Shown here: in pieces, positions 1 through 64,000 of the stretch
How positions within the stretch are numbered: position 1 is the first letter of the stretch
How the letters are laid out: every line of letters begins with the position of its first letter
Assembly (NCBI RefSeq): GCF_028009165.1
Contig: NC_079245.1
Coordinates: forward strand, 2,914,001-2,978,000
Source of the DNA: Akanthomyces muscarius
Taxonomy: Eukaryota; Ascomycota; Sordariomycetes; Hypocreales; Cordycipitaceae
Direction of reading: 5' to 3'
DNA: 64,000 nt
The notes under the pieces: model-generated
Database searches by the model: none
Seen by the model: the letters and a program-made list of their open reading frames with translations, nothing else
What the model was told of the DNA's origin: nothing
Position numbers and translations under genes: made by a program

Positions 1-1180
1 CTCTGCTCTCCCGTCTTTCCTCTCCGAAATCTTACACTTTTTACAATTACCACCTCCCCCGCATCGATGGCATGACAGCTAGTGGAGAGCTGTGGGGAAA
101 GCGCAACGATGAATTGATGGGGTTCTTAGTGTTCCCGCCCGTGAGCGCAAGGGCATTCGGGCACCTGGTTAGCCTAGTTCCTGGGCGTTGTGCAGGGGGG
201 TGGCAGTCAAAGTGGCTGGGGGCTTGCCTCGATGCCGCGGTTGGATGGGCGGGGTTGGGCGCAACAGTATCAGCACTGGGACCTAGTTTCTCATGTGAAG
301 GTTCGCAGAGTGGACGAAAATAGAGAAATGTCGCTGAGCGGGCGCGGCTTCATCAGGGAGAGAACCTGGATGTGGCAAGAAGAAGGGAGAGGCGCTGTGG
401 CGCCCGCCACAGCGGTGCTACACTCATAAACTGGTTCGCAGTGAGAACGGTTCAGGAACAGGCCGCCCGAGGAGCTACTGACGGGTGCTTCTGAATTCGG
501 CTTGTGAATCGTTTTCGTCCGAATTTGTTGACGCCGTGAAAACCTGGCACCTGCTGTCTTGTGTGTCTGGCCAATATATGCACGAGGCAGCATGCGGGGG
601 CAGCGCAGAAGGTAAGAGTGGCCAGATTGGCGCCATTGATTGGGCGACGTCGCGCTCACTGTGAATGTATGCAAATGACGCTCATTTTCATCCTGACCAG
701 TTTGGGCCCGCAAGTACGAGGGAGCTGCTTTGAACGGCAAATGCTTTGCCGTAACTAATGGGCCACATCGCTTACAAAGGTGTGGCACGTCCGAATTCTT
801 TGGGGTGTAGAACTTGGTACGTAGTTTTGGGATATGTGCTGATGCCAGGCGATGTCACCTTTTATTGGGCATTACCGCAGCCAGGCGCTGCCATCGTCTT
901 ACCCCTTACCACAGTTCAAAGTGAATATGCCAGCGTCACCAGCGCGGCCCGAGGAAGATGTCTGAGCAGTTCACGCCAGCAGGCCGCACCCGACAGCCCG
1001 GACGGGCATGAAGTTAGTCTTTGGTCGTGCAGCAAATACGTTGACAAAACGGCGAAACGATGTGCACAAGTTTTCACAAGGAAGAAGAGGAAGAAGCGAG
1101 ATTGCGCGATATCTTTTCATGATCTAGTCTATTGTCGTACAGTACATTTTTCCCGCCAACTCGTCCACGGAGCAGGTAAA
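1..1180. other. Left-edge intergenic stretch
   Basis: I see no supportable gene. The open frames here lack signal peptides, recognisable motifs or splice structure. The sequence probably holds the 3' flank of the DUF1772 gene and an upstream neighbour outside the window. Confidence 0.5.
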
Positions 1181-1849
1181 TTAAAGGGTAGTGGCTACGA
1201 GTCCAAGCAGCCCGCCCGCCCCTATCAAAACAGCCCTGACCGAGTTCAGACGCGCGAATTGACCGAGGCGGTCCCTCATTTCTCTGTCTTCCTCCGGAGT
1301 CGAGTCGCGTGCAGTCGATGCATGAGCGCCGGTGAGGTCGGTGAACTCGTCTCCCTCACCCTTGCCCGCCACAGAGTCGGACGCTGAGCGGGAGCCCGGC
1401 GTCGGCGTAGTTTTGCCATTTTTAGCCTCGAGCATGGCTTTTTCGCTTCTGAAGCCACCAAGTTCCTCATTCTTCTTAATCATGGAAAAGTTGAGCGGAA
1501 TCATGAATATTTGGGTAAAAGAGCCGATGCTCAGGGCCAGGCCTGCTGCTGCCAGCAAGAAATTCGTCTTGGGGCCCATTTTGGTGAAGGAGTTGAGCGA
1601 TGTAAAGCGATGCGCGGGAGGTAGAGCGCGGTAGGCACACTGTAATAGACTGGCGCCCGATACGAATGCGGCCGTTGGGAAAATGTGTGATCCACGACTG
1701 AATAGCCATCTGATGCTCGGCAGAGATCTCGAGGCGGGTTGCGCTTGAAGCAACGGCACGTCAAACGCACTCAGTGTCGCGATGCCACCGGAAGCAAAGA
1801 GAGGCAAGGCCACTGCTGTCACTTGGACAATGCTGTTGAGGTCGGGCAT
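1181..1849 (-). CDS. DUF1772 / anthrone oxygenase-like membrane protein
   Basis: A single-exon frame of 222 residues starts at ATG 1849 and ends in TAA at 1181-1183. Hydrophobic segments lie near residues 8-28, 50-68, 95-118 and 200-220, the four-helix layout of DUF1772. Fungal members of this family include anthrone oxygenases of polyketide pathways, and others have no known role. The loop between the third and fourth helices (about 128-190) is longer than I expect for the family and rich in Ser, Glu and Asp. No polyketide synthase or other pathway gene lies nearby, so a role in secondary metabolism is not supported. The family call rests on topology and overall resemblance, not on a catalytic motif. 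Confidence 0.65.
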   Translation of the reverse strand: MPDLNSIVQVTAVALPLFASGGIATLSAFDVPLLQAQPASRSLPSIRWLFSRGSHIFPTAAFVSGASLLQCAYRALPPAHRFTSLNSFTKMGPKTNFLLAAAGLALSIGSFTQIFMIPLNFSMIKKNEELGGFRSEKAMLEAKNGKTTPTPGSRSASDSVAGKGEGDEFTDLTGAHASTARDSTPEEDREMRDRLGQFARLNSVRAVLIGAGGLLGLVATTL

Positions 1850-2049
1850 GGTGGAGGTAGTTGTCGGCAGAGAAAATGTGAAATTTGATCGAGTATACAG
1901 TTATCCTTTTCCTGTCGTGAACATGGGTGTTAAATAGATGTGCGATTGAAATCAAAATCCAGCCTTTCGGCACCCGGACACGCTGGAACTCCGATGTCCA
2001 CAGCCCAAGAGGCCCTGGAAATAGTGGTGATGTCAAGACCGTCATTGAC

Positions 2050-4520
2050 CCACAGCTTTGAATTTCGTAGTTACAGACGAGGCCGCAGCAAAGGAAGACG
2101 CCAGTGATTGCAAGATGCTATGGAGAGTGAGGAATAATGGAAAATGAAGAAAAGTAAGAAAGGATAAGAAAAATCTAGAAAACAAGAAGAATAAGAGAAA
2201 ACAGGAAAATAGAAAGCAATCCCAAAAGAGAGTAAGAATACTTAGTTAAGAGAAATATTAGACACAAGAGGTAATAAATCACTATTTCTATAGATCCGAG
2301 CAACGTCTTTCTTCATCACCCAATTGTCTGACAGGACATGTAAAGATTGATTCCATCAATTTCAAGGTACTGATGCCCAGATGATGCGCTTCCAAGCGAG
2401 GTCGGTCGCGAGTGATGATGGCATCAAGTCGCAGGGCACACAGCGAATTGTCGTCACGCCTCATTCCGAGACTTCCATGATCTCTCTCCAAGAGCTTGGA
2501 CCCAAGTAAGCAGTAATTCTTTTGTCGCTCAATAATGCCAAACACCATTGGAGTCGCCATGGTTTTGTTAGAGCGAGCCGCCACCGCGAGCTTGTCGGCC
2601 TTCGGAAATCCTAACAAGCGCGGCGCGGCCGGAATGAGCCAGAACGTGCTTTCCTCTGTTCTTCTGCCTAGGCACTTTGAAGCTGAAAATTCTCAATATT
2701 TCATGTAATATCAGTCCTAATTCTAGGTCCAGTTCTAAATGTAACCTTTTGTCCAGTTCATAGCGTTGCACAGGCTGCTGCCAAGTGCGACCTGGGTGTC
2801 CTGTTTTCCATGATTTCGATTCTCGTGCCTTTGATCGTTTCTCAGCCGCTGTCCTCCCGTTTCAGACGGGATACAGACATCATCAATAGAAGCGTAGAAT
2901 GACATCCCAGCGGCCATCTTTTGGGGTCAAAGTGAGCTTGCCCGTATTCGTAGCGCCGTCCGTTTGGAAAGGGCAGGATCTGACTCGGAAAAAGAAAATT
3001 CAGAGGCTTGCACGAGGCGCATACATGCGTTGCTAAGCTGGCGGCGGAGAGTGCCAAATATAGAACAGAAGCGCGACATGAATCGGAACAGTAATAGCTA
3101 GTGAGCGGCAGAAGAGCATCGTTGCATATTGCACGGCCACCGAGTGCGTCACGTAAGCTGCAGCCTTTTGATGGCCGCCATGGTCAACAGGGTACTCGGA
3201 TCCGCCCCGGCCTCGATACCCAATGCTCCTGAGCTTGTCGCTAGATCCTGGACATTACACAAGTCGACAATGCTGTCTTGCGAAGCGACTCACAACTGTG
3301 CCCATACTTTGCAAGCGCCGTAGCAAAGAATGAGCGACCGAGGCTACTGCAAAATTAAATTTGCGATTTCGTCTTGCCACGTCGTAAAGATGGCGTCGCT
3401 GTGCTCTTAACAAGGCTGCAGGCGTCGCAGCGGCTACTTACAAAGGTCATCGCTGAAGAGACAGCGTCTCAGCAGGGAGACTCTTTAGCTGATCCCCAGC
3501 CGCATGAAGGCAACCAAAGCGGTGCTGCGCTGATACCAGCCCAATACTTCCAGGCCTTGAGCCTACTTAAATCACTAATGCTGTGGCGAAGTGGTGGCAG
3601 AATAGCACAGGGCTGAGCACCTCCGGCAAGGCAGGCAGCCATTTGTATGAGCAACAGTTTTCCTCTCTTCAGCCGTAATGCAGGCACAACGAATCAGGAC
3701 ACAGGACTAACCGCCAATCATAATACCAAATGCAGGCCTAAGACATCAAGCCGGTACTTTCATACTAAAATGAAAGAGGGCTACGCTTTGGGCGGAACAA
3801 ACGTTGTTGCCTAACCAGATAGCCATTGTGATAAAAAGGGCGACCGCTGCTCCATTGCGTCTAACAGTCTCGTCCACCACTGCAATATATTGCTCATATC
3901 GGCGGCAAACAATCGCTGAACATGGAAACCAGTACTCTCAAGGAAAAAGATGTACGGGCTTCGGTCAAAATCAGTCGCCGAGATCTTGAGGTGAGATAAA
4001 AGTCTTCTTTCGCATATGTCACGGCAGCGGTCCACTCACTATTCCGCTCATATATCCAGTCTCGCTTCGAAGACGAGAAATTGTGCTACCAATTGAGCTA
4101 CCACTCTGTTGGTTGTTCTGACAATCGGCCTGATGATTCGGATGCTTCATTCTGCCGCTATGAGGCTCCAGAGATTGCGGAACATTGTCAAGTCAATGGC
4201 TACAAGTCCAGGCTGGCATTGGCTCAAGCTATCCCGCATGATGGCATGATTGCGCTCCCATTCAGTTTGTATGCGACAAGAACGGCAAAAACAACAAGAA
4301 GGGCATCGCTGCGGACTAGATCCACAAACACATACTGGTGGCATCACCCTACTGAACTGGATCATCGAAGAGTTTGAGTCATTCTTTTGTCGAGACTTTG
4401 AAATCTTTGGTTCCTTCATCATTCGAGACATCGATCCTCAATCCACACGGAATGTGTACAGTACAATATAGGGAGGGACGCCCCATTCGCGACTGTCCCC
4501 GAGGGACGGGTTGAAACGCA
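2050..4520. other. Gene-poor stretch with an A/G-rich tract
   Basis: Positions about 2100-2290 form a strongly purine-rich, A-rich tract on the + strand, built of variations on AAGAA and AATAAG. A similar tract recurs at about 35165-35260. A 109-residue minus-strand frame at 2288-2617 has no recognisable domain and no ATG at its first position, so I do not call it. A tRNA-like fragment lies at 4056-4102. Nothing else is supported. Confidence 0.4.
4056..4102 (-). other. tRNA-like fragment (D arm and anticodon arm only)
   Basis: Read on the minus strand, the sequence begins with GGTAGCTCAATTGGTAGCAC, the form of an organellar or bacterial D arm. It continues into a hairpin with stem TCTCGT/GCGAGA and a seven-base loop CTTCGAA. 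No T arm or matching acceptor stem follows, so this is not a functional nuclear tRNA. It could be a remnant of a mitochondrial tRNA or a coincidence. Confidence 0.25.
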
Positions 4521-4521
4521 C

Positions 4522-6325
4522 TTGGAACCAGCAGGTTTTACCAAGCTCTCACTTCGCTCCGAGGTTTTGAACTGGCTGGGCACACAAAGAGTGTTCTGCC
4601 AAGTCGATCGACCCATCGCCAAGTCTGCTCCCTGGCAAAGGGTTATTCTCTGCCAGGGGCTCTCTCTGTCCCAGGGGCTCTCTCTGTCCCGGAGGCTTCG
4701 GGCGGTAACAAATTACGGATTGTCTATACCGTTCCTCGTTTTCAAGGATGAACGAGATCCGATACGAATCGCCACCAATCTTCACAACGCAGGTGAATGC
4801 AGAGGCGGCAGCGGCCGAACGAATCCATATTCAAATCCACGCAATGCATTTCACAATACTTTTTTTGAGATGGAGGGCGACAGCCTTCATTCCTTTTGTG
4901 CCTTCGGTACAATGCAGAGACTGAAGTTAAGAGTTGGTTAACTCTATGGTCGGCCTGGCGATCGATTCACGATCACGCGGTTTCGCAAGAGCTCGTTCAC
5001 CGTGCTCACAGCAGCCAGACATGCTGAAGTTGAATCAGAGTCGAGACATCTGCCAGTAAATGACTATTATTGGACAATGCTGATCTTAAGTCCTCCAGAC
5101 TTCTTCTACTCCGCTGCAAGCGGTTGGAAAGAGTATTGGAAGGCCATAGAAGAGGGCCAAAGCAGCCAGGGAGTCGCTGAGCTATGGTCAATTGTCTATG
5201 CTCTCGAAAAAATTGAAGCCGAGTGGCGAGGGTTCAATAAGTATATCGACAGTCTGCTAGTCGAGAATTTCATGAACCCCAGGACTTATAGCAAGCTTTT
5301 GTTCGACGATGCGTCATTCAGCCGGTCGAGGCTCTACTTTTGGATCCTGGGTTGTCTCAACGAGTTTGATGTTGTCATCGAAGATAACATCAAGCAGTGG
5401 ACACTTTATAGGCAAGCCCGGGTTGATAAGCTACTGAAACGGTTCGCCAGACCCGCTACTGCTTTTTCATCGGAGAAGTCGCCCGAAACACCTCCTGGAA
5501 AGGCTCATGGGAGCTTGCCAACCCGACGTGACCCAGACAAGGAACTCAAAGAATTCCGAGAGCTCGCCAGAAAGGCCGAAGATATTCGACAAAGCTTGGA
5601 AGACTCGCGAGCCCATTCAAAGCAAAGTACAAGCATTGCGCGATGGCCTTTTCAACGCCAGTGCCCTTATGGAGAGCAGATCCTCCACGCGTCTGGGCAT
5701 GAATGTACAGCTCCTTACGTACGTGAGCATATTCTACCTCCCGTTGGCTTTTTGTGCGGCGCTCTGGGCGATTCCAAACATCACCGACAACAACACGCGG
5801 AGTCCTTCATTGTCACTGCTGTGCTCGTGGGCTTTAGTACGTACGCGATTGTCTTCAATCTCGAAAACATCGCTCGGCTTTTTGGAAAAGTGTTTTTCGG
5901 TCGCAGATCCCGACTGTTGCAAGACATGAAAAAGGATCCTAAATTCATGTGGCGGCAGAAGCGATGGCAATTCGAAGAATTTCCTTCAAATGAGGGTCTA
6001 ACAAGGCCTTCTGAGTGGTGGCTTCTTTGGTATCAGATTGTCAGGCTGGTTCGATGGAAGAGCCTCGACGATGACGAATAAGCTGTTGGAGAAGCTGGAT
6101 AAAGAAACCATCGAGGCTCCTCGGCAGCAGTCTTTTCGGACAGAGTGCGAGGTATCTTCGGGAAAGCCAGTGCTAATACTAAAGGAGAGACTGCTTGGGA
6201 GGTTTGAAGCGAAAAGCAAACGCTGTTCAAGGAGGGGAAGGCTAATATCGAAGCGCAAGCCGATGTCAAAGTACAAGGAGATGTCCTTACAAGGCCGCTT
6301 AGGAGCTAGATTGAGTTACCAATAA
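4522..6325 (+). pseudogene. CorA-like transporter-family gene with frameshifts
   Basis: The well-preserved part runs from about 5002 in one frame. It includes the stretches NDYYWTMLILSPPDFFYSAA and SFSRSRLYFWILGCLNEFD, typical of large fungal CorA-like membrane proteins. Near 5610 homology jumps to the +2 frame, which carries the first membrane helix (LLTYVSIFYLPLAFCAALW, then AIPN). Near 5805 it jumps back for the second helix (FIVTAVLVGFSTYAIVFNLE). Near 6075 a third shift is needed to continue into NKLLEKLDKETIE, ending at 6325. The upstream frame at 4522-4941 (with PRNAFHNTFFEME) probably belongs to the same gene, joined through an intron or another break. Three shifts suggest a decayed gene. 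Assembly indels are the alternative. Confidence 0.6.
4657..4699 (+). repeat. Short tandem duplication (18 bp, two copies)
   Basis: The unit GGGCTCTCTCTGTCCC plus two bases occurs twice in a row within the upstream part of the CorA-like pseudogene. It yields the duplicated peptide QGLSLS. Confidence 0.6.
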
Positions 6326-6589
6326 ATTCATGTATTTGTCCGCCAGTGACTGATCTTTGTCCATTCATGTGCGTGTACAGCTGTGACGTTGGCCAAATTT
6401 TAACCACAGACTGCCCATGCCGCTGTAGTGTACAACATACAAGGCGTCAGCAGACCCCTCGCCCTACCAGCGAACGGGAAGCTGCCGCCGTGAGTAACAA
6501 GCATCTCCCAAACATTGCTTCATATTGTTTGTTATTGGGTCAATATTGTTCATGTGGGTTAGAAGCCGGTGCAGCGACGTCTCTACCGA

Positions 6590-6650
6590 TAGCGTCATCT
6601 GTACCACACGCGCAGTTAATCACGACCCCTCGGCATCAAATGTATATAAA
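6590..6650 (+). promoter_or_regulatory. Promoter block and TATA box of first MC/CPC gene
   Basis: A TATATAAA box lies at 6643-6650. The 50 bases before it, starting TAGCGTCATC and containing AATCACG, closely match the block upstream of the second array member at 7866-7923. This suggests a promoter duplicated with the gene and kept for shared regulation. Confidence 0.6.
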
Positions 6651-6656
6651 GACCAT

Positions 6657-6914
6657 AGATCCCTCTCATCTTCGTCTGTATTTTTGCTACAAAATATCAC
6701 CATTCAGCAGTATTTGACTCATCACCTCTACTTTTCAACCAAAGATCCCTCTCATCTTCGTCTGTATCTTTGCTACAAAATATCACCATTCAGCAGTATT
6801 TGACTCATCACCTCTTCTTTCAAACCAAAGATCCCTCTCATCTTCGTCTGTACCTTTGCTACAAAATATCACCATTCAGCAGTCTTTGACTCATCACCTC
6901 TTCTTTCATACCTT
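6657..6914 (+). repeat. Three tandem 86-bp repeats in the leader of the first MC/CPC gene
   Basis: Three near-identical copies start at 6657, 6743 and 6829. Each runs from AGATCCCTCTCATCTTCG through CACCATTCAGCAG to a TCATCACCTC-type end. Copies differ at only a few bases. They sit between the TATA box at 6643 and the ATG at 6929, so most or all of the array should be transcribed as 5' leader. The period is not a multiple of three, which argues against a coding role. Confidence 0.9.
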
Positions 6915-6928
6915 CATAAAGAGCCATC

Positions 6929-7264
6929 ATGTGCGTTGTCGGTCCCGTGCAGCACCTCTGCCCGTGCGTTTCGAAACCGTGCTTGAGCCTAGCGCTCGGC
7001 TCTGTTCATTACAAAGGGCGCGACTACCACCTTACAGGAGCGCAGAAGCAAGGCCTCCGAATCTGCGAACACCGGGCAAGGCGCCATTCGACGCCGAGCC
7101 GCGATTGCAAGAAGGGCCCGAGCATAAGCCCTTCAACAGTTCACTATATCCTGGACGCCTTGCACTGCCCGCATTGCGAGGTACAGTGCCTAATAGTGGT
7201 GACTGAAGATTTCGCTGGGAAGGAGAAGAAGAAGAAGTCGTCCAAAAAGAGATTCTACATCTAG
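6929..7264 (+). CDS. Small cysteine-rich MC/CPC array protein 1
   Basis: The 111-residue product starts MCVVG and has CPC at residues 11-13, further cysteines at 18 and 46, and a C-terminal CPHCEVQC (CxxCxxxC). It ends in a strongly basic lysine tail. I see no signal peptide or membrane helix, so it is probably intracellular or unconventionally exported. The paired-cysteine pattern could bind zinc, which is inference. It is the first of six head-to-tail paralogs to 11813. Its TATA box lies at 6643 and its long leader holds the 86-bp repeats. I do not recognise a named family. The start is fixed by the MC and CPC positions shared with its paralogs. Confidence 0.75.
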   Translation: MCVVGPVQHLCPCVSKPCLSLALGSVHYKGRDYHLTGAQKQGLRICEHRARRHSTPSRDCKKGPSISPSTVHYILDALHCPHCEVQCLIVVTEDFAGKEKKKKSSKKRFYI

Positions 7265-7347
7265 AATGTCTTTCTCAAATTGATTAGTTATAGGTATCTT
7301 GCCTGATAATTCAGAATATTGCTTCTCACCACAAGATAGTATTTGCT

Positions 7348-7608
7348 ATGTGTACTAAAGAGCAGACTTGTAACGTGTCCGCGCCGTTATTCTCAGCTCT
7401 GGAAAGGATTGAGAAGCTCCCTTGCGCTTGGTGTATATCTGCAGCGACATCTTATCCGCAAAAGAGTGCTGGCTTTGCTTTCATCACCTTCTCTTATGCT
7501 CAACAACTTGTACGACCTCGCCACTGTGTTTCAGGTGGCGGCCCCAGTCGAGATTTCGAAAGCGTGCTCGGAGGGGGTAGAACATGTCACTTCAGAGGCA
7601 CTCAGTAA
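7348..7608 (+). pseudogene. Probable decayed or divergent MC/CPC copy
   Basis: A single frame of 86 residues starts MCTKEQTC. It ends with GGGRTCHFRG, close to the GRTSHFKG of array protein 2. The CPC motif and the C-terminal CxxCxxxC are missing in this frame, and downstream DNA shows traces of coding in another frame (7343-7690). It lies between array members 1 and 2, as expected for a tandem copy that has lost its reading frame. A rapidly evolving functional gene cannot be excluded. Confidence 0.45.
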
Positions 7609-7865
7609 CGCCAGCTTCGTGTCTGTTTCTATTGGATTGACCCGTGCAACACGAAGCCAGGACGTGGCTGCAGAGCTCCCTTGCCTATGAACACAAAAGG
7701 ACTATATTATAACAAGACCTACTATTCTTCATTGTGTCTTGTCTGCAGCAACGTACAATCGCGGTGAAAGCTGAAACAAAGAACCCCAGCTGAGGCGAGC
7801 GGTGCTGAACAAGGCTCAGATGTCACAGAGAACAGATGATCTGTTCATTTAACAAACATACCATG

Positions 7866-7923
7866 TAGCGTCATCGGTTACACATGCTAGGTGAATCACG
7901 GCCTACGTCTCCAAGTATAAATA
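7866..7923 (+). promoter_or_regulatory. Promoter block and TATA box of second MC/CPC gene
   Basis: TATAAATA lies at 7916-7923. It is preceded by TAGCGTCATC and GAATCACGGCC, matching the block at 6590-6650 upstream of member 1. A CAACAACATCAAC-rich leader leads to the ATG at 8050. Confidence 0.6.
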
Positions 7924-8049
7924 GGCCAGCGAGTCCACTTGGTTCCCAGTCAAAATCTTGGAAACGCAAACTCTACAGCCGCCAACTGCTGATTCTTTCC
8001 TATACTGATCTACTTTACTACATTCAACAACAACATCAACATCAACAAC

Positions 8050-8328
8050 ATGTGCGAGACGGAACCTCTTCAAGCCCTCTGCCCCTGCACCGCAGGAGAC
8101 AAGTGCGTCTGTCGAGGTCTTGGGACCGTCACCTTCGAAGGGCGTACATCACACTTCAAAGGCCCGCTACAACCTGGACCGCGTCCGTGTTCCATTCAGC
8201 TCAGTATGTTCTGCGTGGTGGCAAACCCGGCTTGCCATTCTCCGCCTCCGGCCGACGGGACAGCCTACTATGTCCTCGACGAGTACAAGTGCGCAAAATG
8301 CTTCGCAGAATGCCCCGAAGGCACTTGA
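8050..8328 (+). CDS. Small cysteine-rich MC/CPC array protein 2
   Basis: The 92-residue product starts MCETEP, with CPC at residues 11-13 followed by TAGDKCVC. It has the block GRTSHFKG, two central cysteines and the terminal CAKCFAEC (CxxCxxxC), then stops within four residues. There is no signal peptide or membrane segment. It is shorter than member 1 because it lacks the lysine tail. The TATA box is at 7916. I infer a paralog from the shared start, cysteine spacing and promoter. The function is unknown. Confidence 0.75.
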   Translation: MCETEPLQALCPCTAGDKCVCRGLGTVTFEGRTSHFKGPLQPGPRPCSIQLSMFCVVANPACHSPPPADGTAYYVLDEYKCAKCFAECPEGT

Positions 8329-8329
8329 G

Positions 8330-9200
8330 CCAATCTCGACCGGGCCACCTCGACCCGAAGGAAAAGCCCAAATGAGGGTGGCAGGTGTGGATGAAGATCT
8401 CTCATCGGTGTAGAGAGCATTCGATAAATTTTCCATAGCAGCGTACATGCCAGTGTATTTTCTTTTGTTGTGGCTTTGTCGAGGAAACACACAGAATGCA
8501 TGTCCAACACTTGGCTTAGAAAGGCTACATTCTGAACTTGGAAAACATATGCTACAACGTCATCTTTAGTCAATTCATGCTAGCCTTTAGGCATTTTGAG
8601 CCACGCGGGGCACCAGGGGAATAGACGTCTTATCTTTTATACTTGCCATATGATCACTGCTCTGGAATATACATCTTTTTCCACTCAGTCAAGCAGACAT
8701 GTTTTCTGATATCAGTCCGCATCTTAGAGTCATCTGCCTCATATTTAGTGTTTAGTGAATCACAGCTCTTTATGCTTGATTACACTCAATTCTACGGAGT
8801 AGGATCGCGGTCTCACCGCGTTCTTCGCGTCCAGGCCGGCATCGCAGCCACTTTTTATTTTCGCCACTACAAAGTCAAGACATTATTTGACGAACTCCAT
8901 TGTTTCGTGCTGCTCTACTTACTTTGTTCTTGGATGTTCTCATCTTCTGTGCTATTTGTTGTTCGCTTTGTCATTATATTTGGTGTCGTCTTCACTGTTC
9001 TCTTTGCTGTTTTATACGCGACTTCTTTGCTGTGTCCTCTTCTTCCCCTTCTTACTCCGTGACCAGGTCATCCCTTGTACTCAGACTTGATAAGCGGCGG
9101 CCCACTATCATCAGTCGAGTTTAGTCATAGCCTTTTACCCTCAAGCGTAGTCAAATACCCCTTTGTCCCTGGAGACAATGACAACGGTCCGTGCCTGATT
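8330..9200. other. Spacer within the MC/CPC array
   Basis: I see nothing convincing. A hydrophobic frame at 8643-9062 is T-rich leader-like DNA with no conserved motif. Confidence 0.4.
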
Positions 9201-9207
9201 CACAGGG

Positions 9208-9215
9208 TATATAAA
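9208..9215 (+). promoter_or_regulatory. TATA box of third MC/CPC gene
   Basis: TATATAAA lies about 160 bp before the ATG at 9374. A pyrimidine- and CACC-rich leader sits in between. Confidence 0.6.
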
Positions 9216-9373
9216 GGCCGAGAGATTCATCTCCATTTTCCATATTTACCCAGACAACATCGACTACTTGTTCGCACCTCCATCACCATTACAAACTTAC
9301 TACTTACTACTACTCCCGTCACCATTACCTAAAATCACTCGAATTACCATCACCCAAACTCACTCACCTCAAA

Positions 9374-9631
9374 ATGTGCCAACTAGTCGAGTACGGGATA
9401 GTCTGTCCCTGTTCGATATCAGATTGTGCGTCTCGAGAGAATGGGACGAGGGAAGTGGCCGGAAAAACCTGCCATGTTACCGACGGCCCGGAGCTATGTC
9501 TGGCTGCATGTGTCGTGCAATTACCCTTCGGGCCAGTTTTCAGTTGCAACTACCCAGTTGTCACCAACAAAGTGTGGGAGGTCGATTTAGCCATTTGCGC
9601 AAGATGCAAACGCGAGTGTGGACAGGCCTAG
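9374..9631 (+). CDS. Small cysteine-rich MC/CPC array protein 3
   Basis: The 85-residue product starts MCQLVEY and has CPC at residues 11-13, then C18, a GKTCH block, three further central cysteines, and a C-terminal CARCKREC (CxxCxxxC) five residues from the end. No signal peptide is visible. It is the shortest intact member and shares only the frame of cysteines with members 1 and 2, which suggests fast divergence between duplicates. The ATG follows AAA directly in a good fungal context. The function is unknown. Confidence 0.72.
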   Translation: MCQLVEYGIVCPCSISDCASRENGTREVAGKTCHVTDGPELCLAACVVQLPFGPVFSCNYPVVTNKVWEVDLAICARCKRECGQA

Positions 9632-10221
9632 CCGCAGAGATAGGAGAGCCAGGAGGACACGAAGCTTAGAGCCGCAGATACAGGCTCGGAACCATCGCCA
9701 TAGGCGGGCTCGGTTGCACTGATACTTAATTTTTATTCCATACTTTTTGCGTACATAGAGTATGAAAAATTTGTCTCATACTTGCACGAGCATGAAACTT
9801 TGACGAGACCGGTATTCAAGACTAAAGTTTAGCCGTGCCGCAAGCAGTGTAGAATGGTATATAGGGAGGCGGCATGTCTTCGAGAAAAAGCGAGTCTACT
9901 AGGTCGAGGACAATAAGCAGCTCCATCTTCCCGCTTCGCAGCAGCTAAATGGTAATATAATAGTCAGTTGCGTCTTGGAAAGTTTGGCTTGTATGACGGT
10001 GAATATTAATTCCTGCCCAAGTGGTGTCTCGGAACGCCGCAGGGGTTGGGTTCTCGTGCGACCACTAATCAGTGCCCAAATCCCTCAGGCCCAGTACTAT
10101 GAGACGAATTCTCGAAATTGCGTTGATGCGCGAGAGTACGACTTGCCTACCCATCAAGTCGTACCACGTATATGCTCTGTGGCGGCATTGTCCTGCTCGC
10201 AGCAGCGCACCCGACAAGACA

Positions 10222-10722
10222 ATGCGCAGGTTTATCCTGCAGCAGCCGCTGTGTCCCTGCCCGGCGGGCGACAGGTGTAGTCAGCTCGGCCGGGGCAGCA
10301 CCGTCTACAAGAAGAAGCTGTTTCACTTTCGAGGGGACGCCTTGATCCGATCCGCGGTCTGCTCGGAGCAGCTCAAGCAGGGCAACAGCGCGCCGCGACG
10401 CGACTGCCCCAACACCTCGGATGGCTCCAAGAAGGGTTGGGAGAGCGATCCGTACGGCTGCGTTCGCGACATGAGGATATGCCTAGCCTGCGCGGAATGC
10501 CTAAGGCCTGATGATGCAGAGTTGGGCGCTGCTTTGCAGCGAGGCACGGGAGACTGGGCGAGCAGGGCAGAGCGGGCGACGGGGATGATTATCCGTGTGC
10601 AACGGCGATGGCAGCGAAGCGCTTATCGTACATGGGGACTTTTCTTTTGTGGCATCAGATACTTATACCAGGACCATCTTTGCCGAATCAAATGTTTACA
10701 CAACAGCTTGAAAGAGAATTAG
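10222..10722 (+). CDS. MC/CPC array protein 4 with C-terminal extension
   Basis: From ATG 10222 the product starts MRRFILQQPLCPC, so it keeps CPC at residues 11-13 but has Arg where the others have Cys at position 2. It continues with AGDRC, a FHFRG block, CPNTSDGSKKG (shared with member 6) and the terminal CLACAEC (CxxCxxxC). All other members stop soon after this motif. This frame runs on for about 70 more residues of different composition to a stop at 10722. An intron or a lost stop codon may explain the tail. In-frame upstream ATGs exist, but 10222 aligns with the paralog starts. A TATATAG at 9858 is a weak promoter candidate. Confidence 0.65.
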   Translation: MRRFILQQPLCPCPAGDRCSQLGRGSTVYKKKLFHFRGDALIRSAVCSEQLKQGNSAPRRDCPNTSDGSKKGWESDPYGCVRDMRICLACAECLRPDDAELGAALQRGTGDWASRAERATGMIIRVQRRWQRSAYRTWGLFFCGIRYLYQDHLCRIKCLHNSLKEN

Positions 10723-10888
10723 TCACCGCTAGCGAAAGTCCCGTTCATAAATCACTGTATGTCGGTGCACGGTAGGATCTATATCTATCGGCAGGAGTCC
10801 TGTCGCAAAACAGCTTGAACCATTTATTTTACTGCTCTTATCTGTCATTACCTTGTCAAATTATTTCTTTCTACAGCCCAAACCTAGC

Positions 10889-11188
10889 ATGTGCCTCTTC
10901 CATTTTGAAGTAACGGTGTGTCGATGCCCACACTACGACAGGTGCTTGGGCGCCGAGAGGTACAAGCAGGCCAACATCAACGGCGATCTATACCACGTCC
11001 TAAGCGAGCCGATCGCAAAGAGTCAAATCTGCCTGCGGCAGCGGCTGAAAAAAAGAGGCGCATCGGCGTCCCGAAGCTGCGTACAGACACCGATGCAGTC
11101 TCGCCTCGGGTCCGCCTATGACAAGACCGTCTTTGTCTTTGCAGACAGCCTGTGCAACGACTGCGCCATGTGCAGCAACTGGATCTAG
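10889..11188 (+). CDS. Small cysteine-rich MC/CPC array protein 5
   Basis: The 99-residue product starts MCLFHFEVTVCRCP, so CPC has become CRC at the same position. It then has DRC, a central pair of cysteines and the terminal CNDCAMC (CxxCxxxC) four residues from the stop. It is rich in Arg and Lys in the middle. There is no signal peptide. An in-frame ATG 12 codons upstream exists, but the MC start matches the paralogs. The function is unknown. Confidence 0.7.
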   Translation: MCLFHFEVTVCRCPHYDRCLGAERYKQANINGDLYHVLSEPIAKSQICLRQRLKKRGASASRSCVQTPMQSRLGSAYDKTVFVFADSLCNDCAMCSNWI

Positions 11189-11352
11189 AGAATGACCAGG
11201 AGTCGGATTTTTTTTTTGGTGGCGCCTTGATTCTCTGGGGTTACCCGTGTGTACTCATGACCTGGGGAACTTTTTATCGACAGGTCCTACGCGAAAGGAC
11301 TGGTTGACGTGCATCCAGCCGCGCGCGACGCAGCACAATGCCGTGGCACCAT

Positions 11353-11360
11353 TATATAAG
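11353..11360 (+). promoter_or_regulatory. TATA box of sixth MC/CPC gene
   Basis: TATATAAG lies about 150 bp before the ATG at 11508, the same distance as for the third member. Confidence 0.55.
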
Positions 11361-11507
11361 AAATACAGAAATCTCACAGCTCGTCGGTCCAAAACTCACC
11401 TCTTGCATGCAATACTCGCGTTTCTTTTCTGAATGTGTCGCTATTTCGCAATCGCGACCGTCAAATTTTCCCTCTCCCCAAAAAAAGAAAACACAAGAAA
11501 GATAACC

Positions 11508-11813
11508 ATGTGCCAGTTCATCCAAGTGCAAGAGTTTTGTCCGTGCCCAGCCGATGACAAGTGCCGGCGCATCGACGAGTCGGTGTCGACGCCGTACGGG
11601 CCGCGCCACTGTGTCAACCAGACGGCGCTGGTGACGATCGTCTGCAAGCCGCGGCGGTTCATCATGTCGCATGCGGCCTTTGCGGCGCGCGAGTGCCCCA
11701 ACACGTCCGAGGGGTCGAAGAAGGGCCCCGGGGGCGACAGCTGCGTGTTTGAACCGTCTGATAGAATGTGCCAGTTGTGTGCTGATTTTTGCTGCATTCC
11801 TCGCTGCGTTTGA
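11508..11813 (+). CDS. Small cysteine-rich MC/CPC array protein 6
   Basis: The 101-residue product starts MCQFIQVQEFCPCPADDKC. It has further cysteines near residues 35 and 46, the block CPNTSEGSKKG almost identical to member 4, a later Cys, and the terminal CQLCADFCC. It is the last member of the array. There is no signal peptide or helix. The ATG at 11508 follows an A-rich leader. An upstream in-frame ATG at 11433 would add 25 residues without paralog support. The function is unknown. Confidence 0.72.
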   Translation: MCQFIQVQEFCPCPADDKCRRIDESVSTPYGPRHCVNQTALVTIVCKPRRFIMSHAAFAARECPNTSEGSKKGPGGDSCVFEPSDRMCQLCADFCCIPRCV

Positions 11814-11846
11814 CATTGCTGCGCTCAAGCGCAACACTTGTGTAGC

Positions 11847-11869
11847 CACACACACACACACACACACAC
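11847..11869. repeat. CA dinucleotide microsatellite
   Basis: An uninterrupted CA run lies just downstream of array member 6. Confidence 0.9.
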
Positions 11870-11879
11870 TGCACAGCTG

Positions 11880-12712
11880 AACTTTCTGTATGACGTCTGG
11901 GCGGCCCGTGACACAAACTGCTGCGCGGCAAGAGTCGGTGTATGGTATAGTCAGCTTGCCATCCCAGCCCCCAAACGGGGAGTACTGTAACGATGGACCG
12001 CGATGCTGACTTGGCCAGGCGTGTTGTCTTGCTGTAGCCCACGCTCAAATACCTGCTGGCCAGTCGCGGGCGCGTTGTGGCTGGGCAATCGCTGCGTTGA
12101 TTGTGGCCATTTCTCCGACTCGGAGTGGCTTTTTCGAGAGTCGAACCTTCGTTAGTATTCGATCGAATGGCCCAAATGGCGGGCAATAAAATGAATCATG
12201 TGCGCCGTAAGTTTGTCTGGTGAGCTTTTGGTTTGGCTGGTTCCTGTTGTTGCGGGTGCGTCATTGGCGCGGGGCACCAGCGCGGGGCAGAGATTTTCGT
12301 CCTGGGTAGCAGACGAGTTTGTCGCAGCAAAGAGAAGAGGCAGTATGTTGATGCAATTACCGAACCAGGCAATCTAGTCAGTGATTAACGATTTTTGTAA
12401 CTGGTAGCATTTTTCCAGTAATTTTCAGGGTCCTTTTAGCGTTATCGCGGCCGGCTGTTTGACTTTTCTCTGGTGCCCCTCCTCCCGTGCTGCCCCTCCA
12501 TTGGCCAGCGACCGCGTCGCCGTGATCCACTCAGGTCCCCAGGTGTGAATAATTTTTTGTTCCCGTCGCTGTGACTCGTCTCGCGCTCCCTTTCCCTTGG
12601 CGATTTGACAAGAGCTGTTTTCAGATTCTGTTCGTCTGCCCGTGTTCAACCGTAGACCGCGAACTCAGCCGCATTTCTCTCCATCCAGGTCGCCCATAGA
12701 AAATCCGCCGTC
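11880..12712. other. Spacer between the MC/CPC array and GMP synthase
   Basis: No gene is seen. The right part should contain the GMP synthase promoter and its 5' leader. An ATGTGCGCC at about 12199 mimics an array start but lacks the CPC pattern. Confidence 0.45.
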
Positions 12713-14781
12713 ATGTCTGTCACCGACGTTGAGACTGAGCCTCACAAGCTCTACGACACCATCCTCGTTCTGGACTTTGGGTGAGACTCACAACTGACCC
12801 TGCGATAGTCGTACATGTGCTAAATGCAGTTCTTCTCCTCCATAGCTCCCAGTTCTCTCACCTTCTCATCCGCCGTATGAGAGAGTTCAACGTCTATGCT
12901 GAGCTTCTGCCGTGTACACAAAAAGCCGCCGACTTGGCCTGGAAGCCCAAGGGTATCATCCTGAGCGGTGGTCCTTACAGTGTCTACGAGGATGGTGCCC
13001 CTCACGGTACTATTGCACGCCCGACCCCAAGTACCTAGTGCCAAAAGTAACACCTTCTTAGTTGATCCCGCCTGGCTGGACTATGGCGTTCCCATTCTCG
13101 GCATCTGCTATGGTATGCAGGAGCTTGCCTACCGTCTTTCTCCCGATAACGTTATTGCCGGCACTGCCCGAGAGTGAGCATATTTAGACGTCGTTTTTCG
13201 AAGCGTTTGACTAACGTTGCGCAGGTACGGTCTTGCCGTTCTCAATGCTAGCAAGGTCAGCGGTCACGTCGACCGTCTCTTTGTATGTACCCATTTATGC
13301 AGGCACTTGATACAGCCGTCTAACACATTCGCAGGAGGGCATTGGTGAGGATATGCGTTGCGTAAGTTGACCTGAATACTTCCGTTCACACACCCGTGAG
13401 ACTAACAACAATCAGTGGATGTCCCACGGTGACAAGCTCGCCAAGCTCCCCGATGGCTTCCACACCATCGCCACTACCAAGAACTCCGAGTACGCCGCCA
13501 TCGGCCACAGCGAGAAGCCCATCTACGCCATTCAGTTCCACCCCGAGGTCACCCACACCGAAGGGTACGTGACCCAGCAGCTCCTCGCCTGAAGTTTTAC
13601 TAACCAGCCGCAGCGGTGACATTATTCTTAAGAACTTTGCCGTCGGCATCTGCAAGGCCCAGCAGAAGTGGACCATGGCCAGCCTCGTCGACCAGTGGAT
13701 CACCCGCATCCGCAACCTCGTCGGTACCAAGGGCCAGGTTCTTGGTGCCGTCTCCGGCGGTGTCGACTCGACGGTCGCCGCTAAGCTGATGCACGAGGCC
13801 ATCGGCGATCGCTTCCACGCCGTCATGGTCGACAACGGCTGCCTGCGCCTCGACGAGGCCAAGAAAGTCAAGCAGACTCTCGAGGGTCATCTTGGCATCA
13901 ACCTGACTGTTGTCGACGCCAGCAAGCAGTTTCTCGACGGTCTCGCCGGCGTCACCGACCCCGAGGCCAAGCGCCGCTTCATCGGCGGCAAGTTCATCGA
14001 CATCTTTGAGGCCGAGGCCGAGCGCATCGAGAAGGATGCCGCCCACTCGGACCGTGCCGGCAAGGTCGAGTTCTTCCTTCAGGGTACCCTCTACCCTGAT
14101 GTCATCGAGAGCATCTCGTTCAAGGGCCCCAGTCAGACCATCAAGACGCACCACAATGTCGGCGGTCTGCCCAAGCGCATGACCGAGGGCCACGGCCTCA
14201 AGCTCATCGAGCCCCTCCGCGAGCTTTTCAAGGATGAAGTCCGCGAGCTGGGACGCCAGCTCGGCCTCCACGAGGAGCTCGTCATGCGCCATCCTTTCCC
14301 TGGTCCCGGTATTGCCATCCGTGTCCTCGGTGAGGTAACCCCGGAGCGTGTCGAGATTGCTCGTCGCGCTGATCATATTTTCATCAACATGATCCGTGAG
14401 AACGGTCTCTACAACGAGATTGGCCAGGCCTTCGCCGCTCTCGACCCTAGCGTGAGTCCATCGCACTCAATACAATGCATTTTCACCGCAGAAGACTAAT
14501 TACATATAGCGTGCTGTCGGTGTCATGGGTGACAAGCGTGTCTACCAGTACATCATCATCCTCCGCGCCATTCAGACCAGGGATTTCATGTCCGCCAACC
14601 CTTACCCCTTCGACCACAAGCTGCTAAACGAAATCTCCACTCGCATCACCAACGAGGTTGACGGCGTGTGCCGTGTCGTCTACGATGTCACCAGGTAAGC
14701 CAAGACTACATGACTATAATAACGAGACTTGCATGCTGACTACGATGCAGCAAACCTCCTGGCACTATCGAGCTGGAGTAG
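12713..14781 (+). CDS. GUA1: GMP synthase (glutamine-hydrolysing)
   Basis: It converts XMP, ATP and glutamine to GMP, the last step of guanine nucleotide synthesis in the cytosol. Nine exons close in frame to 542 residues: 12713-12780, 12846-13006, 13062-13173, 13225-13282, 13335-13361, 13416-13564, 13614-14451, 14510-14694, 14751-14781. The amidotransferase half shows DFGSQFSHLL, the nucleophile motif GICYGMQEL and the catalytic His/Glu in QFHPEVTH. The synthetase half shows the P-loop [10 protein letters not shown] and the dimerisation end with [11 protein letters not shown] and KPPGTIE(L)E. Length is normal for fungi. All introns have standard GT-AG ends. A Gua1 homolog is essential for guanine prototrophy in yeast. 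Confidence 0.96.
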
Positions 14782-15533
14782 AGAGAGTATGGGTAAATTG
14801 GGATACAATAGGGGCACAAAATATAGAATTGGGTTATCACTCTGAGACAGAGCTTTTATACGTTGCACAATCAATACATGGTTTTTTTTCTTTTCCCATG
14901 GAATGCAGGAGTGCTCGAAGCGCTGGCTGACCTGCAGCACGCCGCTGATCGATAAATTACCTCCCTCAAGCCAGAGCGCCTCGTGCGTTGTCTGCGCCAA
15001 GACAACGGTCGGGAAGTGGGAGGTAAATGGCAGTTGTGGCACACCGCGGAGCAGCTTCGCTCGATCCTTTGCATCACACTTCATGTTCGGCTATCAACTC
15101 GTGTGACCGGTAAAACAGCAGCACCTACAAGGACTAGCTAGGACTTACCGAGACAACACCTCGTGTCACTGGTGGCTACCATCACTGTCTGAGACACTCA
15201 ACTGAGTCCAAGGATCAACAAGACATATCTCTATCAACAACAAGTCTGCTAGGCGGTTCAGATCAAGGCAAGGTTTTGTCCACTGAAAAAGTGCATATTA
15301 TATTCTGGATATGTATCAAATACGAAGCTATGTATAGCATCCCTTTTTCTGTACACTGGGATGCGGCCAAGAAATAAGATGCGAACGAAGTCTCAAGTAA
15401 CACACGCTGCCGGCTAAAATCTGAGCCGAGCTGATTCTTTTCAGTTATCCTCCATGTCCTTCTGAGCTTGCTCCTGGTTTGACCCGGAGCAGTGTTGTCG
15501 GTATCAGTCGGACGAAAGGTGCAGTACTGCTGT
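14782..15533. other. Convergent spacer between GMP synthase and hydrophobin
   Basis: The two flanking genes converge, so this region should hold both 3' ends. No further gene is seen. Confidence 0.5.
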
Positions 15534-15950
15534 TTAGACGGCAACACCAACGGGACGCTGGCAAAGAACAGCCTGATCGGCCTGTATTACGCGGAATTAG
15601 AACTTGGTCGTTGAGTAACTCGTTGAGAGTACTTACAACAGGGAGGACGGCGCAGCGAGCGGCCTTGCCAACCTTGGCGCAGATTTCCTGGAAGTGGCGG
15701 GCGTCACGAGGAGCCTCGCTAGCTGCAGTAACTATTAGTCAATGTCAAAGTCGACAAAGGTTTTCAAGGAGTGTCACGTACGAACAGAGGCGTCGAGGCA
15801 AAGGAGTCCGAGAACGTCAGTGGCGGAGCAGACGAGGTTGCTGAAGAGGCCGTTGGGGCAGAGAGTAGGGTTAGTGTAGGTGCGAGCAGCGAGCTCAGCA
15901 GGGGCGGCAAGAACGCCAGCAGCGAGGGCAGCGACAGCGAAGAACTTCAT
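15534..15950 (-). CDS. Class II hydrophobin-like protein with six cysteines
   Basis: Three exons on the minus strand (15950-15782, 15722-15637, 15581-15534) give 100 residues. A signal peptide occupies about residues 1-16. The class II fold signature is clear: CPNGLFSN at 31, VCSATDVLG at 40, ARHFQEICAKVG at 65 and PVADQAVLCQ at 84. Class II hydrophobins coat spores and hyphae as amphipathic films held by four disulfides. Here both cysteine doublets are reduced to one Cys (CS at 41-42, CA at 80-81). The remaining cysteines are 31, 41, 51, 71, 80 and 92, so at least one disulfide is lost. The two introns agree with class II gene structure. The frame is intact, so a working but atypical protein is likely. 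Confidence 0.85.
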
Positions 15951-16068
15951 TTTGATGGTGGAAAGTGGTGGAGTGTTCTGAAAGAAGAAGTGATGTGTAA
16001 GAGACTTGAGAGTTGATGGTGTGATGATCTGAAAGAACCAAGAGAGAGAACTGGGGGGATATCCTGTC

Positions 16069-16076
16069 CTTTATAT
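16069..16076 (-). promoter_or_regulatory. TATA box of the class II hydrophobin gene
   Basis: The minus strand reads TATATAAA about 120 bp before the start codon at 15950. Confidence 0.6.
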
Positions 16077-16079
16077 ACT

Positions 16080-19000
16080 TGATTTCGAGGTCATTGCTTG
16101 GCCGTCAGGATATTGTCCACTCACTTCCATCACACCCAGCCGAGGCTGTCTCTGCTCCACATGGACCAGTCTACCCACATCCATAGGCAAGGCAAACTAG
16201 ACCGGGCTTGAATGGCAAGACGACGGCGGAGAAACAAGCAAAATCACTTGGGAAAAATGAAAACAAATTGTGGCGTCCGAGGCTGCTGTTGTTCCCTGCA
16301 GGCCCCCAAAAAAGACATCAATGCGGCCTGGCCACCCCGGCCCCACCACCAACTTAATAAGACTGTCCAGCTCGACGGGGAAGAATACGAAGAGTGTATG
16401 TATGTATGTATGTACTACTGTGCTGTGATTGCACGTTAACCACTCCGCGATCAGTCGTACAGTCCCAATCTTAAACAGCCTCTCGGATGTGTGGGCGAGT
16501 CGGAAATGACCGATTGCTGTCCGTTGAAATGTCGCGTCCCATCGACCGGCCTCGGGAACGGAAACTATAGTTTGTTGCCCAGCAAACCGGACCAACGCCG
16601 TAGATGAACCAGGAGTAAAAAGGGGAATTGGCAGGGAGAGACTGTTACATCCGATCATGCACGACCTGTCGAGGCCCATTGCTACTGCGATGGCTGCCGT
16701 ACTAGTACCAGTGGTAATGTGTTGCCAACTTACTAGCTTCACACGCTTGGATGTACATCTTGGGCGGTGGGTGAGCAAACGGGGGGCTGGCTACAACGTC
16801 GCCGTCCCGTTAGGTTGGGGAGACTAAGCTAACGAGGCCTGCATCACTCTGACCGCATCATTCGTGAGTACTTTCTAGTGTTTGAAAATTGCAGAGGGCT
16901 GAGAAAAGGGTCTGAGACTCTGGTGACCTCGTTTCTCGCTCAACGTCTGTGACGGGGCGCCGCCCACGGCTCAACGCCGCCACCAAGCCACGGCTTAAAT
17001 TGCGTGGCGATTTGGCTGGGGGCGCCGCCCGGGTAGCGATGGCAAAAGGCTTTTGACAGATAAATCTTGGAAGATATCAGTACAGCAGGCTGAGTCCGGC
17101 GGAACACGGATCTCGCACTGCCATCTGCCGCATCTCTTATGAGTTGTTCCACGGGCCACGACCAAGTTTCGGCACTTGACCGACTGGTTTTTACTTTCCT
17201 CGTCTATCTTTGATTTATGCGAATGTATTCATGAAATCAATTGACCGCAAGTGGAAGGGGCATTGTGCAAAATACAGGGCCAGCATTCGCAGCCACCATT
17301 CCCGTTGACAGGACAAGGCTCGGGGTTACTGGCTGCGGAAGCAAGCTGGACGCCCGCCCTCAGATCCCGTTTTTTTTTTAGCATAGGCCCGGGTTCCCTC
17401 TCGCCGGACCTGCCCTCCATCCATCCATCTCTGCCCACACTTGGGATGGGTGGTGGCACTTGTGGGTTCTCACACCAGGCGGTGTTTTTTTTTGTTCTAA
17501 AGGAGCTGCCAGCGCTAACATCGGACTATCGCAGAAATGCCCCGTCAAAAGTGTGGAGCGTGTCGCTGCACCCCTGGGCTTTGACCTTCCATGCAATATG
17601 CCTATCCCAACGGATGAGGACGAGGGTTGGAGGGGGTTCGATGAATAGGCGATATGAAAGATTACATGGGGTGCGGCGAAAATAGGGCGGCAATCTCAGA
17701 TGGCGAATCAGCCATGCCTCCCAACTGGCATTCGCACACGGAAATGGAAGAGCACAAGTGCAATAAGCAGGATGTGGCGTTTTGCCCCCATCTCTGAGTT
17801 GTCGCCTGCGTGCATATGCCTACGTAGGACAGTGAGCAAAATGCAAGTGTCATGAGCTGAACCCAGATCCCTGTTCCTGCAGAGGGCAACAAAAAAGCGA
17901 GGCGGCTTATTATTACGGGCAAGAAGCAGGTTTGCGCCCAGTCGCTTGTGTGTTCAGCTTTTCATGTACCACGACATGTCGGCGGCGTGCAGACGAACAA
18001 GGGCCAAGCATTGGACGGTTGCATGCAATTATGCACAAAGCTCAAGCCAATTTTGTGCACTCGGAACTTTGCAGCTCCGATATAACAAATATAATTCCCT
18101 GTTGTTCACAAGTTTTGATATGTCACGTTTTATTGCTAGTTTTTGCTCGGATGCATTAGCAGGAGTAGGCGTTTTGCTTCTGCTCACCTGAATAAGCGTT
18201 AAACCGCCTTTAGCTGGGCGTTTCGCCAAGCAAGACAAACAACGCAACTACTCCCAAAATAGAGGTGGAAAAAGAGAAAGAGAAGAAAAAAACGGCCCTC
18301 CCAAGGAATCTCATAATCTCGGTTTCTGGCCATATTCCACCGCCTCGCGCCAAGCTTGCCAAAGTGTGAGTGGCCACTGGCACAGCCCTGGGGTTAAATA
18401 AAGGCCGGAGAGACATGCAGATTGACGTGGCCCAATTCGGATCTCACAGCTACCAGTAGTACATGCCTCTTGCGCCAGGGGACCCAGTCTTGGGCAGCTC
18501 TAGCCTGTACAAGTACCGCTTTCCCAAAGCAGTCAGCCCGTTGGTGATGTGTGAGACTGGTTCTGCAGCTGGAGATGCAGACATGTTTCTCGGTTAGAAG
18601 TTATCAAGACAGCCTCTTCATTTCGTACAATGGGAACAACGAAATCAGTCAAATGTAAAACATTGATGTCCCTTGATTTGCAAAAGCCGTTTACTTTTGA
18701 CAGATCGCAAACTCAAACAATGGTCCACGGCGGAGCTGGCCCATTGGTGATGCTACTGCGGTCCGGGGGGGGCCTGGTCTGCCAGCCCGGCAGGGCCCAA
18801 GATCCTCATAGTTGCCTTTCTACTAATAATAACACGCACGGCAGATGGCCACGCTCCAGATATGCATCACAGTACATATGAGCCCACACACAAACAGCAA
18901 CACCTCTGTTTGGGATGAGCAGTTTCTCGATGCTGACTGAAATCGACGCGCATACGGCGGCGACCTCTCCGCGGAAAGACGAACGCTTTGCTGATGAGTG

Positions 19001-22000
19001 GCTTTCATGCCTCGGCGTCCCTCGAGACCGAAGGCTAGTACGAGTAGCACTGCATAGCGCCGACCTATATCCTTTGTCATTACCTACTTCTGCAATGTAC
19101 GTTACTTGCAGCCGCACGCTACGGGCGAGTACATATGTGCATGCGTGGTCGAATACTAATTGCCTGCAGCACCCCTCCTCTCAGCTATGGGCTAACCAAA
19201 GCCAGCAATGCATATTTAGCGAGTCTCCCTCCAGCCTCCAGACCGGCCAAAGCCAGCAGGGAGAGGAGCCCGGCAGAAGGACCCCTTGCTAGCCACACCC
19301 AGAAAAGGAAAACAGCGTCGGCGCTGGTTGGCTGGCGGACTGTGCAGGGCGGGCCCGGCCCGGGCGGCCCCTCCGCTGGCTGTGATTTGCCGCTGAGGGG
19401 CTTTTTCCTACCATACCCGCTGTCCAAACAAAACAGCCTGTCATGCAGCAAGGCTTGCTGCCATCGGAAAGACCAGGATGCAGCCTGGACGGTCGTGGGC
19501 GGGCCTGCCCATCCAGTGCCAGCTTCCAGACCAGCCGTGTCATGCATGTCTTTCTTTGCTGTGGGTTTATACACTTGGGCCAGACTGGTAGTTTCCGTGC
19601 TGGCTGCAACTGTGCAGGAAGGTTGGGCTAGTAAGTAGAGGGGGCTGAGTGAATCCGCGGCGGGTTTTACTGCGTTTTTTTTATGTATTTTTTTACGTTT
19701 CCAGCATTGTCGTAACCAGCGTTTTCTTCGCCCCCCATAGATCCGGACAGAGAGGGAAGGACAGGGAGATCCTACGGCACCTCGTAGACTGCCCCGGAAT
19801 TCAGATTTCGTATTGGTGGTTTCGTCTCAACCTTTGCACAAGGCTGCGTTGATTGACAGCGCATCGAAGCTGCTAGGCTGCTCTTCTGTTAGCTAATAAG
19901 CATTAGACTACAACCAGCCACACCTTGACGGCGAGACATGACGGGGAACTGGCTAGTGTTACAACAGTCATCCCAGACTATTCGCTTCGCGATCCTAAAA
20001 TACTGGTAGTGAGGGAAAGGGCCTGTCGCGTCCGCGGTCCAGTGGAGTATCCAGGGGTGCAAGGTTGCCTGACCTCTCGCGTTCCGTCGAGCCTATCGTC
20101 CATTCTTAGTGTCACGGAAACCAGGCTCCCGACCCAAGCTAGTCACCCGGGCGGCCAGGCGAGAAAAAGAAAGCAAGCAAGCACCAAACTATTCCAATGG
20201 CCGTACTGTTTTCTTTTTTTCCCGCTCCGCTGTCTTTTCCTTCCTTGGACAACATTATCATAGCGTGGCCGTGAGTTCGTACAGAAAAGGAAAAACGTGG
20301 AAATTAGACAAAAAGTGAATCCGGCCGGTGAGCACGTACACTGGCAGCAAGTCTCACTGCAGTCCTTGGGCAGCAAGGAATTCCTTTCTTTCTTTTCTCA
20401 GTCTCCTCTCTCAGACCCTGCTTTTCATAGCACCGGACTTCCTTGGCTCGGAACCATGCCCAGCTGTGGGCACCACGCTCGCCAATGCAAGTACGCGCCT
20501 GACGAGCAGGAAGCTCAGACACCTGGAGGGGGACTTCCAGCTTGGCTCCAAAAAGAAATACGAGACACAAGCAAGGTTGAAAGAGCCTTAGATGGAGCAA
20601 TCAGGTAATCTGAGACCTGTCAGGTGTTCAGGACGGTACCTGGCTAGGCGAGGTTGCTACCCATGATGTGCACCAGAGTTGCTTGTCCCGTTCAGTACCC
20701 GAGCAGTGACGGCGCTTTTTTTCCGCTTTCATGAACTCTGCCTGCATTAGATTAATTTCACCAATGTACAGGGTCATTTGGTGTGTGTTACTGTCCCATT
20801 GTGATATTGGTCAGTCGCCCCCGAGATGTTACATCAGTCGTGAGCTTGTCAAACTGCCAGGCCCGCGGGGGGATGCTTGCGACGGCAAGGTTTTTCAGTC
20901 CAACTCTCATCTCGATCCACGTCAGTGTTTCCCGTCCACTGACTACTTACAAGCTGTCTTTCAACTCCCGTTCTCCTTGGCCCCAAGAGCTGAACCAGAG
21001 ACCCATTGCAAGTCTCCACGACAGCACCAGGGCCGTTAATACTGGTACGATTGGGGGCCGAGCCTAGAGTATCTAATTGACTCCATTCGGACCATGACAC
21101 GCTGATCGCAACAGTTTTCAGGGCCAGCGCAGTCTATCCCAGCATCAAACATCCATCCCGCGCACTTGTCATGCAGCGGGCGGCCGGGTGGCTTGAATCC
21201 GGCTTGTCGGTGGCGAGCTCAACAGTGGGTTACGTGCCATCAAGCGTGTAGCTGCATCGCCCAAGCGAGAAAAGAACGCTGTGCTAGTTGGCAGTTGGCA
21301 GCCCATCTTGCACACCTTTTTTGTGGCTTTAATATACGTGCAGTGTCGATCGCAGAGGATGAAAAGGCAATCAGGCACTCCTACTTGCTAGCTGATTCTA
21401 TTTTCCGCCGATGCGCCGAAGGTCATGATATAAATAAATTGCCCGGCAAATTGCAATCCAATTTGGGGCTTGACAGAAATCAAGAAAAACTCCGGTGACA
21501 AACCTGCAGCTTCTCTATGCCGATCATCTACGTATCGAGGCGTATTTTCCCCAGCCGCTCTGCTGCGCCCGCGATATGGCAGCCGTCGGTGGCTGACTTG
21601 CGGCCAAGCCTGCCTCAATAAGCTGCATGACAGCCAAAGTACGCCGTTGACGTACCATCTATAGGCTCTCGCCAGCCCGCATTTTCATTGAACAACCCAC
21701 GGGCCGTGGATAACGAATGCCTTTGACCTTGATCAGAACAATCTTCAAAAAGTAGGCTCCTTTGAATCCCCAGTGCCTGAATCACATGTGTACCAGTAAC
21801 CACGTCGTCTTCGTCGCGAGACAGTCCACAACCGCGCTAAAATAGCTCGTCGAGACATGGTGTCACAGCTCTTGCCATGCATGGCCACGACCGCCCTCCT
21901 ACAAAATCTGCACAAATGAACCCTTTTCCCGAGACAGTCGACTCTGCGATAGCGGCTAATGTGACATCTCTGCAGATGAGACCTGTTCCTTTCCACAAAG

Positions 22001-23793
22001 TCAAGACTGGATGAAAAAAAAAATCGGACGTCTGTTTCACTCGTGAGCAGCAGCCTCAAGCCTATGCGAGCCAACGCAAGAGCCGCCTTCCTCACTAGCT
22101 TCCCCGCAATGAAACACGGACACATGGTAACTGAGCCGCAAGTGCGTCGCGCGAGTGTGAGATCGTCTCGGATGAAATTAGCTTCACGCGGATATGCAGG
22201 ACCGTCTACCAGCCGCAACTGCACAGGTGATCTTCCGTGCGACACTGATTCAGGGTCGCGTTGCTAGCAGGAATCTTGGATTTGATGCAGATGGGCTCAC
22301 CTCAATGACACCGCATCTCGTTTCTCGGGGTGACGTGATCATGGCATAATTTTGTGCTCCGATGCGTTGCGCACAAGTCAGTTGCACATCCAAGTGCTTA
22401 GTAGCGAATATTTGACTCGACAAATGAAAAAAGTCCACCCGGCACCAGCACCTCCAACATTAATCGGCATTATTCTCTTCTAATTTCACACATCTGTGGG
22501 TCAGAACATATAGGATATCGAGTAAAATCCACTTGGCTTTCATAGCCTCGGCTGCCTCGTGAGGCTCTCGCGACTCTAGGGTAGGAAGTGTTGATGTTGC
22601 TCGTCAAGCACCTCGATCGATGAGTGAGATGTAGTTCTCAAATCAAGGCTTAGCGGCTAAAGTAGTCAATGCGTGTACTATTTCGAACAAACAACTTAAT
22701 GTAATTGGGATGTAGTCAAGATGCAAATTGGAATCTAGGTCTAGGTGTACGCTGTTGGCACGTTAATGGAACAGCCACCAGCAATCTCGTAATCCGTTAT
22801 GCTCCTACCGTCAAACCTTGCGCTTGTGCATGCTAAGAAAACATCAAACGGTGGGAGATACTGCAGTACTCAATCGTGATACCCTTGAAGAAGATTCGAA
22901 CCTTCGTAAAGCACAGGCTGTCGAGTTCCCACGTCGTAAAGGCGTCAAAAGTCTCAATTACGGATGATAGTAAATATCGAAACAGCACTATAGAGGGAAT
23001 CGTCCATAGTATCAGCGCAATACTAGCTGTCTAGGGGGAGATTCAGCTGCTCGGAGGCGATCGGCGTCGGAGTGGCGGTAGGATGCAGTCGAGGCGTGGC
23101 CAGAGAATCCGCCATCTGCGGAGCCGTGGATGGACGAGAAGAGAGCGATAGACTTGTGTCCGCGGTGAATCAAGGGGAATAGCAAGTCTTTAAAGGATCT
23201 GCAACAAAATGATGGTGGAAAATCGCGAATAACGTTCTTTTTTTAAAATGCTCAGACGCAGACCGCGCAGTCATCACGGTAGCAGCAACCATGATTACCT
23301 CTGAGAAAGTTCAGACAGCCAATGACGGGATGGTTTCCAAGCTCGATTATCTGGTGAATTTGAGAATTAAGTCAAACCTTGAGTCTCGGACTTTTTCTAT
23401 TACGGGATGCCAAGAGACTGGAGTCACAAGCCCAGCGATGCGCAGCGGCCGCCGAAAGTCAGATCAGGGTCCTGGGTCGAGACGCCTATAACACAATGCT
23501 CGTTTTGGATAACCGTTGGCCTAGGAAACCGCTGGTCGTGGCTTACCCTGTCACCTTTTTGAAATTTCTCTTAAGCTGCGCAGCATTAGCGCAGCGTCGC
23601 TGAGGCGAGAACTGCTGCTCATGAGCTGCATACGACCAAAGCCCAAAGCATTTTCGATTTGCCATCAAGTGCGACTCTTAAGGGCAAAACTTAAGGAAAC
23701 CCCAGAATATGCATTAAGCTTTTTTTTTGTCTAAAAGAAAAAAGAGCGAGAGGGGTGGCTCGGCAAGCACGAGTTCCATGAACTCAAAAAGGT
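16080..23793. other. Gene-poor region of about 7.7 kb
   Basis: None of the open frames here shows a domain, a signal peptide with consistent splicing, or codon use like the neighbours. A (GTAT)n run lies at about 16395-16414. Short T or A homopolymers are frequent. I see no transposase, reverse transcriptase or terminal repeats. Unannotated small multi-exon genes or non-coding RNAs remain possible. Confidence 0.45.
16395..16414. repeat. GTAT tetranucleotide microsatellite
   Basis: About five uninterrupted units of TATG/GTAT. Confidence 0.8.
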
Positions 23794-23865
23794 AGGTCTC
23801 GGAGGGAGTCGAACCCTCGCTGGCGGAATCAGAATCCGCAGTCATAACCGTTAGACCACGAAACC
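23794..23865 (-). tRNA. tRNA-Gln (CTG)
   Basis: The minus strand folds into a standard 72-nt cloverleaf without an intron. The acceptor stem GGTTTCG pairs with CGAGACC. The anticodon arm is GCGGA-TTCTGAA-TCCGC, giving anticodon CTG for CAG codons. The T arm contains GGTTCGACTCC. A T5 run just downstream (A5 at 23786-23790 on the + strand) serves as Pol III terminator. Confidence 0.93.
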
Positions 23866-24314
23866 TGGGTCTTGTGGTGGGAACGCAAGCGCCATATCAC
23901 GGCTCTTCAGCCCCGTTGGTTGACGCCAAAGATCGATGCGTTTCTAGGAAGGGGGTAACGCTGCGCTTTACAAGGAGAAAGCATACGCCATTTAAGGAGG
24001 CGAAGTTGCCAAAGGTAGCTATCCATCATAATCGCCCCGGGCAACAGTGACCAATAAGCGCACGACGCTTTGCGCAACGCTCTACGCTACTAGCAGCCAC
24101 AACCAACTCCTTGCTCAACTGCTATCGCGAGACCAAAGTGGATGTCGGCAAGAAACAAATTTCCGCGTGGAAATTATAATGTATATTGGCTAAAATCAAG
24201 CATTTTCATTTATCACAGGTGCGGTATATATAATGCGATTTTTCCCACGTCGCTGCCGGTGCAGTGAGTCGCCAGGCTCTGTCCAATTCCTTTTCATCAA
24301 CAGGAAGAAGTGGC

Positions 24315-25355
24315 CTACCTGTGGCCGGACGTTGCGCCGGTAGTCCAGTCAGGCTCATCACCGCGCCACGAAGTCCCTATAATTAAAAGTTAGTACATTT
24401 CATCCATGCGTCTATGGCCTGTCTTTGTTGAGGGCGAGCATTCTTACCTAACGTTGGATGTGTCAGGATCGGGCCATCCAGGTTGGGAATCGCATGCTCC
24501 TTGGACCAAGCGACTAGCTTGTCCCAGCTGCGGCACTGATGCTCCGTCTTCTCAGTCGGCCACGGAAATCTATAGTCGTCGATCCATTCAAACGGGTGCA
24601 GCGCCACGTCCCCATGGCACATGAGAGTTTGGCGCAGCAAGTCGATGCAGTGGTCAAAGTGCTCTCGCTGCTGCGCCATAGGATTCGGGTTCTGGTAGTA
24701 ATCGGAGTAGTAGGATTTGCGGACGTGGTTTACGCAGTGGAGGGTATGGTAGACGTCTAGTGTGACAAAATAGCCGCCTTTTTCGTCGTTGAGCGGTACC
24801 GATGTAACATTCGCCTTGTCGAGATCTTCTTTCTGCACGCGAATGTCGTTGTCTTGAAGGACACTTTTGTTAGTACGATGGGTTCAAAGCAGGAGAGTGG
24901 CGAGGCCGGCGTACATTGTAAAAGATCTGCCCACGCTTGATCGACTTCGGGACGTGGCATGCCTCTAAAACTGCTGTCTTTGAAGACTTCATGATCGATC
25001 GTTTGCTTATGATATTCGACAGCCGTATTGGCCGGTGCTGCGCGGGGTCGTCAATATATGATACCGCATGTGTGCCTCGCTCGATTCACTTACAGTAGAC
25101 TTGACCATTTTCGCACTCGCACTTGATCGCGCGCAGTTTTGCACCCCATATCAGTAGCAAAACTGCAATGATGCCATAAATAGTAATGACCCCGACGTGT
25201 AAAAATATTTTTAGCCGTCCGTTTTGTTTCGATCGTCTATCTTGTAACGAAAGCAGGAGCTTTTCCTGTGATTGGTCTGAGCTCAAGAGGCTTTCTGTAT
25301 CAGATGCATCTGTGGCATCGCTCGTGGGTTTCTCCAAGTGCCTTTGTGAATACAT
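24315..25355 (-). CDS. UstYa-family (DUF3328) oxidase-like protein 1
   Basis: Four exons (25355-25094, 25037-24915, 24852-24448, 24376-24315) close to 283 residues. An N-terminal cytosolic tail is followed by one membrane helix at 49-71, then the luminal UstYa domain. That domain shows VYSPA, PEVDQAW and two copper-ligand-type motifs, YHTLHC (H164-H167-C168) and HFDHC (H193-H196-C197). UstYa and UstYb proteins carry out oxidative ring closure on Tyr-containing cores in ustiloxin, phomopsin and asperipin pathways. Intron 2 uses an unusual AAG acceptor after a TACTAAC branch site. Intron 3 (24447-24377) has TACTAAC and TATAG, and moves the stop from 24383 to 24315. It lies 580 bp from the repeat precursor on the same strand, which supports a joint role. 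Confidence 0.88.
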
Positions 25356-25935
25356 GCTTAAAGACCAATGTTGAGATTGTCGCTTGCCAAAAATTACAGT
25401 CTTGAATGCTTGTCAACTGTGGCGAGAAAGATGTCAGAAGCAAAGGCGAAGTAGGGTACGTGGGGGTGGAACAGAGCCAAGCTCAGCGCCGCCTAGTTAG
25501 GTTACTTAGTGCTTACCACTGTGGTGCCCTATGTCGTACCAGTCTTGGCCCCCATCGTCAGAAGGATTCTAGGCGCAAGCCACATTTGCTCACTGCCACC
25601 AGATCTGCAAGGTTACATCCGGCACTCGTGGACAAAGAATACTCCGTCTTGAAGAAGTTCTAATCCTTTGTTTTTACGTTTTGTCGATTATGTTTGTGGT
25701 GTTGCTGCTCAGAGTTTTACGCTAGCTTCAAGGATCCAGAGCCTGTATCGGTCAATTTACACAGCAACCACAGGCAGCGCAGTGAGACAATTCTTGGTTT
25801 ATGACGAGCATTAATTGAGGAGCAATAATTCTAGTTACACCAGTTCCAAGTCTAACTATTGTAGTGGCCAAGCTCATGTTGTCTTCATACCCTCATTCTA
25901 AAGTCGTCACGCAACAGCTTTTCAAAGCCTGTCGA
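25356..25935. other. Spacer between UstYa 1 and the repeat precursor
   Basis: No gene is supported. Both flanking genes read leftward, so this holds the promoter of UstYa 1 and the 3' end of the precursor. Confidence 0.5.
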
Positions 25936-26595
25936 TTAGTTCTCGGCCTCGTCGGAGCGCTTTCCCCAGCCAGCCTGGTTGTTGTAGAGAATATCGCCCT
26001 TGGGAGCGCGCTTTCCCCAGCCGGCCTGGTTGTTGTAAAGGATATCGCCCTTGGGGGCGCGCTCCTCGACCTCTTCAGAGCGCTTACCCCAGCCAGCCTG
26101 GTTGTTGTAGAGAATATCACCCTTGGGGGCGCGCTCCTCGACCTCTTCAGAGCGCTTGCCCCAGCCAGCCTGGTTGTTGTAAAGAATATCACCCTTGGGG
26201 GCGCGGGCATCGACTTCCTCGGAGCGCTTTCCCCAGCCGGCCTGGTTGTTGTAAAGGATGTCGCCCTTGGGAGCACGCTTGCCCCAGCCGGCCTGGTTGT
26301 TGTAAAGGATGTCGCCCTTGGGAGCACGCTTGCCCCAGCCGGCCTGGTTGTTGTAAAGGATGTCACCCTTGGGGGCGCGGGCATCGACCTCCTCGGATCG
26401 CTTACCCCAACCAGCTTGGTTGTTGTAGAGAATATCACCCTTGGGGGCGCGGGCATCGACTTCCTCGGAGCGCTTTCCCCAACCAGCCTGGTTGTTGTAA
26501 AGGATATCGCCCTTGGGGGCACGCTCAGCCACATCGACGGGTGCGGCAAGGGCGGCGCCGAAAAGGGCAACGACGACAGGGACGGAAAACTTCAT
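25936..26595 (-). CDS. Kex2-processed repeat peptide precursor (putative dikaritin-type RiPP)
   Basis: The single-exon product of 219 residues starts with a signal peptide (MKFSVPVVVALFGAALAAP). Nine repeats of APKGDILYNNQAGWGKR follow. Six are followed by an acidic spacer (SEEVDAR, SEEVEER, or SDEAEN at the end). Three (repeats 3, 4 and 8) abut the next copy directly. Each core ends in KR, the Kex2 cleavage site in the Golgi. The core has a single Tyr and a single Trp, as expected for a UstYa substrate. This is the architecture of ustiloxin- and asperipin-type precursors and of Kex2-processed repeat proteins generally. The core sequence is not one I recognise. Cyclisation is inferred from the UstYa neighbours. 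A peptide signal with no modification is the main alternative. Confidence 0.88.
   Translation of the reverse strand: MKFSVPVVVALFGAALAAPVDVAERAPKGDILYNNQAGWGKRSEEVDARAPKGDILYNNQAGWGKRSEEVDARAPKGDILYNNQAGWGKRAPKGDILYNNQAGWGKRAPKGDILYNNQAGWGKRSEEVDARAPKGDILYNNQAGWGKRSEEVEERAPKGDILYNNQAGWGKRSEEVEERAPKGDILYNNQAGWGKRAPKGDILYNNQAGWGKRSDEAEN
25939..26520 (-). repeat. Nine tandem core repeats inside the precursor gene
   Basis: Units are 72 bp (with spacer) or 51 bp (without). The core amino acids are identical in all nine, but the DNA differs at synonymous sites. For example, the Asp-Ile-Leu codons appear as GAT-ATT-CTC, GAT-ATC-CTT and GAC-ATC-CTT. Confidence 0.95.
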
Positions 26596-27765
26596 GTTGA
26601 ATCAGAATTTGGGTTGAGTATATTGGCAATAAGAAGTGTAAAAGTTTGTTGTTTCGAAAATAGCATGTTATGGTGAGCGGAGGTCTGGGATATGTATGTG
26701 ACCTGGTCTCGCATAAGCATACACAAGCAGGTCTTCCTGCATGTTGCAACGCACCCACCAATGGCGGCACTTCACTAGTCTTCTTTCCTGATCCGATCCC
26801 TTTATGGCATGCTACATTGCGACCTTGTTCTCGGACTTGAGTTATGGATACCTGACCTTGCCAGTTTTGAGTACGGGTTTGACGCCAGTGTACCTAGGCG
26901 GAGAGGTCTGCATCATCCACCATGTTTCTCGCCCAATCATCCGTCATCCCCTCCCTCCTAGGCTTAGACCCATTATTTGAGAGACAGCTATTAATAACGA
27001 ATTATGTGGTGGCTTTGGGGCTCTGCTTCAACTCCAATGCATGGACAATCTCTACGCATCCGCATGGGTGCAGGATTACCAAGGGAAGCGGGCAACACGA
27101 AGTCTATTTTAGAGACAGCAAGATGAATCATTTTGTACGAAAATAACACGTCGCGACGATAAAGCCCTAACATAGGTAGTAGAGATATAGAATTGGTCCT
27201 CGGGGCAGGTCGTGTAAGTCAAGAGAAAGTGGCGGAGCTGTGGACAATCGTTTCTAAGTTCTGACATGCAAACTAAACCCAGAGTAGTGTGGCGGTTGCT
27301 CCACCATCCATTGGCACTTGCCATCCCACAAGATAGAGGAGAAAAATGGCGTCTTACTTACATCTCACACCGCGTGATAGATAGTGCCATGGCCCCCCGC
27401 ATAGACTTGGGCTGGACTAGCGCTCCCCGCAGGGCTGGCCGCGTACCCTGCTGTGTGTGTTGAGGTTTGTAGGTTCGTTTAAACGAAAATCAAGGCGGCA
27501 CCATGGAACTCCGCAAATGTAACACTTGCAGTAGAATATCACCAGTTTGAGATGGAGTGGCGGAAAGGGGGGCATTTCTTACACAGTGCGGAATAGAGAC
27601 AGCTCCACAGCTTGCCACCCCAGGCAACTCAGAGAAGATCCGTGACCTATTCGTTCGCAATTGGAAAGCAATACTCGCAAGGCCTAGAACTGCAGTAATA
27701 CACTGGCTACGGCGAATAATACTTTTGCGAAACAAAAGAGCGAGATTGAATTGATTCCTTGACCG
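26596..27765. other. Divergent spacer between precursor and UstYa 2
   Basis: The precursor (left, minus) and UstYa 2 (right, plus) diverge, so this 1.2-kb region probably carries both promoters. I see no further gene. A CATAAAG on the minus strand near 26810 is a weak TATA candidate for the precursor. Confidence 0.45.
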
Positions 27766-28669
27766 ATGGAACACAAAGTCGCTCAACGAGCCTCCGATGA
27801 GGTGCCTTTTTTACAGGAGGGGGAAAAAGACAGCTACGAGCTGCCATTACGCCCAGCTCGTCGCGAAAGATGGGCAAATATTCTACCATACTCTGTCGTG
27901 CTGAATGTGGGTTTGTTATTGGCTCTCTTTGCTGTATGGAGCTTGCAAAAACACGACCCCAGCAAGCATTACATTCCCAACGAAGTCTACTGTAAGTAGC
28001 ACTCCTTATTGCAAGGAAGAAGATGCGTACTAAGAATCAAAAGCACCCGCAAAATCGGTAGTCGAGTACAACAACATACTCTTTACGGGGGGTCTCAAAG
28101 GAGATACCTCAAAGTATCTGGGCTCGACACCAGAGGTTGACGAAGCCTGGGATGACCTCTACAACAGTACGTGTTTGCGCCTGACTACAGTGGCCAATCA
28201 GCACCTAATTTGTGTTTCCATTCTAGAAGTCTTGATCTCCCAAATATTACCGGAAACAGCGGCCAAGCTTCCCAACGCCACGACGAGGTTCTCAAACGAC
28301 ACCGACTACCACATCGTGGAGCTCGATGTCTTCCACCAGCTGCACTGCCTGAATATGATGCGCAAATTAGTTTATCCCACAGCGTACCCGATGGACCTGA
28401 CATCAGGCTCCGAGGAGGCTGAAGACAACATCTTCCACATGGAGCATTGCTACGAGCAGCTGCGGCAGTCGCTGCAGTGCACGTCGGACCTCTCCACCAT
28501 TACCTGGCAATGGAGCAGGAAGCAGGGCAGGTTCATCGGGAATGTGCACACGATGCATACGTGCAAGAATTTTGACAAGATTCACGAGTGGGCGGTCGAG
28601 AACCATGCCGCGCAGGACTTGGATTTCTACGAGTTTGTTGAGGGAGCGCCAATCTTCAAAAACGAGTAG
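27766..28669 (+). CDS. UstYa-family (DUF3328) oxidase-like protein 2
   Basis: Three exons (27766-27991, 28044-28166, 28227-28669) close to 263 residues. One membrane helix lies at about 38-60, then VYSPAKSVVEYNN, PEVDEAWDDLY and the two signature motifs VFHQLHC (H153-H156-C157) and HMEHC (H187-H190-C191). The protein is closer to the family consensus than UstYa 1. Intron 1 starts at the same codon position as in UstYa 1 (within VYS) and also uses an AAG acceptor, consistent with common descent. In known pathways two UstYa proteins often act as a pair on one precursor. It is divergently transcribed from the precursor. Confidence 0.9.
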
Positions 28670-28819
28670 AGCGATTGGGGGGGCCAATACCCATGTAATA
28701 GAATGCACATGGCACATGAAGAATACTCGATTTAAAGGCACGTGTGCAGTAGCAATAGATATTTACATGTACAATTAAATGCAAGCTTTACTGTTCCATT
28801 GGCTATTACATGTAAACCT

Positions 28820-29512
28820 CTATTTCGCACATTTCGGATACTTGACAAAGATCTTGGTGCCCGAGTCCTTCATGCCGTCTGGGTGGCCGCCAATCATCTT
28901 GACGCAGTGGCTCGTGTGGTGATAGTTGGCCGTGTACGTGTCCAGCTGCTGCGCCGGGTCCAGCAGGATCCTGTGCAGGCGCTTCCACACGTACATGCAG
29001 TGCGTGACGTGCCAGTCAAACGACGTGTCAAAGTAGCCGTAGTCGCCCGCGCCGAGCTCCTCGACCGTCATGTTGTGGCCCGACGACGTGCCGTAGCGCC
29101 AGTGCCGGTCCTTGTACATGTCCCGGGCGTCCTCGTCGTCGGCGGCCGTCAGGCAGGCCTCGGGCAGCCACGAGTGCAGCACGATGCTGTACTTGCAGCC
29201 GCGCGCTTTGGCGTCCTCGGGCGAGTTGCCGCAGTCGCCGTGCGACCAGGCCAGCGGGAGACCGGTCGTGGGGTCGGTGCCGTTTTGCGCCTGGGGGATG
29301 ATGCGTGCGTGCGAGTGCTTTGGTGTGGAGGAAAGGGTAGAATAGATGGAAAATACCATGCCCATGGTCGCGAGGCCGAGGACAAAGGCGCTCACTGTGG
29401 GAAGCCAGCGGCGCCGTTGCGGTGCTTGTGGGCGATAGTCATTTTCATCATCGCTGGTGTTGTCGCCGACCTGCTCGTATTTGATCTTGCTGGCCATGTT
29501 GGAAATATCCAT
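28820..29512 (-). CDS. Membrane protein with two HxxHC motifs, UstYa-related
   Basis: The single-exon product of 230 residues starts at ATG 29512. The N-terminal tail is acidic, with a membrane helix at about 36-58. The luminal domain has a cysteine-rich start (HGDCGNS and ARGCKYS) and two motifs, DWHVTHC (H168-H171-C172) and YHHTSHC (H199-H202-C203). These resemble the copper-ligand motifs of UstYa proteins, but the rest of the sequence belongs to a separate, widespread ascomycete family of unknown function. It converges with UstYa 2, 150 bp away. The position next to the precursor suggests a third modifying activity. That role is inference. Confidence 0.72.
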   Translation of the reverse strand: MDISNMASKIKYEQVGDNTSDDENDYRPQAPQRRRWLPTVSAFVLGLATMGMVFSIYSTLSSTPKHSHARIIPQAQNGTDPTTGLPLAWSHGDCGNSPEDAKARGCKYSIVLHSWLPEACLTAADDEDARDMYKDRHWRYGTSSGHNMTVEELGAGDYGYFDTSFDWHVTHCMYVWKRLHRILLDPAQQLDTYTANYHHTSHCVKMIGGHPDGMKDSGTKIFVKYPKCAK

Positions 29513-29834
29513 CAGCAACTGCTCGACTGTGTAAAATTGATGTCTCTACTTCTTTTCAAGATAGGAAAAATGTTATGGGAATAAGGTGCTGCCGACTGCC
29601 TTCTCACGACGCGGTGGGGACAGTCTAGCTCGAGGCATACATGGAGCTGTGTAAGCTACACCACTGTTGCATCGAGTGCTCAAGCTCAGCACGAGATATA
29701 TTCACACTGTACAACTCATGGCGAGGGAATGTTACAACAGTAACCATGGGTGCAGGTGGCTGGACCAGGGTTCGGAAAACCGCCGTACGTCTTACTCAAG
29801 CCCTTGGTCGGCGTTGCCTCGATTGGGTTGTTCG

Positions 29835-29852
29835 CCCCCCCCCCCCCCCCCC
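29835..29852. repeat. C homopolymer
   Basis: Eighteen consecutive C residues. The length may be unreliable in sequencing. Confidence 0.85.
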
Positions 29853-31503
29853 AACTAACTAGCCCTCCGCAGCGTACGGCGTCTTTCCACACAGCATCGA
29901 CCACATGCCGACTGCGGGGGCGGGGGCTTGAACACCGGCCGGCAATGCCTTTGCAACTGGGCAGCAACTAGTTCGCCGGTCTGAACGAAGAGAGGGGGAG
30001 ACCGCACCTTGGGCCCTGTCAGCAAAAACAGTTGGAGAGCGGGGTTCTTTGTTGAGGATCAGGGTGCGGGCGTCAGAAGCCAGTACTCGACCTAAAAAAA
30101 ACCCTCTGACATGGACAACCACACGAGCCGTTTCTGCTGCGGGCCAGTCTTGTATGCAAAGCAGAGTGTGGCTTGGGAAGGGCCTTGCTTGCAAAGCACC
30201 CCGGTCCGTGCTTGTAGTTATTATCGCAACCAGGTCGGCGCGTCATTTAAGCAACGTTTACAGTGGGTGGCGTAATTGGCAACATGAGACGAATCCCAAG
30301 AATCAGGCTCGGAGGGAGCGTGAAGGAATTACCGGGCGTACGGATGTCATTGTCTCGACCTTGGACTTTTCCTCATGATTTCTTCTTTTTAATTAAGCTT
30401 TACCCACACACTGGCAACCTGTCGTGTAACAGGTCTTGGAAAACTGCAGATGAGACTTCAAACTACTTAAGCTCACGCTGCTGTGGAGAGTTGTCTCAGC
30501 CAGCTAGCTGTTGGCCAGGTGGTTTGGCTGGGGGCTGGCCACCGATGGCGACAGTTGACGGCCGCGCTAAAGGTGGCAGGCCACGGGTAACCACCTCTGT
30601 AGTTTAAATTGCAGCCAGTTAGAATTCACGCCCATTATTGCTCAATAAGACTGAAAAGAAAGCCACGGCTGGAATGATGCTCTAATAAGTGGCGAGCGGC
30701 CGTACCACAGCACGCCCACCCAGCGGGATACCTATTGGCTCGCTCTGCGACTAAGCTCTGGGCTTTGTTAGGCCGGGGCACGATAGCTCCCGCCCCATGG
30801 CTTCAACAAAGGGCAAACATTGTTAGAAGCCCTTTTTTTTTAACGAGCGCACGCCAAAGCGACGGTAGTGTTTTTTTTTTTCCTGCCGCCCAATACGCTT
30901 CCGTGGACTGCGACGCCGGTTGGATCGCGGATAGCCGCGGCCGATGTAGATGCACGACTTCATGCCCAACGCAGGACCTGCATGCAGCGCCGCAGAAGCA
31001 GTAAAATAGAAGAGATCAATCTGGACAAAGACCATTGAGTGAAGGAATCGAATCTGTGCCCATTTGCCGGTACCGCCCGTGATTGGCCTGGAGAGTTGGA
31101 AGTGCCGAGGACTTGCAGGGGGGTCTTTCCTAATCGGGGTATCAATAGAGTATTCAGACCCTTGTCGAACCACCAGCTCAACCGCATCGCCCATATGCCT
31201 CAATAGACGCCTTGTCGTTTTCCAAGCGAGCTAGAGACACTATCGTCCCTGCCGACCTGCGTTTTATTTAAACTAGTCAAAATGGGCTTGCTTGTTGACA
31301 AGTGCCATGGCCAGCTGGACATCGGCCGTGCGCCGGGGGAACATCTCGCAACACCACCACGGGGGATTTAACTCACCCATCCTTCATTGTCGCTTATTGA
31401 ACCTGGTTCTAGACCCCTCATCTTTCAGATTATTGATAGAGCTGAACACAAAGAGCCGCTTTTCAAAGGCTATTGATGTGTTGTGTGCCGCATCACCCCA
31501 GAG

Positions 31504-31510
31504 TATAAAC
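31504..31510 (+). promoter_or_regulatory. Candidate TATA box of the pheromone gene
   Basis: TATAAAC lies about 260 bp before the start codon at 31768. A C- and T-rich leader with ACCACGACCACATC-type sequence lies between. Confidence 0.45.
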
Positions 31511-31736
31511 ACAACGGGATGTCCTCGAGCGCAAGCAGGGGTCCATCTCTGATTGCACCATTTCAAAACCCGTTTCCTATTTTCCTATCACTGTCATTGT
31601 ATATTACAATCTCTCTTCTTCCCGGTCTCAAACATTTTACCTTGTTACCCAAACACCCCAACGACTTTGCTGGACAAAGCCTACTGCAGTACAGCGACTA
31701 CTGCAACACCACGACCACATCAACCCCCCGAAACGC

Positions 31737-31808
31737 ATGAAACTGCCGCCCCTACAGGCTCACATACATGAGGCTGCAACTCGTAGCTCTTGTGACGCTT
31801 GCGACTAG
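31737..31808 (+). promoter_or_regulatory. Upstream ORF overlapping the pheromone start
   Basis: An ATG at 31737 opens a frame of 23 codons that ends in TAG at 31806-31808, past the main ATG at 31768 and in a different frame. If present in the mRNA it would reduce translation of the precursor. A CCTACAG just downstream could instead be a splice acceptor that removes it. Confidence 0.4.
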
Positions 31809-32349
31809 TGCTTTTGCGGCTCCGGCCCCCCAACCATGGTGCATGAGACCTGCCCAGCCCTGCTGGAAGCTCAAGCGCGCCGTCGACGCCATCAACAAGC
31901 ATGCCGCCGACACTCTGCCGCCGCACGATGGGGTCCAGGAGCGAGCGGCGGCGACGCCGACCGATCTTGACCTCTTTGCCGCCTCCGCCTACGACCACCT
32001 CGTCCACCTCGCCGCCAACGCCTCGCCCGACCCCGACGCCTTTTACGAGCAGCACCGCCTCCACAGCGCCAGGCGCGACGACAACCAGCTCCGCTGCGCG
32101 GGCGACGGCGCGGCCTGCTGGGCGCGCGGCGCCGAGCAGTCCGGCGAAGTCGAGAAGCGGTGGTGCATGAGGCCGGCGCAGCCATGCTGGAAGACCAGGC
32201 GCGCGGCCGAGTCGATTCTGAATGCTGGGCAGGAGGACGACGACGGCGCATCGGAGGAGTGCGGCGCTGACGACGGCGAGTGCGCCAACGCGAAGCGGCA
32301 CCTCGATGGTCTCCATCAGGTGGCCCGAGAAATTGTCAAAGTCTTTTAG
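31768..32349 (+). CDS. ppg1: Alpha-type mating pheromone precursor
   Basis: The product of 193 residues has a signal peptide (cleavage near FAAPAPQP) and two copies of the decapeptide WCMRPAQPCW at residues 24-33 and 132-141. The flanking Cys-Trp frame WC....QPCW is that of Sordariomycete alpha-factor-like pheromones. Copy 1 follows the signal peptide through AP dipeptides and ends before KLKR. Copy 2 follows EKR and ends before KTRR, as expected for Kex2, Kex1 and dipeptidyl-peptidase processing. The region between is acidic and Ala-rich. The central Gly of many family members is Ala here. An out-of-frame upstream ATG at 31737 overlaps the start. The secreted peptide would act on a Ste2-type receptor of the opposite mating type. 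Confidence 0.9.
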   Translation: MRLQLVALVTLATSAFAAPAPQPWCMRPAQPCWKLKRAVDAINKHAADTLPPHDGVQERAAATPTDLDLFAASAYDHLVHLAANASPDPDAFYEQHRLHSARRDDNQLRCAGDGAACWARGAEQSGEVEKRWCMRPAQPCWKTRRAAESILNAGQEDDDGASEECGADDGECANAKRHLDGLHQVAREIVKVF

Positions 32350-33981
32350 AAACTTTGGTATGGTAGCACCCTTTTCAACCTGCCTTCCCCGGGCATGATC
32401 GAACCGAACGCAGAACTAACAGCTGCGCAGAAACACTCAACAACGACAAACTCGCGCTCTCGACCGAGTTTCCCCTGTACAAAAATCTGGCAGCTTTCGG
32501 TCTCTGGCCCAGGATGGTCGCTTTCTTCTTCAATGTGTTCCTCAACACTTTTTGTTTGTATATTTTTGCCTACGATGGCGGGACATGGGTCACAGCGACA
32601 TGCCCGTTCTTTTTATCTTTGTAATGGCGATAGCTTTTAATGCCAGACTTCGGTAGCAGCGGTGGAGGTTGACCACACCGACTACGAAATAATGCGAATG
32701 AGTTCATGCAGCATATGATTGCATATGCTCAGCTCTTTTTGATATGATTGTGATCCCGAGTGTGTCCGACATGTTTGGCAGTTGGCCAGACAAACATTGG
32801 CTGCAGCCGCGCATACGCGGTTTGTCAGTTGCCAAGTAACCGCGCACGAGCCTCTCTACGCCGATGCAGTAATGAAAAACATTCAGCAGGTTTCATCGAC
32901 GTGCGAGACTACTCAAGGACTCAGGGCGGTGTTGTGTACAGACGTCCGTCGGATGGTCTGTGTCGGTTCCTACAATCGTCCCGGACTTCGTTAATTAGGT
33001 CGAGCACCGTGTCGCATTCGAGTGGCTTTGATCGGGATCTAGGTCTATACATGTCGTGGCCAATGCAGAATAAATTGGCGAAGAGGTCTAGGTATGTACG
33101 TTCAATCATTGCGATCCTCCTCATGTGGCCAGTGGCCGAGAAGCACCGCACCCAAGATTGTTCGCTTTCTTCTCCGTCTTGTGTCTCCCGCAATCCAGGT
33201 AGGTCTTGGGCAACAACAGAATTGTCACCTCGCACCAGGCATGTATCAGGGGAGCATAGACGTGGTTTTTTGCGTTGTTCAATAATGAAGAAGAAGAAGA
33301 GAAAAGAGAAAAAAGAAGCGTCAAATTTTTTGGTCTCTTATTGCGGGTGGATTTCACTGTGGGGCGGAGCCTGAGGCTTACTATTGGACAAAATTTTACT
33401 ATGGCTAGGCACGACTCTCTGGTGTGGATGGCACTTAAACATGGCCAAAAAAAATCACATTTGACCAGATCGGCTCTTGTCTTTCGGTAGAACAATATTC
33501 AGAGTTTTTTTTTTTTTCGCCTTTTTTCTCCAAGTATTCTTTCCTGCTGCGCTACACCTGCCAGCGCTGGCAAACTGTCTAGCTCGCCTCACATTTCTCA
33601 GCAACGCGGTCGTGGGCAAACGCCAGCATTCAACCAGCGAGGCCACAAACAATGCGAGAAAAATCGCCGGGGGCTTCACCAATCGACTCGATTGATGCAG
33701 AAGTTGCTGAATGATATACCGACTTGGGGCGACGCAATTGCATTGCCCAGCCCTCGCTGGAGACAGTGTCACTGTGACCAGCGAGCGACCATTGCCGTGG
33801 GACGATAAAAAGGACATCTGACTGCTGCAAGTGAACGCTGGAGATATTGCTCTGCCACCTAATCATCTGACTCATAGCCGCTAAAGCCATCGGCAAACGG
33901 GAAACCTTCCGTTGGCATCGTTTCCATATCATCGCCGACCGCGCCAGGCAGGATAATTGTGCACGCTCCATCAGTTGCTGC
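32350..33981. other. Spacer after the pheromone gene
   Basis: No gene is supported. Open frames in this stretch are short, low in motif content and disagree between strands. Confidence 0.45.
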
Positions 33982-34345
33982 TTACACCTGGGCAGTTGCC
34001 GGTGGTGCAGTAGGGCTGTCATCCTCGAGTTTATCAGATTGCGGCTGTGTTTTCCAGCTTTCTGTTATCCGTCCCCACCCTCTGACCAGCAAATACCAAC
34101 AAAGCTACCATTCAGACCTTGTTGCTGATCGAAGGTTGAGAAAGTGCAGATCGTTTCCTCTTCTTCGCCACTTCCCATCGACAATATCCTCCTGCATTGT
34201 CTTCAAGGTCACACCTCTGCCCTTGTCATAAGTCACCACAGTCAAAGCCACGATACTTTCAATGTTGAAGGCAACCAGCAGCGTAATCACAGTGGCTGCT
34301 ACAGAAGTTGTGATGAAGGGGGTCTTTGTGGTTGCGGACATGATA
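33982..34345 (-). pseudogene. 3' part of a second CorA-like gene, broken
   Basis: The minus strand encodes ALWAIPNIMSATTKTPFITT, a membrane helix (SVAATVITLLVAFNIES), then KWRRRGNDLHFLN and SEW. This matches the C-terminal part of CorA-like fungal proteins, including the relic at 5.7-6.1 kb. A TAG at 34105-34107 falls where the second Trp of the family SEWW motif is expected. The same frame then continues in homology (LCWYLLVRGW) to a TAA at 33982. Upstream, the first helix appears in another frame. Sequence to about 34870 may be more of the gene, but I cannot align it. A nonsense change plus a frameshift indicates decay. Confidence 0.6.
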
Positions 34346-34870
34346 TTCGGGATAGCCCAGAGAGCCTGCTCGACGGGGAAACGTCAGCAAAACTGTCAAC
34401 AGCAGGATGGCGTGCATTGTAGCACACGAAAGCGCAAGTGGACAGTATTGGGCAACGTACCGCGCAATATGCTCGGGGCAGGACCTCCGAAGTACCTGCG
34501 TGCGACACGAAAGACCAGCCTCCCAACGCTGAATGGCAAGGTGCCAACCACCCAACGTGGAAGAATAGTAAAGCTGGAAAACAAGTCTGTAGCGGGCCCG
34601 GAGGCTACAAATGTCCAGCTCTCGGGGGCTTCACCTTGGTGGACGTCGACGATGAACTTTCCTGTACCTGGGGTGGAAGAGCCAGACAGTGGGCTAGCGA
34701 ACTTGCGAATGGTGCAATACGATTGACGGAATGAAAATTTCGGCGGCATATCTGGGGGTATCGACATTCCGTCGACTGAAGCTCGGAGAAGTCCAAGTCT
34801 CGGGAATAGTCACCGCCCTGGGAAGTGGCAATCGACCCTCTTACGGAACGGTTCCGTCTACTTAGCGTCA

Positions 34871-35901
34871 TTTAACGACAATTTGAGATTGCAGGGCGCA
34901 AATCTTCCTCTCACGTTTTGCGCCTTGTAAGGTTGTCTAAATGACAAAATCTCGTCAACAGTTCCGTGATAGCTGCTTCGGTAACTATTCGTTCTTGGCG
35001 AGTCGAAAGCTAGCGGGAGAGCGGCACGATCCGCAGTCCACCTGTCAAGATGCTACCCCAGGCCTTGAGAGGTCAGAGATAACCTGACCACAGGCCTTGA
35101 CCTGAGGGGCGCGCCGTCGAGCAGGATCCAGCCTTGTTTGGAGTGTGGCAGCCCGCAGTGCTGCTGACCATCAAGAAATATGTAAAGTGTAAGAAAGAAC
35201 AGACAAACAGGGAAACTAAGAAGAATAGGGAAAATAAGAAAAAAGGAGAAAAGCTACATAGCTACATTTGGCCGACGCGAGCAACGCGAGCCTTATGCCC
35301 GGGGTGCTAGAGAAATAAATCGCCTATGCAATGTTTTTCCATTGATGGCGCAGATGAGCCCTCCAACTTAGTGGTATATTCTTTTTTTACTTGTAATTTC
35401 AAGTCATCTTGGCGCGCCGCAATGGATGGATCTCCGAACCCGGAAGCCACAGTCGTTTGCTGCCGGTGAGTCAATGGGGCTCACCATGCTCAGTATCACA
35501 GCCCTGCTTCAGCTAGCAACTTTAATGATCGGCATTGTTTCTAGCGTATTTCAAAGTAATGTCCGGTATTTCCAGATGGCGCCCTGTCTTGACACCGCGA
35601 CGGCCGGCTGGCAGCAATGTGCTACGCTCGTCCGACATCGGTTAGTTGTCCTCCCGCCAATCCACCCAGGTTACAACTCTCCTCAAAAAAGTACCTGAGA
35701 TGGGCAATCATTTTGTTAGTGGCTCATTCTACTTATTTTGATCATAGTCTATATCTTCCGGGATAAGCATCGTTTGGCAATGCCCGACAGCTGCCATCAA
35801 TCTCTTCCTCCCGCCGTTTCGTTTGAGTCTTCATCACTCCGCCGCATGTCGCAAGCTTCACATTGCTCTTTTAGTATATCGCCATATGTCATCTCGTCGC
35901 A
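34871..35901. other. Spacer with a second A/G-rich tract
   Basis: Positions about 35165-35260 resemble the purine-rich tract at 2100-2290. The right part contains the promoter of the acetolactate synthase paralog. No gene is supported. Confidence 0.45.
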
Positions 35902-38088
35902 ATGAATCACACGTCTATATGGCCCCGAGCCTGGCGGCATCGTGGCCCAGCTTCAACAGCTCGCCCCATGGCTCTGATAAATACACGGCGGGCGGCCACT
36001 CTGCAGTGAGTGAAAAGCAATCGCAATCAACGTACACGAGGATGTATTGCTAATGGCATATCGTTTTCAGTAGTATTTTGACGGCAAGAGAGTCAATTGC
36101 AAGCTTCTCGGCCCGGACAGACACCAAGTATGTCGAGCCTCCACGTCGCAGCTTTCAAAAGATGGATAAATCGTCAGTCTGCCTCGACGCGGAGCAATTG
36201 GAGACCCCTACTAACACAGGTTAAAGATTTATTGATATGACTGGAGGTCAAATATTCCACGAAATGATGAAGAGACAGAATGTCCAGCACATCTGTAAGT
36301 CTACTCTAATTCCTGTTCCCTCCACCAAGCTAACCTGTCCCAGTCGGCTATCCTGGCGGCGCGATCCTCCCCGTATTCGACGCCATTTACAACTCGAAGC
36401 ACTTCAACTTCATCCTGCCCAAGCACGAGCAAGGCGCAGGCCACATGGCCGAGGGCTACGCCCGCGCGTCCGGCAAGCCTGGTGTGGTGCTCGTCACCAG
36501 CGGGCCCGGGGCCACTAACGTCGTCACGCCCATGGCCGACGCGCTCGCCGACGGCGTGCCGCTGGTCGTCTTTTCCGGTCAGGTGCGCACCACGGCCATT
36601 GGCAGCGATGCCTTCCAGGAGGCCGACGTGCTCGGCATCTCCCGGGGGTGCACCAAGTGGAACACCATGGTGCGCAACGTCGCCGAGCTGCCGAAGCGTA
36701 TCAACGAGGCGTTTGAGATTGCGACGAGCGGCCGGCCGGGACCCGTCTTGGTGGATTTGCCGAGCGACGTCACGGCGAGTGTGCTGCGCAGGGCCATTCC
36801 GATGCAGTCGTCGCTTCCTCGCGCCGCCAACACGAGCGAGACTATGCAATGCAACGACAAGTACCTCGAGGGTGCACTGCAACGCGCGGCTCGTCTCATC
36901 AACAACTCCAAGAGCCCCGTCATCTACGCGGGACACGGAGTTGTGTGCTCGAAAAATGGTCCGGCGCTGCTCAAGGAACTGGCGGGCAAGTCGTCGATTC
37001 CGGTGACGACGTCCCTTCACGGCCTCGGTGCGTTTGATGAGCTCGACGATAATGCTCTACATATGCTAGGCATGCACGGCGCTGGCTATGCCAACATGGC
37101 TGTACAAAATGCCGACGTTCTTATCGCTCTAGGTGGTCGTTTCGACGAGCGTGCTATCTGTAACGTGGCGAGATTTGCGCCCAAGGCACACGAAGCAGAA
37201 AGGAGAGGCGAGGGCGGCATCATTCATTTCGAAATCATGCCCAAAAACATCAACAAGGTCGTTCAAGCCACCGAGGCAATCGAGGGCGACGTTGGCGCGA
37301 ATCTCGAGCTATTGCTACCCCATATCGAAACAAAGACCATGGAGGATCGGCAGCAGTGGCACGATCAGATCCGCGCGTGGAAGGCGAAATGGCCACTTTC
37401 CGACTATGACAAGTCGGACGATTCCGGCCTCATCAAGCCACAGGCTCTCGTCGAGGAGCTCAGCAACCTTACCGCGCACAGCAAAGCCAACACGTTCGTG
37501 ACGACCGGCGTCGGCCAGCACCAGATGTGGGTAGCGCAGCACTTCCGCTGGCGACACCCGCGCACCATGATCTCCTCCGGCGGCCTGGGCACCATGGGCT
37601 TCGGCCTACCCGCCGCCATCGGCGCGCAAGTCGCCCATCCCGACGCCCTCGTCATTGACATTGACGGCGACGCCTCCCTGGCCATGACGCTGACGGAGCT
37701 GTCCACGGCGGCGCAGTTCCGCATCGGCGTCAAGGTCATTGTGCTGAACAACGAGGAGCAGGGCATGATTACGCAGTGGCAGAACCTCTTCTACGAGGAC
37801 CGCTACGCGCACTGCCACCAGGCGAACCCGGACTTTGTGCGGCTGGCCGAGGCCATGGGCGTGCAGGCGCGGCGGCTGGCCAGCCCAAAGGACACGAGGC
37901 AGGCTCTGGAGTGGCTGATAGGTACAGATGGGCCGGCGCTGCTGGAGGTGATGACGGAGAAGAAAGTGCCGGTGCTACCGATGGTGCCCGGTGGGAAAGG
38001 CCTGGATGAGTTTATACCGTGGGATGGGGAGAGGGATAGGGCGAGGAAGAAGCTGATGCGGGAGCGGACGGGCGGACGGCATGGGTAG
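35902..38088 (+). CDS. Acetolactate synthase catalytic subunit, divergent paralog
   Basis: Four exons (35902-36005, 36071-36172, 36227-36294, 36344-38088) close to 672 residues. The first 60 residues are rich in Arg, Ala and Ser and almost free of acid, a mitochondrial transit peptide. The enzyme joins pyruvate units in the first step of valine and leucine synthesis and has the expected motifs: MTGGQIFHEMM, GYPGGAILPVFDAIY, the ThDP-activating Glu120 in HEQGAGHMAEGYA, the ThDP/Mg motif GDASL...NN, and Trp570 in TQWQNLFYE. In the inhibitor-binding GQVPT segment Pro is replaced by Arg (R173, GQVRTTAIG). Nearby SRSCTKW reads SRGCTKW. Intron 2 uses an AAG acceptor. It looks functional. Whether the genome has a second, standard ILV2 cannot be seen here. 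Confidence 0.92.
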
Positions 38089-39716
38089 CTGTTTTTGCAG
38101 TTCAAGAAGGAAAAAAGTGAACTTGTTCGTCTGATCTGGCCAATTGTCTGCTCTTTATGTTCATCTCAGTTTCGTTTTATTTTTATTTTGTCGAGGGGAC
38201 ATTCATGTTTTGCGATGCTGCAGCAAGCCGAGACCGTCTCATGTCGGCAGCCGCCACGGACATGTACCTCATACCACAGCTGTTTCACTCATATGTCTCT
38301 GCTTGGTGATTTGTACCTCTCCCTTTCCGACCAAGAAAAAAGCAAATGTCCAATATCGATTCTTCCAAAGCTTTGAAAGTACCCCGCGTTGCCGGATGAT
38401 CGTCCCGTGGCCCATGTCAACAACTTTGGAGCGCGGGCGAGCTAGCCAGATCACCATAGAAAGATATTAGCCAGCCTTGCGCAGTCTATCCGTCAATGCG
38501 GCAGAGAGTCTGGATTTCCCCGCCTCGCCAGTCGCCGTCGAACGGGGCCGCGTAGATTTCATCATCTTGGTTACCAGTATTGCCGTCATTTTTATAATTC
38601 ATGGAACACTGCGGTCTCGCAAGAAGAATATGCGAGTTCTTTATCGCCAAGTTGCAGGGAAATAGAAACAAGAATTGTGTGCAAGTCCTGCCAAATCAAT
38701 CCCAGTCTACAGTGGGTTGAAGGTAATTCCGAGCGAACTGCCACTAAACCGCCATACATTAGCGCTCGGAACTACCTGGAGGCACTGTAGAACCCTGCAA
38801 AATCATCACCAACTATCCCGCTTGCCCGCGACCAAGCTGCGGCTGTCCGGGACAAGTCGCAGCTTAGCTAGGGACCTTTGTTCAGCCCGCCCCCGGGGCC
38901 GACGCCGGAGGGCCTCGGATAGCGTGCTGTTGAAGAGTCGTGTGCTGATGATCCAGTCAGTGTCAGTAATGGCGGTATTCGCAGGGCTTATTTTCTTCTT
39001 TTTTCCGTTTCCAAGTCATCCAAGCATGGACTTCTCTCGCTCTATTTGATTTACCTTGCTTCTTCTCCTCGGATTAAAGACAGCGTCGTCATCTGCAGCC
39101 TGACTCAGCCAAACTGATAACGCCCTGACGAGCACTAAAAAAAAAATACAGCCGAACTTGATTTGCATACTTTTTGCAATCTCCACAGCGCTAGTGTCGA
39201 GTCTTCTCTTTTACAGGCTGTCCATCAAATCTCGCAAGGCCATTCAAGCACATCATTTCCACTAAAACCGAGCCGGAAAAAGCCACTAGTCAAATATCCC
39301 TGCTCCGTTGCAATACTGCCAGTATAACTGCCCAGTATATATATGCATTAGTAACCGCTGCCGCTGCTGCTCACTTTCCTTGCAGACTTGAATTAATAAA
39401 AAGGCCGAGTCAAAAGTCAAAAGTCGCTCGTCTGCCCCTCTTTCAACGCTGCAGGGCCCGCCCATCGAAGTCGTTGCCCCTCTTTCTCTCAACCTTTCCT
39501 CGTCAGATAACTAAACTCTTGTTGCGTCAGAGACAGAGAGAGAAAAAACTGCCGTAAACACCGCATGCACACTCAGCCACCCCAAGCACGCGACTACTTC
39601 GGAACCTTTTTTCCTCCTTCATAATTTTCATTTTTATTTTTCGATCTGGCGTTTCCCAAAGACTCCATCGGCCATCTCTTCATTTTGTCCGTTTCTGTCG
39701 CAATCACCCGCAGACC
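38089..39716. other. Spacer between acetolactate synthase and NMN adenylyltransferase
   Basis: No coding region is supported. The right end is a C/T-rich fungal promoter and leader with a TATATATA at about 39336. Confidence 0.45.
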
Positions 39717-40751
39717 ATGGGCTCGACGCTGTCTCTGCCGGCCACCGCCGCCGCCGCCGATGCCGAACCCCGGGTGACGCCGGCCTCGGCGCCCACGGGC
39801 CCTACACCACCATCCTCACCACCAGGGACCACGGCCAGAAGCGATGACGATCCGCTGCAAACGGCGCAGAAACAGGTGCTGCCTCAGCAGCAACAACAAT
39901 TAACCCCTCCTCCGTCTCCTCCGCCAAATACATACACATTTCCCGCCAAGAAGCTCAAGCGCCGCCTCACGCAACCCGGCAAGACGCCGCTCGTGCTCGT
40001 CGCCTGCGGCAGCTTCTCGCCCATCACCAAGCTGCACGTGCAAATGTTTGAGCTAGCGACGCGCCACATCCCGCGGACCAAATTCGAGATTGTCGGCAAT
40101 TATCTGAGTCCTTGCAGGTGCGTTCCAGCTTCCCCCGCACTCCAGCCCTCGTCTCGAGTTGCTTGGAAGACGTGCCATGCTAACCACGACGCAAACAGCG
40201 ACGCATACAACAAATCCTCCCTCGTCCCCGCCCACCACCGCCTGCAAATGTGCACCCTCGCCGTCGACAACCTCGCCACCACCGCCATCCAGGTCGACGA
40301 CTGGGAGGCCACGCGCGTCGACGCCGCCGGCCGCCCGCTCTACAGCCGCACCGCCGACGTCCTGCGCCACTTTGACTCGGCCATCAACGACGACCTCGGC
40401 GGCATCGAGTCCTGCGACGGCTCCTCCAAGTCCCCGGCCCGCATCATGCTGCTCATCGGCGCCGACCTCGCCCTCACCATGAGCAACCCCAAGGTCTGGG
40501 CGCCCGCCGACATCGACGTCCTGCTGGGCTACTACGGCGCCTTCATCGTCGAGCGCCCGCATCAGTGCGCGATCCGCGACGCCGTCGCGCCGCTGAGCAG
40601 GTACAAGGACAACATCTGGGTCGTCGACTCGTTTGAGAATGATATAAGCTCCACAAAGGTCCGCGCGCAAATACAGAACCGCGAGCAGTCGATGGATATA
40701 CCCGGCGCCGTCTTTAAATACATCAAGACGCATCGTCTATATCTGGAGTAG
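39717..40751 (+). CDS. NMA1: Nicotinamide mononucleotide adenylyltransferase
   Basis: It transfers AMP from ATP to NMN to make NAD. Two exons (39717-40117 and 40199-40751) give 317 residues. The 81-bp intron is in frame, so the unspliced frame is also open, but splicing restores the family sequence NYLSPCSDAYNKSSL. Motifs are the nucleotide-binding GSFSPITKLH (98-107), LLIGADLALTMSNPKVW and the C-terminal SSTKVR (SxTxxR). Residues 1-80 form a low-complexity Pro/Gln/Ala tail. The start MGSTLS fits an N-myristoylation site (Gly2, Ser6), which could tether the enzyme to membranes; that is inference. Confidence 0.93.
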   Translation: MGSTLSLPATAAAADAEPRVTPASAPTGPTPPSSPPGTTARSDDDPLQTAQKQVLPQQQQQLTPPPSPPPNTYTFPAKKLKRRLTQPGKTPLVLVACGSFSPITKLHVQMFELATRHIPRTKFEIVGNYLSPCRCVPASPALQPSSRVAWKTCHANHDANSDAYNKSSLVPAHHRLQMCTLAVDNLATTAIQVDDWEATRVDAAGRPLYSRTADVLRHFDSAINDDLGGIESCDGSSKSPARIMLLIGADLALTMSNPKVWAPADIDVLLGYYGAFIVERPHQCAIRDAVAPLSRYKDNIWVVDSFENDISSTKVRAQIQNREQSMDIPGAVFKYIKTHRLYLE

Positions 40752-40982
40752 ACGGGATATAGACGCCTCTGATTTCAGGTTTATGATTTTGTTTTTTCCT
40801 TTTTTTTTCGCATTTATTCGAGATACATCTCTGGACGCTTTACTGTCCATCGTCACGACTGCAACGTCAGCATTGAGCATACATATATATACAGCCATTT
40901 CTAATGCCATCAATTTTATACCCTCTCTCTATATAAACATACATTCTAAAAAAGAAGATATTTTTCTTCCATGCCCTGTTCA

Positions 40983-42255
40983 TCATTGCGCGTACAAGAT
41001 CCATTCATGAGGCAGCAGGCTGTCCGACATGGGGCTGTGCTCGCTGATCCTCAAGTCTCGCTGGCCCAGCCGCACCCAGTATCCCGCATGCGCGACGCCC
41101 CTGTCTACCGGCCGCCAGCATCTTTCGTATCGCGCACCGTCTGAGACATGCTCCACCGTCCTGCCTGGTGTTTCACGCGCCACGTTGCACTGTTCCACGT
41201 AGATCGAGCTGGGCACCGCAAAAGCAAAGTCCGTCACCCGTGCCGGCAGCATCCGCACCAGGCCGTCGACGCGCCGCATCAGCAGCCGTTCCACGGCGTC
41301 CTCTGACCCGCCGCCCATCTGGCGCGAGTAGGCAATGACAGGGTCCCTCCCAGTCCATTGCGCCGAAATGTACAGCGTCTTGAGCCCGTGGAACGACGAC
41401 AGGATGGCACGCAGCATGTCCTCAAACTCCTGCATGAGCTCCCTGGTTTTGCTGGGGAAGCTGTCCGCCCATGGCGGATGCGACCCGAAGTCCCACAGCA
41501 CCTCGAGCGAGGTAATGGCCGCTACGCGCTGGGGCAGCAGCAGTCGATCGATGTCGAGAATCAGCGCCTTGCTGGCGGTATGTATCGTGTTTGTGCCGTA
41601 GAGGATGTCGATGCCCTCGAAGTAGCTATAGCGTCCAGTGTCAGTCCTTGCATCACATACGGAGACGGGGCGATGTTGGTTCTACTCACGCTTGTCGACA
41701 AGACTGCAGCCAACCCAAGGCGCCAATGCGGCACTTGTCAGGGGCGACGCCTGGCCACTGCTTGCACGCATCATCCGGCGTGATGCCGCTGCGGCACTGA
41801 TCCTGGCATGGCTGGACGCTGTGGCCGTCGTTTACAGCCGTTCCGGGCGGGTTGCGGTGGCAGACGGAACCGTGCCATTGCCAGGCCTGACGTGTCGTGG
41901 TGTCGAGTATGGGAAAGAACTTGCCGTCGTCGGCCTTGCCAGGCTCGATGAAGAGGCCGGCGTGGCCCAGGGCGGCACGGTCTCGGCCGATGGGTTGACG
42001 CCGCAACGGTGGGTAGCTTAGCAGCACGTCCATGTGCAGTGTACGCTCGCCAAAGGCGGCTGTTAGGATCTGAATCCGGATCTCGGCGGGAAGCCTCTGG
42101 AACAGGGGGCTGTCGGCGGTAGCATCGTGCCGAGGTTGGACAGAAAGGTCGGCCGTCGAGGATGTTGGGGTGAGTACGTGTCTACGTCTCTTGGGCAGCT
42201 TCTGAGGGCCGTCATTGACGATGCCGTGAAGCCATCCAGAGAAACGGCTTGCCAT
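40983..42255 (-). CDS. DUF7730-type protein of unknown function
   Basis: Two exons (42255-41690 and 41625-40983) close to 402 residues. After a basic N-terminus the family signature LPAEIRIQILTAAFG appears, an F-box-like opening. It is followed by CRQAYFEGIDILYGTNTIH across the splice site and LLLPQRVAAITSLEVLW. This family is very common in filamentous ascomycetes and has no assigned role. Similarity to F-box helices suggests protein interaction. It converges with the NMN adenylyltransferase gene, about 230 bp apart. Confidence 0.78.
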
Positions 42256-43183
42256 TGAGCATGGGAGGTGCGGGGTGCTGCGAGTCGTTGGGGCAGGAAG
42301 TGGGAGGCATCTGGGTTCAAGCCGGAATGCATGTCTCTACGTCCGGGGAGCAGGGAAGAAACCGGCCGGTCGAGTCCTTTTTACACGTTTTGCAATGGCG
42401 TGGCGTTGACGCGCACATGGATGCAGTCATTAGGCACAGCACACGGCACCGTCAGGCCTCGAACCAGCTGGCATCTGCCAGCGGAGGCGCCCCAGGCGGG
42501 TTGTCTTTAGCGCTTGCCAGGGCGCAGGCCTGCGGATATTGTGCGCTCACATTGCATCTGCTAAGTCGCGACGTGTGGATAGGGGGAGTCGTAGCGGGAG
42601 CGGCTTTTGTCCCTCGTTGTGGTGTGCGAGGTGGTGCGTGGTCGAATGGTGTGTCTCTGCCCCTCACGATGGCCCCTCTGGAGCTGCTAATCTGCCCCTC
42701 ATTACGTAGGGCCGGACGATCAGGTCTCACGGCATGCTGAGGGCAATGGTTGAAGAAATCAACAAGACGGACTCGACTCAAAATGCGACGAGTCAAAAAA
42801 GAGACCAAGGAGCCAAGGGAGATGCCGAGACATTCTAAGACAACGGCCGAACCACACACTCGACACCCATCCACGCCATCCATACCAGACAACCCCTCCA
42901 GCTCGGACCCCGCCATGCATCGCCTCATTCAGCTCGGCACCTGTTTAGCTCCAGCTACACAGCCCAGATATAGCGTGCAAGCTCGACTGGGCAACGATCA
43001 AACTTTAAACGCTTTCTCTTCAAATATCCTTCCAATCCTCTTCTGTCCGTCTCCATCTTCCCAACCCCGGATCTGGACAAGCTGTGCTGCGACTCTAGGC
43101 ACGTGCTGGCGGGGTCCTCGACAGCCTCAAACAAACACTCTCCCATCAATCTACCTATAGCAACCGCCATAGACCTACCCGCC
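42256..43183. other. Divergent promoter region of the DUF7730 and phospholipase C genes
   Basis: The two flanking genes diverge from this stretch. No further gene is seen. Confidence 0.5.
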
Positions 43184-44995
43184 ATGTCCGACCTCTCGTC
43201 ACGATTTCAAAGCCTTCGCGTCTCCCTCAAGGGTGGCGAAGTCGTCGATGAGGATCTTGGCGGCGCCATCGGCCACGACTCTGTAGGTGGTGGCGGCCGC
43301 AGCACCGTCCGCGCCGACCATGAGATTGCCAACCTGCGCGTCAGCCACGCCCTGCGATCCTTTCTCGTCGACCGCGGCGTTCTCTCGAAGCAAGATGCCA
43401 ATCTTGACGATGAGAGCGACGACGTCCGCACCCCGGCTCTCACCGCCCTGCTCGCCCACGGCGACTTTGTCGCGCCCCCGGAGCTCGTCGACCGCGACCA
43501 CCCGCTGCCTGAGTACTTTGTGAGCTCCTCGCACAACACCTACCTTATGGCACACCAGCTCTTCGGCAAGTCTTCCGCGGAGGCGTACGAGACGGCGATC
43601 CGCACCGGCTCTCGCTGCGTCGAGATTGACGCCTGGGACAATAGCGACGACAAGGACGAGCCGAAGGTCACCCACGGGTACACGCTGGTGTCGCATATCT
43701 CGTTCCGCGCCGTATGCGAGACGCTTCGCGACATGCACGACGAAGAAGCCGCCATCACCGCCAAGCATCCCGACCACGGCCCCACGCCGATTCTACTGTC
43801 CTTGGAAAACCACTGTGGCCCCGAAGGCCAGAAGCGGCTGGTCGAAATCATGCATGAGGTCTTGCAACATCGTTTGCTTTCGGAGCCTTTACGCCAGGAG
43901 CTTGTCGAGCGCCATGCCGAGGAACACCAGGCCGATGGCCGCTCGCACGACCCAGCTGAGCATGTTACCCTCAGAGAGCTTGGTGACAAGATTGCCGTCA
44001 TTGTCGAACACCACTTTAGTGACGATGTCCTCGACAGCGACTCTCAGAGCGAGGACGACGAAGACGAGGAATTTCAGGAAGCTGAGCGAAGGGCTCGTGA
44101 GGCATACAAGCTCAATAAAAAGAACGAGGCCAAGACCAGCTCCGTCATTGTCCCTGAGCTCGCCGCCCTCGGCGTGTATGCGCAATCTGTCAAGCCCCGC
44201 GACAACTCGTGGTTTGACCCAGGCGAGCTTCTTGACGGGCCTCACCATCACCTCATCAACGTTTCCGAGTCCGGTCTCTCCGGCCACCTCCCCGCCAACA
44301 CGGCCAGCATCGCCGTCCACAACGGCAAGCACCTCATGCGCGTGTTTCCCAAGGGCACACGCATCAGCTCCTCCAATCTCAAGCCCGTGCGCTTTTGGGG
44401 CCTCGGCGCGCAGATCTGCGCCCTCAACTGGCAGACCTTTGGCACTAGCAACCAGCTCAACGACGCTTTATTCGCCGGTTCCGACGGCTACATCCTCAAG
44501 CCGCCCGCGCTGCGGCAAGGTGGCAGCGGGTCCCTGGCGACAGGCCGCAAGAAGCGTTTGCGTCTGCACGTCGGCGGCGCGACCGACATTCCGCTGCACG
44601 CCGACCGCGAAGGTCATACGCTCAAGCCATACCTAACGTGCACGCTGCACAGCGCGCTGGCCGAGAGCAGCAGCGACACTCCGAAGCGCAAGACGGAGGC
44701 GTACAAGCACCACAAGCTGGGCTTCCTCCACAAAGGCGCCAACCCGCCCAACACAGATCCCATCTGGGACGAGACGCTCGAGTGGACGTACGAGGACAAT
44801 GAGTTGGTGTTTCTGCGTATGCTCATCAAGAGTGACGACGCGTGGGCGCGCAACCCCATGTTTGCCGTGGCGGCGGTGCGGCTGTCCTATACCAGGCCGG
44901 GATGGACATTTGTGAGAATGTTGGATATGCAAGGCAGGGAGACCAAATGCACAGTGCTGCTGAACTTTGATATTCAGGATGTTTCTGCTGCCTAA
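43184..44995 (+). CDS. Phosphoinositide-specific phospholipase C
   Basis: It hydrolyses PIP2 to IP3 and diacylglycerol. The 603-residue product starts at ATG 43184. The X domain shows SSSHNTYLMAHQ (catalytic His117), RCVEIDAWD (Glu147, Asp149), VTHGYTL (His164) and LLSLENHC (Glu208), all expected active-site or calcium ligands. An acidic linker (SEDDEDEEFQEAE, about 290-305) separates it from the Y domain with GKHLMRVFPKGTRISSSN and FWGLGAQICALNWQT. A C2 domain follows at about 475-600. The N-terminus (1-105) is too short for PH plus EF-hand pairs, so this is one of the compact fungal isoforms. No intron is needed. Confidence 0.94.
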   Translation: MSDLSSRFQSLRVSLKGGEVVDEDLGGAIGHDSVGGGGRSTVRADHEIANLRVSHALRSFLVDRGVLSKQDANLDDESDDVRTPALTALLAHGDFVAPPELVDRDHPLPEYFVSSSHNTYLMAHQLFGKSSAEAYETAIRTGSRCVEIDAWDNSDDKDEPKVTHGYTLVSHISFRAVCETLRDMHDEEAAITAKHPDHGPTPILLSLENHCGPEGQKRLVEIMHEVLQHRLLSEPLRQELVERHAEEHQADGRSHDPAEHVTLRELGDKIAVIVEHHFSDDVLDSDSQSEDDEDEEFQEAERRAREAYKLNKKNEAKTSSVIVPELAALGVYAQSVKPRDNSWFDPGELLDGPHHHLINVSESGLSGHLPANTASIAVHNGKHLMRVFPKGTRISSSNLKPVRFWGLGAQICALNWQTFGTSNQLNDALFAGSDGYILKPPALRQGGSGSLATGRKKRLRLHVGGATDIPLHADREGHTLKPYLTCTLHSALAESSSDTPKRKTEAYKHHKLGFLHKGANPPNTDPIWDETLEWTYEDNELVFLRMLIKSDDAWARNPMFAVAAVRLSYTRPGWTFVRMLDMQGRETKCTVLLNFDIQDVSAA

Positions 44996-45105
44996 GAATG
45001 CCATTTACTAGTTACGAATTTATGCCAGATTTACGCTCATAATCGATGAATTGTTGAACTGTCCAAAATTTCGCGCCAAGTATCCCTGTCTGTCACTACT
45101 CACAT

Positions 45106-46794
45106 TTACCACATTCTTTCCCAATATCGCTGCCACCACGGCATCCCCGCCAGCGCCTTCTGCCAGTTCTCTTCCAGCCCACCCTCCTCCCACTTCGCAC
45201 ACTCGGCATCCGCCTCTGCTTTGCCGCTCACCAGATCCGCCGACTCGGGCCTGACCAGCTTGGTGCCCTTGTAAAGCTTCCAAAACATGAACAGAGCCGC
45301 GCTGTACGGCAGGCAAAAGTAGCCCGTGACGAACCCCTGCACGCTAAACGGCGCAAACGCGTCGAAGCCGATGAAGAGCAGCGCCACGCAGCCGAGGAAG
45401 AGCGCAAACCACGGCCAGTGCGGCGCGAGCGGCGCGACGTACGGCAGGGCGGCGTCCTCGAGCCCCTGCGCCCGGCGCGCGCGGTGCCACCCGAGGAAGA
45501 CGACAATCATCATGGTGTAGGTCATGATGAGGCCGGTGGTGGTGAGGTCGACGAACCAGTAAAAGACTTGCACCGCGGACGTGGACGAGACGAGGAACGT
45601 GATGCAGGTGATGACGCTGACGACGGCGACGCAGTACACGGGCACGCCGGCCTTGGTGCAGCGCATCAGGAATTTCGGCGCCTGGCCGTCGCGCGCGAGG
45701 CCGTAGAGCGTCCGCGACGAGGAGTAGAGGTACGCGTTGCCGCAGGACCAGCCGGACATGAGGATGAGGAAGTTGATGAGGTGCGGCAGGCCGGAGATGC
45801 GCAGGCGCTGGATGCCAATGACCCAGGGCGAGGCCGCGGCGCCCGCGGCGGACGTGTCGGCCAGGGCGCCGATGAGCCGCGGGTCGCGCGAGCTGCAGAT
45901 GATGCCGACGGCCAGGACGCCGAGCACGTAGAAGCCGACGAGGCGGTAGAAGATGAGCCGGGCGACGCGCGGGATCGTGCGCCGCGGGTTCTGGATCTCG
46001 CCCGCCGCGAGCGCAATCATGTCCGGCCCGGCAATGGTGAAGCCCGCGTAGAGGACCACCTTCCAGAAGCCGAGGAAGCGGCCGACGTCGCCCTCGGCGT
46101 AGTACGGGTGCATGGCGTTGCCGCCCTTCCAGTAGCGGAAGCCGTAGGCGTCGCGGTCCGGGTTGCCGCCGACCATGGTGATGAAGGTCAGCAGCACCAG
46201 GCCGACCAGCAGCAGGACTTTGAGAGAGGCCATGATGAACTCGGCCTCGCCGTACCACTTGACCGCCACGACGTTGAGCAGGATGCAGACCGCCATGGCC
46301 ATGACGATCCAGACGGCCGGGTTGACGCTCGTGGTCCAGTACTGCATCACCGTCGCGATGCTGCTGTACTCGACGCACACGAGCATGACCCCCGCGTAAA
46401 AGTACGTCCACCCCATGGCGAAGCCGAGCGCGGGGTCGACGAAGCGCGCCGCCAGCTCAAAGATGCTGCCGCGGATGGGGAGATATGCGTGCATCTCGGC
46501 GACGCAGAGGTTGATGGGCCACACGTAGAGCGTGCCCCAGAGGAGGTAGCCGAGGAAGAGCGACAGCGGCCCGGCCTTGGAGAGGACGCCGCCGATGCCG
46601 ACAAAGAGGCCGGTGCCGATGGAGCCGCCAATGGCCATGAGCTGCACGTGCCGCGGGGACAAGCCGCGCTGCGTCTGCCCGTAGGTGAGGTCGAGCTGCG
46701 TGGTCGATGAGTAGGCGGGCTTCTCGGGGGCGGCGATGCTGCCGCCGTCGTCGGGGCCATTGCCGGCGGCGGCGGATTCAATGTCTGGCTTCAT
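45106..46794 (-). CDS. Amino-acid permease (APC superfamily)
   Basis: The single-exon product of 562 residues has about 12 membrane helices. The family opening RGLSPRHVQLMAIGGSIGTG precedes helix 1, and GPDMIALAAGEIQNPRRTIP lies after helix 5, both typical of fungal plasma-membrane amino-acid transporters of the AAT/YAT type. The N-terminal tail (1-45) is cytosolic and acidic. The C-terminal tail contains an acidic, Trp-rich end. The substrate cannot be read from the sequence. Very high GC content makes long antisense frames here, which are shadows. Confidence 0.93.
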   Translation of the reverse strand: MKPDIESAAAGNGPDDGGSIAAPEKPAYSSTTQLDLTYGQTQRGLSPRHVQLMAIGGSIGTGLFVGIGGVLSKAGPLSLFLGYLLWGTLYVWPINLCVAEMHAYLPIRGSIFELAARFVDPALGFAMGWTYFYAGVMLVCVEYSSIATVMQYWTTSVNPAVWIVMAMAVCILLNVVAVKWYGEAEFIMASLKVLLLVGLVLLTFITMVGGNPDRDAYGFRYWKGGNAMHPYYAEGDVGRFLGFWKVVLYAGFTIAGPDMIALAAGEIQNPRRTIPRVARLIFYRLVGFYVLGVLAVGIICSSRDPRLIGALADTSAAGAAASPWVIGIQRLRISGLPHLINFLILMSGWSCGNAYLYSSSRTLYGLARDGQAPKFLMRCTKAGVPVYCVAVVSVITCITFLVSSTSAVQVFYWFVDLTTTGLIMTYTMMIVVFLGWHRARRAQGLEDAALPYVAPLAPHWPWFALFLGCVALLFIGFDAFAPFSVQGFVTGYFCLPYSAALFMFWKLYKGTKLVRPESADLVSGKAEADAECAKWEEGGLEENWQKALAGMPWWQRYWERMW

Positions 46795-47960
46795 TTTCTA
46801 TTTACGCCAGGTGCCGCAGAATGACGAGGGAAAAGAAGGGTGACATGCATGGGCAAGGGTACGGTTTATTTGTATGTGACGCGGAGCTGGCCGCTTCGGC
46901 AGATGAGACGGCCTGCCCAGTCTCCAGCTCCCAATCTGCCTTTCTACACGGGTGGCTGGCGACGATCCGTACAAGATGCGACGGGACCTATCCTAGCTTT
47001 TGGCAAAACACATTGGCGAACCGATAGCACAGGCAGGCGGTCCATACAAGTTGTTTTACAGACGGGCACTTGCAGCAGTCTACCTCTCAACTCGGGCTCC
47101 CTGCCCCGAGCAACGATAACGGTCTCGTACACACCGGCGCCGGCGATTGGGCACCTTCTCGACTGTTAGTCTTATCTGCGTAGCTTAAATTGATTTTGGG
47201 GGCGCCGCTTTTTTCCCCACGTTTTTTGGGGGGTTCTCCGATACGGGCTTCCGCGGGGGGCGCTCACCGAAGACCGGAACGCAATGACTCGCAGGAGGGA
47301 GAAGGGTCGAGGATTAAGAGCAGCGCGGTCTTTTTACCGTTTCTGTGATTGATGGCCAATATCGGATGAGGAGAACGACCCAATTGTAGCCCACGTCTGG
47401 AGGAACAGTTTCTACAGTGGCATATTCCCGATTGGGCCACTAGCTCCCGATACCCCAGATTCAGGGTGTCGCGGGCACCGACTCTTGAGACAGTCAAGTT
47501 CACCGCCCTCCAACTTCTTCCGTCGTCGTTTCGATCAGCCAAGATTCTTTGTTCTTGCGATGTTTCTTCCAAAGGGTCACGCACCAGCTCTGTGTCTATC
47601 AATCCGCTCTCATTCTACAACGTCCCACAGGTACAACAGACAAGTGGCCCGTCGCATCCTACAGCCCCTCTATGGCGATTGCCCTCCCAACGCGTCGACT
47701 AGAATTGTGCATCTCGGCGGCTTGAGTGCCGGAGCAGAGAAAAGCTGCCTGGGGTAGGTATATTTATTATCGAAAGTCGAAAAGCCATCAGCTCAATTTT
47801 GGCAACCTCCGAGGCCGCTGCGTCGATTCTCTGGCGATAAGCCTCTCGACCCGATGCGTGGTTGGTTAGTGGAGATGCATACCGGCGGTCGCCGGACCGA
47901 GAAGCCATGCTCTGTTTCGTCTTCCTTCTTCATATTACTTGTCGCGGCTTTCAATCAACC
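46795..47960. other. Divergent spacer between permease and deaminase-like gene
   Basis: It should hold both promoters. No further coding region is supported. Confidence 0.5.
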
Positions 47961-48797
47961 ATGATTCCCTCACCGTTCGCTCTCGGCGCAACACTTGTTG
48001 CGAGCATAGTCACCGTACACTATGCGCACGCCGCCACTGATTCGTTGCAGACGACTCTAGTCAAGCCCGCGCGTGCCATCAACGGCATTGCGCCGACGAC
48101 TCGATCCTATTGGATGAGGCAAGCGAATCAGGCGCTTGCAGACGTCCTGGGCACGCCTTGTCCGTTTGCTGCCTTTGGAACCGCCATTGTGAACCATACC
48201 GGTCATGGCCTCGGAAACCTTATTTGCATTGGCGCGAATACTAACCCAGAGACGGGAAACCCGACATTGCACGGTAATCCTCTACCTCCCTTCCCCCTTG
48301 TCTCCCCTTTTTTTTTTTTTTTTGCCCTTTTCTTCCTCTCCGCAAGAGAGTGGCGTGTCACTTTCCATGTACAGTCAGCGGCTAACAAAAACTTGGCAGG
48401 CGAAATCGCCGCCATCCAAAACTGCACCAGCATCCTGACGGATCCCAAGGGGCCTTACAACCTCACCGCCGCCGAATCACTATTAGCATTCTCCCAGCTG
48501 TCCCTGTACACAAATGCCGAGAGCTGCCCCATGTGCGCTTCCGCAATTCGATGGGCCGGCTTCAAAGAGTACATTTACGGCACCTCGATTGATCGGCTCG
48601 TGGGGGAAGGATGGGCTCAGATCCGGATCTCATCGATGGAAGTGTTTCGCCAGTCATTTGACCTGGCTTCGACCACGAGACTGATGGGAGAAGTCTTGGC
48701 CAACGAGACGGACCCGTACTTCTTATGGCAGTATGATCCAGACTACAGATGCCCCTCGGGATGCGCAAGACGCAACGGTAGATGCAAAGCTCATTAA
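47961..48797 (+). CDS. Secreted cytidine/deoxycytidylate deaminase-family protein
   Basis: Two exons (47961-48273 and 48400-48797) give 236 residues. From this start a signal peptide covers about 1-24 (MIPSPFALGATLVASIV then AHA). An upstream in-frame ATG at 47907 would add 18 hydrophobic residues. The zinc-deaminase core is present: HGEIAAI (His104, Glu106) and ESCPMCA (Cys147, Cys150). Several NxT/S sites and a cysteine-rich end (CPSGCARRNGRC) fit an extracellular protein. Intracellular relatives deaminate guanine, cytosine or tRNA adenosine; the substrate here is unknown. The 126-bp intron contains a T16 run and a CTAAC branch, and it splits the HGE motif. Confidence 0.85.
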   Translation: MIPSPFALGATLVASIVTVHYAHAATDSLQTTLVKPARAINGIAPTTRSYWMRQANQALADVLGTPCPFAAFGTAIVNHTGHGLGNLICIGANTNPETGNPTLHGNPLPPFPLVSPFFFFFALFFLSAREWRVTFHVQSAANKNLAGEIAAIQNCTSILTDPKGPYNLTAAESLLAFSQLSLYTNAESCPMCASAIRWAGFKEYIYGTSIDRLVGEGWAQIRISSMEVFRQSFDLASTTRLMGEVLANETDPYFLWQYDPDYRCPSGCARRNGRCKAH

Positions 48798-49348
48798 TGA
48801 GGCAGAGGTTACGATGGTTCATGCCCTGCACAGCACATAGAGCGGCGCATAGACGTTGGGAGCAGTAGGCTGAATAATCTGCAAAGCATAAGCTAGACAT
48901 GATGCGCTACTTATACTAAAACAAAATAAAAAATCGGTTACCTTACGTATTAGCTGCGGACTCAACTCGGTCTTGGCTTTTTGCTAGTTTGTGCAAAGTC
49001 CAACCAACCACAACCACAATACAGCTCCAATGTCGAATGCGAGCCCTCATTGGCAAAAGCACCAGGTAATTGAGCAAATTATCAAAACCAAAACAAGACT
49101 CATATGAACCACTTGCCGCAGCGAAAAGCAGCATCCGCGGAGTTAGAGCTCGTATGGGGCAGCTTGCTCCCCCACCGAGATACTTCTCGGCACGCGATTC
49201 GCGCAATGATATTTTCCCGGCCAGCGGGGGGCCGTTGCAGATGGCGGCAAACCTGACTATATATCCGTAGATATACGCAGAAAAAGGGTAGCTTGCAGTT
49301 CTATTTTTCCGAGTCAAAGAAGCTGAATCGGGAGAAGGAAGCTGCACA
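48798..49348. other. Spacer between deaminase-like and PEBP genes
   Basis: Nothing is supported beyond the promoter of the PEBP gene. Confidence 0.45.
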
Positions 49349-50065
49349 ATGTCGCAACTTACCACCTCTCTAGAAGAAGCCCATCTCGTTCCCGGCGCAG
49401 CTGCCGCTCTGATCCCCGCGTCCTTTGCGCCGAGCGCCGATCTATCAGTGTCATTCGGCGATGCGCCAGTGCAGCTGGGCAACTTGCTGCGCGTGTCACA
49501 GGTGCAGCAAAAGCCCACCATCAGCTTTCAGATAGAGGTTTGCACGCGCACGCTTTACTCATCGTCCCCTCGGCAGCGGCGCAGTGGGCTAATCTGCACG
49601 CGTGTCCACAGGCCGACGCCGGCGCCGCTGCCAGCGACAGCTCATATCTCGTGATGCTCGTCGACCCCGACGCGCCGACGCCCGAAGATCCCAAGTTTGC
49701 GTTTTGGCGGCACTGGGTCGTCTCCGGCCTGCAGCCCGGCCGCGGCTGTGGCGCGGCCGCGACCGCACTGACCGAGTTTCTCGGCCCGGGACCCAAGCCC
49801 GAGTACGTGCAGACACAATCTTGCTCCAAGATGTTCTCGTTTGGAATTGCAGACTGCTAACACCGAGGCAAGATCCAATCCTCATCGCTACCTCTTCCTC
49901 TTATTCCGCGAGCCGGCGGGCCTCGCGCTCGGCAAGAGCGACGTGGGCGGCGAGGCGTTCATCGAGCGCCGCTCCTTTGACGCCGCCACGTTCGTCGCGC
50001 GGCACGGCCTGCAGCTCGTGGGCCTCAACTGGGTGCTCTGCGCGGCCGACGAGTGGTGTGCGTAG
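49349..50065 (+). CDS. Phosphatidylethanolamine-binding protein (PEBP) family
   Basis: Three exons (49349-49537, 49612-49802, 49873-50065) close to 190 residues. Ligand-pocket motifs are DPDAPTPEDP (81-90), FWRHWVVSG (94-102), and HRYLFLLFRE after the second intron. Fungal members include carboxypeptidase Y inhibitors and proteins of unknown role. There is no signal peptide. Intron 2 has a GCTAAC branch and an AAG acceptor. The more standard GAG upstream would break the frame. Confidence 0.88.
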
Positions 50066-53000
50066 GGAAACGCAAACGCGACCAATACACCGAACGACAA
50101 TGCGTGGGTCGAAGAAGGACCAAGAACAGACTTGACGAAACAGCCATCAAACGGATAGATGCGCGCGCATTGACGCACGCAATTCGGATAGAAAATGTTC
50201 AGATAAACTCTCCGCCATTGGATCATTTCCTGGCCAGGACCCCTCAGCATTGAACGCGCTGACTCTACTTCACACCTCGCGCTCGGCCCTACCTGACTCA
50301 ACGAACCGCCAGGATACATGTGTCCATCTTCACATTACAGTCGCTTCGCTTTAAATTACCCCAGACTTGGTCGTCCCGAAAATGGATTGGCTCCGGGTTC
50401 ATTTAGCCTAACCCCCCTGCCTCCTTTAATGAAATCGGCCGTGCTGTCGAGCCTTTCATCTCCCTCACACACTTTGCGAAGTGTGCTTGTGCGTAAAGAA
50501 AACGTCTAGAAGCCCTGCTGGAAGAAATTCAGGAACCGGCCGCGTTCTCCTCGCAAGACGAGCCAATTTCCCGCGGGCACCCCTGCTAAAGATTGCTTTG
50601 TGCCAAGAGCCAGGGCGGGTAATTTATTGACTGGAATGCCTGTTCTCGTGTCGGGGAATGGCGCTGGTAAGCCCACCAAATAAAAGTGTGTAGTAACTAC
50701 TTGTCAGTCAGCCGTGGCTCTAAAAAAAAAAGTCACGATGATTACAGAGCCCGCTCTAGGGCTTGCTGAAAATGGGGGGAGCAAGCGCCTTGCATCCCGA
50801 GGCTGGAGTACAAATTAATTGCCTGCACCTTTCAGCTACGGCAGGGCTCGCTGGAGCATTCAAAGGAATGCGCGGCTTAAAAGACGCAAGATCTGCAGGC
50901 TGCACGATGGTGCATCGCGCCGATGCACGGGTGGGAGCACATGACGACGTATTGGGCAGCATGGCAGCAGAGGGCCTGGCCCGCATTGTGCGCTGCGAAC
51001 AGGGGTGCGCAACAGCGCAAACGGAGGTGTGAGTAGCATTGAACAATGTTACAGCTTGCTGAATATTCCGGGTCGAGCCTGGGTACATTTCAAATTTTAA
51101 CTCCAGCCGGGCGCCTTGCGAGATCTTGCCCTTGCGTTGGGGTTTGCCCAGCGGTTCAAAGACAGGGCGCGAAGGGCCAAGACATCTCCCCTGTAAGTGG
51201 TCAATATTGCCTGACCATGATTTTGCAGCCGATGGGCTATCGAGTGGCCATCCCATTGTGGCGGCCGCTGTCAGCACATCGTCCACGTGGCTTGACAGCT
51301 TGACAGCCTGGACAGGCTGAATACGCAAGCCAGACGGGCAACTCCCAAGACGGGAAACCCCTCCCGCTAGAGTAATAACGAAGAGAGCCTCTGGTTCTGT
51401 CAGCGCGCTGCGTCATTTGCTCTCTAGACTTCTTCTCTCAGGTGATAGCAAGAGCAGGTGTAAGCGGCAGGGCGGAGTGTAGCCACCGTAGAGGCTGCGC
51501 AGGTCATATTCGTTGCACGAACCTCGGTGCGGAACCAATGTCGACGACTATCATCCGCCTACCGGCCAAAGTCCAGTCTCTTGAGCATAATAGACTCTCA
51601 AAGGTGCAGCAGCTCATTTGTAAAATAGCGTAAAGCTGCTGTCCATCCGGTTCGTAATCTGGCAAATCTCGCGGCCATGTCCCATACAGTCGTGTCGTAA
51701 TTTGAGCGCGCAACTGGTGCTGAAGTAGTGGATGAGGCTAGTCGTCGCGTGGAAGAATTGCGTGGACTAACACGTCTCAAACATGATGATGACCTGTCTC
51801 AGCACATTTGTGTGAACAGCCAGAAAGTCGATTATCGATTTGTTGTATCCTTTTCCTGCCCCAACCTCCGAGTGACCACGAATCGGCACCGAGGCAACCA
51901 AGCATCCAAAAGGCACAATGCCATGATGGTGCTGGCCCGCAGATGCGCTATTGGCAAGCCGACAGTTGTCGGCGAACAATGGCAGCTAAACCGAACAGAT
52001 TATGGAATAGCCCTGACGACCTAAAATCATTGGCTACATCGAATTGGGAAGGAAACATGCAACCCCCAGACGAGCATCGCATCAAAACACTGCCTCATGC
52101 GCCACTTTTGTGGCGGCGCCTGAAAAAGAAAAGACCCATCTTCCGCTGGTGCAAGGTGTCACAAGTCTCGTTCCCAGTAGGGCGCCATAGATTCAAAGCT
52201 GCAGCTGGGCACTGCACCACATAGCTTGGGGGCGTGTGGGATGTGGGCGGGCTTGCGCTGATTGTCAGGAACCTAATTGTAACCCTCCGTGGCCATTTGC
52301 ACGAATTTAGTAGCCAGTGACCTCACCGCCATCGCTGGTTGGCCAGATTTTTGGTGAGCATTTCTTCAGCTGAAAATGCTCCGAAGCAACTTGTTAGTCT
52401 GCATATTTGTTGGCAAGCTCTCTGCCAGCTGGGGCTTCACTAGCGGATGGTGGGTTTGCCGTGGCGCTGGTCGACCTTGCGTGAGTGCTTTTCTTTTACG
52501 TGATGCGGCTCTTCCTTTCTCGGTGCTGTTGGCAACTCTTCAGCCGTTGTTCACTCCGCTGACAGAGAGGACAAACCAAAAATCCGGTATTCAGCCTTGT
52601 TTGCTGATCGGCATTCTTGCCACTAGATTGTGTCCCGTTATGTCAGTCTCCAACGAGTCGAGCCTGGCTAACAGATGAAACGAGCCTCCGTTGTGGGAGT
52701 TGCAAGATGAAACTCTCCAAAAAAAAAAGCTGATATCAACATCTACGATCCAACTTTTGTAGATTGGGCATCAAATCCTGTGGAACCGTTGCAACCCGTT
52801 CTCTCGGCGGTGGACACTGCTGCCCACACTACCCGGTTTTATCAAAATCTTGCGGGTGCGAAAACACTGCGGGCGCGAGTTGGTGAATCGTGGCCCCAGA
52901 GACATGAGAAACTATTGGCGACGCTAGGGATATTATCAAAAGTGGCTCTGATTCACAGGTTTTCATCAGCTGGGGTGCTGCGTCTTTTCTGGATTATCGT

Positions 53001-56000
53001 GTCCGAGTGGAATCGCCTTGACTTCTGCATGACAGCATTGCGGTTTTTCGCCAAAATGGCAGACCAAATGTAGCAGTGCCGAGGACACCGGCACAGTGCA
53101 GCTGGGTGTCAGAACCAATGTCAGCTATGGCGTCATTGTGCTGATGGTCACTCTTGTAAACCTGGCCCTGCAATTTTACCACTGACCGTAAATCGCAACC
53201 AAGCAACTTCCAGTACTAATAGTTGGCCAGAGCGCGCTGAGCGGTTGGCACAATTGACAGGGATGGCAATTGCATTATCACAGTGCCCCAAGTTGCTGGG
53301 CCGGTCACTGGCTGGGGTTGGCGGCGGTGGGATGGAATTTGACCAGCGCCATGTGCCAATGCAAGCCACTCGACAACCGATAATAAGCAGGTGCATGCTA
53401 TTCCGCGACAGTGGGCCTGATAGGCTTCGTTGGCATTGAAGGACAGCCGCTTGAAGGGCTGTGGTTCCTCTCATCAAGATTGCTACCCGTACACTGCATA
53501 TCAGGTAAGGACTTCTCTCCTGGCCAGAGGCTCGCTGGTATTGGCAGAGCATATCAGTGCTGGGGGGTTGAAGCGTGAGGAGCGTGGCGTCTCAGCGGCC
53601 ATCTTACACGCCGCCACCAAGCCTCTCTTCCTACCAGTTTCCTTTTTCGCCTCAGTCGCCTTTGCGTTATGCACAAGCATTGGCAAACTTGCCTAGCGCG
53701 CAATTTTAGAGGCAGACGGCGTGCCACCTGTAGGCTGTCGTGGAATATCGGTGAAGCGTTTTTGCTGCTCGACGACAACAACAACCAGCGCAAACAATCG
53801 GGCGCATGCGAAGTCGAATGAGGCTAGTTACTCCATAACGAGCTCGGGGAGGGGGCGGATATGGGCTCTGTGCATCCGTGGATGGAGAATAGTTTTGCTT
53901 GTCCAGAGCAGGATAGACCCTGCATCGTGACACTAGGCTGCGTGTGGGTGTGCAGGAGCAGGTAGTTTGTTGTTTCCTCTCTCCTCGCAAGCTTAGGGTT
54001 GCAGGTTGCCTTGCAAGTTGCTTTTTCTCCAACGAATGGTGTCTGGAAGCTGTGTAAGACGAGTTACCGCAACTTTCTTTTCTGGCAATGTGACACATGC
54101 CGTCACTTGTCTGCTGCCCCGCGCTCTTTCTGCTCCTTTTTTTCTTTCCTCTTCTATTAGTGTCATGATTTTGACAGATATTGTTGAAGCGGTACAGTCT
54201 GAGACGATGAACTAGCGGATGTTAACTGGGCAGAGTGCCGGTGCCGAAATACGGCAAGATCGGCGTCGGGTCTTGTGCGCTGGTCCTCGGCAGAAAGGTA
54301 AAAAAGCATCGTGACTCTGCTTGCGGCCTGATTTCCATCTTCATTCCGAAGGCCGGCATCGCCGCGCGCGCCGTTTGGCAAGTCATGAAGAGAGGTCAGC
54401 CCGTTGGCTTGGCAGCCGCGGTGTCGTTACAAACAAACGACTACTGCAAGATAAACTTTGTGCCCTTGCTCGCAACGTCCCGCCTCTCCTCCACCTGTGA
54501 TGGGAAAGTAAATTAGGATCCCTTTGGAGTTTAGTGGTGCCGAGAGCATGGAAGCCGTAGAAGGATGGAAGCATGACATGGGCAAGATGGGGTTGCCGAG
54601 TAATGCGATGTGGGTGGACTGGATGTGCACTGAGTCTGAGGCTGGCTGGAGGTGGTGGTGCAGATTGTGACTTGCTGCGCACACAGTGGGAGGGAAGTAG
54701 GCGTACCGTGTCTGCCACGGCCTGACGACATTTCGCGCAGATCGCACTTTGCCCGGGCCACCAGAATGAGTGTCGGCGGCGGGCACCGTTCAACAATTTT
54801 CTGATTTACAGGGCCAAGCAGATTAAAGTCTCGTCTCGTTCCGTATCTGGGCAGTACTGGTGCAGCTTTCTTTGTGTTTATTGTACAGCACAATCCACAG
54901 TGCCTCTATGAGGATATCTGCGCTCTTGAGATGGCGCATTGCAATGATTGCCAGGAACCTTGCCTTGGGCGCATTGGAGCGGACACGCCGCACTGGACAC
55001 CCCAACAGCGCCAACACGCCCTAAAACCCCCCTGTAGGTGTGTTGGTAGACCCTGTGGGCTTTGGCTCGCTCCCCACCCGCCGGCACCAAACAGGCAGCT
55101 GCCCGCCTCCACTGGAACCACTCGCTGGAACCACTTCGCTGGGCCTTTTGACTGGGGACCTATTTCGTCGTCCCGGTACCTGCACTCCAGAGTTGTCCAC
55201 GGCGCCCATGCAAGTCCCTCGACGACATTTGCGGGAAGGTGCTAGCGCCGCCTCTCTCTGTTGACTGGTGACTGGTGACTGTCCCATTTTAGCGAGTGCA
55301 GCTTCTCTTTTTTAGCGGCTTCTGCAGACTCGTTTGGCCCTACGAGGCCTGTCGATGCTGGCTTCACGGCGCATGGCACAAGAACGCATTATTGGTACAC
55401 AAGGCCCATTATTCCCTGCTGCCACGACTCGCTGCCCTTTTCTCATTCACTTCTGCTCTTCTTTCTCCCTCGCCCTTTTTCTTCTTCTTCTTCTCAGTGC
55501 ACTCTTTCTGCAACCTCTATCCGTACTCCGTACCAGTCCCGCCTTGTCTGTGCTCGACTCTTCTTGCAGACCGTGCCGTGCCGATCACTGCTACGCGCTG
55601 TTCCCTGCCCTTCGCTGACGCAACAGTGTTTCGCTCGCCCGCCAGCGACCTCCGACCGCTGGACGACAGACAGTCAGACAGCCTGCCCCAGCAAGGCTAT
55701 TTCACATCCCTCAAACCCCCCTTGCTAGCTCACTCGACTGCATTTCCCCGTCTCTCCATCTTTCCCTCTTTCTTTTTCTTTTCGGCATCTTTTCTGTTTC
55801 CACTGCCCTGTCGTACTCAGCCGCCGATTTCATCGTCTTGGTCTGCCTTTTTTAGCCCGTCGCTCGTCGTATCGCTCCGCCTTGGCCTTCTTGGGACCGT
55901 ACTTTCTGTCGTCACCCCCCTTCCGAACTGGTCACGCTCTCTGCCCGCCCAGGCCACCTCTTCCAGGACCCTTATTACGTCGGTGGCAAACAAGCCGTCT

Positions 56001-56183
56001 GGAGCGCTACAAATCTCGAAAGGTCGACCCAAAAACTTGGAATTTGTCACTCAACCACATTTTCCCATAATTGCCACGCCTCTTTTTCTGTCAAATATTG
56101 TATTGTGCATCTCCGTACACGTTTCGCCAATTCATCGCTTCTCGCACCCGACTGCCCTCCTTCTGCCAAACGAATCAATCAAG
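50066..56183. other. Gene-poor region of about 6.1 kb
   Basis: I find no gene with motif or splice support. Open frames are short and scattered. The last kilobase (55300-56183) is C/T-rich and probably the promoter and long leader of the SCOC-like gene. Confidence 0.45.
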
Positions 56184-56701
56184 ATGGCCGACGACCACGA
56201 TAATCACTCTACGGGGTCGCACCCCATTGTCCGCTCCGGATCATCATCGTCAACGGCTCCTTCTGAAAACAACGAGCCCGTCATCCACCAGCCTATCCCA
56301 ACTCGTCCACGCCTACCCAGCCGCAAGAGCAGTGGGCCGCTCGTTGTCCCTCGCGATAGCTCAGAAGTCGGTCCCGTCGAGTCGCACTTTGGCCCCGACG
56401 ACGTCAGAGCCATGAGCCCTCGACGAACCAGCGAAGACATTGACAAGCTCGGCAAGGAAGCTCGCGAAGAGTTGCGTCGGTAAGTGTCGACGGAGGAGAC
56501 GAGCAGTCACCATATGTACTAATCGCATACAGTCATGCCAAAGCCCTGCAGGATTCCCTCATCGACATATTCAATCGCATAGAAGCCGTTCGCGAGGAGC
56601 ACGACAAACTCGACAGCAACAACAAGTTTTTGCAAAAATACATTGGCGATTTGATGAGCACCAGCAAGATTACCGCCTCTACTGGTCGAGCCAAGAAATA
56701 G
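56184..56701 (+). CDS. Short coiled-coil (SCOC/DUF2205-like) protein
   Basis: Two exons (56184-56479 and 56533-56701) give 154 residues. The first 95 residues are disordered and rich in Ser, Pro and charged residues. Residues 95-145 form a coiled coil with the family core AKALQDSLIDIFNRIEAVRE and NNKFLQKYIGDLM. In animals SCOC binds Arl GTPases at the Golgi and affects autophagy. The fungal role is inferred only from the domain. The intron interrupts the start of the coil (RR/HAKAL) with normal splice signals. The open frame extends far upstream of this ATG, but that part is pyrimidine-rich leader sequence and has no protein support. Confidence 0.85.
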
Positions 56702-57776
56702 GCTTGCAAGCGTTCATCGTAGCATGGCTCGCTCGAACAGCCTTTCCAAACATCATTTCTCCATTCCATCATCGGCATTCTTCGACTAGACTACGCATTC
56801 TTTTCGCCGATTTCTCTTACGTTACGCCTCCATGACGATTCGTTTCGGCTCTCGAGCACTTGAAGCGCCAGCTTTGCAAAAACAAGCCCCGATTTCTGCG
56901 GCACGATACCCCTGCCACTGGCGCTTTTCCACCCCGTTGCATCCCATTTATTTCCATCTATCGGCTGCGACACCGATACCACATATTCTCTGTACAATAT
57001 CGTCTAGCATAACCAGCGTACAGTCTTGTCTCGAGCCTGCGCGTTGTTACGCAGTCATACCACAAAGCATTTCGATGGGCGTTTATTTGAATTGCTAATT
57101 TTCATCGTTATTTATTCCTATCTGAGTTTCTTTTTCTTTCTGCCAACGATTTACGGTTGGAGTTCTAGCTCCTTCCTGCAACATCGCCACGGTGACGTTT
57201 GCATTCCACAGTTGCGAGCCTGCAGGCAATTTGGTTTATGGCAAGAGACGAATTACCTCCCCAAAAAAAAGAACGGTTCTTTTTCTTTACTCCAAATGCT
57301 GTTACGTGTTGCCTTGGAGCAGTAGGCCAAGGTTAGAGTCAAATACATTACATTCCGTTATGAAGGCTACCTGTGCCTGCGTTGTTTTCCTGTGATTTGA
57401 GTGGGCTGCGGGCATGACGTAGTTACCCCTGGCCGCCACAACGAGCCCCGTGCTCGCAGCTGTTGTATGGCTGCCCGTTCAATAATTCCACAAGCTGAGT
57501 AATAATAAGTAGTTATAAGGGTATTATCGGCAGGCATCAGACAATTGAAGATACCGAAGGCGCCTGTTTTACCGAGCCGTTGCAAGTTGCTACACCACCC
57601 AGCCAGAGATACCAGAAGGTACACGCTGGTGCGTGAGACGCGCCTCACACAGTGCATCTACACGGTAGGAAAAAAAGGACAGCTTCGCTCCCAGGCATGC
57701 AGATCAAGACAAAAAAAAAAGGAGGACAGAAGAAAGTAGTGCTACTTTATGTGAAAGAAAGAGCAAAAAATAGAGT
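56702..57776. other. Spacer before the tRNA-Thr gene
   Basis: It contains the 3' region of the SCOC-like gene. Nothing else is supported. Confidence 0.45.
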
Positions 57777-57848
57777 TGCTTCGGAGGGGAATCGAACCCC
57801 CGATCTTCGCATTACGAGTGCGACGCCTTACCACTTGGCCACCAAAGC
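57777..57848 (-). tRNA. tRNA-Thr (CGT)
   Basis: A 72-nt cloverleaf lies on the minus strand: acceptor GCTTTGG with CCGAAGC, anticodon arm TCGCA-CTCGTAA-TGCGA giving CGT for ACG codons, and T arm GGGGGTTCGATTCCCC. There is no intron. A T6 terminator follows (A6 at 57763-57768 on the + strand). Confidence 0.93.
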
Positions 57849-58683
57849 TGGGTAATTGTGTGGGGGTCTGGTATACTATTTCTTATTATACTGGACTTGA
57901 GTTATAAAAAAAATCAAGCGCCGGTCGTCACTGGGGACTTCTTCCTTTTTTCTAAAAGTGCATTATACTTGCACGACGAGATACTATAGTAGTTTAGCAT
58001 CTATGGTGCTAACTTTCGTCTCTGAGATAGAAACATGTAAGCTTAATATAAATACACCGTGGCTAACGAGTTTTACCGGATTGGTGTAGAAAAAGAGACC
58101 CTCGTAAGGTAGAAAACACTTTGCTTACGACCAGAGGCGATCTGCTCATCATTTGCTTCACGTGCTTTGGAATAAGTTGCGCAACCTCGTCACCAAAACG
58201 GCTACCAGAACGGCCGACAGAACTGTCTGGTTTCTGATATGAAGGGAAAAAAACAAGAACCGCCCTGTGGCCGCATTTCTTGCAAAGGAGATGAGTGGCT
58301 GGCTGGCTGCTTCGAGCAAGTAGTCAGCCAGGCATGCGTTTCGCAAGACGGATCCGCCAACGTGTGGCAACTCGCGTGTGACAACTGTCGGCACAAGATA
58401 CACGGCGGATCCTACAGCCAACAACCGGGCTTCTGTTACAGTGACGACTTCCATTCCGCGTAGTTTTGGAAAGAAAGGCAAAAGCAGGGGAGAAGCGACC
58501 GCAACGAAAGAGCTCAAGATGGTCAAGTGGTCGTGCGACTACTAGGTAGGCTGCACCGCTAAACAAAAGACTACCATAAATAGGCACGCAACCAACTCAC
58601 GGATAGTAAAAAGACTGATGTCCATTACGAGCAAAAATAAACTACTTATTTCCGACAAATAGCATGCAAAAAAAAAAAAGAAT
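57849..58683. other. Spacer between the two tRNA-Thr-type genes
   Basis: A 75-residue cysteine-containing frame at 58239-58463 has no signal peptide, motif or splice support and is not called. A run of A residues at about 58668-58679 is the terminator of the next tRNA gene. Confidence 0.4.
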
Positions 58684-58815
58684 TGCTTCGGATGGGATTC
58701 GAACCCACGGTCTTCGCATTACTTTTTGAGATGTTAGAACAGGGTTTTAGGGTGTGGATGGTATAGATCGGGGCTACTAACCAAGTGCGACGCCTTACCA
58801 CTTGGCCACCAAAGC
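58684..58815 (-). tRNA. tRNA-Thr-like gene interrupted by a 60-nt insert
   Basis: Outside the insert the minus-strand sequence makes a normal 72-nt tRNA very similar to the tRNA-Thr at 57777. The insert lies in the anticodon loop. Placed at 58722-58781 it starts GTTAGT, contains TTCTAACA and ends AAAAAG. It then leaves a loop CTTGTAA, anticodon TGT, a normal Thr tRNA. Placed at the usual 37/38 site instead, the loop would read CTTGGTA, anticodon TGG (Pro), which does not fit the body. An A-rich + strand run gives a good Pol III terminator. It may be a gene with an unusual intron or a disrupted copy. Confidence 0.65.
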
Positions 58816-60150
58816 CGATTAGGCAGTGGAGACGGTTCTGCTTATTCCAGTATAGGACTACTATCCCAAATCCTTCACAATGGCAAGCCCCCCACATCGG
58901 CGTCATATTCATCGACAATTATCCCAACAGCGTATATTACTTTATTGAGTGGCATAAGCGAGAGACCCAATAGGTTTCTCCTTTTAAAGTATTTGTGGCG
59001 GATAAAAGCGAGGCGGGCATTCTCGGCTCGCGTGTCGCGAAGCTACCCTGCACATATGGCTCACGAACAAACCGAGCGCTGTTAGCACGATGAGCAAGCA
59101 GACGTGAAAATTTCTTACTGTATAAAAGCTTCTAGGGCCCCTTCAGCTCATAAGGGCGAAGTCTAGGTGCTTTTCGCTTTGTGTTTGCAATGTTGTTTCT
59201 CTCCAAGATTCACCCGTACGAGAACAATTTTCACCTAGACGGCGTGTGCGCAATTATGCAATTAGAAGACTTCAAAACGCGCTCTACACAGCGCCCAACT
59301 TATCATCAAAGCCAGGCAGAGAAGAGCTGCAATCACTTCAACGTAACCGTAAGTCACCCACTTGCAGTTTCTGCACTGCATTACTAAATATCCTTCTCCT
59401 GGCGACATCACGTCATGCTGTGGCTCTGAAGCGCGGTGGCGGTCTCGGGTGGGTCGTGGCGCGTGGACGACGCCACTGCAATGGAAACATTCATTTGCTG
59501 CCCTACACGATCACGGAGTTCGTCTAAACCGGGTTCTGTGGCCATGGGTATATATCTCGCGGCATCTACGGGAGTACTCCGTTTTATTACCGAGGCGCGC
59601 TACCATGGTGCAAAACAATTTCGTGTTTGTCTCCAGTGTTTCGGCCGGCCGACTTTAGACTCTCGCGGTCGCCCGCTCCACGCCTCGCGTAATCTTCTGA
59701 GCAGCCGAAAGAGAAACGCCCCAAGTTGCTTTGGGCGTGAGCATAACCTTCCCCATGCGACAACGTTCAACGTGCATAATTGTGAGCACATCCGGACGGT
59801 CGCTCGTGCAGTGGGCTGCGGTCATCAGGGATGGCAAGGCCCTTGGCTACATCGAACCGCATACTGCCCGTCATCTGTATCGAGATCGGGCAGTCACTCG
59901 CATGTACTTAATTGCAGTGCTATGCAGTGCTGTTGAGCCACTTAACTACATCAAACAGATACTACTATCATCCAGATCGACCGTGACTCGCATGCATTTC
60001 AATGGGCACCAACAATATGCAGTCACAGCGAGGTACGGTATTAACATTGTAAAGAAGTTTTGTTTTGTAACACTACTAAGCTACTGATGGTACATGGATT
60101 AGTTGAGCTAGACTACCCGCCCTGTCCCTTCTGATTGTCGACGCATTGAC
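58816..60150. other. Spacer right of the tRNA genes
   Basis: No supported gene. TATA-like sequences (59121, 59550) are not followed by convincing coding sequence. Confidence 0.4.
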
Positions 60151-60708
60151 TTAGCCGACGATGCTGTCAAGAGCGATACACGGCAGAGCGACGTTGATGA
60201 GACCACCATAAGCCTGGTTGCTTCGTTAAAGAGATGACAGCAGCATCCATGCTGGGACCATAACTTACGACAGAGGGGGTGTCGCGGCAGCAGGCAGCAC
60301 GAGCTCTGCACTGCGAGCTGAGAGTATCGGCAGCACCGGGGACTAAGGGATCGTCAGTATCAAGCTGGAAATCTCTGTCACTGCACGAAGCTTACCGGCG
60401 ACATCAATGCGCGAGCACTGGCCGAGAAGGTGGGAGAGAAGACCATCAGGACCGACGACGGCACCGAGAAGGCCATCGAGCAGACCGGGTTTGGGGGTCT
60501 GGCCGGGAGCCATGGCGGACGTCATGTCCTGGGGCTTCTTGTCCTTGCCGGCGAGCTCATTGCAGCAGTAGATCTGGTAGTTGGAGCCGCACTGCTCGTC
60601 AGCATCGGCGACGGACATCGTGGCCATCTTGCTGGCGACTGTGACATTCGCACCAGGCGCGGCGGTGACGGCGGCAACTAGGGTGGTGACGGCAAGGGTA
60701 AAGTGCAT
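60151..60708 (-). CDS. Class I hydrophobin
   Basis: Three exons (60708-60396, 60342-60269, 60213-60151) close to 149 residues. A signal peptide ends near AVTAAPG. All eight cysteines occur in the hydrophobin order: EQC, YCC, GQC, then SQC, ACC and LPC. A long Gly/Leu-rich loop (GLLDGLLGAVVGPDGLLSHL) lies between the third and fourth, as in class I proteins. The mature protein assembles into amphipathic films on aerial hyphae and spores. The TATA box (TATAAA on the minus strand, 60830-60835) is about 120 bp upstream. This is the regular counterpart of the six-cysteine class II gene at 15.5 kb. Confidence 0.92.
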
Positions 60709-60829
60709 GATGGCGGTATTGTTCTTGGAAGACGAGTTATTGGTAAGTCAGATGGAGGGAGACAGAAATTCACGACAGGTTGATGGAAAGAAACAGTTTT
60801 ATGCCTGTAACGGTAGCGTGTGAGGCCTC

Positions 60830-60835
60830 TTTATA
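60830..60835 (-). promoter_or_regulatory. TATA box of the class I hydrophobin gene
   Basis: The minus strand reads TATAAA at the same distance from the ATG as in the class II hydrophobin gene. Confidence 0.55.
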
Positions 60836-60839
60836 CCTG

Positions 60840-62860
60840 TCACTGATTGCCCCAAACCACCAACTGTCCGTCACTGGATATAATCTTTGTGACGTAAGAG
60901 GAACGAGGGGCCAGATGAAAAGAATGTATCATCCTGGCCAGACCCATTGAAGGTCATCACAGCCACTGCAGACGTGGAATTCCTGAGGCTGTTCTCATGG
61001 AGCACATCCCACTCAACTCAGAAGCAAACGCACGAAACTTTCTCGTAATGGTGATGTATGAACAAGGCATAACGGATGGGAATAGAACGGCCCAGCATTG
61101 CTCGCCTTGCACCCGTGCAAAAAGAATGTCTCGCAGCGTTGCCGCATTCCACTTAAAAAAAAAACTGTTATTAAGCGAGCCATATTGTGCTTTGTATATA
61201 CTCAAACATGTCTCGGTCGCCTGTGCGGTCGGCAGAGTGAGACATGGCACTGCAGTCGTGTGCCGGACTCGAAGCTCCGGGACACCACCAATCAAAGATA
61301 TAACCCTGAGACTATCCGAATTTTCGGCCGGCATGCTTTTGCTCAAAACCATGGAATAACCTTGCTCAATAATACCCCCCTGCAGCTTGTGGTTGACTTG
61401 TTTCAAAGGGGCGTTCTGGTCGCTTTCGTAGTACGCCAGCGTCAGCGCCGGCTCATCTTCCCTACCCTAAAAAGCAGGCTGTTCATTCCACGATCGGGCT
61501 GCTCGGCTGAGTGCTTGCTTAGATCTGTATGCTAGCTTCCCTCATATCCCCCCCCTCCGTCCCCCGCACTTCGGCACATCGGCAGACTAGATAAGCAGCA
61601 GGACTGTGTTTGTGGCCAGACGGCTAGGTGGAAGGCGACGTGGCCAACCAGGCAGACTCGAGGGGTGAAGGGCCATGAAGGGCGCGCTCCTGCGGTCTTG
61701 TGCCGGACGCCGGAAGAGGGATCACAACCCCCGCCACAATGCGACCTTTGCTGCCAATAGGACACCTCAAAACCGTTGGCGAAAGGCTGCCGTGGTTTCA
61801 CACAGTAAAATGTCGCATTGCGTGTCTTCAGATAATTAGACAAGACATCGAAGAAAGCGAAAACAACAAACAACTTCATGGTAATACCCAATAGACAAAA
61901 CGTCGTAGCCAGTCACGATGGACGAGCTTGCTTCGTACCGGATGAATGGTTCCGTAAAAGTTGGCTCGCCGTGTGAATGGTGGGGCTTTGAGAATATGCC
62001 GACTTATTGGGCAAACTACTAGCCATGCGACAGTGTGTTAGTCGCATACCTGTCTGAAAGAGAGAACAGCAAACAGTGGCCTTTCGAGGCTCCCTCAAGT
62101 GTGACCGGGGCGAATTTCTTAGGTCAGCCTTGATCGGCCCTGGCTGCACCGTGCCTTGTACACGTCTGCACATCTGCCAGGCTACCAGACTTGGATCTGA
62201 CAGGATTGACTACGTATGGAGATGCCTAAACTGCGTTTGCCAGGTAACTATAAGATGGAGTTGCCCAATTTTGTAAAACAGGGCTCGTGTGAACCTTGCC
62301 CGCCGCGCCTGGGCCAACGCAGGTGACAACAACTATGAAAGCAAAGGCGTTGCCGCTGTAATGTTTCAGTCCCAAGACTTGTGCTTATGAACATTATGGA
62401 TCACCACAGCGACGTCGTCGCGAAAGTAGGTGTAAGTAGCCTGGCCTGACCCGGTGGCACTTCACCGAACACAGAGAACACCAGAAAACCGGGGTTTTCT
62501 TATTGGCATATTGTAGCACGCCCCGCGGAGGTAGTAATGTGTGGCCACATGGAAATAATATCAGTGATACTTTTTTCAATATCGCGTTAGAAACTTGGAA
62601 TGGAAGTCTGTACGGATGGCAAAATGCTGTCCTTTACATCAGCAGAGTTCGTGAAAACGCGGTTACGAGGCGGTTGGAATGCGAATCAACGAATATTTCA
62701 GTGTTATCTTTTATTCAGATAGAGCATAAGAAAACCCTTTTCCACCGGGAAAAAAAAACCTATACTCAAAGTTCCTGTACAATTCGCTCCCACCCGGTGC
62801 TACGGCCTGCGATGAGGGCATAGAAAACTACGCCATAGCTGAATCATTGTGTCTAGAGTC
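60840..62860. other. Spacer between hydrophobin and the right-edge gene
   Basis: The flanking genes both read leftward. Frames here are short and without motifs, and nothing is supported. Confidence 0.4.
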
Positions 62861-63378
62861 TTAGGCCCTTGCAATAAGCTCGCACTTGACGGAGTAAATG
62901 TTGGGATCATCGATAGGCCCATTATCTTGAACAATGTGCGGATTCGGAGAATGTCCGCAGTCTCGTAGACTATGAAAGGATTGGTGAGCTTAGTGAGTTT
63001 TGCGAAAGGCGCTTGACAGTTGGAAAGAACGAAAACTTACGTGAAAAGACTACACTGGTGATCTTCCTTCAATTCACTAACGGACTCAACATTGTACCTG
63101 CTCTTAACTCTGTCAGCTTGATATTTTGCAAGTTCTAATGCGACAGGAACGTACAGCCGGATAAGATTATGGCAGTTGATGTTCCTGATATCCTCGTGGG
63201 ATCCACTGGCATCGGGTTCGTCCCAGAGCCTGGCCTAACAGCAAGCGAAGAATGTCAGCTCTTATTCAGCAGTGGCCTGCGGATGCAAAACTCAACGTAC
63301 CAGGATTCCAGTTCGTGGTGCCGCCTGGGCAACAGCCACACAGGTAACGGTGACGGAGAGTAAAGTTTGGAGGAGCAT
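62861..63378 (-). CDS. Small secreted protein of 126 residues, unknown
   Basis: Three exons (63378-63301, 63234-63041, 62969-62861) close exactly in frame. Exon 1 encodes a signal peptide (MLLQTLLSVTVTCVAVAQA, then APR). The mature part of about 105 residues is mostly helical-looking (NLIRLYVPVALELAKYQADR) and has four cysteines (INCHN, HQCSL, RDCGH, VKCEL), enough for two disulfides. Both introns have GT donors and YAG-type or TAG acceptors. A TATA box (TATAAAT on the minus strand, 63472-63478) lies about 95 bp upstream. I recognise no family. The size and secretion fit effector-like proteins of insect- or plant-associated fungi, which is inference. Confidence 0.75.
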
Positions 63379-63471
63379 TGCGACAGTTTGAGAGCGTGAT
63401 AATGAAGAACTCGCTTAGTAGTAGTGTTACGGCTAAAAAGTAGATGCAATCGTGGGCGAGCGGAGCTGATA

Positions 63472-63478
63472 TTTATAA
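63472..63478 (-). promoter_or_regulatory. TATA box of the right-edge secreted protein gene
   Basis: TATAAAT on the minus strand about 95 bp upstream of ATG 63378. Confidence 0.5.
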
Positions 63479-63479
63479 T

Positions 63480-64000
63480 CATCTGGCGCGTTGAAGACCA
63501 AATAGTCCTGCATACAGCTCGCAGTGCATCCACGACATCTGCTGCGCTGGTGTAAATTTTGGAAATGATCAACTACCCCTGCCTCCAGCATTGCAGTTGA
63601 GATATAGCTGATCAATTGTTCACCGAGCAAGGCAACGACGGTCACGTTTGTGTGTAGAGATATATCACTTCTCGTAAAAGAGACGGATTGAGCAGAACGA
63701 TAAATCGCTTTAAGTGTAAGCATTTGGAGGTTGAACTATATAAGCAAGTACTTGTATCATTACGATGCTTTGTATACGCTACAGGATCTCTACCAACGGA
63801 TAACCGGCAATCCCTGTGGTCCGTGAAACATCAACTGCTCTGAGGTTGGGGGCGTGTAAAGATACAATTGCTAACTTCTCGCCAGTCTGAAAGAAAGCTG
63901 CAATGCAATTGGCTCGCACAAACTGCCGCGATGTGATTGACTCACAAATTTTCTTTTGCGCGGTCCTATCGTTTGCCGAAATGCAAAGACTAGGCTTCTA
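63480..64000. other. Right-edge flank
   Basis: Upstream flank of the secreted-protein gene. No further gene is supported. Confidence 0.4.

What the first reader, a model, noticed from the sequence alone, without database searches (positions are those of the whole stretch)
24315..29512. Putative new dikaritin-type RiPP locus with a nine-repeat precursor and three HxxHC proteins
Seen: a secreted precursor with nine KR-terminated identical cores, two UstYa (DUF3328) proteins each with two HxxHC motifs, and a third membrane protein with two HxxHC motifs, all within 5.2 kb. Known: this gene set makes ustiloxin, phomopsin and asperipin-like cyclic peptides through Kex2 release and UstYa oxidation. 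Inference: the core APKGDILYNNQAGWG, with one Tyr and one Trp, gives a cyclic or cross-linked peptide. I recognise no described product with this core. No methyltransferase, FMO or transporter is visible in the window.
Basis: partly seen in the sequence, partly recalled or inferred. Interest (0 to 1): 0.85.

Follow-up and report, generated by a model that had tools for sequence, protein, structure and literature searches.

The report
Fungal repeat-peptide cluster with copper oxidases
A fungus carries a small gene cluster that probably cuts nine identical copies of a short peptide out of one secreted protein and oxidises them into a cross-linked product; related precursors occur in other fungi, but the product and its role are unknown.

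Summary
A 219-aa precursor carries nine identical APKGDILYNNQAGWG-KR units whose DNA differs only at 10 silent third-codon sites. Beside it lie two clear UstYa/DUF3328 proteins and a third single-TM protein, C, with two HxxHC motifs.

New evidence: (1) 22 of 23 counted relatives from three hypocrealean families share D[I/V/S]LYxxxxGW[G/A]. (2) 4 of 23 precursor contigs match exactly the length and source of a contig bearing a C relative; in one Fusarium the locus tags are 8877 and 8879. (3) A second precursor+UstYa+UstYa block, core DILYFMPVGWG, lies about 93 kb away. (4) The same genome separately holds an EDYTI ustiloxin-type precursor near UstYa and tyrosinase matches, so this cluster is a different line.

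Best explanation: a Kex2-processed fungal RiPP oxidised by copper-dependent UstYa enzymes, probably cross-linked at the conserved Tyr. No product was seen, A/B linkage was not tested in other species, and C's family membership is inconclusive. New member of a known kind; prior listing in survey supplements is not excluded.

The parts
24315..25355 (-). Gene A, UstYa/DUF3328 protein (283 aa; exons 25355-25094, 25037-24915, 24852-24448, 24376-24315), TM near residue 51, HxxHC at 164 and 193
   Evidence: PF11807 E=5.3e-57; gene model; motifs; best match elsewhere in the genome is A2 of the second cluster, 57%
25936..26595 (-). Precursor, 219 aa, hydrophobic N-terminus and nine APKGDILYNNQAGWGKR units
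   Evidence: relatives
25957..26520 (-). Array of the nine 51-nt core+KR units, with five 21-nt acidic spacers
   Evidence: unit coordinates and silent-only variation; repeat families
26596..27765 (.). Divergent intergenic region between precursor and gene B (possible shared promoter; inferred from orientation only)
   Evidence: gene ends; the second cluster has a region of nearly the same size (1168 against 1114 bases as cut) with no more than 9-10-base matches
27766..28669 (+). Gene B, UstYa/DUF3328 protein (263 aa; exons 27766-27991, 28044-28166, 28227-28669), HxxHC at 153 and 187
   Evidence: PF11807 E=4.5e-45; gene model; best match elsewhere in the genome is B2, 66%
28820..29512 (-). Gene C, UstYa-like membrane protein (230 aa, no intron; 225 aa from the second Met), two HxxHC
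   Evidence: PF11807 only 10.2 bits against a cut-off of 25; 73 relatives; motif conservation; AlphaFold2 model, mean pLDDT 84.4

Best explanation
A Kex2-processed-repeat RiPP cluster of the UstYa/DUF3328 (dikaritin) kind. SHOWN: repeat precursor, two UstYa proteins, a third HxxHC protein, a precursor family with a near-fixed core in several hypocrealean genera, linkage of precursor and C in some other records, and a duplicated precursor+A+B block. INFERRED: (1) the precursor enters the secretory pathway and a kexin cuts after each KR; (2) further trimming leaves about (KG)DILYNNQAGWG, since Pro precedes the constant part (or its KG extension) in 60 of 64 units of relatives; (3) A and B, and probably C, are membrane-anchored lumenal binuclear-copper oxidases, by analogy with CctR, that oxidise the core, most likely linking the conserved Tyr to the Trp six residues on or to the Ile two residues before; (4) the modified peptide is secreted. 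Role unknown: a core this constant between genera suits a signal or a fixed target better than a fast-diverging toxin (inference).
For: Nine units with silent-only divergence. A and B match PF11807 at 5.3e-57 and 4.5e-45. 64 units in 22 of 23 counted relatives fit D[IVS]LYxxxxGW[GA] (the pattern itself fixes D, L, Y, G and W). 4 of 23 precursor contigs equal a C contig in length and source, and no pair differs by 1-10 bases. Second precursor+UstYa+UstYa block in the same order and orientation, with A2 and B2 the best genome matches of A and B. One kexin P-domain match in the genome. CctR: a DUF3328 protein with HxxHC(x)nHxxHC, two coppers and O2 dependence (PMC12435403, main text).
Against: No product, expression or deletion data. 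A and B linkage untested in other species. 19 of 23 precursors show no contig match with C (six lie on contigs under 4.9 kb), and no FMPV-type precursor does. Profile-profile comparison of C with UstYa gave 3.7% probability and C's model matched no solved fold. DUF3328 enzymes also act outside RiPPs (PMC12048977 passage).
Confidence: 0.78

Rival explanations
1. The peptides stay linear: a secreted linear signal or pheromone-like KEP, with the UstYa genes acting on something else.
For: 78% of catalogued KEPs have no DUF3328 neighbour and mating factors act linear (PMC7329392 sections 7-9). An alpha-pheromone-like gene lies 2.3 kb away. UniRef names one Fusarium relative 'Mating factor alpha'.
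Against: Precursor+A+B recurs as a block. The core has a constant Tyr and the paper finds Tyr enriched in KEPs beside DUF3328 genes (65.6% against 38.2%). Nearly all pheromone KEPs in that survey lack DUF3328 neighbours.
Confidence: 0.13
2. Gene C belongs to another pathway and is only a neighbour; A and B suffice.
For: The second cluster has precursor, A2 and B2 but no C. C relatives occur in genera where no precursor was found, such as Trichoderma, Hirsutella and Coniochaeta. C is below Pfam's UstYa cut-off.
Against: C shares contigs with the precursor in four other records, with tags two apart in Fusarium sp. NRRL 66182.
Confidence: 0.3
3. The product is a toxin or antibiotic of the ustiloxin/phomopsin sort rather than a signal.
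For: Characterised dikaritins are mostly mycotoxins (PMC9233826 and PMC12048977 passages).
Against: Core and cluster differ from ustiloxin/phomopsin, which this genome has separately; the core is near-constant between families. Neither point excludes a toxin.
Confidence: 0.35
4. Decayed or silent locus without a product.
For: No expression data. One counted relative, P0016, looks frame-disrupted.
Against: Silent-only divergence of nine units, open frames in A, B and C, and 22 patterned relatives.
Confidence: 0.03

Closest known systems
Kex2-processed repeat proteins beside DUF3328 genes (survey PMC7329392)
   Same: Signal-like N-terminus, tandem cores, KR sites; 1758 of 7878 catalogued KEPs have DUF3328 neighbours.
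   Different: Most KEP types there are unique at least at genus level; this core is nearly constant across Nectriaceae, Cordycipitaceae and Clavicipitaceae. Supplementary tables were not readable, so it may be listed there.
Ustiloxin / phomopsin clusters
   Same: Repeat precursor with Kex2 sites and two or more UstYa proteins.
   Different: EDYxI core and tyrosinase are missing here; an EDYTI precursor lies on contig 1 of the same genome.
Asperipin-2a (aprA/aprY/aprT/aprR)
   Same: Small cluster, Tyr-containing core, no tyrosinase among its four genes (PMC6514808 passages).
   Different: One UstYa, a transporter and a reductase there; two UstYa plus C here, core unrelated to FYYTGY.
Epichloecyclins (gigA)
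   Same: Four-gene cluster in a hypocrealean fungus with repeat precursor, DUF3328 gene and a hypothetical protein (PMC7317419 passages).
   Different: gigA's cluster holds a kexin gene; the one kexin match here is on contig 1. A review gives a Tyr-Ile link, another says details are undetermined.
CctR (copper DUF3328 hydroxylase)
   Same: One TM helix, lumenal helical domain, each HxxHC on its own helix: the layout of A and B by motif and of C by model.
   Different: CctR acts on a non-ribosomal cyclic peptide; copper binding was not tested for A, B or C.

Membership tests
Dikaritin / DUF3328-type fungal RiPP | Multiple core peptides separated by Kex2 sites in one precursor | tested here: met
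   Nine units ending in KR
Dikaritin / DUF3328-type fungal RiPP | Signal peptide on the precursor | tested here: inconclusive
   Hydrophobic, conserved N-terminus by eye in alignment A2; no predictor run
Dikaritin / DUF3328-type fungal RiPP | DUF3328/UstYa gene beside the precursor | tested here: met
   A and B, PF11807
Dikaritin / DUF3328-type fungal RiPP | Conserved linkage of precursor and oxidase genes | tested here: inconclusive
   Precursor+C on 4 of 23 contigs, precursor+A+B duplicated in this genome; A/B not searched in other species
Dikaritin / DUF3328-type fungal RiPP | Oxidative side-chain cross-link in the product | not testable with these tools
   Needs LC-MS/MS and NMR
Ustiloxin/phomopsin subgroup | EDYxI core | tested here: not met
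   Core is DILYNNQAGWG
Ustiloxin/phomopsin subgroup | Tyrosinase in the cluster | tested here: not met
   Nearest match on the contig about 0.9 Mb away
PF11807/UstYa family (protein C) | Pfam score over the curated cut-off | tested here: not met
   10.2 against 25 bits; but 20 of 37 family members match at E<=1, best 3e-6, and one relative carries PF11807 precomputed
PF11807/UstYa family (protein C) | HxxHC(x)nHxxHC | tested here: met
   n=26; H163, H166, H194, H197, C198 invariant and C167 at 90% or more of 37 aligned
PF11807/UstYa family (protein C) | Profile or fold similarity to known UstYa | tested here: inconclusive
   hhalign 3.7% (reversed control 0.2%); no solved relative by sequence or fold, so no reference fold was at hand; layout agrees with CctR as described
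Epichloecyclin (gigA) clusters | Kexin gene in the cluster | tested here: not met
   One P_proprotein match, on contig 1
Alpha-type mating pheromone precursors | Pheromone-like W-C...-QPCW core (motif recalled) | tested here: not met
   Absent from this precursor, present in the separate neighbour 31768-32349

The most novel reading that the evidence does not exclude
The DILYxxxxGW peptides are a conserved cross-linked peptide signal of Hypocreales: two UstYa oxidases and a divergent third one install a link not yet described for these enzymes (such as Tyr-Trp), and the product acts in sexual or developmental signalling, in line with its near-fixed core and, in this genome, its place 2.3 kb from an alpha-pheromone-like gene.
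Probability: 0.15. Interest if true: 0.8.

Novelty: new member of a known kind. Interest (0 to 1): 0.5.

Why it matters
It defines a compact, testable fungal RiPP family with a near-constant core in three families of Hypocreales, including Fusarium, where such small precursors are easily missed or named 'mating factor'. Two UstYa enzymes stand next to a divergent third HxxHC protein, and a natural duplicate keeps Tyr and Trp while changing the four residues between them or next to them, so the question which residues each DUF3328 enzyme joins becomes directly testable.

Tried and rejected
The window's precursor alone also hit animal neuropeptide precursors (APGW-amide, RGW-amide). They share short GWGKR-type units and I take them for chance convergence; an amidation signal (W-G-KR) is unlikely, as one Fusarium relative has GWA-KR. 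A Pfam hit of the precursor to YodE (E=2e-9, no stretch passing on its own) was taken for a repeat artefact. Profile-profile comparison of C with UstYa sequences of this genome gave 3.7% probability against 0.2% for a reversed control: no support. Fold search of C in the PDB: best E 3.5, nothing. The third genome match to the precursor (C5:3678230, E=0.25) lies in a long ORF without DILY repeats. Conserved DNA between the two precursor-B intergenic regions: only 9-10-base matches.

Literature: no paper of the library held the string GDILYNNQAGW, which would miss relatives with SPDILY. One search mixed in ILYNN, which matches personal names; of its 455 papers 20 were listed, each for ILYNN only, so it shows nothing either way for the other strings. 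In passages searched, GWG and YNN occur 0 times in the main texts of PMC7329392, PMC6339444 and PMC7099791. Supplementary files could not be read.

Papers, what I saw: PMC12435403 whole main text; PMC7329392 sections 6 (part 1 of 2), 7, 8, 9 and passages; PMC6339444 section 10 and passages; PMC9233826, PMC12048977, PMC7317419, PMC6514808, PMC7099791 and PMC13123250 passages only; others in listings only.

Rows dropped: of 27 rows I counted 23; left out were P0124 (leader only), P0125 and P0024 (animal), P0126 (NNQAGWGK repeats without DILY, E=0.018). The counting pattern presupposes D, L, Y, G and W, so their constancy is partly built in. Alignment A1 used 36 of the 73 C relatives plus the query. 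The query for C lacked its last residue and began at the second Met (224 of 230 aa). Contig matches use only the longest contig printed per protein cluster.
Full report
The window is bases 2,914,001-2,978,000 of contig 5 of a 36.2-Mb genome in 12 contigs. Gene C is 100% identical to an unnamed record (P0035) and closest among named ones to Cordyceps javanica (81%), so I take the host for a member of the Cordycipitaceae (inference).

Observation. The precursor, 25936-26595 on the minus strand, encodes 219 aa with nine copies of APKGDILYNNQAGWGKR. No two DNA units are the same, yet the 10 variable sites are all third-codon and silent, whereas 22% of random single changes would be. Three copies join directly, five carry SEEVDAR or SEEVEER in front, the first follows the leader. 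Genes A (24315-25355 minus, four exons) and B (27766-28669 plus, three exons) are clear UstYa/DUF3328 proteins. Gene C (28820-29512 minus) has one hydrophobic stretch and HVTHC...HTSHC.

Gene C. Against Pfam's UstYa model it scores 10.2 bits, below the cut-off of 25, but 20 of 37 aligned family members match it at E<=1, the best at 3e-6. In the 37 aligned (36 of 73 relatives plus the query) H163, H166, H194, H197 and C198 are invariant and C167 nearly so. The AlphaFold2 model (mean pLDDT 84.4) has a disordered tail, a helix at 31-56 over the hydrophobic stretch, and each HxxHC on its own helix (160-178 and 192-203). That is the layout described for CctR, whose HxxHC(x)nHxxHC motif holds two coppers and which needs O2 (PMC12435403). 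Against: profile-profile comparison with UstYa sequences failed and no solved fold matched, though no solved UstYa was found by sequence either. I call C UstYa-like, not a proven member.

Relatives of the precursor. Searches with the sequence and with an alignment gave 27 rows in the second; I counted 23. In 22 of them D[IVS]LYxxxxGW[GA] occurs, 64 units in all: DILYNNQAGWG 33, DILYFMPVGWG 12, DILYNNAAGWG 7, DILYNNPAGWG 4, DILYNNQAGWA 3, DILYFNSAGWG 2 and three singletons. The remaining one, P0016, looks frame-disrupted. Nine of the 23 bear a name: Zarea fungicola, Cordyceps javanica (two), [Torrubiella] hemipterigena, Beauveria mimosiformis, Fusarium sp. NRRL 66182, F. austroafricanum, F. oxysporum f. 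sp. vasinfectum and F. lateritium: Cordycipitaceae, Clavicipitaceae and Nectriaceae (five names looked up). Pro stands just before the constant part, or before its KG extension, in 60 of 64 units and throughout 20 of 22 relatives; P0004 and P0123 have Ala. That suggests an X-Pro or X-Ala trimming step (inference).

Linkage. The protein database gives no gene context but prints contig lengths. Four of 23 precursor contigs have exactly the length, and share a source, of a contig bearing a gene-C relative: 45,688, 16,958, 60,605 and 4,990 bases; no pair differs by 1-10 bases. On the 60,605-base contig of Fusarium sp. NRRL 66182 the tags are 8877 (precursor) and 8879 (C), which leaves one gene between them, as B lies between them here; what 8878 encodes was not seen. 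The other 19 show no match. Six of the 23 contigs are shorter than 4.9 kb, and only the longest contig per cluster is printed, so four may be a lower bound. A and B were not searched outside this genome.

A second cluster. About 93 kb away on the same contig lies a two-copy precursor (KNPDILYFMPVGWGKR) between UstYa genes in the same order and orientation. A's best match elsewhere is that A2 (57%, 179 bits; next gene 77 bits), B's is that B2 (66%, 218 bits; next gene 98 bits). No C stands beside it; C's other matches are 36% on contig 2 and one weak. The longer DNA matches between the clusters are 67-72% alike and the intergenic regions are not alike, so the duplication is old. None of the six FMPV-type precursors among the 23 matched a C contig.

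What it is not. The core is not EDYxI (PMC6339444 section 10) and the nearest tyrosinase match on the contig is about 0.9 Mb away. The genome has such a cluster elsewhere: on contig 1 an ORF with seven EDYTI units lies next to UstYa exons and tyrosinase matches. There is no kexin gene in this cluster, unlike gigA's (PMC7317419 passages); one kexin P-domain match lies on contig 1.

Mechanism. Known: ustQ, ustYa and ustYb together give the first cyclic ustiloxin intermediate and AprY is needed for asperipin-2a (PMC6514808 passages). By analogy A and B oxidise the core in the secretory lumen with copper and O2. The conserved Tyr is the expected donor; candidate partners are Trp at +6, kept by the second cluster while the residues between change, or Ile at -2 (I in 61, V in 2, S in 1 of 64 units). 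Neither was tested.

Role and novelty. Umemura's survey found 1758 of 7878 KEPs beside DUF3328 genes and most types unique at genus level (PMC7329392). The locus is a new member of that known kind. What stands out is the near-constant core across three families, the natural duplicate and the third oxidase-like protein. Prior listing in the surveys' supplements is not excluded. The alpha-pheromone-like gene 2.3 kb away is suggestive only; its linkage in relatives was not checked.

Noticed in passing
window 31768-32349 (+): Alpha-pheromone-like precursor (name from a recalled motif): 193 aa, secreted-type N-terminus, two WCMRPAQPCW copies; no Pfam hit. It starts 2.3 kb from gene C.
   Followed up: partly
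L017 and L018 (G000 contig 1, about 1,214,376-1,217,900): Separate ustiloxin-type cluster: an ORF with seven EDYTI units, UstYa exons and tyrosinase matches.
   Followed up: partly
L015 4703-4984 (-), with UstYa genes on both sides: Second DILY-type cluster, core DILYFMPVGWG in two copies, without a gene C. P0122, an unnamed record, is nearly the same precursor.
   Followed up: yes
L016 5614-6285 (-) (G000 contig 2): Distant C-like ORF (36% to C) with HAVHC...HHTRHC, near a UstYa match (C2:2856824) and long ORFs that look like an ABC transporter by eye.
   Followed up: no
P0112, P0016, P0126 (protein hits): P0112 (F. austroafricanum) is called 'Mating factor alpha' in UniRef though it is a DILY-type precursor; P0016 looks frame-disrupted; P0126 has NNQAGWGK repeats without the DILY half.
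   Followed up: no
window 1184-1900 (-): ORF with an anthrone-oxygenase domain, PF08592 E=1.5e-9.
   Followed up: no
window 23791-23866 (-) and 57777-57848 (-): tRNA-Gln just outside gene A, and tRNA-Thr.
   Followed up: no
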